DNA from: Alphaproteobacteria bacterium
Lineage (GTDB): Bacteria; Pseudomonadota; Alphaproteobacteria; UBA7985; JAUIBT01
DNA length: 45,049 nucleotides
NCBI GenBank assembly: GCA_030428565.1
Contig: JAUIDR010000024.1
Location: 1-45,049, forward strand
Direction of reading: 5' to 3'
Shown here piece after piece: positions 1-45,049 of this stretch (positions within the stretch are counted from its first letter, which is position 1; each line of letters begins with the position of its first letter). Both the position numbers and the translations under genes were made by a program. A model generated the notes under the pieces. The model searched no databases, was not told the DNA's origin, and was given only the letters and a program-made list of their open reading frames with translations.

Positions 1-111
1 GGCGCACGAACTTTCACTGATATGTTCCACGCCCTCACAGAAATCTGTGACCTCTTCTCACCGGAGGAGTGTTGGAATTACTTCAAAGCTGCTGGATATG
101 TCTCAGGTTAA
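1..111 (+). CDS. IS630-family transposase, C-terminal fragment
   Basis: The window opens inside a reading frame that runs 36 codons to a TAA at 109-111. The last residues (pattern ICDLFSPEECWNYFKAAGY) match the conserved C-terminal tail of IS630-family DDE transposases, where an ICDLY-type stretch is followed by an ECWNFFKAAGY-type ending. The catalytic part lies outside the window, so it cannot be said whether the element is intact. No clear terminal inverted repeat could be placed after the stop. The family call rests on recognition of the tail motif only. Confidence 0.7.
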   Translation, partial: GARTFTDMFHALTEICDLFSPEECWNYFKAAGYVSG

Positions 112-609
112 AGGCCGGAGGCTCTAGCGCCCTGGAGAGCGGCTGTTGTTGGTAAGGCTGCGGCCGTCGTCGCTAGCGCTTGCGTTTGTCGTACAATGGT
201 GCCGCGCTATGGGGCCGAAGGGTGACGCTGCAAGCCTGGGCCGGTTGCTTTGGACGCGGTGTCGATGGTCCGCAGCCAGTATGGGGCTGGGCACGGCCAG
301 GTGCGCATTAGGCTGTATTGGCCCATGACAGTGCCCCTGAAACGAAGCCACGAAAAAAGGGCCAGAGCGCAAGGCCCAGGCCCTTCATAATCCAGACCCT
401 TTATAACTCGGGCCCAGTAAAAACAGACGCAGCTCAGACGTAGACGCTCAATCCGGCCAATTTTTCGGTCGATCTGCAAGCACCGGGACGGCACTAGGCG
501 TTACCGGGACGTCAAAAGGCGGCACCAGGCCCCAATCGCCGAGTCTCCAACGATTGGGCAGTAATTGGGGCCTGTCTTTGAAGCCGCCGCCCGAGGACTC
601 AGTTAGATC
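112..609. other. intergenic stretch after the IS fragment
   Basis: About 500 bases with no convincing gene. The short open frames on both strands lack a ribosome site and resemble no known protein. The only clear structure is the inverted repeat at 526-574. The right end of the IS630 element should fall in the first few dozen bases but was not resolved. Confidence 0.5.
526..574 (-). terminator. inverted repeat 3' of the peptidoglycan-binding protein gene
   Basis: An 11-base perfect inverted repeat (CAGGCCCCAAT at 526-536, ATTGGGGCCTG at 564-574) encloses a 27-base loop. A second, 8-base pairing overlaps it (CCCAATCG 531-538 with CGATTGGG 551-558), so the two stems are mutually exclusive. It lies just downstream of the minus-strand gene ending at 610. 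No U-tract follows, so a classic intrinsic terminator is uncertain. Confidence 0.4.
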
Positions 610-924
610 TTAGTAGCAAGCTGCGATAGCGGCACGGGTGCGGGGACCAACGACACCGTCAATCAAGCCGGGGTTACAGCCCATGCGGCGCAAATCGCGC
701 TGTAGGCGCATGACCTGCCACTTGCTGAGACCGTGGCCATGGCCGATATACTTGTGGCCGTGACCATGACCGTGCGCTTCGCCGGTAATGACATGACCGA
801 CGACACCAGCACCCAAAATAATGGAGACCAGCTCAAGGGTTGTCAGAGTAATAGACGCAGATGCCGCGACCGGCGCTGCTGCAATGCCCGCCGCCAAGGC
901 TGCGGCCAGAAAGATCTTCTTCAT
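610..924 (-). CDS. secreted peptidoglycan-binding-domain protein, His/Gly-rich
   Basis: A 104-residue protein. Residues 1-23 (MKKIFLAAALAAG...) form a classical Sec signal peptide. A hydrophobic stretch (about 28-43) and a His-Gly-rich segment (about 47-65, HGHGHGH and HGHG) follow. The C-terminus (about 67-104) matches the PG_binding_1 fold: LQRDLRRMGCNPG, then IDGVVGPRTRAAI. Such domains usually anchor proteins to cell-wall peptidoglycan. The frame is open upstream to 1047, but the ATG at 924 is chosen because AGGAG sits about 8 bases before it and the signal peptide starts there. The His-rich stretch could bind metal; that is inference. No catalytic domain is present. Confidence 0.75.
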   Translation of the reverse strand: MKKIFLAAALAAGIAAAPVAASASITLTTLELVSIILGAGVVGHVITGEAHGHGHGHKYIGHGHGLSKWQVMRLQRDLRRMGCNPGLIDGVVGPRTRAAIAACY

Positions 925-1098
925 ATGCCAAATCTCCTGTTGGATCAGATCATTCAGCCTAGCATGTTTCTTGAGCGAGGCAAAAGGAAGCTGCCCGCGT
1001 TTGCAAATTGAGGCGACATTTTTCGAATTGCTGTAAGTGCTGGCCAAAACAGAGGCGGATGGTTTCTTAACCTATCGGTTGGTTGGCCTTGGTTTTTG

Positions 1099-2190
1099 TT
1101 AAAAACGTCTCGCGAGCCACGGCATGGCAAAGAAGATCAGCAAAATACGAACCGTATGATGGAAGGAGACAAAGGCCAGATCAAAGCCGAAGATGAGGGC
1201 CAGCAAGGTCACTTCGTAAAGCCCGCCCGGCAAGAAGGCCAACAGTGCTTGCATGAAGGACAGACCAAAGGCCAAAGTCACCGCAACCGCGATCACCGTA
1301 TAGCTGGTCAGCACCAGGCCCGCGTTGACCAATCCATCCACGATATGGCCAGCGACCTCGCGAAACGGCACCCGCGCTAAGCGCGCGCCAATGCCGCCGC
1401 CGACCGCAATTTGGGCCAGCATAATAAATTCACGAACCCGCGGGATTTCGATCAAGCCCAGCGCATGGCCGATCGCAGACAAGAACAATGGCCCCAGCAG
1501 GTGCGGCATCGGCAAACGTAACAGCCGTGCGGCGCCATAGCCCAATAGGGCACAGGCCACAAAGGCCGCGGCGGTCTCTGCCGACAGTCCCCAAAAGTGG
1601 GGCAGCGCGTTTTGCACACGATAGGAGGCCGCGACGCCTTCAAAGCCGGTTACGGCCATCAACAACAGCGGCGCAAGGCCCACGACCAACGAGACTCGGG
1701 TCAGGTGGCACAAGGCCACAACGTAGTCTTTGTCGGTGTAGGTCTTGGCGATCAAGATAATCTCGGCCTGGCCGCCGGGTAGGCTGCACAGCAGGGCGAG
1801 GCGGGGCTCATAGCCGCGAATGCGGACAAGATAGCTCCAGCCAATGGCTGTCGCGATGGTGGTGGCCACAATCATGGCCAGGATGGTCGGCCACCAATGC
1901 AGCGCTTGGCTAAGGAGCTGAGCATTGAATGCCGCCCCGATCATGGTGCCTAGGCCCAGAACCACCGGTACGTGAAACCAACGCGCGATGCCTAAATGGG
2001 GCTGCAGGCCCGGCAACAAGCCGCCAATCAGCCACACGCCAAAGACCGAACCCATCATGTAGGGGGCAGGGACACGCAAATTGCTGAACACCCATCCTGC
2101 CGCCAGCGCAATGCCGCCAGTGATCAACAAGCGCTTGAGGTCTTCCAGGTGGCGGGCGAGCATAGGGGAGGGGCTGGTGATTGGAGGCAC
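1099..2190 (-). CDS. AbrB-family membrane protein (putative transporter)
   Basis: A 363-residue polytopic membrane protein with about ten hydrophobic segments in two similar halves. It matches the Gram-negative 'AbrB duplication' family, sometimes misnamed ammonia monooxygenase regulator. Family-typical stretches include RVPAPYMMGSVFG in the first half, LPHLLGPLFLSAIGHALG-like sequence in the second, and SLPGGQAEI and FLPGGLYEV in the two halves. Function in this family is not established. The start is uncertain: GTG at 2190 and an in-frame ATG at 2163 (MLARHLEDL) are both possible and neither has a good ribosome site. It is separated from its neighbours and probably transcribed alone. Confidence 0.75.
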   Translation of the reverse strand: MPPITSPSPMLARHLEDLKRLLITGGIALAAGWVFSNLRVPAPYMMGSVFGVWLIGGLLPGLQPHLGIARWFHVPVVLGLGTMIGAAFNAQLLSQALHWWPTILAMIVATTIATAIGWSYLVRIRGYEPRLALLCSLPGGQAEIILIAKTYTDKDYVVALCHLTRVSLVVGLAPLLLMAVTGFEGVAASYRVQNALPHFWGLSAETAAAFVACALLGYGAARLLRLPMPHLLGPLFLSAIGHALGLIEIPRVREFIMLAQIAVGGGIGARLARVPFREVAGHIVDGLVNAGLVLTSYTVIAVAVTLAFGLSFMQALLAFLPGGLYEVTLLALIFGFDLAFVSFHHTVRILLIFFAMPWLARRF

Positions 2191-2515
2191 GGTTAATTTG
2201 GCTGCGTAAATTTATCAGTCTAAATTTAGCCGGGGCCGCTTAGCCATCACAAAGTCGGTCAGGGCAAAGTCGGTCAGGGCAAAGTCGGTCAGGGCAAAGT
2301 CGGTCAGGGCATGAAGGGATTGAGAGCCGACGGGCGGCTTCGTTTCACCCAGGCGGCGCCACGCCAATCGCTACGGCTTAGAAATTCCATGGTTTTTCTG
2401 TGATCTATCGACGACAGCAGCGGTCCTTGCGACGCGGCGCTAGTCTTACGCCCAATTTGTGGCGAAAGCAAAAGCAAAGCGCGGATTTTGCTCGCAGGTC
2501 ATGGCCTTTGAAAGC
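2191..2515. other. intergenic stretch with minisatellite
   Basis: No gene was seen in these 325 bases. They contain the four-copy 15-bp tandem repeat at 2251-2310 and, close to the regulator stop, an imperfect hairpin in minus-strand sense around 2460-2495 without a clear U-tract. Confidence 0.5.
2251..2310. repeat. tandem repeat, 15 bp x 4
   Basis: Four exact head-to-tail copies of AAAGTCGGTCAGGGC, at 2251, 2266, 2281 and 2296. They lie in the gap between the AbrB-like gene and the phosphate island. No spacer sequence lies between copies, so this is a minisatellite and not a CRISPR array. Confidence 0.95.
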
Positions 2516-3289
2516 CTAGCTCTGGCTCTCGACCGCGTAGCCGATACCGCGCACGCTACGCACCAGGTCGGGCTCGCCGTCCTTGGTCAGCTCTTTGCGT
2601 AGGTTGCGGATCAGGCCGTCAAGCTTACGCTGCGCGGCGGCGTCCAAGTCCGCGTTGGGATCACCATTGCGCGCGGCCAAGCCCTTTTCGGCAAGCTTGG
2701 CGAACAGCTCTTGGCGTTGAAAGATGCGACCAGGCCGTTCCAACATGACCTGTAGCAGTAGCCGTCCGGCGTCGCTTAGCGCCAATGCCCGCGCCCCCCG
2801 GCGCGCTTCGGCGCTGTCGGGTTTCATCACCAAATCGTCCAACACCAGCGTGCCGCGCGAGCGCCGGGGGTCCAAAATGCGCAGGTGTTGGCGGATCAAG
2901 TGGAACAACTCGCTCATGGCGAAGGGCTTGCGAATATAGGCATCAGCGCCCGCTTTCAGTCCTTTGACCACATCCTCGCTATCGCCGCGGGCGGTGACCA
3001 TCAAAATGGGCACCTTTTTCAAGGTGGGGTGTGCGCGCAAGGTCTTGCAGACATTAATGCCCGAGCGTCCCGGCAGCATCCAGTCCAGCAAGATCAGGTC
3101 TGGGGCCTGCTTCAGCGATTCAGACAGGGCCGAATCGCCGTCGCCACAGACCACGACTTCGTAGCCTTCCTTGCTCAGGTTATAGCGCAGCAGCGTGACC
3201 AATGATGGCTCGTCTTCCACCACCATGATACGCGCCAAACTATGCTTTTCGCGGCTATTGCTCGCGTGGTTGTCGCTAGAATCGACCAA
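2516..3289 (-). CDS. OmpR/PhoB-type response regulator with atypical DNA-binding domain
   Basis: A 257-residue two-component regulator. The receiver (about 19-135) has the acidic pocket (VEDE 24-27), phospho-acceptor Asp69 in LILLDWMLPG and Lys121 in RKPF. The C-terminal winged helix (about 145-257) ends normally (LVRSVRGIGYAVE). Between its second and third helices, where PhoB has LLxxVWG and a short loop, it has a longer charged stretch (about 200-225, including AARNGDPNADLDAAA). The recognition helix (KLDGLIRNLRKEL) also differs from the canonical HIRRLRK type. It is the last gene of the minus-strand pstS-phoR arm, 63 bases after the kinase, so it is the kinase's nearest partner. The start is a TTG at 3289; an ATG at 3226 would cut off the N-terminal part of the receiver. 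Confidence 0.85.
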   Translation of the reverse strand: MVDSSDNHASNSREKHSLARIMVVEDEPSLVTLLRYNLSKEGYEVVVCGDGDSALSESLKQAPDLILLDWMLPGRSGINVCKTLRAHPTLKKVPILMVTARGDSEDVVKGLKAGADAYIRKPFAMSELFHLIRQHLRILDPRRSRGTLVLDDLVMKPDSAEARRGARALALSDAGRLLLQVMLERPGRIFQRQELFAKLAEKGLAARNGDPNADLDAAAQRKLDGLIRNLRKELTKDGEPDLVRSVRGIGYAVESQS

Positions 3290-3352
3290 GGGGCCCTCGT
3301 ATCTTGGTTCCTGGCATTGGCAGGCATGCGCGCGCCGTCTAGGGAGCGGATC

Positions 3353-4468
3353 TTAGAGCGCCGCCGGAGCCTCGTTAAGGGGGTGAGGCAACAAGACATC
3401 AAAAGTCGAGCCGACGTCTTGTTCGCTGGAGATCAGCAAGCGCCCGCCGTGCCGGTAGAGAATGTGTTTGACAATGGCCAACCCCAAGCCCGTGCCGCCG
3501 ATCTGGCGTGAGCGCGCTTTGTCGACCCGGTAGAATCGTTCGGTCAAGCGGCTTAAGTGCTTGGGGGCGATGCCCGGCGACTGGTCGCAGACCGCGATCG
3601 AGTGCAAGCTGGGGTCGTCAGGGTAAGGGCGGGATTTCAGCGTAATGGTGGAATCGGGGTGCCCGTACTTGATGGCGTTTTCGACCAGATTAGAAAAGAC
3701 CTGCCCCAATTGATCCTTGTCGCCCACGACCTCGGTGCTCCAGTCGCCTTCGAAGGCGAAGCGAATGCCGCGTTCGCGCGCGGTCAGTGCGAGCGAGTCG
3801 GTGACGGGGAATACCACTTCTTGCAGCTGCACGACGGTGCTGGGTGATTCGCCCTCTTCCATCTCGATCTTGGATAGCGACAAGAGGTCGTCGATGAGAC
3901 GCGACATACGCCGGGCTTGCTCGGCCATGATACCCAAAAACTGTTCGCGGGCATCTTCATCGTCCTTGGCGGGGCCTTGCAGGGTCTCGACAAACCCCAT
4001 CAAGCTGGCCAATGGCGTGCGCAGCTCGTGACTGGCAGCGGCGACAAAGTCGGTGCGGGTCTTGTCAAGCTGGCGCTGGGCGGTCATGTCGTGGACGCTC
4101 CACAAGACCTGCGGGGCCTCGGCTCGCTTGTCGCGGAAACAGACCAGGCGTAGATTGAGATAGCGCCGCTTCAGCCCGCCCCACTTGATGTTCACTTCTT
4201 GCTGAAGGCCTTCTTCGCACTGCGCTTCATCGGACACGACGCGCTGAAAAGCCGCCTGGACCTCGGGCAGATCCAACAAGGTCAGAGCGTTGCCGCCGAT
4301 TTTCATGCCAACAAAGACCGTTGATGCACTGGGATTGTGCCACAAGACTTCGCCGGTGGCGTCCGTGTGGATCAAGGGATCGGGCAGGTGCGCCAAAACG
4401 GCTTGCAAATCGCGAAGCTTCACAAAGTGGTCCGGGTTCAAAGGATCAAAAGCGCCTGGGAATAGCAC
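3353..4468 (-). CDS. phoR: PhoR-like sensor histidine kinase, no membrane segment
   Basis: A 371-residue kinase. An N-terminal PAS-like domain (about 20-130) precedes the HisKA domain with His147 in SHELRTPL. The ATPase domain has an N-box (NLVENAIKYG 260-269), a G1-type motif (DQSPGI 295-300, with Ser-Pro where Gly-x-Gly is usual) and a G2 motif (GGTGLGL 324-330). The sequence resembles PhoR, which phosphorylates PhoB under phosphate limitation. Unlike typical PhoR it has no transmembrane helix, so it should be cytoplasmic. The GTG start at 4468 has AAGGAAAG about 9 bases upstream. It lies downstream of pstS with a terminator-like hairpin between them, and upstream of the atypical regulator. 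Confidence 0.87.
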   Translation of the reverse strand: MLFPGAFDPLNPDHFVKLRDLQAVLAHLPDPLIHTDATGEVLWHNPSASTVFVGMKIGGNALTLLDLPEVQAAFQRVVSDEAQCEEGLQQEVNIKWGGLKRRYLNLRLVCFRDKRAEAPQVLWSVHDMTAQRQLDKTRTDFVAAASHELRTPLASLMGFVETLQGPAKDDEDAREQFLGIMAEQARRMSRLIDDLLSLSKIEMEEGESPSTVVQLQEVVFPVTDSLALTARERGIRFAFEGDWSTEVVGDKDQLGQVFSNLVENAIKYGHPDSTITLKSRPYPDDPSLHSIAVCDQSPGIAPKHLSRLTERFYRVDKARSRQIGGTGLGLAIVKHILYRHGGRLLISSEQDVGSTFDVLLPHPLNEAPAAL

Positions 4469-4590
4469 GGTCTGGGCTTTCCTTCAATTTATCAAGCAAA
4501 TCGGCCCTTTTCGGCGCGGGCCCGATTTCGCTCAGAGGGCAGCACGCAAGGGGCGCGCTTGTCGCGATTTGGAAGCAGGTGGCGGTGTGC

Positions 4591-4620
4591 AAAAAGGGCC
4601 CCAAAAAGATTTGGCGCCCT
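4591..4620 (-). terminator. intrinsic terminator between pstS and phoR
   Basis: Read on the minus strand, an 8-base stem with one mismatch (bases 4613-4620 with 4595-4602, loop of about 10) runs into a run of five U (4591-4595). It lies about 60 bases after the pstS stop and 120 before the phoR start. A partly effective terminator here would let PstS be made in excess over the kinase. The effect is inferred from position. Confidence 0.6.
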
Positions 4621-4676
4621 TCTTGCAATCTAGTGGCGGTAAGCGTCGCAGCTTACCTAGTTGCATACCTGGCAGC

Positions 4677-5645
4677 TTACATGGCGAACTTGCCGTTGGC
4701 AGAGCCCAGAACCGGTGCCTGACGCTCGCTGTCGGGCAGGTTGATCAGGCCCAAGTCGATCAGGTAGCCATCGGGGCCCCAAGTGTTCTCGTTGGTGAAC
4801 TCAAAAACATATTCATCGATGCCCTTGATGACGCCGCGGTGGTCGTTCTTGACGTAGAACCACAGAGAGCGAGAGATGGGGTAATCGCCTGCAGCGATGT
4901 TGTCGAAGGTCGGCTCTACGCCTGCGATCTTCGCACCTTGAACCTGGTCAGAGTTTTGGTCCAGGAATGAGAAGCCCGCGATACCCAGCAAGCTCTTGTC
5001 CTGAGCCAGCTTTTCAACGATCAGGTTGTCGTTTTCACCAGCCTCGATGTAAGCGCCGTCTTCGCGCAGCTCCAGCGCAACACCAGCGTGCTCAGCCAAC
5101 TTTTCCATAACGATTTCTTCGAAAGCGTCACGGGTGCCAGATGACGGCGGCGGGCCCATGACCTTGATCGCGACATTCGGCAGAGCCGGATTGACGTCGG
5201 ACCAAGTTTTGTTGGGGTTGGCAACCTTTTCGCCGTTGACCACAAGGGTTGCGTTCAGTGCGTTGAACAGATCTTCTTTGGTCAGGTCAAGGGCCTCGGC
5301 ATCAACTGAGGACATGATAGAGATGCCGTCGAAGCCGATTTTAACTTCGGTGACGTTGGTCACGCCATTATCGGCGCACAGCTTGATTTCTTTGTCTTTA
5401 ACGCGGCGCGATGCGTTGGTGATGTCGGGGGTGCCTTCACCGACGCCTGCGCAAAACAGCTTCATGCCACCGCCAGAGCCGGTCGATTCGATGGTCGCTG
5501 CCATGCCGGTTTTGTTTGCGAACTGCTCGATAACGGCTGATGCGAAGGGAAATACGGTTGAAGAACCGACGATACGCAGATCGCGGGCTGAAGCTGAGGT
5601 GGCAACGGCTAGTACAGCGGCGCCGAGGATGAGAGCCTTTTGCAT
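4677..5645 (-). CDS. pstS: periplasmic phosphate-binding protein PstS
   Basis: A 322-residue precursor with a Sec signal peptide (1-20, ending ASA). The mature protein shows the phosphate-binding signatures of PstS: GSSTVFPFA near 27, a Gly-rich loop STGSGGGMK near 54-62, DITNASR near 74-80, and SSGTRDAFE near 168-176. It delivers phosphate in the periplasm to the PstCAB permease. A GGAGAC ribosome site precedes the ATG. It is transcribed divergently from pstCAB-phoB, and a Pho-box-like repeat in its own orientation lies about 80 bases upstream. Codon use is biased toward a restricted set, as expected for an abundant periplasmic protein. Confidence 0.96.
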   Translation of the reverse strand: MQKALILGAAVLAVATSASARDLRIVGSSTVFPFASAVIEQFANKTGMAATIESTGSGGGMKLFCAGVGEGTPDITNASRRVKDKEIKLCADNGVTNVTEVKIGFDGISIMSSVDAEALDLTKEDLFNALNATLVVNGEKVANPNKTWSDVNPALPNVAIKVMGPPPSSGTRDAFEEIVMEKLAEHAGVALELREDGAYIEAGENDNLIVEKLAQDKSLLGIAGFSFLDQNSDQVQGAKIAGVEPTFDNIAAGDYPISRSLWFYVKNDHRGVIKGIDEYVFEFTNENTWGPDGYLIDLGLINLPDSERQAPVLGSANGKFAM

Positions 5646-5719
5646 GGCTTGTCTCCAAATGTGTCATGTCAAAGAACGCGCGCCACTTGGCGCCGTCGAG
5701 GCCTGTGGTAGACCGGCCT

Positions 5720-5736
5720 TGTTACAGCTGTGTTAC
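5720..5736 (-). promoter_or_regulatory. Pho box, oriented toward pstS
   Basis: On the minus strand GTAACA is repeated directly with an 11-base period (plus-strand TGTTAC at 5720-5725 and 5731-5736). Direct repeats one helical turn apart, separated by about 4-5 bases, are the known architecture of PhoB-binding Pho boxes. It lies about 80 bases upstream of pstS, pointing toward it. PhoB control of pstS is inferred. Confidence 0.75.
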
Positions 5737-5912
5737 GACGGGGCTGTTGTGGCTAAAAAAAAGCGGGGCGGTCCAGCAGGCAGGCAAATTAAACTTAAAG
5801 CGTTGGTGCTTGGATGTCGCGCCTAGCTGAAACTTGAACCGACCCGACTTATCCAAAGGTGCGCCTTGGTTACCCCCAAGGTGGCGCAAGGCCCTTGCGT
5901 TCAAGGGGGCAT

Positions 5913-5929
5913 GTAACATAACCGTAACA
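5913..5929 (+). promoter_or_regulatory. Pho box, oriented toward pstCAB-phoB
   Basis: GTAACA occurs at 5913-5918 and again at 5924-5929, the same word and 11-base period as the box facing pstS but on the opposite strand. It lies about 155 bases upstream of the pstC start. Two matching boxes, one per arm, support coordinated PhoB control of both transcripts and autoregulation of phoB. Confidence 0.78.
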
Positions 5930-6084
5930 CCAGCTCGCTACCCGTTCGCCCTAACGACCAGACGAAAGATGTCGGCTGTCGCTCAGATCTTCTGGCTCAA
6001 AGTTTGTGACCGAGTGCCTGAAATCGGATGCGATGCAAGCCTTGCTCGCCAAATCGGTGGGCGCTCGCCGACAGAGAAGAGACC

Positions 6085-7653
6085 ATGCTGCTAACCTTGT
6101 TTCTTGCCGTCCTGCTGCTTGTCACTTTGCTGGGCTATTTCGTGGGACAAAGGCGAGCGTTGAGCGCGGTCCGTGCCGATCAAGCCAAGCGCAGCCTGTC
6201 GACCAACAACTACGGCTTGGCCGCCTTGCCCGGTTTCTATGGCCAGCGGCTGGCCTACTTGGTCTTTATTCCCCCCTTTTTGTTGCTTCTGCTTTGGTGG
6301 TTGTTCGAGCCGCGCTTGGCGGATCTGCTGATCCACTGGAACTTGCCCGATGCGGTGGCCGAGGCCACCCGCGGGGAGCAGGTGGGCATTATCTCCGCCA
6401 TCCGTGAGGCCGCGTCGAGCCAAGGCGGCGCGCTGAGCGGTGATCTGGCAGGGGGCGATTATCAAGCCGCGGTCAGCGCGCTGCAGGCCCTCAATTGGAT
6501 CAATAGCACCGGAATATATTTGCTGTTGGCTGCGTTGTTATTGGTGCTGTTGGTCCTAGGCATCGCCAGCTCTAAGCCAACGTTCCGCGCCCGCAAAGCT
6601 GTTGAGAACTGGAACCGCTGGGTCATGTTTGCAGCTGCCGCTGTGGCGATTTTGATTACAGTTGGCATCGTTATGTCGTTGCTGTTCCAGGCGCTGTCTT
6701 TCTTTCAGGCTTATAGCTGGCTGGATTTTCTAACCGGCACCCGTTGGTCGCCCGGCGGCGCTTTCCAGCGCGGCTATGGCGAAGAGGCTACCGGCGGCGT
6801 CTTTGGGGTGGTGCCCTTGATCACCGGTACGCTGTTGATCGTCGTCATTGCGATGTCGGTTGCGGTGCCGGTGGGGCTCATGTCAGCGATCTACCTAGGC
6901 GAATACGCCTCAAATCGTGTGCGAGCCTTTGCCAAGCCCATTATGGAGATCTTGGCTGGCATCCCGACCGTGGTCTATGGCCTGTTCGCAGCGCTGACCT
7001 TTACGCCCTGGCTGTCGGCGGGGGTGGATGCACTGAACGGCCTGTTGAACCTGCCCGTACTAAAGAGCGTCACGCTGCTGATTGCGAACCTATTTGTCGC
7101 TCTGGGCAACGTGGTGATCTGGCTGGGCGGCACAGTCTCAGGCTCTGCGCCGCAACTTATGGCCTATTTCAGCGAGGTCAGGTTAGAGACCGGTTCTGAT
7201 ATCGCGCTAGCCGCCGGCGTGGTCATGGGGACAATGATTATCCCCTTTGTTGCCTCCTTGTCCGACGACGCCATTAGGGCGGTGCCGGACAGCCTGCGCG
7301 ATGGCGCTTTGGGCTTGGGCTCGACCCGTTCTGAGATGATGCGCCGGGTCATCCTGCCCGCAGCGTTACCGGGGATCGCTGGTGGCATCTTGCTGGCCGT
7401 CTCGCGGGCTATCGGTGAGACCATGATCGTGGTCATGGCGGCGGGTTCCTTTGCTTACCTGACTTTCAATCCCTTGGGCTCGGTCTCGACCTTTACCGTT
7501 CAGATCAATGCCCTGTTGACCGGCGATTTGGATTTCGGCGGCACCAAGGTGCAAGCCGCCTTTGCCATTGGTATTTTCTTGTTTTTCATCACCCTAGCAC
7601 TCAACACCTTGGCGCTGGCTATCGTGCGGCGCTTTAGAGAAGAATACGACTGA
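6085..7653 (+). CDS. pstC: phosphate ABC transporter permease PstC
   Basis: A 522-residue inner-membrane permease. The N-terminal 180 residues add extra membrane segments and a periplasmic loop, as in the long PstC type common in alphaproteobacteria. The C-terminal half is the BPD_transp_1 permease domain, with SIYLGEYAS, the EILAGIPTVVYG stretch and an EAA-type loop (DGALGLGSTRSEMMRRVILP). It forms the phosphate channel with PstA. The frame is open 19 codons upstream, but ATG 6085 (MLLTLFLAV) is preferred: it starts with a membrane helix and has AGAGAAGAG just before it. It heads the pstC-pstA-pstB-phoB operon behind a Pho box. Confidence 0.95.
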   Translation: MLLTLFLAVLLLVTLLGYFVGQRRALSAVRADQAKRSLSTNNYGLAALPGFYGQRLAYLVFIPPFLLLLLWWLFEPRLADLLIHWNLPDAVAEATRGEQVGIISAIREAASSQGGALSGDLAGGDYQAAVSALQALNWINSTGIYLLLAALLLVLLVLGIASSKPTFRARKAVENWNRWVMFAAAAVAILITVGIVMSLLFQALSFFQAYSWLDFLTGTRWSPGGAFQRGYGEEATGGVFGVVPLITGTLLIVVIAMSVAVPVGLMSAIYLGEYASNRVRAFAKPIMEILAGIPTVVYGLFAALTFTPWLSAGVDALNGLLNLPVLKSVTLLIANLFVALGNVVIWLGGTVSGSAPQLMAYFSEVRLETGSDIALAAGVVMGTMIIPFVASLSDDAIRAVPDSLRDGALGLGSTRSEMMRRVILPAALPGIAGGILLAVSRAIGETMIVVMAAGSFAYLTFNPLGSVSTFTVQINALLTGDLDFGGTKVQAAFAIGIFLFFITLALNTLALAIVRRFREEYD

Positions 7654-7663
7654 GGCGCGCGGC

Positions 7664-8953
7664 ATGGTTCAGATTATCGACCCCAAACTCAAAGATGCCG
7701 ATTATCAGCGGGCGATGACGCTGCGGCGGCGCAACAAGGGTAAGCGCTTCCAGGCCTGGGGTATCGCCGCGTTGGCGGTGGCTGGGCTCATGCTGGCGGC
7801 GCTGCTGTACTCGATTGTCTCAAACGGTGTGCGCGGTCTGATGGAAGATCGCATTACGGTCGAGGTCTATTTCGATCCTGAGAAGATCGACCCCCGCGAC
7901 AGCGGCGACCTGGCGGTCATGCGCATGTTTAACTTTGATACCCTGGTCTATCCAGTGCTCTACGAGGCCCTAGATATCAAAGCGCGCGGCCGCTCAGATC
8001 GCGATAAGCGCCGCAAGGTTAAGCAGCTCATCGGTCTTGGGGCGTCAAACCAGCTCCGCGAAATGATCGTGCGGCAGGTGGGCGTTGATCCCGTCACCGA
8101 AGATCCGATTTTGGTGTCCGGCGGGACCCAGCTCGGTGAGCGCGTCACGGTCGAATTGACTGCCCTGTCAACCGCGTCGAACCCCTATACCCAGACCTTG
8201 CGCGAGCTGGGCTATCTGAACACCCGCTTCAATGGCGACTTCTTTACCGGTGTGAACTCGAACGATCCTGGTTACTACGGCATTTTGGATGCTCTGGTCG
8301 GCTCGTTCTGGACGCTCTTGGTCTGTTTCTTGGCCTCTTTTCCGGTGGGCGTCTTGGCTGCGGTCTATCTGGAAGAATTTGCCCCGCGCAACCTGATTAC
8401 TGACTTTATCGAGGTCAATATCAACAACTTGGCCGCCGTTCCTTCGATCGTCTTCGGTCTGATGGGGGCCTTTGTCTTTATCTATGTGTTCGGCATGCCA
8501 GGTGGGACCGCGCTCGTCGGCGGCCTGGTGCTGTCGCTTTTGACCTTGCCGACGATCATCGTTGCCGCGCGCGCCGCCATCCGCTCTGTGCCGGGTTCGT
8601 ATCGTGAGGCGGCGCTTGGCCTGGGTGCTTCGCGCCAGCAAGCCATGTGGTCTTTTGTGCTGCCCTCGGCCATGCCGGGGATTATCACCGGTACAATCAT
8701 TGGCTTGGCGGGCGCTTTGGGCGAGACCGCGCCTTTGTTGTTCATTGGTATGGTGGGCTTCCAGTCCGGCATTCCGCTGACGCCGCTGGATGGGACGCCT
8801 TCGCTGGCGGTCGGGGTTTTCAACGCCTTCGGCTCGCAGTTCGACGAGCTGAAAAACCAACTTTCCAATTCGACCATTATCGTGCTGCTGGTCTTACTGA
8901 TGCTGTTGAACGGCACCGCGGCCTATCTGCGTTATCGCTCTGAAAAGAGCTAA
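7664..8953 (+). CDS. pstA: phosphate ABC transporter permease PstA
   Basis: A 429-residue permease, 10 bases after pstC. The N-terminus (about 1-200) has one membrane helix and a large soluble part resembling the DUF3333 extension of alphaproteobacterial PstA. The C-terminus is a five- to six-helix permease domain with VYLEEFAPRN, NNLAAVPSIVFGLMG, an EAA loop (REAALGLGASRQQAMW) and the GALGETAPLLF stretch typical of PstA. It pairs with PstC and is driven by PstB. No strong ribosome site is visible, so translation is probably coupled to pstC. Confidence 0.95.
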   Translation: MVQIIDPKLKDADYQRAMTLRRRNKGKRFQAWGIAALAVAGLMLAALLYSIVSNGVRGLMEDRITVEVYFDPEKIDPRDSGDLAVMRMFNFDTLVYPVLYEALDIKARGRSDRDKRRKVKQLIGLGASNQLREMIVRQVGVDPVTEDPILVSGGTQLGERVTVELTALSTASNPYTQTLRELGYLNTRFNGDFFTGVNSNDPGYYGILDALVGSFWTLLVCFLASFPVGVLAAVYLEEFAPRNLITDFIEVNINNLAAVPSIVFGLMGAFVFIYVFGMPGGTALVGGLVLSLLTLPTIIVAARAAIRSVPGSYREAALGLGASRQQAMWSFVLPSAMPGIITGTIIGLAGALGETAPLLFIGMVGFQSGIPLTPLDGTPSLAVGVFNAFGSQFDELKNQLSNSTIIVLLVLLMLLNGTAAYLRYRSEKS

Positions 8954-8971
8954 GAAGGGAACCGGAAATCC

Positions 8972-9763
8972 ATGTCTGAAGACCAAGTCCGTATGTCATG
9001 CCGGAACGTCAATGTTGCCTACAGCGGCAACTTGGCGATCAAGAACGTGTCGATGGATATCATGTCCAAGAAGGTGACGGCATTTATCGGCCCGTCGGGT
9101 TGCGGCAAGTCCACTTTTTTGCGCGCGCTGAACCGCATGAACGACACCGTTGATGGCTGCGAAGTCACGGGCGAGATCACGCTGGACGGCAACGACATTT
9201 ACGCCAAGGACATGGATACAGTGTTCTTGCGCCAATGGGTCGGCATGGTGTTTCAAAAACCCAATCCCTTCCCCAAGTCGATCTATGAAAACGTGGCCTA
9301 TGGCCCGCGCATCCACGGCTTGTTTCGCACCAAGTCAGAGTTGGACGATATCGTTGAGCAGTCGCTGATTGGTGCCGGCCTCTGGGATGAGGTCAAAGAC
9401 CGTTTGCGCAATCCGGGCACCGGCCTGTCGGGCGGCCAGCAACAGCGCTTGTGCATCGCGCGGGCAATTGCGGTCAATCCTGAGGTCATTTTGATGGACG
9501 AACCGGCGTCGGCCTTGGACCCCATCGCGACCCGCAAAATTGAAGAGTTGATCCACAAACTGGCGCAAAACTACACCATCGTCATTGTCACCCACTCTAT
9601 GGCGCAAGCCCAGCGTGTCGCAGACAAGACCGCCTTTTTCTATGCCGTGCCCTTGACCGAGCAGGACAATTCGAACCTGATCGAATTTGGCGACACCAAG
9701 CAGATCTTTGACAACCCCGTCGATGATCGCACGCGACAATACGTTGAAGGGGCCTTCGGTTAA
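8972..9763 (+). CDS. pstB: phosphate ABC transporter ATPase PstB
   Basis: A 263-residue ATPase of normal family length. Walker A is GPSGCGKST (40-48), the signature is LSGGQQQR (152-159), Walker B is VILMDEP (172-178), and the switch His208 lies in THS. The Q-loop reads [10 protein letters not shown], the PstB-specific form. It energises phosphate import through PstCA. It begins 18 bases after pstA with AGAAGGGA upstream. In most bacteria phoU follows pstB; here the next gene, 71 bases on, is phoB. Confidence 0.97.
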
Positions 9764-9834
9764 CCGCCTTACCGCCACACCGATTTTCCGGCGCCGTCTT
9801 GACCCTGCCGTTTTGACCTCAGGAGTTTGCCGCT

Positions 9835-10602
9835 ATGCCTGCTGCAAAATCTTCTAACGACGATCCGATGCAAGCGGACACCGCCCGCCCCCTCGGCCAA
9901 GAGCGGCGTTCGTCGCGCGCCCCCAGCGTACTGATTGTCGAAGACGAGCGGGCGATTGCCGAACTAATCCGCTATAACCTGCAAAAAAACGGCTATCACT
10001 GCCAGGTCGTTCACGATGGCGATGAAGCTTTGCTGGCGGTCGAAGAGTTGGTCCCCGATCTGGTGCTGCTGGATTGGATGCTGCCCGAGGTCTCGGGTAT
10101 CGAAATCTGCCGTCGTCTGCGCGGACGAACGGCGACGCGCAATCTGCCCATCATCATGGTCACCGCCAGGGGTGAAGAGCAGGATTTGGTGCGCGGCCTT
10201 CGCGAAGGGGCCGACGACTATTTGCGCAAACCCTTCAGCGTCAATGAATTGATTGCACGGGTGGATGCCGCGCTGCGGCGAACCCGCGTTTCCCACCAGC
10301 TTCATGTGTTGGAGGTGGGCGATATCGTGCTGGATACCGAGGCGGTCACGGTCTTCCGCGCAGGCCAGCGCTTGCACCTAGCGCCGACAGAATTTCGCCT
10401 GCTGCAGGCCCTCATGCAGAGCCCAGGGCGCGTGCTGTCTCGTGACACTTTATTGAGCCGGGTCTGGGGTCTGGAGAGCGACGTTGAAGCACGCACGGTC
10501 GATGTGCATGTGCGCCGCTTACGCAAGGTTCTGAACGCGGGTGAGCAGCCGGATTATATCCGAACCGTGCGCGGCGTGGGCTATTCGATCGAGCGGGATT
10601 AG
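9835..10602 (+). CDS. phoB: phosphate regulon response regulator PhoB
   Basis: A 255-residue OmpR-family activator. After a hydrophilic N-terminal extension of about 30 residues comes the receiver, with VEDE at 35-38, phospho-acceptor Asp80 (LVLLDWMLPEVSG) and Lys132 (RKPF). The winged helix is canonical for PhoB: LAPTEFRLL, SRVWG, ARTVDVHVRRLRKVL and IRTVRGVGYS. When phosphorylated it should bind the Pho boxes in this island. The ATG at 9835 has CAGGAG about 9 bases upstream; ATG 9868 is a weaker alternative. It closes the pstCAB operon, while the kinase gene lies in the opposite arm. Confidence 0.94.
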   Translation: MPAAKSSNDDPMQADTARPLGQERRSSRAPSVLIVEDERAIAELIRYNLQKNGYHCQVVHDGDEALLAVEELVPDLVLLDWMLPEVSGIEICRRLRGRTATRNLPIIMVTARGEEQDLVRGLREGADDYLRKPFSVNELIARVDAALRRTRVSHQLHVLEVGDIVLDTEAVTVFRAGQRLHLAPTEFRLLQALMQSPGRVLSRDTLLSRVWGLESDVEARTVDVHVRRLRKVLNAGEQPDYIRTVRGVGYSIERD

Positions 10603-10623
10603 ACGAAAGCCGCGGCCAAAGAT

Positions 10624-10740
10624 GGCGGCCCAGACAGGAGGCCCAGACAGGCGGCCCAGACAGGAGGCCCGGAAAGGCGACCCGGAAAGGCGGCCCAGAC
10701 AGGCGACCCGGAAAGGCGACCCGGAAAGGCGGCTTGCGGG
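10624..10740. repeat. tandem repeat, 13 bp x about 8.5
   Basis: Head-to-tail 13-bp units of the type GGCGGCCCAGACA, with variants GGAGGCCCAGACA, GGAGGCCCGGAAA and GGCGACCCGGAAA. Units start at 10624 and every 13 bases to 10715, with a decayed copy at 10728. It fills most of the gap between phoB and miaA. The unit is not a multiple of three and no gene covers it. Confidence 0.92.
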
Positions 10741-10768
10741 GCGTGGTGTTTGGCTTTAGGTCTGGGGC

Positions 10769-11701
10769 ATGACCCGGGCAACTTCATCCCCTTCAATTCC
10801 AGTCTTGATGGGCCCCACCGCCAGCGGCAAGACGGCGGTGTCGATCCAGCTCGCCCAGGCGCTGGGGGCGGAAATTATCAACGCCGACAGCATGCAGATC
10901 TATGCCGATTTGCGCACCATCACCGCGCGTCCCGAGCCGGATGAAGAGGCGCAGGTGCCCCATCATCTGTTTGGCATCTTGGATGCAAGCGATGTTTGCA
11001 GTGCCCAGCGCTGGGTTGACCTTGCGCGCGCCTGCATCGCGGACATTGAAGCGCGGGGACGGCGGGCGCTCATCGTCGGCGGCACCGGCTTTTACATTCG
11101 CGCGATGACCGAGGGGCTGGACGCGATACCGGAAATATCAGCGGACGTTCGCCACAAGGTGCGCGATCTTTCCAGCGACAATGCTTACGCCATGTTGGCC
11201 GCGGCTGACCCTGTCATGGCGGCGCGCTTGGCCCCGCGTGACGGCCAAAGGGTGCGGCGCGCGCTTGAAGTCCTGCGCCAGACCGGGCGCTCTCTGGCCG
11301 ATTTTCAGACCGGCCAAGCGATGGGACTAGATCGCGATTTTCGCCTCTTCAAGCTCTTGCCGGACCGCCAGGCCCTCTATGATCGTTGTGATTTGCGCTT
11401 GGCGCGCATGTGGCCCACCGCCATCGCCGAAGTCGAAGCCTACCTGTCGCGTGACCCGCATCCCGACTGGCCGTTGACCAAAGCCATCGGCGTGCCGCAG
11501 ATCGCGGACTATCTGGCCGGATGCCTGACCTGCGACCAAGCGTTGCAAGCCGCGCAGCAAAAGACCCGCAATTATGCCAAGCGCCAACTGACCTGGCTGC
11601 GGAATCAGCACGAAAGCGCAAGAAATATTACGTTTTCTTATAATGGTGAGCAATATATGCAAAGTACGGTCGATTTCATGATGGCAAATCTTACAGATTG
11701 A
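10769..11701 (+). CDS. miaA: tRNA dimethylallyltransferase MiaA
   Basis: A 310-residue enzyme that adds the dimethylallyl group to the N6 of A37 in tRNAs reading UNN codons. The P-loop is GPTASGKT (15-22). The catalytic and substrate region INADSMQIYADL follows at 37-48, then GGTGFYIRAM near 103. The tRNA-binding tail has KTRNYAKRQLTWLRNQ. Length is normal. It is followed by the ilv genes, an order found in several alphaproteobacteria. The upstream gap is almost entirely the 13-bp minisatellite, so its promoter is unclear. Confidence 0.96.
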   Translation: MTRATSSPSIPVLMGPTASGKTAVSIQLAQALGAEIINADSMQIYADLRTITARPEPDEEAQVPHHLFGILDASDVCSAQRWVDLARACIADIEARGRRALIVGGTGFYIRAMTEGLDAIPEISADVRHKVRDLSSDNAYAMLAAADPVMAARLAPRDGQRVRRALEVLRQTGRSLADFQTGQAMGLDRDFRLFKLLPDRQALYDRCDLRLARMWPTAIAEVEAYLSRDPHPDWPLTKAIGVPQIADYLAGCLTCDQALQAAQQKTRNYAKRQLTWLRNQHESARNITFSYNGEQYMQSTVDFMMANLTD

Positions 11702-11743
11702 GGCTTGACGCGTCTCCAGACTCGCTTTAGTAGGTATAGCAAC

Positions 11744-11787
11744 AGGTCTGAATGCTAGGTGAAGTATGTCGTCTAGTCGTCAGACCT
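11744..11787 (+). promoter_or_regulatory. inverted repeat in the ilvB leader
   Basis: A perfect 8-base inverted repeat (AGGTCTGA 11744-11751, TCAGACCT 11780-11787) with a 28-base loop, followed by ATTTT. It could be a weak terminator for miaA or part of an attenuation structure for ilvB, because it overlaps the candidate leader peptide at 11752. Its role is undecided. Confidence 0.4.
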
Positions 11788-11802
11788 ATTTTCATGTCAT
11801 GA
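11752..11802 (+). CDS. candidate ilv leader peptide, 16 aa
   Basis: A short ATG-to-TGA frame reading MLGEVCRLVVRPIFMS, 59 bases before the ilvB start. Six of sixteen residues are Leu, Val or Ile, including an LVV run. That is the kind of composition used by leader peptides that sense branched-chain aminoacyl-tRNA. It sits inside the inverted repeat 11744-11787. The ribosome site is weak and no clear downstream terminator with a U-tract was found, so it remains a candidate. Confidence 0.3.
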   Translation: MLGEVCRLVVRPIFMS

Positions 11803-11860
11803 GATTTCTGAGCTCTTCTGGTCCCATTTTTGTACCAGCGGGCTTTTAGCGATAGATACG

Positions 11861-13678
11861 ATGGAGAAGGCTGTGCAGAGCGCACAAGCAACGAATAGCG
11901 AGCAACAGCTCTTGGACGAGCCGCGATGCGGCGCGCGCATTATCATTGATTGTTTGCAAGAGCAGGGCGTGGACGTCATTTTCGGCTACCCTGGGGGAGC
12001 CGTGCTCCCGCTCTACGACGAGATTTTCAAGCAAAACCAAATTCGTCACATCCTGGTGCGCCACGAGCAAGCCGCAGTACACGCCGCTGAGGGCTATGCG
12101 CGCTCGACCGGTAAGGTGGGTGTGGTGCTCGTGACGTCAGGCCCGGGCGCTACCAACGCCGTCACCGGCCTGACCGACGCCTTGATGGACTCGATTCCCG
12201 TCGTCTGCCTGACCGGCCAGGTGCCCAGCTATATGATCGGCAACGACGCCTTCCAAGAGGCTGACACCACCGGCATTACGCGCCCTTGCAGCAAGCACAA
12301 TTACCTTGTCGATCGCGTCGATCAGCTCAGCGAGAAAATCCACGAGGCCTTTGATGTCGCCCGCAATGGACGCCCTGGCCCCGTCGTCGTCGATTTGCCC
12401 AAAGATGTGCAGATGGCCGAGACCCGCGTTTACAAGTCCAAGGAGCAGGTCAACCGCCGGTCCTTCCAGGTCGTGACGCAACCAGCCGCCAGCGGCATTG
12501 AAGAGGCCATCGAGGCACTGTCGAAAGCCAAGCGTCCGATCATCTATGCAGGCGGCGGTGTGATTAACTCGGGCCCGCAAGCGGCGATGGCTCTGCGCCA
12601 GTTTGCCAAAATGACCGGTATGCCCGTCACGCAAACCCTGATGGCACTGGGGGCCTTCCCGGCCAGCAACGAGCAGTTCTTGGGCATGCTGGGCATGCAC
12701 GGCACCTATGAAGCCAATCTGGCCATGTATAATTGCGACGTCATGCTGAACATCGGCGCCCGATTTGACGACCGCATTACCGGCAAGTTGGACGAGTTCT
12801 CCCCCAACTCAACCAAGATTCACTGTGATATCGACCCCTCGTCGATCAACAAATCGGTCATGGTTGACATCCCGGTCATTGGCGATGCCGGTGAGATCCT
12901 CAACGCGCTAATTGCGGCCTGGAAGTCGGGCAGCCATAGCCTAGACGCCACAGCGATGAAGAAGTGGTGGGCGCAGATTGATGCCTGGCGTTCGCGCGAT
13001 TGCTTGGCCTTCAACCAGCCCAGCGGCGAGGCCGAAATTCGGCCTCAGCACGCGATTAAGCGCTTAAACGAGGCGCTCAAGGGCAAAGATTACTACATCT
13101 CGACCGAGGTCGGCCAGCACCAGATGTGGGCGGCCCAGTACCTGGACTTTGAAGAGCCCAATCGTTGGCTAACGTCGGGTGGGCTGGGGACCATGGGCTA
13201 CGGCCTGCCAGCGGCGGTCGGCGCGCAGATCGCCCATCCTGAGAGCTTGTGTATCGACGTAGCCGGTGAAGCCTCGATCTTGATGAATATTCAAGAGCTG
13301 TCGACCGTCATGCAGTACCGTTTGCCGGTCAAAGTCTTCATCTTGAACAATCAGTGGATGGGCATGGTGCGCCAGTGGCAAGAGCTGCTGCACGGCGAAC
13401 GCTACTCAGAGTCCTATACCGATTCCTTGCCTAATTTCGTCAAGTTGGCCGAAGCCTTCGGCGGCAAGGGTATCCGCATCACCAAAGAGAGCGAATTGGA
13501 TCAAGCCATCGCCGATATGATGGCGTATGACGGTCCGGTTGTGGTGGATTGCTGCGTGGTGCGCAACGAGAATTGCTTCCCCATGATCCCGTCGGGCAAG
13601 CCGCACTATGACATGATCCTGAACGACGAAGACAAAGCCGCCAAGCCGATCGAAGGCGCTGGCCGCAACATGGTATAG
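11861..13678 (+). CDS. ilvB: acetolactate synthase large subunit
   Basis: A 605-residue thiamine-diphosphate enzyme for the first common step of valine, leucine and isoleucine synthesis. The N-terminal domain has GYPGGAVLPLYDEI and the catalytic Glu in RHEQAAVHAAEGYAR (Glu69). The central FAD-type domain has NIGARFDDRITGKL. The C-terminal TPP domain has GGLGTMGYGLPAA, AGEAS in place of the GDAS/GDGS motif, and NNQWMGMVRQWQ. The AGEAS form is, to my knowledge, common in alphaproteobacteria. The ribosome site before ATG 11861 is weak. It is followed by ilvH after 11 bases. Confidence 0.96.
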   Translation: MEKAVQSAQATNSEQQLLDEPRCGARIIIDCLQEQGVDVIFGYPGGAVLPLYDEIFKQNQIRHILVRHEQAAVHAAEGYARSTGKVGVVLVTSGPGATNAVTGLTDALMDSIPVVCLTGQVPSYMIGNDAFQEADTTGITRPCSKHNYLVDRVDQLSEKIHEAFDVARNGRPGPVVVDLPKDVQMAETRVYKSKEQVNRRSFQVVTQPAASGIEEAIEALSKAKRPIIYAGGGVINSGPQAAMALRQFAKMTGMPVTQTLMALGAFPASNEQFLGMLGMHGTYEANLAMYNCDVMLNIGARFDDRITGKLDEFSPNSTKIHCDIDPSSINKSVMVDIPVIGDAGEILNALIAAWKSGSHSLDATAMKKWWAQIDAWRSRDCLAFNQPSGEAEIRPQHAIKRLNEALKGKDYYISTEVGQHQMWAAQYLDFEEPNRWLTSGGLGTMGYGLPAAVGAQIAHPESLCIDVAGEASILMNIQELSTVMQYRLPVKVFILNNQWMGMVRQWQELLHGERYSESYTDSLPNFVKLAEAFGGKGIRITKESELDQAIADMMAYDGPVVVDCCVVRNENCFPMIPSGKPHYDMILNDEDKAAKPIEGAGRNMV

Positions 13679-13689
13679 GGGCAATCGGT

Positions 13690-14196
13690 ATGACTACAGA
13701 ACAACGCACCTTTGCCGTCTTGGTCGACAACGAGCCGGGCGTTCTGGCCCGGGTCGTCGGCTTGTTTGCTGGTCGTGGCTATAATATTTCCTCGCTGACC
13801 GTGACCGAAGTCGATCACGAATTGGGTCTGTCGCGTATTACCCTTGAGACGTCGGGCACACCGATTGTGCTGGAGCATGTTAAGAACCTGCTGCAACGCT
13901 TGGTTCCGGTCCACAGTGTCGCCGACTTGACCAGCTTTGGCCCGTCCGTGCGCCGCGAATTGGCCTTGCTGAAGGTCAGCGGCGTGGACAAGAACCGGGT
14001 CGAGAGCCTGCGGATCGCCGACATCTTCAAGGCCGAGGTGGTCGATGCGGGCTTGGAGCACTTCATTTTTCAAATTCACGGCGAACCCGAGCACATCGAC
14101 CGTTTTGTGGACCTGATGCGCCAGCTTGGCATGGTCGATATCTCCCGCACAGGGGTCGCAGCCATCTCACGCGGGCCGGAGGTCTTGCTCAAGTAA
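13690..14196 (+). CDS. ilvH: acetolactate synthase small (regulatory) subunit
   Basis: A 168-residue regulatory partner of IlvB. An ACT domain fills residues 5-80 (VDNEPGVLARVVGLFAGRGYNISSLTV) and the C-terminal domain the rest. In this family the ACT domains bind valine at their interface and confer feedback inhibition on the large subunit. Length and motifs are typical for the long IlvH/IlvN type. It is coupled to ilvB, and ilvC follows after a 246-base gap. Confidence 0.96.
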   Translation: MTTEQRTFAVLVDNEPGVLARVVGLFAGRGYNISSLTVTEVDHELGLSRITLETSGTPIVLEHVKNLLQRLVPVHSVADLTSFGPSVRRELALLKVSGVDKNRVESLRIADIFKAEVVDAGLEHFIFQIHGEPEHIDRFVDLMRQLGMVDISRTGVAAISRGPEVLLK

Positions 14197-14430
14197 TGCC
14201 CCTTTCGCCCGCCCGGCGTTTCGGCGCTGCGGCGGGCAAAAATGCCGAGTTGGCGGTCGATTGGACGAACAAAGCCGTGCTTTTGGACAAAATCGACCCC
14301 TCGAGCCTTGCTGGAGCGCGGAATCTTACCGCTGGGCTATTGACCCGCCGCGCTAAACCCGCTTCAAGCAGCGCAAGGTTTATCCGCCAAGTTGGCGCTT
14401 CCGTACATATCATCGAAATCCTAACCTTAA

Positions 14431-15453
<1,023 letters not shown>

Positions 15454-15541
15454 GGCAAGGGCCGTATAGCGGCTTTGTCTCAAGGATATCTAGGCCTGGT
15501 GAGCTGACCTTCAAATGGGGCTGGCTCAAACTGTCCAGAAA

Positions 15542-15578
15542 AAGAAAACCCTCTGAGTTTGGCTCAGAGGGTTTTCTT
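15542..15578. terminator. bidirectional terminator, ilvC and degP
   Basis: A perfect 16-base stem (15542-15557 with 15563-15578) with a 5-base loop TTTGG. The stem base is AAGAAAA on one side and TTTTCTT on the other, giving a U-rich end on both strands. It lies between the convergent ilvC (ends 15453) and the protease gene (ends 15643), so it can stop both transcripts. Confidence 0.93.
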
Positions 15579-15642
15579 GTTGGAAGGCAGGGTCAAGGCG
15601 AGCCAGTGGCTGCCTCGTCTCGACCGGCTGCAAGGGCCGGGA

Positions 15643-17172
15643 TTAATCCAACTCGACCGCCATCCAGGTATAGCGGCCATCGCGATAGACCGACAGCGCG
15701 ACGATGTTGAAGCCTTCGTCTTCAACTTTCTTGAACAGCTCTAAGACCTCTTCGGGGCTGTTGACCTGGGTGTCGTTGACTTCGGCAATGACATCACCGC
15801 GGCGCAAGCCCTTGCGCGCGAAGTTGGAGCTGGTGTCCACATCCTCGACCCGCACACCGGCATCGTCGGGCTTCAGTCCCAGCTCACGGCGCTGGTCCAA
15901 GGTCAAGGTCTCCAGGATCAAGCCATATTCTGCCAGGGCGCGATTGGCGTCTTTGCCGGCCTCGGGCGTTTCCTGGCCCATGTTGGCGGCGACCACTTCT
16001 TCATCCAGTTCGCCTACGGTGACGGTAACGGCTTGTTCTTGGCGGTTGCGCCACAGCTTCACGGTCACTGAATCGCCGACGGGCGTTTGAGCAACGGCCA
16101 GGGGCAGGGCGCGGTGTATCGTTATGTCGATATCTCCCCAGGTCAGGATCACGTCGCCGGGCTCAATGCCTGCCAGCTCAGCTGGGGAATCGGGGACGAC
16201 CGAATTGACAACAGCGCCTTGGGTATCATTGAGGCCAACCGCTGAGGCGGTCGCAGCATCGACCGGGCCAAAGCGCACGCCCAACCATCCACGGCGCACG
16301 CGGCCTTCGTCGGCGAGCTGTTCAATGATGGAGCGGGCCAGGTCAGACGGAATGGCAAAGCCAACACCAACCGAACCGCCAGAAGGAGAGAAAATCGCGG
16401 TATTCACACCGATCACTTCGCCCGCCAGGTTAAAAGACGGGCCGCCCGAGTTGCCTCGGTTGATCGACGCGTCGGTTTGAATGAAGGAGTCATAGGGGCC
16501 AGCATTGATGTTGCGCGACTTGGCCGACACGATGCCCGCTGTCACGGTATTGCCGAGCCCGAAGGGATTACCGATGGCCATCATCCAATCGCCGACCCGC
16601 AACGAATCGGAGCTGCCCCACTTGGCGGCCTGTAAAGGGTGGCCCTTGGGATCAATGCGCAGCAAAGCCAGATCGGTGCGCGGATCGCGCCCAACAACCT
16701 CGGCTGAAAATTCGGTGTCGTCGTGCAGCGTGACGGTCACCTCAGTGGCATCGTCGATGACGTGGTTATTGGTGACGATCAGACCGCTAGCATCGATGAT
16801 GAAGCCCGAACCCAGCGAGGTCGCCCGACGCTCACGCTTGCGCGGGAAGGGCGAATTGTCGGGCGATTGACCGCGCCGCTCAAAGAAGTCGCGGAAAAAG
16901 TCGAACTCGGGTGAGCTGGGGCTATTGGTCTGCAGACTGGTTGAGGAGACGTTGACCACAGTCGGCAGGAGTTGGTCGGCCAAATCGGCAAAGCTGTCGG
17001 GGGCGGAGCGTGCAGCGGCTTGTTGCGCGGACAACAGCACCAAGGCCAGGGCCAGCAGCCCACCGAGGGTCTGGACGAGGCGCTGGCGCATCAAGCTAGC
17101 GGTGGCAACAGCGCTTGCTGCCTCTGCCTGTGGCCGTTTTGCTCTGCTGGGGAGTACGGACAAGGGTGTCAT
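15643..17172 (-). CDS. HtrA/DegP-type periplasmic serine protease
   Basis: A 509-residue protein. After a charged N-terminal stretch, residues 33-54 form a signal peptide or anchor. The trypsin-like domain has the full triad: His137 (TNNHVID), Asp167 (RTDLALLRI) and Ser242 (INRGNSGGP). Two PDZ domains follow (about 285-375 and 410-505). The family degrades or refolds damaged envelope proteins. A Q-linker-like stretch (75-120, rich in Ser, Pro and Arg) precedes the catalytic core, as in DegP. The ATG at 17172 has AAGGAT 7-8 bases upstream; ATG at residue 28 is an alternative. DegP and DegQ cannot be told apart with certainty. Confidence 0.93.
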   Translation of the reverse strand: MTPLSVLPSRAKRPQAEAASAVATASLMRQRLVQTLGGLLALALVLLSAQQAAARSAPDSFADLADQLLPTVVNVSSTSLQTNSPSSPEFDFFRDFFERRGQSPDNSPFPRKRERRATSLGSGFIIDASGLIVTNNHVIDDATEVTVTLHDDTEFSAEVVGRDPRTDLALLRIDPKGHPLQAAKWGSSDSLRVGDWMMAIGNPFGLGNTVTAGIVSAKSRNINAGPYDSFIQTDASINRGNSGGPSFNLAGEVIGVNTAIFSPSGGSVGVGFAIPSDLARSIIEQLADEGRVRRGWLGVRFGPVDAATASAVGLNDTQGAVVNSVVPDSPAELAGIEPGDVILTWGDIDITIHRALPLAVAQTPVGDSVTVKLWRNRQEQAVTVTVGELDEEVVAANMGQETPEAGKDANRALAEYGLILETLTLDQRRELGLKPDDAGVRVEDVDTSSNFARKGLRRGDVIAEVNDTQVNSPEEVLELFKKVEDEGFNIVALSVYRDGRYTWMAVELD

Positions 17173-17644
17173 TATGCGTATCCTTTATGGTTTAGCATGT
17201 TCTTTATCACGTCGGACGGTAGTTTTCGCCGTCGTTTTGAAGCGAGGCTCGTTTGGACCGCTAACGCCCTATATCGGTCTTCCGTCCAGGCCCGACAAGC
17301 TCACAAGAGCGTGCAGAGCTAGAGACCAACTGGGGCGCAGCCAAGATCGCAACGCGGGTCACAGTCTTTCCTTGACGGCAGGCTCCATGTTTTCAAAAAA
17401 AGCGGCAGGACTTTGGCTAAGGTTTGGTGCAATCTTCCCGATACTGAGCTAAGCAGGGGTCAAGGCGTCAACTAGCCAAAGTGTGAAGGCCAGTGAAGGC
17501 CAGTGAAGGCCAGTGAAAGCCAACGGGATAGCGCCCTTGGGCGGCGGTATGGTCGGATCTGCGTTCCGCGAGGCCCGGATCTGACCCACAATGATAAGGC
17601 AGCCCCGCAAGGCTGGGCTGAGCAACGGACAACGAAACGAAGCG
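17173..17644. other. divergent intergenic region, protease / sugar dehydratase
   Basis: About 470 bases between two divergent genes. It must hold both promoters, but none could be assigned. The notable feature is the 10-bp tandem repeat at 17483-17522. No convincing gene was seen. Confidence 0.5.
17483..17522. repeat. tandem repeat, 10 bp x 4
   Basis: Four copies of GTGAAGGCCA at 17483, 17493, 17503 and 17513, the last with one change. It lies about 125 bases upstream of the sugar dehydratase start. The unit is not a multiple of three. Confidence 0.93.
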
Positions 17645-19729
17645 ATGGCAAAACAGCAAACCAAAGCGACGGGCGACGATGCCGACGCCGGGCCGCAGGG
17701 CCAGCCGAGCGCTGAGCCACTGAACGGTGCCATCGCCCAACCAAGGCGGCGCTGGCTGAAATACCTGCCGGGTTCGCGCGCCTTTTGGCTGCACACCTTT
17801 GTATCCTTGCACGATGTGATCATGGCGGGGTTGGCGGTCTTGCTGGCCTTTGCGCTGCGCTTTGACTGGTCCTTGACGGCGCTCGTGCGGTTGCGTGGGG
17901 ATATGCTGATCGCCGTAGCGATCGCCATGCCGGTTAGCATGCTGGTGTATCGCTTTCACCGCTTGCACCGCGGGATCTGGCGCTTTGCTTCGGTGCGCGA
18001 TCTGCTGATAATCTCGCTCTGTGCGGCCTGGGTCGCGGTGGCGCTGGGCCTGGTGGGCTTTTTGGGCAGCGATTGGGTCTTGATTCCGCGCTCTATCCCC
18101 TTCTTGGTGCTGGTCTTGCTGCCAGCCATGCTGGGGGGGCCGCGCATGCTCTATCGTATGCTACGCGATGGCCGACTGATCGCAGCGCCCTTTATGAGCG
18201 GATCTAGTCGCGCCGTGCCGGTGTTGTTGATGGGGGCGGGCAACGATGTGCAGGCCTTTATCCGCGCGAACTTAACCGAAGCCGAGTCCAGCTATTTCGT
18301 CGTGGGCATTTTGACCGACGAGCCCAACTACCAGGGCGGCGAACTGTTGGGCGTACCGGTCTTGGGCACCGTGGCCGATTTGGCGGCTGCCGTGCGCAAG
18401 CTCGAACGGCGCGAACGCAAGCCGCGCCGCTTGGTGCTGTCGAACGCGGTCTTGCGGCACGACGTCGAGCAGATCGACTCGCAAGTCTTTGCCATTGCGC
18501 AGGAGCTGGGGCTCAGCGTTGCGCGCTTATCGCGGGTGGACCGTTTGACCAGCGCCACCGAAGGCGACGGCCCCAGCCTGGCCCCCATTTCGCTGGAGGA
18601 TATCTTGGGGCGCGAGCCGCGCCGCTTTGATATCTCACCCTTGGCTCAACGCTTGGGCGGGCAAGTAGCCCTGGTGACCGGCGCGGGTGGCTCTATTGGA
18701 TCAGAGTTGTGCCGGCAGATTTGCGCGCTGGGCGTGAGCGAACTGGTCTTGGTCGAAGCCAGCGAATTTAATCTCTATGCGATTGAAATGGAATTGCGAC
18801 AAGCCTTTCCAGATCTAGCCATCCGCCCCTTGCTGGCCAATATCAGAGACCGCGAGCGCATCATGCGAGTGTTGGCCCAGACCAAGCCGCGGGCGGTCTT
18901 TCACGCAGCCGCCCTCAAGCACGTCCCCTTGGTGGAGCTAAACCCCTGTGAAGCGGTTCTGACCAATGTAATCGGCACGCGTAATGTCGTTGAGGCGGCG
19001 GCGGCTGAGGGGGTGGAGTCCTTCGTGCTAGTCTCGACCGACAAGGCGGTCAATCCCAGTTCACTCATGGGCGCTAGCAAGCGTTTGGCAGAAAAGGTCG
19101 TTCAGCGCGCCGCGCTTCAGCACGCCGAAACGCATTTTATGGCGGTGCGCTTTGGCAACGTGCTGGGCTCCAGCGGTTCGGTCGTGCCGCTATTTCGCCA
19201 GCAGCTGGAAAACGGGGGGCCGGTGACCGTGACCCACCCAGAAATGACGCGCTTTTTCATGACCATCCCTGAGGCGGTGGCCTTGATCTTGCAGGCTTAT
19301 GCCATCGGCAGCCAGCCTGCTAGCGGCACCCGGGGGGAAGGCTTGCCCGCCTCAAATGCGTCAACCGTCGAGGCGGAAAGCCGCTCAAAGATCTTTGTTT
19401 TGGATATGGGCCAGCCCGTCAAAATTTTGGATCTAGCCAAGCAAATGATCCGCTTGGCGGGCTTTCGACCGGGCATCGATATCGAAATCAAAATCACCGG
19501 CATGCGACCGGGCGAAAAGCTCTATGAAGAGCTGTTCTATGACAGCGAGTCCTTGGATGCGACGCCGGTCAAGGGTCTGATGATTTCGCGCGGTGACGGC
19601 CATCGCGCACTGAGCGGCCCTGAGGTACTAGAGCGCCTGCAAGACGTGGCAGAGAGCGGTGATAACCAGACGCTGCGCGCACTCATGCAGGACGCGGTGG
19701 CCAGCTATTCGCCGTCTCCCGATCTTTAA
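17645..19729 (+). CDS. membrane nucleotide-sugar 4,6-dehydratase (FlaA1/CapD/WbpM family)
   Basis: A 694-residue protein (712 if the upstream ATG 17591 is used; neither start has a clear ribosome site). The N-terminus has four hydrophobic helices (about 45-170), then a Rossmann-like CoA_binding domain (about 190-300). The SDR dehydratase domain follows, with TGAGGSIG (345-352), STDKAV (464-469) and the Met-Lys pair in MGASKR that replaces the usual Tyr-Lys. Family members convert UDP-GlcNAc to a 4-keto-6-deoxy sugar for capsule, O-antigen or glycan synthesis. Residues about 556-581 form an extra Ser/Gly/Ala-rich loop before IFVLDMGQPVKI. No other glycan genes lie beside it. Confidence 0.9.
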   Translation: MAKQQTKATGDDADAGPQGQPSAEPLNGAIAQPRRRWLKYLPGSRAFWLHTFVSLHDVIMAGLAVLLAFALRFDWSLTALVRLRGDMLIAVAIAMPVSMLVYRFHRLHRGIWRFASVRDLLIISLCAAWVAVALGLVGFLGSDWVLIPRSIPFLVLVLLPAMLGGPRMLYRMLRDGRLIAAPFMSGSSRAVPVLLMGAGNDVQAFIRANLTEAESSYFVVGILTDEPNYQGGELLGVPVLGTVADLAAAVRKLERRERKPRRLVLSNAVLRHDVEQIDSQVFAIAQELGLSVARLSRVDRLTSATEGDGPSLAPISLEDILGREPRRFDISPLAQRLGGQVALVTGAGGSIGSELCRQICALGVSELVLVEASEFNLYAIEMELRQAFPDLAIRPLLANIRDRERIMRVLAQTKPRAVFHAAALKHVPLVELNPCEAVLTNVIGTRNVVEAAAAEGVESFVLVSTDKAVNPSSLMGASKRLAEKVVQRAALQHAETHFMAVRFGNVLGSSGSVVPLFRQQLENGGPVTVTHPEMTRFFMTIPEAVALILQAYAIGSQPASGTRGEGLPASNASTVEAESRSKIFVLDMGQPVKILDLAKQMIRLAGFRPGIDIEIKITGMRPGEKLYEELFYDSESLDATPVKGLMISRGDGHRALSGPEVLERLQDVAESGDNQTLRALMQDAVASYSPSPDL

Positions 19730-19876
19730 AGAGAATCTGAGGGCCAAGCGCATGCTTGCATAACAAGCGGGCGCTTGAATGCCGCTCCGCATGAAATCAA
19801 GCGTGGCCCGAACTGGGCTCTGGACGTGAGCCCGACCGCCTTCAGGTACTCGAAAGCGCCAAAGCTTTGGCTTGCT

Positions 19877-20959
19877 TTAGCTGCGGCGTTTTGGTGGCAG
19901 CGGCGGGGGCATGCCTGGGCCTGGCTGTTGTCCAGGCCTTGGGGCGCCAGATCTTTGCGGGCCCTGTGCACCTGAACCCTGTGCACCTGAACCCTGTGCA
20001 CCTGAACCCTGTGCACCTGAACCCTGTGCACCTGAACCTTGTGCACTCGAGCGGGGAGGCGCTGAACGCGGGGCCGGTTGCTGGCCCGCGGGACGGCGCG
20101 CTTGGCCTTGCGGCAGTGGTGGCGCGGCCTGAACGGGTCGACTCTGGTAATGGCCCTGCTGTGGGTGGTTCTGCTGCGGATAAGCGTGTTGCGGGTGGCC
20201 CGGATGTCCAGAGGTGCGCTGTTGGGCCTGTTGCGGCGGTAGGCTGGGCGGCGTTGCGGGGCCGCGCGGCGCTGGACGGCCTTGCTGAGTCATCTGTTGG
20301 GGCATGGGGGGCGGCGTTTGCGGCGGCGGCGATTGGCGGCGCGGCTGAGGCGCAGCGCTCGGCAAGCGCGGCGGCTGGGCGGCCGGGCCCTGCAGGCCGG
20401 GGTGTGCGCTGGGTTGATCCTGTTGAAAGCGCAGCTCGCCCGGGTCAAGCGCGGGCAGCGGCGGGGCTAGACGCTGGCCTCCAGTCTCGGCCTGCTTCTT
20501 GCTGGCTTTGGTCGCGCGTTTCGCGGCCCGTCGTTCGGCGCGGCGCTCGGCTTTGGCCTGGCGTTGTTCAGCGCGGCTGGGTTGGTGCAAGTCGCCGCGG
20601 ATCCAGCACAGATAAAAGATGAAAAAGAGGCTGAACGGCAGCAAGGGGGTCACCACCGCCCACCAGCGCTTCCAGCCCACCGCGTTCAAGCGCCAAGCCA
20701 CGACCATAATTAAGATGATGCCGAACAAACAAAAGCCCGCCAGAAAGGCGAGTTGAATCGATATGGTCTGCGCGCCTGGCGGCATGAGCAGCGAGGCCAA
20801 AGCGATCGGCACCAACCATGCCAAGGTAGCAAAAGTCCAGGCCAGCGTTGCCAGCGCGGAAAAGCGGATGCGACCGCCCGCCATGGCGACCGGGTAGACC
20901 ACGAAGACCAAGAAAACGGCGAGGCCCACATAGGGGGCCAAGGCCAAAAGTTCGGACAA
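19877..20959 (-). CDS. four-helix membrane protein with Pro/Gln-rich repeat tail
   Basis: A 360-residue protein not recognised as a named family. Residues 1-120 contain about four membrane helices. A strongly basic, Ala/Arg/Lys/Glu-rich helix follows (about 128-160). The tail (about 165-360) is Pro/Gln/Gly-rich and includes about six GSGAQ repeats encoded by a 15-bp tandem repeat. The tail should be cytoplasmic or periplasmic and disordered. The start is a TTG at 20959 with AAGGGA about 9 bases upstream. A 251-codon frame on the opposite strand (19867-20622) was judged the shadow, because only this strand gives helices and a ribosome site. Confidence 0.65.
   Translation of the reverse strand: MSELLALAPYVGLAVFLVFVVYPVAMAGGRIRFSALATLAWTFATLAWLVPIALASLLMPPGAQTISIQLAFLAGFCLFGIILIMVVAWRLNAVGWKRWWAVVTPLLPFSLFFIFYLCWIRGDLHQPSRAEQRQAKAERRAERRAAKRATKASKKQAETGGQRLAPPLPALDPGELRFQQDQPSAHPGLQGPAAQPPRLPSAAPQPRRQSPPPQTPPPMPQQMTQQGRPAPRGPATPPSLPPQQAQQRTSGHPGHPQHAYPQQNHPQQGHYQSRPVQAAPPLPQGQARRPAGQQPAPRSAPPRSSAQGSGAQGSGAQGSGAQGSGAQGSGAQGPQRSGAPRPGQQPGPGMPPPLPPKRRS
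19966..20040. repeat. tandem repeat, 15 bp x 5 (inside the membrane-protein gene)
   Basis: Five copies of GTGCACCTGAACCCT at 19966, 19981, 19996, 20011 and 20026 (the last with one change), then a decayed copy from 20041. On the minus strand each copy encodes one GSGAQ-type pentapeptide. A 15-base unit keeps the frame whatever the copy number. Confidence 0.95.
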
Positions 20960-21261
20960 AGCTGCGTCCCTTCAAACAAGACCAATGTCACCAAGCAGGT
21001 AGCAAGCCTGACGGCTGCTCGCAAGGATCTTGGGGCGGCCGCGAACAACGGTGCCAAAGACAAATCGAATTGACGGCCCGACGGCCGGTGACTAGCCTTA
21101 CGCTAATACCGTGCAAAAGATGTGATATTCTATGCCGCGCCGCACAAAGGCTCGCATTATTTTGGGGGGCGGTCGCCACTTGCGATGACACGCCCGATGA
21201 CACATCCGATGGCACGCGGCCAATAATATCGCCGCCAATAATATCAGTGAGTGCACGAAAA
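20960..21261. other. intergenic region upstream of the phosphoesterase gene
   Basis: About 300 bases. An open frame runs through it in phase with the next gene, but it lacks family similarity and was not taken as coding. A 12-base direct repeat (GCCAATAATATC) occurs twice near 21218-21245, close to the likely promoter of the phosphoesterase gene. Confidence 0.4.
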
Positions 21262-22053
21262 ATGCGGATTTTATGCCTGGGTGATGTCTTCGGACAAAGC
21301 GGCTTTGATCGGGTCTGCCAACGCCTGCCTGCACTCAGGGCCGAGCTGCAGCTCGATTTCGTTCTGGTCAATGCTGAGAACGCCGCCGATGGCCACGGCC
21401 TTTGGCCCAAGCAGGCCGATGCCCTGATTGCCGCCGGGGCCGATGTTCTGACGCTGGGAAATCATTCTTGGGACCGACCCGAAATCAAAGACTACATCTG
21501 GAACCAACCGCGCCTGATCCGACCCTTGAACTACGAGCCCAACGCCGCCGGACGCGGCAAAACCACGATATCCGCTCAAAACGGCAAGCGGGTGCTGGTG
21601 GTGCAACTTCATGGGCAATTGTTCATGCGCAAGTGCCGCTCGCCCTATGATCTCATGCAAGAAGTATTGCGCGATCACGCTCTAGGCGCGGCTGTCGATG
21701 CAATCCTGGTCGATGTCCATGCCGAATGTAATTCGGAAAAGCAGATCCTGGCCTACATGGCAGACGGGAAGGTCACGGCGGTCTTTGGCACCCATACCCA
21801 CGTTCCAACGGCAGACACCTGTATTCTTGAAAACGGTACGGCCTACCAGAGCGACCTTGGCATGTGTGGTCCGCAGCGCTCGGTCGTTGGCTTTGATGTT
21901 GAGCAGGCGATCAAAGTCTTTAACGGCAAAGCAAAGGGCCGCATTGGTCAGGCTGCGGGGCCGTCTGGCCTGAATGGCGTGTTGATTGAGACCGACGAGG
22001 CGACGGGCTTGGCCCTCAAGGTAGAGCGCTTCTGTGAACCGGCGGGTTCTTGA
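21262..22053 (+). CDS. YmdB-like metallophosphoesterase (TIGR00282 type)
   Basis: A 263-residue cytoplasmic enzyme of the calcineurin-like phosphoesterase fold. Metal-binding motifs appear in order: GDVFGQSG (from 7), VNAENAADG, LGNHSWD, VDVHAE and GTHTHVPTAD. B. subtilis YmdB of this family hydrolyses 2',3'-cyclic nucleotides and affects RNA turnover; the substrate here is not known. The frame is open upstream to 20848, but ATG 21262 is chosen because family similarity begins exactly there (MRILCLGDVFG). The ribosome site is weak. xth follows on the same strand. Confidence 0.9.
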   Translation: MRILCLGDVFGQSGFDRVCQRLPALRAELQLDFVLVNAENAADGHGLWPKQADALIAAGADVLTLGNHSWDRPEIKDYIWNQPRLIRPLNYEPNAAGRGKTTISAQNGKRVLVVQLHGQLFMRKCRSPYDLMQEVLRDHALGAAVDAILVDVHAECNSEKQILAYMADGKVTAVFGTHTHVPTADTCILENGTAYQSDLGMCGPQRSVVGFDVEQAIKVFNGKAKGRIGQAAGPSGLNGVLIETDEATGLALKVERFCEPAGS

Positions 22054-22102
22054 TTTTGTTTGTCGCGCATGACCGATTCTTGATTTTGCGTATTGCGCAT
22101 GA
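22047..22102. repeat. imperfect direct repeat, 26 bp x 2
   Basis: Two copies of a 26-base sequence (TTCTTGATTTTG then a short variable part then GCGCATGA) start at 22047 and 22077, a period of 30. The first overlaps the stop codon of the phosphoesterase gene. They may reflect a local duplication; no function is evident. Confidence 0.75.
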
Positions 22103-22212
22103 AATGTCAGGCAGGGCGCTGACAAACCGCGGTCAAAGCGCTAGACCTGGGCGGGACGGCGCACACCTGCAGCCGCTAAGTCACGAATGGACACATATAT
22201 AAAGGACCGCGC

Positions 22213-22995
22213 ATGCGCATTGCGACCTGGAACGTCAACGGTATCCGGCCTCGCCTGGAACAGATCAAGCGCCTGCTGGATGAGCAGAACCTCGATGTGC
22301 TCTGCATGCAGGAAGTCAAGATCGCCGAAGACATCTTTCCGCACGATTTCTTTGAAGAGCTGGGCTATGGCCACCGTGCGGTGGTGAGCCAAAAGGCCAA
22401 CCATGGTGTGGCGATTGTCTCTCGCTTGCCCTTCGACGCCGATTGGCGGCAGGTGTTTTGGGACAAAGACGATAAGCGCCATGTGGCGGTGCGCATGGGT
22501 GATCTGATGCTGCACAATTTCTATATGCCCGCCGGGGGCGATAAGCCCGACGTTGAGGTCAATGACAAGTTCGCCCACAAACTTGGCTTCTATGACCACC
22601 TGATCGACTGGACCCCCGAGCACCATAAGGCCAATGAAAAAGTCCTGTTCATGGGTGATTTCAATATCGCGCCATTGGAGAGCGATGTCTGGAACCACAA
22701 AAAACTGGTCAAGTCGGTCGGCCACTCGCCGGGTGAGACCGCACGCTGGGCACAATTGAAAGACACCCTGGATTTCGTCGATGTGCCGCGCCGCGATATG
22801 GATGTTGACCAGAGCCTCTATACCTGGTGGGGTTATCGCTATCCGCTGGCTTTTGTCAAAGACTATGGCTGGCGCTTGGATCATGCTTTTGCAACCCAAC
22901 CGCTGAACAAAGACATCGCGGGTGTCCAGGTTCTAAAGGATACGCGAAGCTGGGAAAAACCCAGCGATCACATCCCAATTATTGTGGAGATCTAG
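22213..22995 (+). CDS. xth: exodeoxyribonuclease III
   Basis: A 260-residue Mg-dependent AP endonuclease and 3'-5' exonuclease of base-excision repair (EEP fold). It begins MRIATWNVNGIRPRL; the metal ligand Glu34 lies in CMQEVK. The catalytic GDFNIAP and the closing SDHIPI are present. Length is typical. AAAGGA lies 7-8 bases before the ATG. The next gene starts 1 base after its stop, suggesting co-transcription. Confidence 0.95.
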   Translation: MRIATWNVNGIRPRLEQIKRLLDEQNLDVLCMQEVKIAEDIFPHDFFEELGYGHRAVVSQKANHGVAIVSRLPFDADWRQVFWDKDDKRHVAVRMGDLMLHNFYMPAGGDKPDVEVNDKFAHKLGFYDHLIDWTPEHHKANEKVLFMGDFNIAPLESDVWNHKKLVKSVGHSPGETARWAQLKDTLDFVDVPRRDMDVDQSLYTWWGYRYPLAFVKDYGWRLDHAFATQPLNKDIAGVQVLKDTRSWEKPSDHIPIIVEI

Positions 22996-22996
22996 C

Positions 22997-23551
22997 ATGG
23001 CTCGCCCGCAATGGCGGCGCTATGCGCCTTGGACGACGCTCGGTGATATGGCGTTGGCGGTGCCGACGCTGGCCTTTTTTGCCTACTTGCTGGCAACGCG
23101 GACGCTGGCTTGGTGGGGCTATGTCCTGGTGATTGTCATTGTGGTGGCTAGCTTGTGGTTCTTTTTTCAGGCCACGGTCAAAGCCTTGTCGCGTTTTGCT
23201 TGGGATAGCGATGGGCTTTCTCGCCAACTGGCAGGCGGTGGCGTCACGCGTTTGACGTGGGACCAGCTGAGCGCGTTGAGGCTCCGTCATTTTGGCACCC
23301 GCCGCAATCGCGGTTCGCGGGGAGGCCGCGCTGAGCTGAGGCTCTGCTTTGAGGCCCCTGGCGCCCGTTGGCTGACGCTGGATTCTTTCTTGGACGACTT
23401 TTCTGAGCTGGCGGCCCTGGCCGAATGCGCGGCAAAAAAAAACCGCCTCGAACTCGATGAGGCGGTCTGGGAAGGTCTGGCAGTCATAGCTGGGGAGGCT
23501 GGGCTGCCAGGGGAGGAGACAAGTGGGGAGACGAAAGAAAAGGAAGACTAG
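22997..23551 (+). CDS. small inner-membrane protein, PH-like soluble domain
   Basis: A 184-residue protein of unknown function. Two membrane helices (about 19-33 and 38-57) are followed by a soluble domain with alternating hydrophobic strands (GLSRQLAGGGVTRLTWDQLSALRL, split by short loops). That pattern resembles bacterial PH-type membrane proteins. An acidic tail (EETSGETKEKED) ends it. ATG 22997 is chosen over 22982 because GGAG of the xth 3' end lies 8 bases before it. It is translationally close to xth and convergent with the regulator downstream. Confidence 0.7.
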   Translation: MARPQWRRYAPWTTLGDMALAVPTLAFFAYLLATRTLAWWGYVLVIVIVVASLWFFFQATVKALSRFAWDSDGLSRQLAGGGVTRLTWDQLSALRLRHFGTRRNRGSRGGRAELRLCFEAPGARWLTLDSFLDDFSELAALAECAAKKNRLELDEAVWEGLAVIAGEAGLPGEETSGETKEKED

Positions 23552-23669
23552 GCAGGGTTGAAGCGGAAGGGTTCGGGGTGGCTGGCTTATACCCCTCAAG
23601 TGGGGCGGCGAGGACCAGAATTGCGTTTCGATCCGCGCCAAGCCGCACCTTTTAAGCAATCTGCCCCGT

Positions 23670-24368
23670 CTAAGAAGAAAGCCGATAGCCGCCGGGCTCG
23701 GTGATCAGGATCGTTGCCTCAGTGGGGTTGGGCTCGATCTTTTGGCGCAACCGATAAACGTGGGTCTCCAAGGTGTGGGTGTTGACGCCGGCGTTATAGC
23801 CCCAGACTTCATTGAGTAGGGTATCGCGCGGCACCACCGAATTTCCCGAACGGTAGAGATATTTTAAGATGGCGGTCTCTTTTTCGGTGAGGCGAATCTT
23901 TTTATCGCTCTCAGGTTCGACCAGCATTTTTAGCGCGGGCTTGAAAGAGTAGGGCCCGACCGAGAAGATCGCATCGTCTGACTGTTCATGCTGGCGCAGT
24001 TGTGCGCGCAAGCGGGCGAGCAGGACGTTGATTTTGAAGGGCTTGGTCACGTAGTCGTTGGCGCCAGCATCCAGGCCCAAGATTGTGTCCGCGTCGGAAT
24101 CGGCACCGGTCAACATCAGGATCGGCGATTTGACGTTCTGTTTGCGCAACAGGCGGCAGACATCGCGGCCGTCCATATCACCAAGGGTGACATCAAGCAG
24201 GATGAGATCGAAGGTCTTGTCCTTCACCTCTAGCATGGCCTGTTGGCCGCTGGAGGCTTGCGTCACGATATAATCGTAGTGCAGCGCGAGCTGTTCGGCC
24301 AAGGTCTCGCGCAGGGCATCGTCATCATCGACGATCAAAAGGTTTTTGTTCTTTGTTGCTTCGGTCAT
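23670..24368 (-). CDS. orphan OmpR-family response regulator
   Basis: A 232-residue regulator. The receiver has DDDD at 14-17, phospho-acceptor Asp59 (LILLDVTLGDMDG) and Lys109 (VTKPF). The winged helix has LTEKETAILKYL, NEVWGYN and THTLETHVYRLRQKI. The strong HTLETHVYRLRQKIE recognition helix is common in an alphaproteobacterial OmpR group. ATG 24368 has GGGAGTG upstream; the frame extends 8 codons further to 24392. No kinase gene lies beside it. Its target is not known. Confidence 0.88.
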   Translation of the reverse strand: MTEATKNKNLLIVDDDDALRETLAEQLALHYDYIVTQASSGQQAMLEVKDKTFDLILLDVTLGDMDGRDVCRLLRKQNVKSPILMLTGADSDADTILGLDAGANDYVTKPFKINVLLARLRAQLRQHEQSDDAIFSVGPYSFKPALKMLVEPESDKKIRLTEKETAILKYLYRSGNSVVPRDTLLNEVWGYNAGVNTHTLETHVYRLRQKIEPNPTEATILITEPGGYRLSS

Positions 24369-24601
24369 GGGCTCACTCCCGTCATCAAGCATGTGTGGCT
24401 TGTTGTTACTATAGGCAGCGTCGAGCGGGCCGCCTAGAGCCTGAATGCTGACGACGGGCCACAGTGTTGTGAGCGTTTTCGTTACATTTTTTTACAAAGC
24501 GTGCGGCGGGATGAGCTGGGCGCCGCCGAAGGCCGACAATTGCCTTTGTTCATAGAGGGCTTTGGCGGTGGCTTTAGGTGTGCGTTAGTTCTGGCACCGG
24601 G

Positions 24602-25279
24602 TTAATCGCGCGCACCGAACAGGGCCGAGCCCACGCGCACATGGGTAGCGCCTAGTTGCACCGCGGTCTCAAAATCGCTGCTCATGCCCATGGAGAGCTG
24701 ATCGAGCCCGTTGCGCTCGGCCAGCACGCGCAGCAGCGCAAAGTGGGGTGCGGGGTCTTCGTCAAAGGGCGGAATACACATCAGTCCGACAATGTTGAGG
24801 CCCAGCGTGCGGCAGAGGCCGATAAATTCGGCGGTCTGAGCCGGTGCGATACCGGCCTTTTGCGGTTCTTCGCCGGTATTGACCTGAATGAAGCAGGGCA
24901 GGTCACGGCCTTGCTTATCCATCTCGGACTTGAGCGCGCGGGCCAGCTTTTCGCGATCCAGCGAATGGATGGCATCGAACAAGGCAACCGCTTCTTTGAC
25001 TTTGTTGGTCTGCAAAGGTCCGATGAGGTGCAAAACCAAATCAGGATAGGCTTGCTGCAGCGCCGGGAACTTGGCTTGTGCCTCTTGCACGCGGTTTTCC
25101 GCAAAATGGCGTTGGCCTTGGTCGAGTAAGGCTTGCACTGCCTCGGCGGGCTTTGTCTTGGAGACCGCGAGCAACTGCGGGCCGCGATCATCCAGGCGCT
25201 CGGGCGGAATGGCGGCCTTGATGCGGGCCAAGACATCGTCGAGGGGCGTTGGCGAAGATGATTGGGCGGCTTGGGGCAC
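24602..25279 (-). CDS. YggS/PROSC-type pyridoxal phosphate homeostasis protein
   Basis: A 225-residue single-domain PLP-binding protein with the fold of the alanine racemase N-terminal domain. The cofactor lysine is Lys41 in AVSKTKP. Family stretches include FAENRVQEAQAKF, LHLIGPLQTNK, QVNTGEEPQKAG, MCIPP and the closing LSMGMSSDFETAV with VRVGSALFGAR. The family buffers free PLP and affects amino acid balance; it has no known catalytic activity. The start is a GTG at 25279 with no strong ribosome site. Confidence 0.94.
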   Translation of the reverse strand: MPQAAQSSSPTPLDDVLARIKAAIPPERLDDRGPQLLAVSKTKPAEAVQALLDQGQRHFAENRVQEAQAKFPALQQAYPDLVLHLIGPLQTNKVKEAVALFDAIHSLDREKLARALKSEMDKQGRDLPCFIQVNTGEEPQKAGIAPAQTAEFIGLCRTLGLNIVGLMCIPPFDEDPAPHFALLRVLAERNGLDQLSMGMSSDFETAVQLGATHVRVGSALFGARD

Positions 25280-25697
25280 GGTCGATTGTTCCAGTGTTGG
25301 AGGGGGGGCATCGTCGGCTCACAAGGCACCGGCGAGGCTTATTCATAAAAAGGCCGACACCCGGACGCAAGGCACTTGGGCGCCGCGCTGGTCGGCAAGT
25401 GAGCAACAGAATATAGAGCGAAAAGACTCGCTAACCGCCAAAATTCGCGCCTAAGTGGCGATGGAATGGTCGAATGAACGACACGTTGAACAGCTACAAG
25501 GCGAGTGGATAAAACGCTTAATTATCGGAGCGCGAAAAATGAACGATTTCGTGCTGTTTGCGCAACACTTGGCTGGAAAAGTCGCACAAAAGGCACAGAA
25601 AGGCTCGAAGGCGGCGGGGTAGATAGGCTTACTAGGCTCACGACAGGCGACGACAGAGCGCCTGCGTTGAACGGACCCTTTCCTTTAGGAGATACAA
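25280..25697. other. upstream region of porin 1
   Basis: 418 bases between the divergent YggS-type gene and porin 1. It carries a near-palindrome TGTTTGCGCAACA (25555-25567, about 135 bases before the porin start) and a possible 27-codon frame at 25539-25622 (GGAG upstream). Nothing else was seen. Confidence 0.45.
25539..25622 (+). CDS. possible small ORF in the porin 1 leader, 27 aa
   Basis: An ATG frame of 27 codons beginning MNDFVLFAQHLAG and ending in a basic Lys/Ala/Gly-rich tail, with CGGAG about 9 bases upstream. It lies 75 bases before porin 1 and overlaps the TGTT...AACA palindrome. It may be chance; no homology is recognised. Confidence 0.2.
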   Translation: MNDFVLFAQHLAGKVAQKAQKGSKAAG

Positions 25698-26615
25698 ATG
25701 AAAAAGGTACTGTTGGCGACAACTGCTGTTGTTGCATTTGCAGGCGTTGCTGCGGCACAAGACCTGACTGTTGGCGGCTTCTTGGAGTTTGAAGCAGCTT
25801 ACGGTGAGAACTACGATGCAGAAGATTCTCAGGTTCAGGACCTGGACTTCGGTGTTGATGGTCGTTTGAACTTCGACTACTCAAACTCAACTAAGTCAGG
25901 CCTGGAATACGGCATGCACTTCGAGCTGGACCTGTACCAGTCTGATGGCACTGAAGACTACCTGGATGCTGACTCAGTGAGCTTCAACGACGGCTACGTC
26001 TTCATCAACTCAGCTCTGGGTAACGTGAAGATGGGTGACACTGGCGACGCAAACGAAGCTGCTAACCAGCTGCACACGCCCGTAATCCCCGGCGCTCTGG
26101 AAGTCGACCACTACTCAGTTCTGGAAGCAGAGCAGGTCTTCTACTCTAACTCTTTCGTTGGTGTAGACTTCGAAGCTTCTGTTGACGACGACTCTAACTG
26201 GTCTTTGGGCATCGGCTACTCAGCTGACCTGGGCGGCATCACCATCGATCTGGGCATGACTGCTCAAGACGAAACTCTGGCTGGTTCTATCGGCGCAACT
26301 GCTGGCGGCCTGTCTGCTGGCGTTAACTACGCTATGGAAGAAGTTGGCGCGACTACCGAGTACGTTGCTGCTGGCATCGGCTACGGCATGGGCCCGCTGA
26401 CTGTTGGTACCGGTGTTGAGACCGAGATCCGTCACGGTGTTGTTTCTGGCGAAATCTACGAGACCAACTACTTCGCTGGCGCTTCTTACGAGCTGGCTGA
26501 TGGCCTGAACGTTGCATTGGGCGTTGGCAACCTGGACAACGACTCTGCTGCAAACTGGGGCACAGCTGTTGGCCGTGAGTGGGTTGCTGGTGCGACTGTA
26601 ACTGTTTCTTTCTAA
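25698..26615 (+). CDS. outer-membrane porin (paralogue 1)
   Basis: A 305-residue precursor with a clear signal peptide (MKKVLLATTAVVAFAG, cleavage near AAA-QD). The mature protein is an acidic, Gly/Asp-rich series of alternating beta strands ending in Phe (VTVSF), as expected for a BamA-recognised porin barrel. It resembles the small Gram-negative porins of alphaproteobacteria. AGGAG precedes the ATG. Codon use is highly restricted (GCT, GGC, CTG, TCT), suggesting strong expression. A terminator with a UUCG loop follows. It is about 85% identical to the porin at 28411 by hand alignment. Substrate is unknown. Confidence 0.88.
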   Translation: MKKVLLATTAVVAFAGVAAAQDLTVGGFLEFEAAYGENYDAEDSQVQDLDFGVDGRLNFDYSNSTKSGLEYGMHFELDLYQSDGTEDYLDADSVSFNDGYVFINSALGNVKMGDTGDANEAANQLHTPVIPGALEVDHYSVLEAEQVFYSNSFVGVDFEASVDDDSNWSLGIGYSADLGGITIDLGMTAQDETLAGSIGATAGGLSAGVNYAMEEVGATTEYVAAGIGYGMGPLTVGTGVETEIRHGVVSGEIYETNYFAGASYELADGLNVALGVGNLDNDSAANWGTAVGREWVAGATVTVSF

Positions 26616-26641
26616 TCTAACGGTTAGACACGACAGTGGAG

Positions 26642-26670
26642 AGAGGGTCCTTCGGGGCCCTCTTTTTTTT
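26642..26670 (+). terminator. intrinsic terminator after porin 1
   Basis: A 9-base stem (26642-26650 with 26655-26663, one G-U pair) capped by TTCG and followed by a run of T to 26670. It is almost identical in sequence to the terminator after porin 3, so it was copied with the gene. Confidence 0.95.
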
Positions 26671-27058
26671 GTGCCCAGGTTTTGTGCCCAGGGTTTTGTG
26701 CCTGGGTTCTTTGGCCTTAGGCGGCCTTGGGACGAGGCCAGTGCTGCACGCTGACTTGGTGGAAAGGTGGCGGCAACGCCAACGCGTCGGGTGGGTGCGT
26801 GGGCGCAAGGGGCCGAGCGATGTCGTGGTTTTGCCCCAGGCTGGTCGTTCGCTCGCTGCAATGCCCTGCCAAGTTGCAGAACCGGCGGCTGCGGCCGCAA
26901 AAAAATAGGAAACAGTGAGTGTTGCAATTGTGCAACATTCTCAGACTTTAAATTAGAAAATCCAACATAAAGTTGATTTTCAGGCGCGTATATCTATAAT
27001 GCAAGCATGGGTCCGCTGATTTTTAAGGATCCAGTGTATTTGATTTGGATAGATTATT
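26671..27058. other. region between porins 1 and 2
   Basis: Just after the terminator the word TTTTGTGCCCAGG or a close variant occurs about three times (about 26666-26710). Near the other end lies a 7-base inverted repeat TGTTGCA / TGCAACA (26920-26937, loop ATTG), about 130 bases before porin 2, followed by an AT-rich promoter-like stretch. No gene was supported. Confidence 0.55.
26920..26937. promoter_or_regulatory. inverted repeat upstream of porin 2 (candidate operator)
   Basis: TGTTGCA-ATTG-TGCAACA, a perfect 7-base inverted repeat. Related TGTT...CAACA words occur at a similar distance (about 130 bases) before the other two porin genes, at 25555 and 28270, but with different half-site spacing. 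It could be an operator or a short hairpin. Confidence 0.4.
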
Positions 27059-28036
27059 ATGAAAACGCTCCTATATGCGGGCCTGGCGGCGTCTCTTTTT
27101 GTGAGTGTCGCTTCAAGCCAAGAGCTGCTGGTTAGCGGTTTTTTGGAATTCGAGACCTATGGTCTGCAAGATGTCGATGCAGACAGCGCTATCCCCGAAG
27201 TTGATGCCGCGCTCGATGGTCGTTTGAACCTGGATTATGGTAACGGTACCAAGGCGGGCCTCAGTTACGGCATGCACATGGAGTTGGACTTTTTCCAATC
27301 CGATGACGATGTCGACGGCGAGAATGTCCTGGACAATGCGGACCTGGTGGCTGGCGATAGCGTCGAATTCAATGATGGCTACGTTTATATCAACTCTAGC
27401 CTTGGCGACGTGTCTTTGGGGGACACGGGTACAGCCGGGCGCGCGGCGAACCAATTGCGCGTGCCGATGCTGCCGTTGGGTGCCCTGGAAGTGGACGATT
27501 ATTCCGATCTGGAACTTGAGCAAGCTTTCTACGCCAACAGCTATTCCGGTCTGGCCTTAGAAGCGTCGGTCGATGATGACGCCAACTGGTCGGCCGGCGC
27601 TGAGTACAGCGCTCCGATGGGCCCATGGGATGTTCGTGTTGGCGGCTCGATCAACGAAGACGGCGGCGCCGGCTCCGTATCTTTGGGCCTTGGCGACTTG
27701 ACCGCTGGCGTGCATATGGCTGGGACCAGCGCAAACGTTGCTGCCGCCGGCGTCATCAATACCGCGACGACTTATGTCTCCATGGGCGTCGATTATGACC
27801 TTGGCGTTTTGAAGCTAGGCGTTGGTGGTGAGAGCCAGGTCTCCTACCTCTACACCTTGGCCACAGCGACCAAGTCCAAAGATACCATCAACAACTTCTT
27901 TGCGGGCGCGGTCTACGAAATGGTCGACGGTCTGGAGCTTGGCATGGGCGTTGGGGTGTTGGATGCGGACAGTGCCTTCGCCACTGGCGGCGCCGACACT
28001 GTTTCCGGCAAGGCCTCGGTCACGGTCCATTTCTAG
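27059..28036 (+). CDS. outer-membrane porin (divergent paralogue 2)
   Basis: A 325-residue precursor with a signal peptide (about 1-20, cleaved near ASS-QE) and the same strand layout as its neighbours. Shared words include SGFLEFE, LDGRLN, GLSYGMHMELD, SVEFNDGYVYINSSLG and a terminal Phe. It has several insertions, and its codon use is like ordinary chromosomal genes and unlike the restricted set of porins 1 and 3. It is therefore probably older or expressed less. The ribosome site is weak (GGATAG). No U-tract terminator follows; a 7-base inverted repeat lies at 28090-28116. Confidence 0.85.
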   Translation: MKTLLYAGLAASLFVSVASSQELLVSGFLEFETYGLQDVDADSAIPEVDAALDGRLNLDYGNGTKAGLSYGMHMELDFFQSDDDVDGENVLDNADLVAGDSVEFNDGYVYINSSLGDVSLGDTGTAGRAANQLRVPMLPLGALEVDDYSDLELEQAFYANSYSGLALEASVDDDANWSAGAEYSAPMGPWDVRVGGSINEDGGAGSVSLGLGDLTAGVHMAGTSANVAAAGVINTATTYVSMGVDYDLGVLKLGVGGESQVSYLYTLATATKSKDTINNFFAGAVYEMVDGLELGMGVGVLDADSAFATGGADTVSGKASVTVHF

Positions 28037-28410
28037 CCCGACCCAAAGCCAGGCGAGACCTCTTATAGGTAGAGTGGCTTAAGCATTAGATGGGGCCCTT
28101 GAAAAGCCAGCCCCATATCTCCTGTGGCAAATGTGGCTTTTTCGGATGCGATTCTGGCGACAAAGACCAGCCTTTCTGTGGATAACTTGCACAAGTTCGG
28201 CACATTTGCCCGCCAAGTGGCGGGAAATGAACGTTCATATTGTTTTTGCCGAACATGGAGCCGGTCGATTGTTGCGAAAAAGTCACAACATCGGAGAAAT
28301 TGCAACACAGCCAGAGATTGAGGGTTGCTGACGCGAGCCGTCGTCGAGTACCAAAGCTTCAGAGCGAGACATCGCTCCGGATCAAATGAACAAGTGATTG
28401 GAGATATCAC
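28037..28410. other. region between porins 2 and 3
   Basis: 374 bases without a supported gene. They hold a 7-base inverted repeat (ATGGGGC 28090-28096, GCCCCAT 28110-28116), a perfect DnaA-box word (28177-28185) and a TGTTG...CAACA pair (28270-28290) about 130 bases before porin 3. Confidence 0.5.
28177..28185 (-). promoter_or_regulatory. single DnaA-box word
   Basis: TGTGGATAA, the reverse complement of the consensus DnaA box TTATCCACA. It stands alone; no cluster or AT-rich unwinding element suggests an origin. It may be chance or a DnaA-responsive promoter site. Confidence 0.35.
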
Positions 28411-29331
28411 ATGAAAAAGGTACTGTTGGCGACGACTGCTGTTGTTGCATTTGCAGGCGCTGCTGCGGCACAAGACCTGACCATCGGCGGTTTCATGCAG
28501 TTCGAAGCTGCTTACGGCGAAAACTACGATGCTGAAGACTCTCAAGTTCAAGAGCTGGACTTCGGCGTTGATGGTCGTTTGAACTTCGACTACTCAAACT
28601 CAACTAAGTCAGGCCTGGAATACGGCATGCACTTCGAGCTGGACTTGTATCAGTCTGATGGCGTTGAAGACTACCTAACCGGTGACTCAGTAAGCTTCAA
28701 CGACGGCTACGTCTTCATCAACTCTGCTCTGGGTAACGTCTCTATGGGCGACGCCGGTTCTGCAGGTTCTGCTGGCAATCAGCTGCACACCCCTCTGTTG
28801 GTTGGCGCTCTGGAGGTCGACAACTACAGCGCTTCTGAAGCTGAGCTGGTTAAGTACTCTAACTCTTTCGTTGGTGTAGACTTCGCAGCTTCTGTTGACG
28901 ATGACTCTAACTGGTCTTTGGGCATCGGCTACTCTGCTGACGTTGGCGGTGTAACTGTTGACCTGGGCTTGACCGCTCAAGACGAAGCTCTGGCTGGTTC
29001 TATCGGCGCATCTGCTGGCGGCCTGTCTGCTGGTGTAAACTACGCTATGGAAGAAATCGGCGCGACCACTGAGTACGTTGCTGCTGGCGTAAGCTACAAC
29101 ATGGGCGCTCTGACTATTGGTACTGGCGCTGAAACCGAGATCCGTCACGATGTTGTTTCTGGCGAAATCTACGAGTCAAACTACTTCGCTAGTGCAGACT
29201 ACGAGCTGGCTGACGGCCTGAACATCGCAGTTGGCGTAGCTAACCTGGACAACGACTCTGCCGCAAACTGGAACGGTACTACCGTTGGTCGTGAGTGGGT
29301 TGCTGGTGCGACTGTAACTGTTTCTTTCTAA
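28411..29331 (+). CDS. outer-membrane porin (paralogue 3)
   Basis: A 306-residue precursor nearly a copy of porin 1: about 45 differences by hand alignment, roughly 85% identity, with the same signal peptide except one residue and the same VTVSF end. Differences cluster around residues 109-140 and 230-270, positions likely to be loops. Codon use has the same high-expression bias. The 3' flank, including the stop region and terminator, is also nearly identical, whereas the 5' flank differs, so the two copies are probably controlled differently. TTGGAGA lies before the ATG. Confidence 0.88.
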   Translation: MKKVLLATTAVVAFAGAAAAQDLTIGGFMQFEAAYGENYDAEDSQVQELDFGVDGRLNFDYSNSTKSGLEYGMHFELDLYQSDGVEDYLTGDSVSFNDGYVFINSALGNVSMGDAGSAGSAGNQLHTPLLVGALEVDNYSASEAELVKYSNSFVGVDFAASVDDDSNWSLGIGYSADVGGVTVDLGLTAQDEALAGSIGASAGGLSAGVNYAMEEIGATTEYVAAGVSYNMGALTIGTGAETEIRHDVVSGEIYESNYFASADYELADGLNIAVGVANLDNDSAANWNGTTVGREWVAGATVTVSF

Positions 29332-29634
29332 TCTAACGATTAGACACGACAGTGGAGAGAGGGTCCTTCGGGGCCCTCTCTTTTTTTGTGCCCAAATTTT
29401 CACCTTGGTTCTTGCCGCAGGGTCGCCATCGCCTCGCTCGCCCAGAGGGGGGCGGAGCTGGCTTGCAAATCGCGATCCATCCACATGCGGCCCCCATTGG
29501 CGGGATCCTGCATTGACCTGTGGCACACAGCCCCCAATAAGGGTTCACAGGATTGCCAAATTCTGTGTTAAACCGCTAGAGCTCTGGCACCCATATTCCA
29601 GAGCCGCCCTTCGCAACTAAGGAACGAGCCCGCT
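29332..29634. other. intergenic region, porin 3 to lipoprotein
   Basis: Just over 300 bases. It begins with the porin 3 terminator; no gene was seen in the rest. The lipoprotein ribosome site (AAGGAACG) lies at the end. Confidence 0.5.
29356..29387 (+). terminator. intrinsic terminator after porin 3
   Basis: An 11-base stem (29356-29366 with 29371-29381, one G-U pair) with a TTCG loop and a T run to 29387. It is nearly the same as the terminator after porin 1. Confidence 0.95.
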
Positions 29635-30147
29635 ATGCCCTTTGTGCGGCGCACCCCCATGATCTGGCTGCTTGGCCTCTTGCTGTTGACCGCCTGCAAT
29701 GGCCTGGCGCCCAGCGAGGAACAAAAAACCAACGAAAGCCAATACGAGGGCACATCGATTTTTGGCGGCAAGCGTGGCATCAACATCTCCAAGATGATCC
29801 GCGGCGAGGGCGCCGGCGCCGGTGACCGCTTGTCGGCGGTCAATAAGTATTTGTGGCGCGCCAGCTTGCAGACCCTATCGTTCTTGCCGATCCGCTACGC
29901 TGATCCAGCCTCTGGGTTTATTCAAACTGAATGGTACCAGTCGTCTAGCTACGAGCGTCTGCGGGTCGATGTCTTTATTCTCTCGACCCAGTTGGAGACG
30001 GAAGCTCTAGAAGTTGCGATCCACAACCAGGCGCAGCAAAACGGGGCTTGGGTCTCCACCCAGACCGACGACGCCACCAAGCGTGCGATCGAAAACGCGA
30101 TACTGCTGCGCGCCCGCCAGTTGCGGGTCGCCGATTTGGGCCGCTAA
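29635..30147 (+). CDS. DUF3576-type outer-membrane lipoprotein
   Basis: A 170-residue lipoprotein. The lipobox is LLTAC with Cys21 after a hydrophobic signal (IWLLGLLLL). The mature part has the DUF3576 pattern: NKYLWRASLQTLSFLPI, then DPASGFIQTEWY, then ERLRVDVFILS, and a C-terminal helix with RAIENAILLRARQLR. The family is found mainly in alphaproteobacteria and its function is unknown. AAGGAACG lies about 8 bases before the ATG. It stands alone between porin 3 and a non-coding gap. Confidence 0.88.
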   Translation: MPFVRRTPMIWLLGLLLLTACNGLAPSEEQKTNESQYEGTSIFGGKRGINISKMIRGEGAGAGDRLSAVNKYLWRASLQTLSFLPIRYADPASGFIQTEWYQSSSYERLRVDVFILSTQLETEALEVAIHNQAQQNGAWVSTQTDDATKRAIENAILLRARQLRVADLGR

Positions 30148-30484
30148 TTTTTCTAGCTGCATTCTAGCGGCTAAGTTTTGGCTGGCTGGATTTTGGCTGG
30201 CTGCTTTGCCCGCCTACTGTGACCGGCTGACGTTCTGGTCTGCGCATGCAACAGCCGATGGCCAAAGGCGCGGGTGCCATGTCAGGTTTCGCCGCGCTTC
30301 GGCCTCGATTACGCAAAGCGCCGACGGCCAAGGCCTTCAGGCCGTTTGCCTATGCAATGACAAGGCCCGGTTTTTCCAAGGCGTGTGACGGCAACTGGCA
30401 GTCACTCCTCGCGCTCTATTGGCCTAAATTTACCGCAAAAGCAGCCCAAGTGGCGTAATCGACAACCATTGCTCGAGCTCGGCT
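30148..30484. other. intergenic region without a supported gene
   Basis: 337 bases between convergent genes. A short direct repeat (TTTTGGCTGGCTG) occurs twice near 30176-30204. A 70-codon plus frame at 30246-30458 has no ribosome site or recognisable similarity and was not annotated. No clear terminator was found. Confidence 0.45.
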
Positions 30485-31057
30485 TCAGGCCAAGCGGTTC
30501 GCTGGCTTGTGGCCCAGTGGGTCTAGTTCTGAGCTGGCGTTGACATGGCCGGCTTGCCACTGCGCCTCCAACTGGTCAAACAGGGCATCGGCCTGGGCCA
30601 TGTCGAGCTGTTCTAACCGCTGGTTGATCTGCGCTTGGACCCACATGACCATGGCTTTGCTGGTCTGCCGCCAATCGCTGAGGCGCCACCCCTGCGAGCC
30701 CGCTGCTGCACGGCCACTCGGCTCGAACACCAGGGCTTGCAGGGGCCCTTCCAGCGTGCAGACTTCGCGCAGGTTGAGGTTATAATCGGCGGTCTCATAG
30801 TAGTGTAGGCGCAGCAAGGCCTCGGGGGGCAAAGGGCTCAGCAGCAGTCCAAAAACCCGGCTGCCCGCCTCCTCGCCGACGATGGGATAAGATTGATTGG
30901 CCAGCCGCGTTCGGTGCCGATCTTCGACCCAAGCCAGCCCTGTCGGTTGCGAGGGCCACTCGGCCACGCAGCGGAAGACCTCTTGATCCATCAAGCTGCC
31001 ATAAGTGAAGTAGGGGTAGGCGGCGAGCGCCTGATAGGCGCGGGTATCTAGGGCCAT
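30485..31057 (-). CDS. gamma-glutamylcyclotransferase-like (AIG2/GGCT fold) protein
   Basis: A 190-residue protein. It begins with the GGCT signature YFTYGSLMD (YGSL at 19-22), which binds the gamma-glutamyl substrate. The likely catalytic acid is Glu88 in HYYETADYN. The C-terminal third (about 120-190) is helical and longer than in minimal family members. Relatives cyclise gamma-glutamyl amines or peptides to 5-oxoproline; the substrate here cannot be told. The ATG at 31057 has a modest GGA-type ribosome site. It is divergent from dnaK. Confidence 0.8.
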   Translation of the reverse strand: MALDTRAYQALAAYPYFTYGSLMDQEVFRCVAEWPSQPTGLAWVEDRHRTRLANQSYPIVGEEAGSRVFGLLLSPLPPEALLRLHYYETADYNLNLREVCTLEGPLQALVFEPSGRAAAGSQGWRLSDWRQTSKAMVMWVQAQINQRLEQLDMAQADALFDQLEAQWQAGHVNASSELDPLGHKPANRLA

Positions 31058-31521
31058 CGCGAATATCCATCCAACCTGAATGCCACGCGCCAGCGCCAGC
31101 GATCGCTAGACTTTGCCGTGGAGGGCAGTCGAAGATGCAAGCGGCAAAGCGCCCGGCGTCGGCTGCATCCGACGCAAGGCTCATCGCCTGGGCCGCTTTT
31201 AGCGAGCCCGCTAGGTTGGAGCAAGGCCTGGCGAACCTGCGACAAACTTTTCCGGTCCCTGACCGCATTTTTCCTCTGGAAAGCCGGGTTTTGGGTCTTG
31301 TACGCGCCCGCCTGCCTCTTACATGTCACTCAGTTCGAGCGCCGAACAACTCTAGGTTTGCTTGTTGAGTTTCAACAGGGCGGGCCCGGCAGCCAAGGCG
31401 CTGAAAAACAATCGTCTTTAACCTCGTCTCCAACGACAAGGGACGCCGCGAAAGCCTCGTCGCAAAGAGGGGCCTTCACAGTCTAGTTTCGGACGGCGTC
31501 TGCTTTTGAAAGGGAAAACAC
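31058..31521. other. dnaK upstream region
   Basis: 464 bases between the divergent GGCT-like gene and dnaK. It contains a candidate heat-shock promoter (31297-31324) and a short inverted repeat TGTTGA / TCAACA (31364-31378) in the dnaK leader. No gene was seen. Confidence 0.5.
31297..31324 (+). promoter_or_regulatory. candidate RpoH (sigma-32) promoter of dnaK
   Basis: CTTG (31297-31300), a 17-base spacer, then CTTACAT (31318-31324). The alphaproteobacterial heat-shock consensus is CTTG, 17-18 bases, CYTATnT; this site differs at one position of the -10 element. It lies about 200 bases before the dnaK start, giving a long leader. The call is by eye. Confidence 0.5.
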
Positions 31522-33423
31522 ATGTCAAAAGTCATTGGTATTGACCTCGGCACCACCAACTCTTGCGTCGCGGTCATGCAAGGCAGCGAAGCTCGGGTCA
31601 TTGAAAACTCAGAAGGCACACGCACAACGCCTTCTATGGTTGCCTTTACCGATTCGGATGAGCGCCTGGTTGGCCAGCCCGCCAAGCGTCAAGCCGTCAC
31701 CAACCCTGAAAACACCCTCTACGCCATTAAGCGCCTGATCGGCCGCCGTTTCGAAGACCCCACCGTGGCTAAAGAAATGAAGCTGTCGCCTTACAATATC
31801 GTCAAGGCTGACAACGGCGATGCTTGGGTCTCCGTGCGCGGCGAAAAATACAGCCCGTCACAGATTTCGGCCTTCATTTTGCAGAAAATGAAAGAGACCG
31901 CTGAATCCTTCCTGGGTGAGACCGTCAACGAAGCGGTTATCACCGTTCCAGCTTATTTCAACGATGCTCAGCGCCAGGCTACCAAAGACGCCGGCCGCAT
32001 CGCGGGCTTGGAAGTCAAACGTATCATCAACGAGCCCACCGCGGCTGCCATGGCCTATGGCCTGGAAAAGAACGAGAGCGGCACCATCGTTGTCTATGAC
32101 CTGGGCGGCGGTACCTTCGACGTCTCGGTTCTGGAAATCGGCGACGGCCTGGTCGAGGTAAAAGCCACCAACGGCGATACCTTCCTGGGTGGTGAGGACT
32201 TCGATAACCGCATCATCGACTATCTGGCCGACGAATTTAAGCGCGACAACAGCGTTGACCTGCGCAACGATCGCATGGCGCTGCAGCGTCTGAAAGAAGC
32301 GGCAGAAAAGGCCAAGATTGAGCTGTCGTCGTCTGTCGAGACCGAGATTAACCTGCCCTACATCACCGCGGACGCTTCCGGTCCTAAGCACTTGGCGATC
32401 AAGCTGTCGCGCGCGAAATTGGAATCGCTGGTCGAAGACCTGGTGCAGCGTTCTATGGAGCCCGTCAAGGCGGCCCTGAAAGACGCTGAGCTGACCGCTG
32501 GTGACATCGACGATGTAATCCTGGTCGGCGGTATGACCCGCATGCCCAAAATCCAAGAATCGGTGAAGTCCTTCTTTGGACGCGACCCGCACAAAGGCGT
32601 TAACCCGGACGAGGTTGTGGCTATCGGCGCGGCTATTCAGGGCGGTATCTTCCAGGGCGATGTCAAAGACATCTTGCTGTTGGACGTCACCCCGCTGTCG
32701 CTGGGTATCGAGACCAAGGGCGGTGTCATGACCAACCTGGTTGACCGTAACTCGCGCATTCCGCTGAAGAAAACGCAGACCTTCTCGACCGCTGAAGATG
32801 GCCAGACCGCTGTGACCATCCGGGTCGCGCAGGGCGAGCGTGATATGTTTGGCGACAATAAGCTGTTGGGCCAGTTTGACTTGACCGGCATTCCGGCGGC
32901 GCCGCGCGGTGTGCCTCAGATCGACGTGACCTTTGATATCGACGCCAACGGCATCTTGCACGTTTCGGCGAAGGACAAGGGCACCGGCGCAGAAAAGCAG
33001 ATCCAAATCAAATCGTCTGGCGGCCTGTCTGACGAGGAAATTGACAAGATGGTCAAGGACGCGGAAGCCAACGCGGCGAACGACGAGCAGCGTCGTAAGC
33101 TGGTCGAGGCCCGCAACAATGCAGACAATTCGGCCTATGCTTTGGAAAAGACCTTGAAGGACTCCGAAGATAAGGTTGAAGCCGATGACAAGGCCCGCGC
33201 TGAAGCGGCTATCGCTGAACTGCGCAGCTTGGTCGAAGGTGAGGATCTGGAGGCCATCACTGCCAAGACCGAAGAGCTGACCAATATCGCGATGGAGATC
33301 GGCCAGAAGGTCTACGCACAAGCCGATGGCGGACAGCCTGAAGGCGGCGCTGAGGGTGGTGCCAACGAAGACGGCGTCTATGCCGACTACGAAGAGGTTA
33401 AGGACGACGAGTCCAAGGCCTAA
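31522..33423 (+). CDS. dnaK: chaperone DnaK (Hsp70)
   Basis: A 633-residue Hsp70. The ATPase domain (1-380) has [30 protein letters not shown] and [12 protein letters not shown]. The linker reads [18 protein letters not shown]. The substrate-binding domain and helical lid follow, and the tail ends [11 protein letters not shown], a variant of the usual EEVKD ending. It refolds and protects proteins with DnaJ and GrpE; grpE is not in the window. GAAAGGGA lies before the ATG. Codon bias suggests high expression. dnaJ follows after an intrinsic terminator. Confidence 0.98.
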
Positions 33424-33461
33424 GCCCGGCGTCACCGGCGCTTGCGCTGCGAGGTTGATCG

Positions 33462-33491
33462 AAAAGCCGGGGGCTCGTACTCCGGCTTTTT
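33462..33491 (+). terminator. intrinsic terminator between dnaK and dnaJ
   Basis: A 9-base perfect stem (AAAAGCCGG 33462-33470, CCGGCTTTT 33482-33490) with an 11-base loop, ending in a short T run. It lies 40 bases after dnaK. Partial read-through would keep DnaJ at a lower level than DnaK. Confidence 0.8.
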
Positions 33492-33609
33492 GACGTAGAG
33501 CCCAGGGCAGACCAAGCGTCCATCGCCGAGCCCTTGCGAGGCGCTGCGCTCGGCGGCTTGCTCGCTGCGATATCGACGGCCAGGCAACAAACACCAGATA
33601 CGAAACATC

Positions 33610-34734
33610 ATGGCAAAACAAGACTACTACGACCTGTTGGGCGTCTCAAAATCGGTCTCGGACAAGGACTTGAAGTCGGCTTATCGCAAGCTGGCCATGA
33701 AGTACCACCCGGACCGAAACCCCGACGACGCCGATGCAGAACGCAAGTTCAAAGAGGCTAACGAGGCCTACGAGGTGCTGTCCGATAAGGAAAAGCGGGC
33801 GGCTTATGACCGCTTTGGTCACGCTGCGTTCGAAAATGGCATGGGGGGCGGACCGCGTGGCGGTGGCGGATCGGGCGGCTTTGAAGGCTTCGCGGATATC
33901 TTCGAAGAGATGTTCGGTGCTTTTGGCGGCGCTGGCGGTGGCCGTGGCCGTGCGCCAAACCGCGGTGCGACCCTGGAATACCCGCTCGAGATCTCGCTCG
34001 AAGAGGCCTACAAAGGCGTCAAGAAGACCATCAGTTTCCCGGTCAAGCAGACCTGTGAGACCTGCAACGGCAGCGGCTCTAAGGGCAATGCTGAGCCCGA
34101 GACCTGTCCCACCTGTGGCGGTCGCGGGCGTGTGCGCCAAAGCCAGGGCTTTTTTGCAATGGAGCGCGGTTGTCCGACCTGTCAGGGGCAAGGCAGCGTA
34201 GTGTCAGATCCTTGCGGCGACTGCCACGGCCAGGGCCGCACGACCCGCGAAAAGAAGCTCAACGTCACGATCCCGGCGGGCGTGCAGGACGGCACTACCA
34301 TTCAGTATCCCGGCGGCGGCGAAGCGGGGACACGTGGCGGCAATCCCGGCGATCTGCACGTCGTGCTAACCGTGCGACACCATTCGGTTTTCGAGCGCAA
34401 CGGCAACGATCTGCACGTTGAAACGCCGATTTCCTTTGTTACCGCAGCTTTGGGCGGCAAGATCACTGTGCCGACCATTGACGGCAAGACCTTGCAGGCC
34501 ACTATCGAGCCCGGCACCCAGCACGGCAAGACACTGCGCCTGCGTGGCCAGGGCATGAGCGTCTACAACTCTAGCTTGCGCGGTGATATGATCATTCACA
34601 CCGCGGTTGAAATCCCGGTCAAGCTGACCGAAAAACAGCAAGAAATCTTGCGCGAATTTGAGAAGGTCAGCGAAGAAGAAGCCCACTACCCGCGGGTCCA
34701 AGGCTTTTTAAAGCGCATCAAAAAACTGTTCTAA
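33610..34734 (+). CDS. dnaJ: chaperone DnaJ (Hsp40, type I)
   Basis: A 374-residue DnaJ. The J-domain (1-70) has the HPD triad at 33-35. A Gly-rich region (about 75-118) follows. The zinc domain has four CxxCxGxG modules ([32 protein letters not shown]), and the two beta-barrel substrate-binding domains complete it. It delivers unfolded clients to DnaK and stimulates its ATPase. The order dnaK-dnaJ is conserved. The ribosome site is weak. A strong terminator follows. Confidence 0.98.
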
Positions 34735-34766
34735 TACAAAGATCTATTCAATCTTCTGTGACGAGG

Positions 34767-34796
34767 GGCGAGCGGCTGTGGCGGCTCGCCTTTTTT
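34767..34796 (+). terminator. intrinsic terminator after dnaJ
   Basis: A 7-base G+C-rich stem (GGCGAGC 34767-34773, GCTCGCC 34784-34790) with a 10-base loop, followed by six T. It lies about 30 bases after the dnaJ stop. Confidence 0.92.
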
Positions 34797-34908
34797 CTTT
34801 GTCTTTGAAGCGGCTGCGGCCTAGCCTGTGCGCGCTGACGCAATCTTGGGCTCGAAGATGGCCCGCCAAACCCGTCGCACTCGCCCACTAAGCAAGCCGG
34901 ACCTTTCC

Positions 34909-36321
34909 ATGTTTTCAGACTGTTTCAAACCCCGCGTCGATCGTCATACCGTCGAAATTACCCCTTTTGAGGACAGCGGAGCGCGCAGTGCTCTGCGCGA
35001 TTTCGACGATTTTGAGCGCGCTTGGGTGCGGGCAAGTGGGTTTTTAGACAATGCCAAGCCGGTCTTGATGCTGCCCCGCGCCGATGGCCAATTGGGTCGG
35101 GTCTTGCTTCGTCGCAATGGGGATGCGCCCTTGTGGGCGCTGGCGGCGCTTCCGGGCTTGCTGCCGGTCGGTCGCTATCGCCTGAGCGAAGAACCCGGCA
35201 AGTCCCAAGAGGCGACCGCGTTGGCTTTGGGTTGGGCCCTGGGGCACTACCAAGTAGCGCCGATTAAGGACGGCAGCCCGCAGCCGCGCCGTCTTGAAGC
35301 GCGCGAGCTGGTTTGGCCCAAAAAAGCCGACCGCGATATGGTTCAGGCCTTGGCCGAAGGCATCAGCTTGGGGCGCGATCTGGTCAACCAGCCCGCCAAC
35401 GTGCTGACCCCGCATGCGCTGGAGCATGCAGCGCGCGCATTGGCTAAACAACACGGTGCCAGCGCCTCCAGCTTGGTCGGCCGCCAACTTTTGGCTAAGA
35501 ACTACCCCGCGATTTACGCGGTCGGTGCGGGCGTCGATAGCGATGCCAACCGAGCCCCCCGTTTGATCGAGCTGCGCTGGGGTAAATCGGGGCCCTTGGT
35601 GACGCTGGTCGGTAAGGGCGTGACCTTTGATACCGGTGGGCTGGACATCAAGCCCGCAGCGGCGATGGCAGCGATGAAAAAAGACATGGGCGGGGCGGCC
35701 TATGCGCTGGGATTGGCGCACATGATTATGAGCCTGGGGCTGCCCATGCGCCTGCGGGTCTTGGTGCCGTCAGTCGAAAACACAGTCTCGGATACCGCCA
35801 TGCGTCCGCAAGATGTGATCGCCACCCGCAAAGGCCTGAGCGTTGAAATCGGTAACACCGACGCCGAAGGCCGCTTGATTTTGGCCGACGCCTTGAGCGA
35901 TGCCGATGATGAAAAACCCGACATTCTGTTCGACTTTGCGACCCTGACCGGCGCAGCGCGTGTGGCTATGGGGAGCGAAGTTCCGGCCTTTTTCTCAAAC
36001 GATGCGGGCTTGGCAGCGGAGCTTCAGGCCAAATCGCAGGCTTGCGGGGATCTGGTCTGGCAATTGCCGCTTTACGCGGGTTACGAGCGCTTCATGAAGT
36101 CGAGCGTCGCCGATCTCAACAACATTGCCAGTGTCAGCCTGGGCGGGGCCATTACCGCTGCGCTGTTCTTGCAGCGCTTCGTCAGCGTCGAGACCTCATG
36201 GTTGCACATGGATACCAATGCCTGGAACCCCGACGCGCGCCCGGGGCGTCCGAAAGGCGGGGATCTGATGGGGGCCTATGCGGTGCTGGCCTTTTTGAAG
36301 GATCAACTACGCGGTCGCTAG
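34909..36321 (+). CDS. M17-family leucyl aminopeptidase
   Basis: A 470-residue metallo-aminopeptidase. The catalytic C-terminal domain has VGKGVTFDTGGLDIKP (catalytic Lys and metal Asp), DMGGAA, and NTDAEGRLILADAL (metal Asp and Glu, catalytic Arg). The N-terminal domain is short, as in the PepA-like subgroup of alphaproteobacteria. It releases N-terminal residues from peptides in the cytoplasm. ATG 34909 (MFSDCFKPRVD) is preferred because family-like sequence starts there; the frame is open to a GTG at 34828 and an ATG at 34858. In many relatives an NlpC/P60 gene follows; here only decayed DNA does. Confidence 0.92.
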   Translation: MFSDCFKPRVDRHTVEITPFEDSGARSALRDFDDFERAWVRASGFLDNAKPVLMLPRADGQLGRVLLRRNGDAPLWALAALPGLLPVGRYRLSEEPGKSQEATALALGWALGHYQVAPIKDGSPQPRRLEARELVWPKKADRDMVQALAEGISLGRDLVNQPANVLTPHALEHAARALAKQHGASASSLVGRQLLAKNYPAIYAVGAGVDSDANRAPRLIELRWGKSGPLVTLVGKGVTFDTGGLDIKPAAAMAAMKKDMGGAAYALGLAHMIMSLGLPMRLRVLVPSVENTVSDTAMRPQDVIATRKGLSVEIGNTDAEGRLILADALSDADDEKPDILFDFATLTGAARVAMGSEVPAFFSNDAGLAAELQAKSQACGDLVWQLPLYAGYERFMKSSVADLNNIASVSLGGAITAALFLQRFVSVETSWLHMDTNAWNPDARPGRPKGGDLMGAYAVLAFLKDQLRGR

Positions 36322-36779
36322 GGCAAAACCCAAGCTCTTGGGATCACTTGCGCCAACCTGCGCTGGGACATCTTGCGCTCACGCAAAGGCGGTGGATCTG
36401 GTGCAGGGGCACCTTGGCCGCCAATTCGCACCGGCCGCCGCCGCGCACTCCAGTCGGGCTTGGCGTGCGCTCCTATGACGGCCTGGTGTCGGAAGTCCTG
36501 GGCTGATGCGGCCAGTTCGGCAATGAAGAACGTCATCGGCGCTAATCTTGGGCACGCTTCTCACAAACGCACAGGCATACCAATCTCTCGCCCAGAGATT
36601 GGACGAACCAATACCAAAGACGCGCGCTGCATGCCCCCAAGCCTTTGGTTCAACTTGTATGGCATCGACTTATCAGACGTCAAAATGGCCACTGCGGCGC
36701 GGCGTTCCTATGAGTGGCAAGCAACCCTATAAAATTGTTGCCAAGTTTTTGTACTTGCCACACCGCGAGGTGAACGTAG
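36322..36779. other. non-coding region after the aminopeptidase gene
   Basis: No intact gene. Near 36410-36460 the frames yield short stretches that could be scraps of an NlpC/P60 protein, the usual neighbour of this aminopeptidase, but the match is too weak to call. A perfect 9-base hairpin (CCAATCTCT 36580-36588, AGAGATTGG 36594-36602, loop 5) is the clearest structure; it lacks a T run. Confidence 0.4.
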
Positions 36780-37243
36780 CAAGAACGACCTGGGGGTGAT
36801 GATGATAAAACTCTCTGCCTTTGGACAGGGCTTTTGTGTCCGGCGACCAATGTGGTTGATCCCAACGACAGCCGGATCATTCGCTTCGAAGATCACGGAG
36901 TCGTGGCTGAGATTTCTATTTCGAATGGGGCTACGCATGTCTGTATGGACGACTACAGTTTTGGAATTCACTTTACTTAGACTAAGGCCCACAAGGCTAT
37001 TCACACAAACAAGAACGCAACAAATATGAATTATGTATAAATAGGAGTCATGTGCAATTTGGCTATATTCTTGGTGATAAAATTTAATACCAACTTATCG
37101 ATATAAGTACAGGTAAGATTTATACAGATTCATTTTGGATGTACCCAATAAATTCACCATATCATGCGCCAATGGATTTTAAAATATTGGATGACGGAAG
37201 AATTTTGACTATGAAAGAGAGTGTTGTTTCGATCAAGAAGTAA
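36780..37243 (+). pseudogene. decayed gene of unknown function in an AT-rich island
   Basis: Two protein-like stretches lie in different frames. The first (about 36780-36980) includes VDPNDSRIIRFEDHG and VAEISISNGATHVCMDDYS and stops at TAG 36978. The second, shifted in frame, runs from about 36986 (including NRSHVQFGYILGDKI), hits a TAA at 37085 and continues (YQLIDISTGKIYTDSF, MDFKILDDGRILTMKE) to a TAA at 37241. Together they look like one gene broken by a frameshift and an internal stop. G+C over 37021-37260 is about 29% by hand count, far below the neighbours, which suggests transfer from elsewhere. I do not recognise the family. Confidence 0.5.
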
Positions 37244-37340
37244 CATATTTAAAATGAGATGCACAAAAACGCTGCTCTGGTAGCTGTATAATTGCAGGCC
37301 AGTCTTGCCTAGATTACAGCAAAGATAAGGATGCAATTAG

Positions 37341-37589
37341 ATGAGTAGCCATAGACTCCCTGGATTTTGGGATGGATTTATGAGCGGGTCGGCAACGCCT
37401 GTTTCGCTCATGCGTGAGCGGGCAGGTAAGCACGCTCATAGAGAGGGGTTCATTACCCGACGAAGCACGGAAAAGTTGCGATTTGGAAGAGATATCACCG
37501 CTGATCAAACCAAGCCCCAGTCGGAAGCCTACCGCCATGCGCTTGTCGCCGGCTCCTATGCGGGCTTGCTCCAAGGAAGCACGCGCTAG
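37341..37589 (+). CDS. small hypothetical protein, 82 aa
   Basis: An 82-residue frame beginning MSSHRLPGFWDGFMSG and rich in Arg, His and Ala, with no membrane segment. It follows the AT-rich island, which could supply its promoter; AAGGAT lies about 11 bases before the ATG. Its base composition is intermediate. Its TAG stop overlaps the stop of the convergent dehydrogenase gene through a shared CTAG. No homologue is recognised; it may be the last intact gene of an acquired segment. Confidence 0.5.
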   Translation: MSSHRLPGFWDGFMSGSATPVSLMRERAGKHAHREGFITRRSTEKLRFGRDITADQTKPQSEAYRHALVAGSYAGLLQGSTR

Positions 37590-38530
37590 TATCCCCGGTC
37601 CCAGTTCACCAAGGCGGGCAGAGGCTCGCCCGCTTCAAGCGCATTGATGGCCGTGACCACGTGCTCGCCGCCGGTCTCTGGATAGGTCAGGGCCGCAACG
37701 TGCGGCGTGACGATAACCTTCGGGTGTTGCCAATAGGGGTGATCGCTGGGCAGGGGTTCTTGGTGAAAGACATCCAGCACCGCACCGCCCGCTTGGCCAG
37801 AGTCCAGCGCCGCTAGAAGCGCCTCATCATCAATCAAGCTGCCGCGACCTGCATTGACGATCCCAACGCCTGGCTTACAGCGGGCCAAGAAGTCAGGATC
37901 TATCAGGTGGTAGGTATCGGCTGTCGCGGGCACCAGTAAGACCAGATAATCGCAGCTGGGCAGCATCTCTGCCAGTCCCGCCTCGCCCGAATAGAGCGGA
38001 ATGCTGTCGTGTTGCTTGGGGCTGCGTGACCAGCCACAAACCTGGAAGCCCAGCGCTTGCAAGGCCTCGCCGGCGCGGCTGCCCAGTACGCCAAATCCCA
38101 ACACGCCCACACGGGTGTCGCTGGCGATCGGGGCGTGGACGACCTGCCAAGCGCCGCTGGCCTGCGTATTGAGCAGGGGCACGAACAGGCGGTGTAGGCT
38201 CAAGACCCCCCAAGCGCAGTATTCGGCCATGCCTTGGGTCAGTCCGGGATCAACCATGCGCACGGTCGGCAGATCGCGCGGCAGCTCTGGGTCTCTGGTC
38301 AGGTGATCCAGCCCGGCGCCCACCGACACGATCAGCTTCAAGTTGGGCAGGCTGGCCAGAAAGCCGGGTTCGGGCTGCCAGACCAGGGCATAATCGACAC
38401 TGGCGCGCGCTTCGGGGCTATCTTCCAGCTCGTCTAGGGGGATGGCTTCGATGTCGGGGCGGCGGTCCTTTATGGCCGCGACCCATCGGTCAACCAGACT
38501 TGCGGAATCAGAAACGACGATCTTAGCCAT
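37586..38530 (-). CDS. D-2-hydroxyacid dehydrogenase (glyoxylate/hydroxypyruvate reductase A-like)
   Basis: A 314-residue NAD(P)-dependent dehydrogenase. The substrate domain flanks a Rossmann domain with VGVLGFGVLGSRAGEAL and the WSRSPK strand end. The catalytic residues are the Arg in NAGRGSLIDD, the Glu in HQEPLPSDHPYW and the His in VIVTPHVAALT. The GhrA-like subgroup reduces glyoxylate and hydroxypyruvate; the exact substrate is not certain. ATG 38530 has a strong GGAGGGG site about 6 bases upstream, so the open extension to 38638 is rejected. A large hairpin lies in its leader. Confidence 0.9.
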   Translation of the reverse strand: MAKIVVSDSASLVDRWVAAIKDRRPDIEAIPLDELEDSPEARASVDYALVWQPEPGFLASLPNLKLIVSVGAGLDHLTRDPELPRDLPTVRMVDPGLTQGMAEYCAWGVLSLHRLFVPLLNTQASGAWQVVHAPIASDTRVGVLGFGVLGSRAGEALQALGFQVCGWSRSPKQHDSIPLYSGEAGLAEMLPSCDYLVLLVPATADTYHLIDPDFLARCKPGVGIVNAGRGSLIDDEALLAALDSGQAGGAVLDVFHQEPLPSDHPYWQHPKVIVTPHVAALTYPETGGEHVVTAINALEAGEPLPALVNWDRGY

Positions 38531-38556
38531 GTGCGCCCCTCCATTGGCGAAACAAA

Positions 38557-38591
38557 GCGGGCCAAAGACCGTTTGGCAGTCTTTGACCCGC
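38557..38591 (-). promoter_or_regulatory. hairpin in the dehydrogenase gene leader
   Basis: GCGGG-C-CAAAGAC (38557-38569) pairs with GTCTTTG-A-CCCGC (38579-38591): 12 pairs and one mismatch, with a 9-base loop. On the minus strand it lies about 27 bases upstream of the dehydrogenase ATG and 155 bases after the secB stop. It could end secB transcription or control dehydrogenase translation. There is no T run, so a regulatory or Rho-linked role is as likely as intrinsic termination. Confidence 0.5.
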
Positions 38592-38745
38592 GTGCACTCG
38601 ATAGTGTGAGTCTTGGCCCCAGTCCTGGGGGGCGTCAATAGTCTTGTTGCCCGCCGCGACCAGCAATCTCGGTCTGGTGGTGGGCCCTGAGCGGTTCACT
38701 GCTCGCGCTGGCGCGCGCGCCCGCTCGTGACCGCTTACGACAACT

Positions 38746-39270
38746 CTATTGCAGAGTCGTGCCGCCAGGCGCAGCGGCGGCAGGAAGAGGCTCGACCTTG
38801 GCGTTCTTGGCAAAGGCGACGAAATCAACCGGGTTCAGTACCAGCGGCGGGAAGCCACCTTCGCTGACCATCTCGGTCGCCACGCGGCGGACATAGGGGA
38901 AGATCAAGCGGGGCACTTCGATGACCAGCGCGGCCCCAATTGCTTGCTCGTTCATCCCTTCGGCCAGCGTGACCAACGCGCCGTAGTGTACTTCGGCCAG
39001 GAACAAAGTCGTCTCGCCCAGCTTGCTCTCAGCGGTCAGGGTCAAGATGACCTCGTGACCGATCTGGGGTACAGGGCGGTGCTTGATGTTCATGTTGATC
39101 GAAATGTTGGGCTGTTGCTGCGCACCGACCAGCGGCAGCGGGCCGTTGGGGGCTTCAAACGAAGCGTCGCGCAAGAACTGGGCCCGGATCTGGATTGGCG
39201 GTTGAGCCTGACCGTCTTGGCCCTGGCCGCCGGCCTGGCCCTCTGCGGTTTGCGATTGGTCGTCTGACAT
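38746..39270 (-). CDS. secB: protein-export chaperone SecB
   Basis: A 174-residue cytosolic chaperone that holds preproteins unfolded for SecA. The core (about 25-155) has QFLRDASFEAPNGP, INMNIKHRPV, VILTLTAESKLG, LFLAEVHYGALVTL and PRLIFPYVRRVATEMVSEGGFPPLVLNPVDF, the SecB signature region, here quoted in pieces. The N-terminal 25 residues are Gln/Gly-rich and probably disordered. AAGGAAA lies 6-7 bases before the ATG. Confidence 0.97.
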   Translation of the reverse strand: MSDDQSQTAEGQAGGQGQDGQAQPPIQIRAQFLRDASFEAPNGPLPLVGAQQQPNISINMNIKHRPVPQIGHEVILTLTAESKLGETTLFLAEVHYGALVTLAEGMNEQAIGAALVIEVPRLIFPYVRRVATEMVSEGGFPPLVLNPVDFVAFAKNAKVEPLPAAAAPGGTTLQ

Positions 39271-39560
39271 GCGATTTCCTTTTGTGTGGAGGCCGGATGC
39301 GCCCGGAGTAGGCGGCGGTGCTTGCCCTTGCTAGACGGGCGGCAAGCGGCCTGACATCAAGAAGAGGCATTCGGCAAATTAATCTGTTGGCTGCTTACCA
39401 ATCCCACCGCAGAGCCGCAAGGGCCAAGGTTCTAGGCGGGGGTCTTTCGGCGGCTGATTGGGTATCTAAAACATCTGGAGAAGTCGGACCCGAACAGCCT
39501 ACTTGGTCGGCTGTTCGCGCGCCGCTCGCGTCGTTGTGCATTTTGCAAAGGGCAAGTATC
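39271..39560. other. divergent region, secB / sigma-54 regulator
   Basis: About 290 bases (394 to the regulator start). It must hold both promoters. A short inverted repeat (TGCATTTTGCA, about 39537-39547) lies near the end. No sigma-54 promoter with GG-N10-GC spacing was found by eye. Confidence 0.4.
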
Positions 39561-39668
39561 ATGGGTCTTAGAAAATTTTTTAGCAGATTGCGAATTTTGC
39601 CCCCAAAAAGTAATGCATTGAAAAGCATGGGAAAATTCCGCAGTCGCCGCCCGATGAGAGCCCTATGA
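39561..39668 (+). CDS. candidate basic micro-ORF overlapping the sigma-54 regulator, 35 aa
   Basis: An ATG frame of 35 codons (MGLRKFFSRLRILPPKSNA..., ending RSRRPMRAL) with AAAGGG about 9 bases upstream, better than the regulator's own site. Its TGA overlaps the regulator ATG as ATGA, the arrangement typical of translational coupling. The product is highly basic (about 12 Arg/Lys). It could be a leader ORF that couples or limits regulator translation. No homologue is recognised. Confidence 0.35.
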   Translation: MGLRKFFSRLRILPPKSNALKSMGKFRSRRPMRAL

Positions 39669-41548
39669 ATAGCATCTTACCCGTTAGTTCCGAAAAACCG
39701 AAAGTCTTGCTGGTTGAAGACGAGCGCTCCCTGGCAGACCTATACGCGCATTACCTGCACGACGAGGGCGTCGATGTCGATCATGTCGCCACGGGTCGTG
39801 AGGCGCTGGAATACTTGGACAACGATGTTCCCGACGCCGTGTTGTTGGATATCCGCCTACCTGATATGCTGGGCACCGAGGTTCTGCGCGCGGTCAATGA
39901 TCGCAAGCTGCCCACCGCCGCCATTATGATTACCGCGCACGCTTCGATCAATACGGCGGTCGAGACCATGCGTGGTGGTGCCTATGACTTTTTGGTCAAG
40001 CCCTTTAACCGCGATCGCCTGGTGCAGACCCTGCGCGCGGCTCTGACCAAGCGCGAGGTCAAACGTCAGGTCTCGCAGAACAAGGTCAACTATCACGACG
40101 GTTTTCAGGGCTTTGTTGGCGGCTCTAAGCCCATGCAGATGGTCTATCGGATGATCGAGCGTGCCGCGCCCTCCAATGCGAGCATCTTCATTCTTGGTGA
40201 GAGTGGCACGGGCAAGGAAGTCGCCGCGCGCGCGTTGCACGAATTGTCGGATCGCAAAGACAAAGAGATGGTGGCCATCAACTGTGCCGCTATCCCTAAG
40301 ACCTTGCTGGAATCTGAGATTTTCGGCTACGTCAAGGGTGCCTTTACCGGGGCAGTGACCAATCACGACGGCGCGGCGACCCGCGCGCACGGCTCCACCC
40401 TGTTCCTGGACGAGATTTGCGAGCTGGACCTGCACCTGCAATCAAAGCTGCTGCGCTTCGTTCAGACCGGCACCTTTGCCAAGGTGGGCTCGTCGAAACA
40501 AGAAAAGGTCGATATTCGCTTCATATGCGCGACCAACCGCGACCCGCTTGAGGAGATCGGCGCGGGCCGTTTCCGCGAAGACCTTTATTACCGTCTGCAC
40601 GTGCTGCCGATCTCCATGCCGCCGCTTCGCGAGCGCGGCGATGATATCCTGGCCTTGGCCAATACTTTCTTGAAGAGCTACGCTGAGCAAGAAAAGAAAA
40701 GCTTCACAGGATTTGATGCCGATGCTGCCGAGCGCCTGTTGAAGTTTTCTTGGCCGGGCAATGTGCGCCAGTTGCAGAACATCATTCGCAATTTGGTCGT
40801 TCTGAACGACGGTGGCGAGGTCAGTGTAACCATGCTGCCGCCGCCGTTGGATTCTGAGCGCGCCATGACCGAGAGCACACATCGCTTCGCGCAATTCAAT
40901 CCAGGCCTAGCGCGTGAGATGGGCATTATGCCGGCGCCCAACATGACCGTTCCAGGCATGATGGCACCCCTGCCTGCGGGCTATCCGCGGCAAGGCTATG
41001 GAGGGCACGGCTATCCTGGCCAAGGCCAAGCGGCTGGACAGGCTTCCGGGCAGGCTCCGGGCCACCTCCAGGGTCAGGCAGCGGGCTTTCAAGGCTACGC
41101 CAACGGGGGCCCCAATGGTGCCAATGGCAGCAACGGTAATGGGCAGGCCCACGCTGGCTTGATGCCAGGTTTGGCAAACCCCGGGCTGGCTAACCCTGGG
41201 CTGGCTAACCCCGGGCTGGCTAACCCCGGAATGGTGAATGGGGTTCCGGGGGGCGGTGAGCACGCGCCGGGCACCAACGGGTTGGCTAGCGACGACGCGG
41301 AGGCCAACGGCCCTAAGTCACCGCGGGAGATCAAGCCTTTGTGGGAGACCGAAAAAGAAGCCATCCTTGAGGCTATTGAGTCTTGCGGAGGCAATATCCC
41401 CAAGGCCGCTAATCTGTTGGGCATTTCCGCATCGACCATCTATCGCAAAAAACAGGCATGGGAAGCGCAGGAAAAGCGCAAGCGGGTGCAAGAAGAACGG
41501 GCCGCCACGGCGGCTTCGCGCCTGGCAACGGTGACCCCAGACGCCTAA
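39665..41548 (+). CDS. NtrC/LuxO-type sigma-54 response regulator with expanded linker
   Basis: A 627-residue bacterial enhancer-binding protein. The receiver has phospho-acceptor Asp62 (AVLLDIRLPDM) and Lys112 (LVKPF). The AAA+ domain has Walker A GESGTGKE (178-185), the sigma-54 contact loop GAFTGA (225-230), Walker B LFLDE (246-250) and the arginine-finger region GRFREDLYYRL. The Fis-type HTH lies at about 562-598 (GGNIPKAANLLGISASTIYRKKQAW). Between AAA+ and HTH lies an unusually long low-complexity linker (about 400-555), rich in Gly, Pro, Ala, Asn and Gln, with four GLANP repeats. The arrangement recalls LuxO. No kinase or Hpt gene lies beside it. Confidence 0.9.
   Translation: MNSILPVSSEKPKVLLVEDERSLADLYAHYLHDEGVDVDHVATGREALEYLDNDVPDAVLLDIRLPDMLGTEVLRAVNDRKLPTAAIMITAHASINTAVETMRGGAYDFLVKPFNRDRLVQTLRAALTKREVKRQVSQNKVNYHDGFQGFVGGSKPMQMVYRMIERAAPSNASIFILGESGTGKEVAARALHELSDRKDKEMVAINCAAIPKTLLESEIFGYVKGAFTGAVTNHDGAATRAHGSTLFLDEICELDLHLQSKLLRFVQTGTFAKVGSSKQEKVDIRFICATNRDPLEEIGAGRFREDLYYRLHVLPISMPPLRERGDDILALANTFLKSYAEQEKKSFTGFDADAAERLLKFSWPGNVRQLQNIIRNLVVLNDGGEVSVTMLPPPLDSERAMTESTHRFAQFNPGLAREMGIMPAPNMTVPGMMAPLPAGYPRQGYGGHGYPGQGQAAGQASGQAPGHLQGQAAGFQGYANGGPNGANGSNGNGQAHAGLMPGLANPGLANPGLANPGLANPGMVNGVPGGGEHAPGTNGLASDDAEANGPKSPREIKPLWETEKEAILEAIESCGGNIPKAANLLGISASTIYRKKQAWEAQEKRKRVQEERAATAASRLATVTPDA
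41173..41232. repeat. tandem repeat, 15 bp x 4 (inside the sigma-54 regulator)
   Basis: Four units of the type GGCTAACCCCGGGCT at 41173, 41188, 41203 and 41218, the first and last diverged. They encode the GLANP repeats of the regulator's linker. The 15-base unit keeps the frame. Confidence 0.93.
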
Positions 41549-41590
41549 GGCTGTCGCTTGATTGGCGTTGCGCGCCGTGCCCAGGCATTG

Positions 41591-41674
41591 GATTCAGGCA
41601 TAGGGATTCAGGCATAGGGATTCAGGCATAGGGATTCAGGTATCGGGATTCAGGTATCGGGCCCCAGGCATGGG
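41591..41674. repeat. tandem repeat, 14 bp x 6
   Basis: Units of GATTCAGGCATAGG at 41591, 41605 and 41619, then GATTCAGGTATCGG at 41633 and 41647, then a more diverged copy at 41661. It starts about 40 bases after the regulator stop. The grouping of variants shows stepwise duplication. Confidence 0.93.
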
Positions 41675-41913
41675 AATCTGCCTGGGAGCCGCGCTTGGGC
41701 TGAGGTTGCTAAGAAATCCAGCATCCCGGATCGCTTAAGTCGCTGTCAGTTCTGTAAAGAGCGCAAGAGAGCAGCGAGCCCGCCAGCGACGGAGTAGCAG
41801 GGATCTGCAGTGCCGCGGTCGCAGGGAGTTGCGGTGACGCGACGTTTGGCCAACCATCGCACACAAGCGCAACCGATCGCTCTTTGCTGGCCCAAGGCCG
41901 ACGTGGGCCGCCT

Positions 41914-41964
41914 TGCCTGTTTCATCCACCTGCCTGTTTCATCCACCTGCCTGTTTCATCCACA
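41914..41964. repeat. tandem repeat, 17 bp x 3
   Basis: TGCCTGTTTCATCCACC at 41914, 41931 and 41948 (the last with a final A). It lies in the long non-coding region before the tadD-like gene. Confidence 0.93.
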
Positions 41965-42358
41965 GGGCGGTGCGGGCCAAACCTGGCCTTGTGTTCTGGC
42001 GCGCTTGGCAGGTCATTGACGCGGCTCTTCGCAACTTCCGGTCGCCAGCCTTACCGCAAAAACCGTCCTCAAGAATCCAGGGTCGAGCAGGTGGGCTGTC
42101 TTGTGCCTTGTGGATAAGGAAAGGCAATCTAAACCAATGAGATAGGCCCAATTCCCAGGTGCAACTAGAGATATTTCGACAAAGATTTCTGGTTGGAAAT
42201 TGGCTAGTTTCCTCAAAAGAAATGGGCTTAACGGGCCAACACATCTAGGACGCAACGATCCTTATCTACAATTGTGTATCCTTGGAGCCAGGCCGCAATC
42301 CGGGGTGGGGCTCGTGGGCCGGTGTATATGGGATTTGAAAAGTGAACAAGGGATCCGC

Positions 42359-43020
42359 ATGCGCTATTTGCTAGGATCAAAACAGCAGGGCGTCAGGTCG
42401 TACCGCGCGCAGTCATGCCAAGCCGCGGCTGTCGGCTTGCGGAGCGGTGGCCAGCGAGCTCTCGCGCTCTGGGGCTCGCGCCTTGGCGGGGGATTGATGA
42501 TCGCTCTGCTGATGAGTTGCAGCACGGCCTTTCAGTTCGCGCGCGCACCCAGCCCAGAACGGGTTGCCGAGCAAGCCTTGCAGGCCGCCAGCGTGCCAGC
42601 GGGTGTTGTCGCGCCCGATGTCGAAGGGCGCTTGGCGTTGGCTCGCCGCGATTATGCCGAGGCGGCGACATACTACGAACTCTCCATTACGCGCAGCCCC
42701 AAGCTGAAAGAAGCCTATTTGGGCGCAGCGTCGGCCTTCTCCTTCATGGGCACGACCGCGCGGACGTCTATTTCGGCCTCTATAACCGTCATTTCGGCGA
42801 AGACCTGGCCTTCATGAATGATTACGGCTTTTCGCTGGCCATGCGCGGCGATGTTGATAAAGCGCATGCCTACCTTTTAGGCGCTCAGCGCAAGGCGCCA
42901 AATTCGCCAACGGTGGCCAATAATCTGGAACTGATTGCCTTGTTGCAAGAGGGCCAGAAGCTCGCACGCAAAGCCCAACCGACGCTGCGCTCGAAAGCGG
43001 GCGCGTTTTGGAGTCAATGA
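42359..43020 (+). pseudogene. TadD-like TPR lipoprotein, frameshifted
   Basis: The gene starts at ATG 42359 (AAGGGA upstream). A long N-terminus leads to a lipobox-like LLMSC. TPR-like sequence follows (RRDYAEAATYYELSITRSPKLKEAYLG). At about 42748-42751 the frame breaks after SAFSFMG; the sequence resumes one base earlier in phase (HDRADVYFGLYNRHFG, then a second TPR pair) and ends at TGA 43018. Adding one G to the GGG run at 42748-42750 would restore a single frame reading MGHDRADVYFGLY. TadD-like lipoproteins help place the Tad pilus secretin in the outer membrane. It is either a one-base deletion or a sequencing error. The secretin gene follows after 1 base. Confidence 0.7.
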
Positions 43021-43021
43021 T

Positions 43022-44599
43022 ATGGGATGGCGAGCAATAGGGCGCTGTTGCACGCGCGCGTTTGGTGCCGGTTTGCTGGTTGCTGGCCTGCTCGTGGCGA
43101 CGCTGGGCGCGGCTCAGGCCGACAGCCGCAAGCTCTACCTGCCCGTCGGCAGCGAGCGGCTATTGAGCTTTGATCTGCCGTTCGGTCAGGTCTCCATCGC
43201 GGACCCCAACATTATCGACGCGGTACCCTTTACGCGCCAGAAGCTGAACTTGATCGCCAAATCCTTCGGCTCAACCTTTGTGCTGGTCATGGGTGAGGAC
43301 GGCGTGACCAATTTGGCCAGCTATGACGTGCAAGTTGGCCCCGACCTGGCAGAGTTGAAACAATCGCTGTGGCGGTTGGCACCCGGCGCCCAAATTGAGC
43401 TCAATTTCGTCAATACCTCGCTGCAAATTCAAGGCACTGTGCCAGATAGCAAAACTGCCGAATTAATTATTAGCGCTGCCGAGGAAATGACGGGCACCAA
43501 GCCAATTTCCGCACTTCAAGTCAAGCCGAACGCCTCTTTGATCGAAGATGCGCTCAAGCGCTTGGTCCCGAATGCAGAGGTGCAAGTGGAGTACGTAGAC
43601 TCCTCTGTGCACATGCGCGGCCGTGCGCCCGACGAGACCTCTAAGGCGCTGTTGATCGCTGCGGTCAAAGCCATTACGGATTTGGAGCCGGTGGCGAATA
43701 TCAGCGTAGACAATGCCCAGCAAGTCACGTTGAAGGTGCGTATTGTTGAGGTCTCGCGCTCGCTGAAGGGGGCGTTGGGCGGTGGCCTGGATGTGGGCGA
43801 GGGCAGCGAAGGTTCTGACAAGCAATACGTCAATTCGACCAGCACCTCGACGTCCTGGCTTGAGTTGGCCAGCGATCTGATTGCCGGTCTCAGCATTATC
43901 AGCCCCAACATCAATATCGATCTCTATTTGAAGGTGCTTGAAGAGCAGGGCTATGCCAAGTTCCTGGCCGAACCGACCCTGACTGCCTTATCGGGCGAAG
44001 AAGCCAGCTTCTTGGCGGGCGGCGAGGTGCCGTTTGAGGTCTTGGATTCCTCGGGCAAGCTGACCGTCATCATGAAAGAGATCGGCACCCGCCTGAACTT
44101 TACGCCGACAGTCAAGCCCGACGGCAAGATCAATCTGGTGCTGACCCCGGAAGTCAGCCGTCTGGATTCCGTCAATCAATACAACGGCAAAGACATCTTT
44201 CAGGTGCGCCGCGCGACGACTACGGTGGAATTGGAAAATAACCAGACCCTGGTGATCGCGGGCCTGCATCAAGACAACAAGTCGCGCAACAAGACCCAGA
44301 CCCCCGCGCTTGGCAATATCAAATTTCTTGGCGGCCTGTTCCGCAAGTCCGAGCTGGAAAACGAAAATACCCAAGTGCTGTTTGTCATTACGCCCAGCTA
44401 TGACAGCCAGAACAAAGCTCAAGAAAGGGCCATCGCCCAACTGCGCGCGTCCTTGCCCACCGGCGCCAAAGACTTCTTCTATGACGGCTTCGTTGAACGC
44501 GGTTATGACGTCAACGATATGGCAGAGGGTGTGGGGGTCTTGGGCCGCTTTGGTCCGATGATTTCCTCAAATGGACAGGGGGTGTTCCGTGCGGACTAG
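43022..44599 (+). CDS. cpaC: Tad/Flp pilus secretin CpaC (RcpA)
   Basis: A 525-residue outer-membrane secretin. A signal peptide (1-33, ending AQA) precedes the pilus-type N domain (RKLYLPVGSERLLSFDLPFG, SIADPNIIDAVPF). Two BON-like repeats follow (about 115-245, LQIQGTVPDSKTAELI and VHMRGRAPDETSKALL). The secretin core has EEQGYAKFLAEPTLTALSGEEASFLAGGEVPF and VFRVRRATTTVELENNQTLVIAGL-type sequence. It forms the pore through which the Flp pilus crosses the outer membrane. GGAG lies about 10 bases before ATG 43022, at the end of the tadD-like gene, so the two are coupled. Confidence 0.93.
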   Translation: MGWRAIGRCCTRAFGAGLLVAGLLVATLGAAQADSRKLYLPVGSERLLSFDLPFGQVSIADPNIIDAVPFTRQKLNLIAKSFGSTFVLVMGEDGVTNLASYDVQVGPDLAELKQSLWRLAPGAQIELNFVNTSLQIQGTVPDSKTAELIISAAEEMTGTKPISALQVKPNASLIEDALKRLVPNAEVQVEYVDSSVHMRGRAPDETSKALLIAAVKAITDLEPVANISVDNAQQVTLKVRIVEVSRSLKGALGGGLDVGEGSEGSDKQYVNSTSTSTSWLELASDLIAGLSIISPNINIDLYLKVLEEQGYAKFLAEPTLTALSGEEASFLAGGEVPFEVLDSSGKLTVIMKEIGTRLNFTPTVKPDGKINLVLTPEVSRLDSVNQYNGKDIFQVRRATTTVELENNQTLVIAGLHQDNKSRNKTQTPALGNIKFLGGLFRKSELENENTQVLFVITPSYDSQNKAQERAIAQLRASLPTGAKDFFYDGFVERGYDVNDMAEGVGVLGRFGPMISSNGQGVFRAD

Positions 44600-44957
44600 C
44601 CCCGCTCACGCTTTGCTTGGATTGTCCGCACGCGCAGAGGGCCGCCGCCAGGTCGCCAGCCAGGTCGCCAATCTAGCCACCAGGCTGATCCTGGTGTGCG
44701 TTGGTCTGGCCAGTGCGGGCTTGCTTGCCACGGGTTTGCTTGCTGCGGGCTTAGTTGGTTCAGCGCAAGCCCAGGGCGCTTTTTCAGGCCTCAATCAGGG
44801 CGACAATCTGGGGCTGGGTTTCAACAACCCGCTGTCCGGTGAGGCCAACCCATTGCGTGAGGTGGCCGCCGTACCCTGTTCGCTCGACTTCACGGCCGAA
44901 CAAGAGATTGGCGACCGCCAGACCTATCAGCCCGTTGACGAAGTCGCGTATGCATGA
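44589..44957 (+). CDS. small exported protein after cpaC, possibly truncated
   Basis: A 122-residue frame from GTG 44589 (AGGGGG about 9 bases upstream), overlapping the end of cpaC by 11 bases. A hydrophobic signal or anchor (about 37-65) contains a three-fold repeat of a Gly-Leu-Leu-Ala type encoded by near-15-bp units; it ends in AQAQG, a good signal-peptidase site. The short mature part is acidic and has one Cys. Its position fits CpaD, but the sequence does not look like CpaD and is far shorter. Since a transposase starts 31 bases on, the C-terminus may be cut off by an insertion. Confidence 0.5.
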   Translation: MRTSPAHALLGLSARAEGRRQVASQVANLATRLILVCVGLASAGLLATGLLAAGLVGSAQAQGAFSGLNQGDNLGLGFNNPLSGEANPLREVAAVPCSLDFTAEQEIGDRQTYQPVDEVAYA

Positions 44958-44987
44958 TTCTCTGCCAGCTCGATTTGAACGGGGGAC

Positions 44988-45049
44988 ATGCAGATGGCGA
45001 TGGGGCGTCAGACAGAGCGTCAAGGTGATTTGATGTTGGCATGGTCGGA
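44988..45049 (+). CDS. probable insertion-sequence transposase, N-terminal fragment
   Basis: The frame from ATG 44988 (GGGGG 3-7 bases upstream) reads MQMAMGRQTERQGDLMLAWS and runs off the window. The GRQTERQGDLM-AW start resembles the N-terminus of a DDE transposase group I associate with IS1182/IS5-like elements, which continue with an EMPRSPGH-type motif. Only about 20 residues are visible, so the family is tentative. If right, the element interrupts the tad locus after cpaC. Confidence 0.45.
   Translation, partial: MQMAMGRQTERQGDLMLAWS

Follow-up and report, generated by a model that had tools for sequence, protein, structure and literature searches.

A diverged phoB paralogue with an altered dimer face and DNA-binding domain encoded behind phoR in an alphaproteobacterial pho locus

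The window analysed here, a stretch of 45,049 nucleotides of contig JAUIDR010000024.1 from an alphaproteobacterial genome (assembly GCA_030428565.1), contains a divergent pho locus. The minus arm consists of pstS, phoR and the gene of a response regulator, hereafter RR2, and the plus arm (6028-10602) consists of pstC, pstA, pstB and phoB (Table 1). The first-pass annotation placed this regulator directly behind the kinase and the true PhoB in the other arm, and this arrangement is confirmed: RR2 follows phoR at a spacing of 63 bp, phoB ends the divergent pstCAB arm, and the same layout, with an intact RR2 frame, is present in all three genomes of the genus, namely the window's own (G000), G001 and G002. 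Two Pho-box-like direct repeats are located in the gap between pstS and pstC, and the alignment of this gap shows both of them in the genus genomes. These are the only sites within positions 1-12000 of the window with at most one mismatch to the scan pattern, which was derived in part from the window itself. Because the repeats face both arms, RR2 probably belongs to the PhoB-controlled pstS-phoR-RR2 arm. No second conserved DNA motif for RR2 is observed in the locus, where the scan addressed Pho-box-like repeats alone.

Table 1. Genes, domains and repeats of the pho locus, in coordinates of the window
Feature	Position	Strand	Basis
RR2, OmpR/PhoB-type response regulator, diverged phoB paralogue	2516..3289	-	257 aa ORF from TTG; PF00072 and PF00486 over cut-off
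RR2 receiver domain, residues 19-138	2876..3235	-	Asp69 and Lys121 kept; Ala117/Leu131/Ile138 correspond to PhoB 101/115/122
RR2 DNA-binding domain, residues 147-257, predicted winged helix	2519..2851	-	AlphaFold2 model and profile of three orthologues
RR2 long alpha2-alpha3 loop, residues 202-216	2642..2686	-	3/15 positions invariant among orthologues; lower model confidence
RR2 recognition helix, residues 217-234	2588..2641	-	13/18 positions invariant among orthologues; base-contact residues unlike PhoB
phoR-type histidine kinase, PAS + HisKA + HATPase	3353..4468	-	TIGR02966 305.1 bits, cut-off 334.2; hydrophobic segment lacking ahead of the His box
pstS, phosphate-binding protein	4677..5645	-	PF12849 156 bits
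Pho-box-like direct repeat facing pstS-phoR-RR2	5720..5737	-	Pattern scan; conserved in gap alignment
Pho-box-like direct repeat facing pstCAB-phoB	5912..5929	+	Pattern scan; conserved in gap alignment
pstC	6028..7653	+	TIGR02138 251.1 bits; ORF as listed, start possibly further in
pstA	7664..8953	+	TIGR00974 211.2 bits
pstB	8972..9763	+	PF00005 108 bits and operon position
phoB proper	9835..10602	+	TIGR02154 306.8 bits, cut-off 296.2

Several further features surround the locus. In each of the three genus genomes, RR2 is succeeded in the same orientation by an AbrB-family (PF05145) membrane gene (1099-2190, minus strand, in the window), which is a possible co-regulated neighbour. Between these two genes lies a perfect tandem repeat of 15 bp in 4.1 copies (2250-2311), which is absent from the corresponding gap in G001 and G002, and an imperfect tandem repeat with periods of 13 and 39 bp occupies 10624-10733, between phoB and miaA. 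Additionally, G002 carries a second pst set (locus L132, G002:C31, 1108-8204) composed of a PAS-only stub followed by pstS, pstC, pstA, pstB and a second PhoB gene, these five each 76-92% like their counterparts in the window, with an extra stretch ahead of pstC. The stub encodes 85 aa that resemble the start of PhoR (58%) and lacks the kinase portion.

A Pfam search assigns to RR2 a receiver (PF00072, 100.9 bits) and a winged helix (PF00486) whose score of 39.0 bits is weak but over the cut-off of 26.2; the PhoB of the window scores 102.4. The start codon of RR2 is uncertain, as the ORF opens with TTG, the residues before approximately position 17 are unconserved and a further TTG is present at residue 18. 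The best named family match of RR2 is PhoB (TIGR02154), but its score of 195.7 bits lies below the equivalog cut-off of 296.2, which the product of the window's phoB passes with 306.8 bits. This score, in addition to base-contact and sigma-contact residues that differ from those of PhoB, indicates that RR2 should not carry the PhoB name. Judged by its domains, RR2 is a divergent member of the OmpR/PhoB subfamily and not an outsider, despite the loss of the dimer pair described below, because the subfamily is defined by the effector domain.

Strong matches to RR2 are found in three of the 11 genomes of the order, all of them in one genus: the window's own, G001 (85% identity) and G002 (77%). 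The matches in the other eight are at the level of PhoB or lower (at most 197.6 bits, versus 391-550 within the genus). The six loci from the order's other two families all contain pstC, pstA, pstB and one plain PhoB after pstB, with phoR in the same locus in five and pstS in three, and RR2 is absent from each. RR2 is therefore never the ordinary phoB of these relatives, and the idea that it is the ordinary phoB of its own genus was rejected, since the other gene passes TIGR02154 whereas RR2 fails it. A profile of the RR2 DNA-binding domain, built from the three sequences, yields 198-209 bits within the genus; among 385 genomes of the class, an even draw from a larger class that leaves G001 outside, no close homologue is found beyond the genus, the next best match being 61.6 bits. 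A literature search, in which few subscription journals were covered, returned no account of such a regulator.

In a tree of 65 rows from which the variable loop was excluded, the three RR2 sequences are monophyletic (100/100) and form a supported clade (100/93) with four PhoBs of the genus and two PhoBs of family f3. The stem of RR2 is long (1.97 changes per column) and its tips are short (0.06-0.14). The free tree joins RR2 to the f3 PhoB with weak support (90/25) from a bootstrap that had not settled, and both constrained trees score better, the one that unites RR2 with the genus PhoB by 14.98 in likelihood (p-AU 0.771) and the one that unites the genus PhoB with f3 by 1.72. Because of this placement, the long stem and the short tips, RR2 is read as the product of a phoB duplication within the order, with an early phase of rapid change and slower evolution since, and the long branch calls for caution about the exact node and age of the duplication. 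This reading agrees with the description of RR2 as a second PhoB-like regulator.

For comparisons of single residues, a PhoB-type set of 55 rows was used, which comprises 44 thinned rows, E. coli PhoB and 10 PhoBs of the order. The set was thinned to below 75% pairwise identity from 104 proteins, before which three distant sequences (L118, L122 and L125) and five copies of order rows (L031, L032, L034, L037 and L050) were omitted; the 80 compared loci represent close PhoBs chosen by their similarity to RR2. The receiver of RR2 had been described as intact, which is correct for the phosphorylation chemistry: D10, D53, T83 and K105 (PhoB numbering) are kept in all three orthologues, and Asp69 and Lys121 of RR2 are invariant. 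The description fails for the dimer face, where D101, R115 and R122 are replaced by Ala, Leu and Ile in all three. Each of these residues is present in 55/55 PhoB-type rows and in 7/7 of the other OmpR-type regulators of the genome, and none of the 62 other regulators in the alignment departs from the D101-R115 pair. The central charged pair is described as absolutely conserved among the E. coli members and crucial for PhoB dimerization in the account of Gao et al. (PMC2586830), and a second account reports that R115D strongly lowers the DNA binding and activity of PhoB, with partial rescue by D101R (PMC4511772). Positions 91 and 96 also appeared to be RR2-specific losses of the dimer face, but the genus PhoB likewise has L/M and R/K there, and they were discarded.

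The kinase-contact positions 13, 14, 17 and 21, which according to the description of PDB 4ja2 are those changed to rewire a kinase-regulator pair, read SLLN, SLLN and AILN in the three RR2 orthologues and AILN in 4/4 genus PhoBs. SLLN is the commonest type among 44 other PhoBs (9/44), and both types are absent from the genome's seven other OmpR-type regulators. RR2 thus combines the two properties expected of a cognate partner of PhoR, linkage to phoR and PhoB-like docking residues. By score, the genome has a single PhoR-type kinase (832.7 bits, the next at 113). The proposal that one kinase may feed two regulators therefore gains indirect support from the linkage in 3/3 genomes, the sole PhoR-type kinase and the docking residues.

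The DNA-binding domain differs from that of PhoB in both DNA-reading and polymerase-contacting residues. The VWG motif is replaced by LAE, LAS or VFA in the three orthologues, and the segment corresponding to PhoB 183-193, which has 11 residues in 53/55 PhoB-type rows, has 23, 33 and 20. Trp184, Thr194 and Arg201 (each 55/55 in PhoB-type rows) and Val197 (53/55) are all lost in RR2. According to structural accounts, R201 of PhoB forms a hydrogen bond with a guanine, thymines are contacted by T194 and V197, and R219 reaches bases that lie between the half-sites; activation is lost in the mutants W184R, G185R, V190M and D192G, and the residues directed at sigma region 4 include E177 and E191 (PMC3973317; also PMC1885438). 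At these base contacts, RR2 has K in place of T194, G/S/A in place of V197 and N/N/S in place of R201. In the sigma loop, position 184 is A/A/F, 185 is E/S/A, 190 is A/A/S, 191 is R/R/A and positions 177 and 192 are both Q, a placement that is approximate because the alignment inside the long loop is approximate. Neither the Pho-box base contacts T194, V197 and R201 nor the sigma-70 region 4 loop of PhoB is thus recognizable in RR2. The missing VWG loop, the longer loop between the second and third helices and the unusual recognition helix, all noted in the first-pass annotation, are borne out, as is its suggestion that target sequence and polymerase contact may differ.

Four arginines, R176, R193, R203 and R219, which include the backbone-contacting ones, are nevertheless kept in 3/3 orthologues. 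Among the seven OmpR-type paralogues of the same genome, W184 is found in none, positions 194, 197 and 198 vary, and R201 is present in 7/7, so that the differences at 184, 194, 197 and 198 alone say only that RR2 is not PhoB. Winged helices with variable residues in the recognition helix and the transactivation loop are also known from PmrA and ChxR. PmrA resembles RR2 in having Asn at the R201 position and still binds DNA (PMC3973317), and the loop residues of ChxR are stated to be unlike those of OmpR (PMC3960148). RR2 shares with PhoB the receiver and winged helix, the phosphorylation residues, the docking positions, the pho/pst locus and its ancestry, but it is distinguished from PhoB by the absence of the D101-R115 dimer pair, the T194/V197/R201 base contacts and the W184-G185 sigma-70 loop and by a score under the equivalog cut-off.

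The AlphaFold2 model of RR2 (mean pLDDT 89.3, pTM 0.63) contains the ordinary winged-helix elements, with helices at 173-184, 192-201 and 217-234 and wing strands at 243-246 and 250-253. Over the alpha2-alpha3 loop, the pLDDT is 71 and 78 in two ten-residue blocks, compared with 90 in a control model of the window's PhoB built from the same sequences. In this prediction the fold is therefore ordinary, yet the DNA contacts are unlike those of PhoB; the remodelling of the domain that had been suggested stands for its contacts and not for its overall fold. The listed matches of a structure search spanned RR2 17-144, which corresponds to the receiver, so the DNA-binding domain was barely probed. 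Two-domain matches from Foldseek are RpaA, a Thermotoga OmpR/PhoB homologue, KdpE, MtrA and PrrA, and the entries for the DNA-binding domain of PhoB itself are not among the matches listed, which has no bearing on membership.

The constraint on RR2 was estimated from the three orthologues. Between them, the two RR2 domains have a dS of 1.05-2.53, and PhoB, PhoR and PstB one of 0.99-1.43. The receivers of G000 and G001 are 98% identical, but an origin of this identity in gene conversion or recent transfer was rejected, since their dS is as high as that of PhoB, PhoR and PstB. The receiver dN values (0.038/0.105/0.070) are lower than those of PhoB (0.096/0.113/0.127) in all three pairs, at a dS of approximately 1.1-1.3, whereas those of the DNA-binding domain (0.19/0.28/0.24) are about twice those of PhoB (0.08/0.13/0.10). 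The dN/dS of RR2 is low, and that of the DNA-binding domain is well under 1; since two orthologues at 85% and 77% identity keep the gene at low dN/dS, its conservation is more than chance. Within the DNA-binding domain, invariant positions amount to 13/18 in the recognition helix, 13/17 in the wing, 19/36 in alpha1-alpha2 and 3/15 in the loop, and the predicted DNA-facing parts are thus the more constrained ones. The faster evolution of this domain would also be expected of a domain that is losing its role. The greater invariance of the helix and wing relative to alpha1-alpha2 and the loop favours, but does not prove, a domain that still contacts DNA with a changed specificity and is not defunct.

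The remainder of the Pho circuit in this order is also unusual, and the phoU absence described here, like the changed dimer face, goes beyond the first-pass annotation. The gap between pstB and phoB measures -23 to 71 bp in 9/9 loci of the order (9764-9834 in the window; L130, L131 and L133-L138), with no phoU in between. Elsewhere, among 64 loci that carry both genes, it measures 679-837 bp in 53 and 111-586 bp in the other 11, in which the phoB ORF is called from an early start. The PhoU profile PF01895 has no match in the three genus genomes, and its matches in 3/11 genomes of the order are all frames of 546-569 aa on contigs other than that of the pho locus; in a class sample requested at a completeness of at least 90%, PhoU is present in 114/144 genomes. 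The PhoU_div family is absent from the window's own genome. On these profile matches and gap lengths, the order is without a canonical phoU, and Pst-to-PhoR signalling must therefore differ from the E. coli model. A hydrophobic segment before the His box of PhoR is lacking in 8/8 order loci that hold phoR (3353-4468 in the window; L130, L131 and L133-L137), where the best 19-residue hydrophobicity mean is 0.40-1.11, compared with values above 1.6 in 40 of 46 other loci. The PhoR of the order is accordingly predicted to be a soluble PAS-HisKA kinase without an apparent transmembrane segment. Loss of the membrane part of PhoR and loss of PhoU coincide in the order.

Taken as a whole, the sequence data give roughly even chances to a model in which PhoR serves two regulators and RR2 represents a second output that lacks the dimer, the Pho box and the sigma contact of PhoB. 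RR2 probably has a new job that is distinct from that of PhoB. In this model, phoB would have been duplicated inside the order and the RR2 copy retained in one genus beside phoR. Under phosphate limitation, PhoR would phosphorylate both PhoB and RR2; PhoB~P would act at both Pho boxes to activate the pst/pho arms, and RR2~P, which would form no canonical dimer and would not pair with PhoB, would probably bind other DNA in its own way. Lacking the canonical dimer and any recruitment of sigma-70 through the PhoB loop, RR2~P would constitute a second output branch, in which a repressor or modulator is more likely than a PhoB-type activator, and it would also drain phosphoryl groups from PhoR. A more detailed version can be offered only tentatively: the phoB duplicate may have kept its docking to PhoR, re-engineered its dimer face from salt bridges to an Ala/Leu/Ile surface that does not pair with PhoB, and rewritten its DNA reading and polymerase contact, so as to act either as a monomer or through dimers formed by a new code in a Pho circuit without PhoU and with a soluble PhoR, which would split the response without an added kinase.

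In the main rival reading, which is less likely, RR2 would serve as a sink for phosphoryl groups or as a decoy of the kinase, which takes these groups from PhoR or occupies it and thereby sets the threshold of PhoB, while its DNA-binding domain drifts unused. The strongly conserved receiver, the faster divergence of the DNA-binding domain, the lost dimer residues and the PhoB-like docking residues are consistent with this explanation, and precedents exist in kinase-sequestering regulators that raise the threshold (PMC10368727) and in phosphate-sink systems (PMC4214558), in both of which a second receiver competes for one kinase. Those regulators are known from experiment and modelling, whereas RR2 is known from sequence and also has a folded, partly constrained DNA-binding domain; the greater conservation of the recognition helix and wing than of the preceding helices and loop, the backbone-contacting arginines kept in 3/3 orthologues and a dN/dS well under 1 argue against drift. 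It is improbable, though not negligibly so, that RR2 acts by protein contact with PhoB or PhoR through its remodelled alpha4-beta5-alpha5 face, which itself is conserved in 3/3 orthologues within the most constrained domain. An alphaproteobacterial precedent is the three-component system of Brucella, in which CenR is reported to bind EssR via the receivers and to speed phosphotransfer from EssS (PMC10746171). The likeness to RR2 is that two response regulators are tied to one kinase; however, CenR is a non-cognate regulator of the EssR-EssS pair, and RR2 is a PhoB paralogue encoded behind the kinase. Additionally, PhoB dimers depend centrally on the pairing of Asp101 with Arg115, which a PhoB-RR2 pair, with Ala and Leu at these positions in RR2, would be expected to lose on both sides.

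Two explanations that attribute no distinct Pho role to RR2 are much less probable. A redundant, decaying phoB duplicate is very unlikely: the narrow distribution (3/11 order genomes), the long stem and the varying loop length would fit decay, but the frame is intact in 3/3 genomes, dN is low although synonymous sites are near saturation, and the receiver is more constrained than that of PhoB in 3/3 pairs. The least likely explanation is that RR2 is just another OmpR-type regulator, possibly transferred, that adjoins phoR by happenstance. The genome's own paralogues also lack W184 and vary at 194, 197 and 198, and the exact branching is uncertain on account of the long stem, yet RR2 groups with the genus and f3 PhoBs in a supported clade, the likelihood rises by 15 when it is held with the genus PhoB (p-AU 0.771), TIGR02154 is its best named match, its docking residues are PhoB-like, and the 385 class genomes contain no close homologue outside the genus (61.6 versus 198-209 bits).

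RR2 is thus a natural, conserved exception to the charged pair, which shares its locus with phoB, the parent gene that has not changed, and is probably served by the same kinase. It raises the question of how paralogous regulators that share one kinase are insulated from each other and whether regulators of the OmpR type can function when the canonical dimer or the sigma-70 loop is missing. These questions gain interest from their setting, a Pho system that lacks canonical PhoU and whose PhoR shows no apparent membrane segment.
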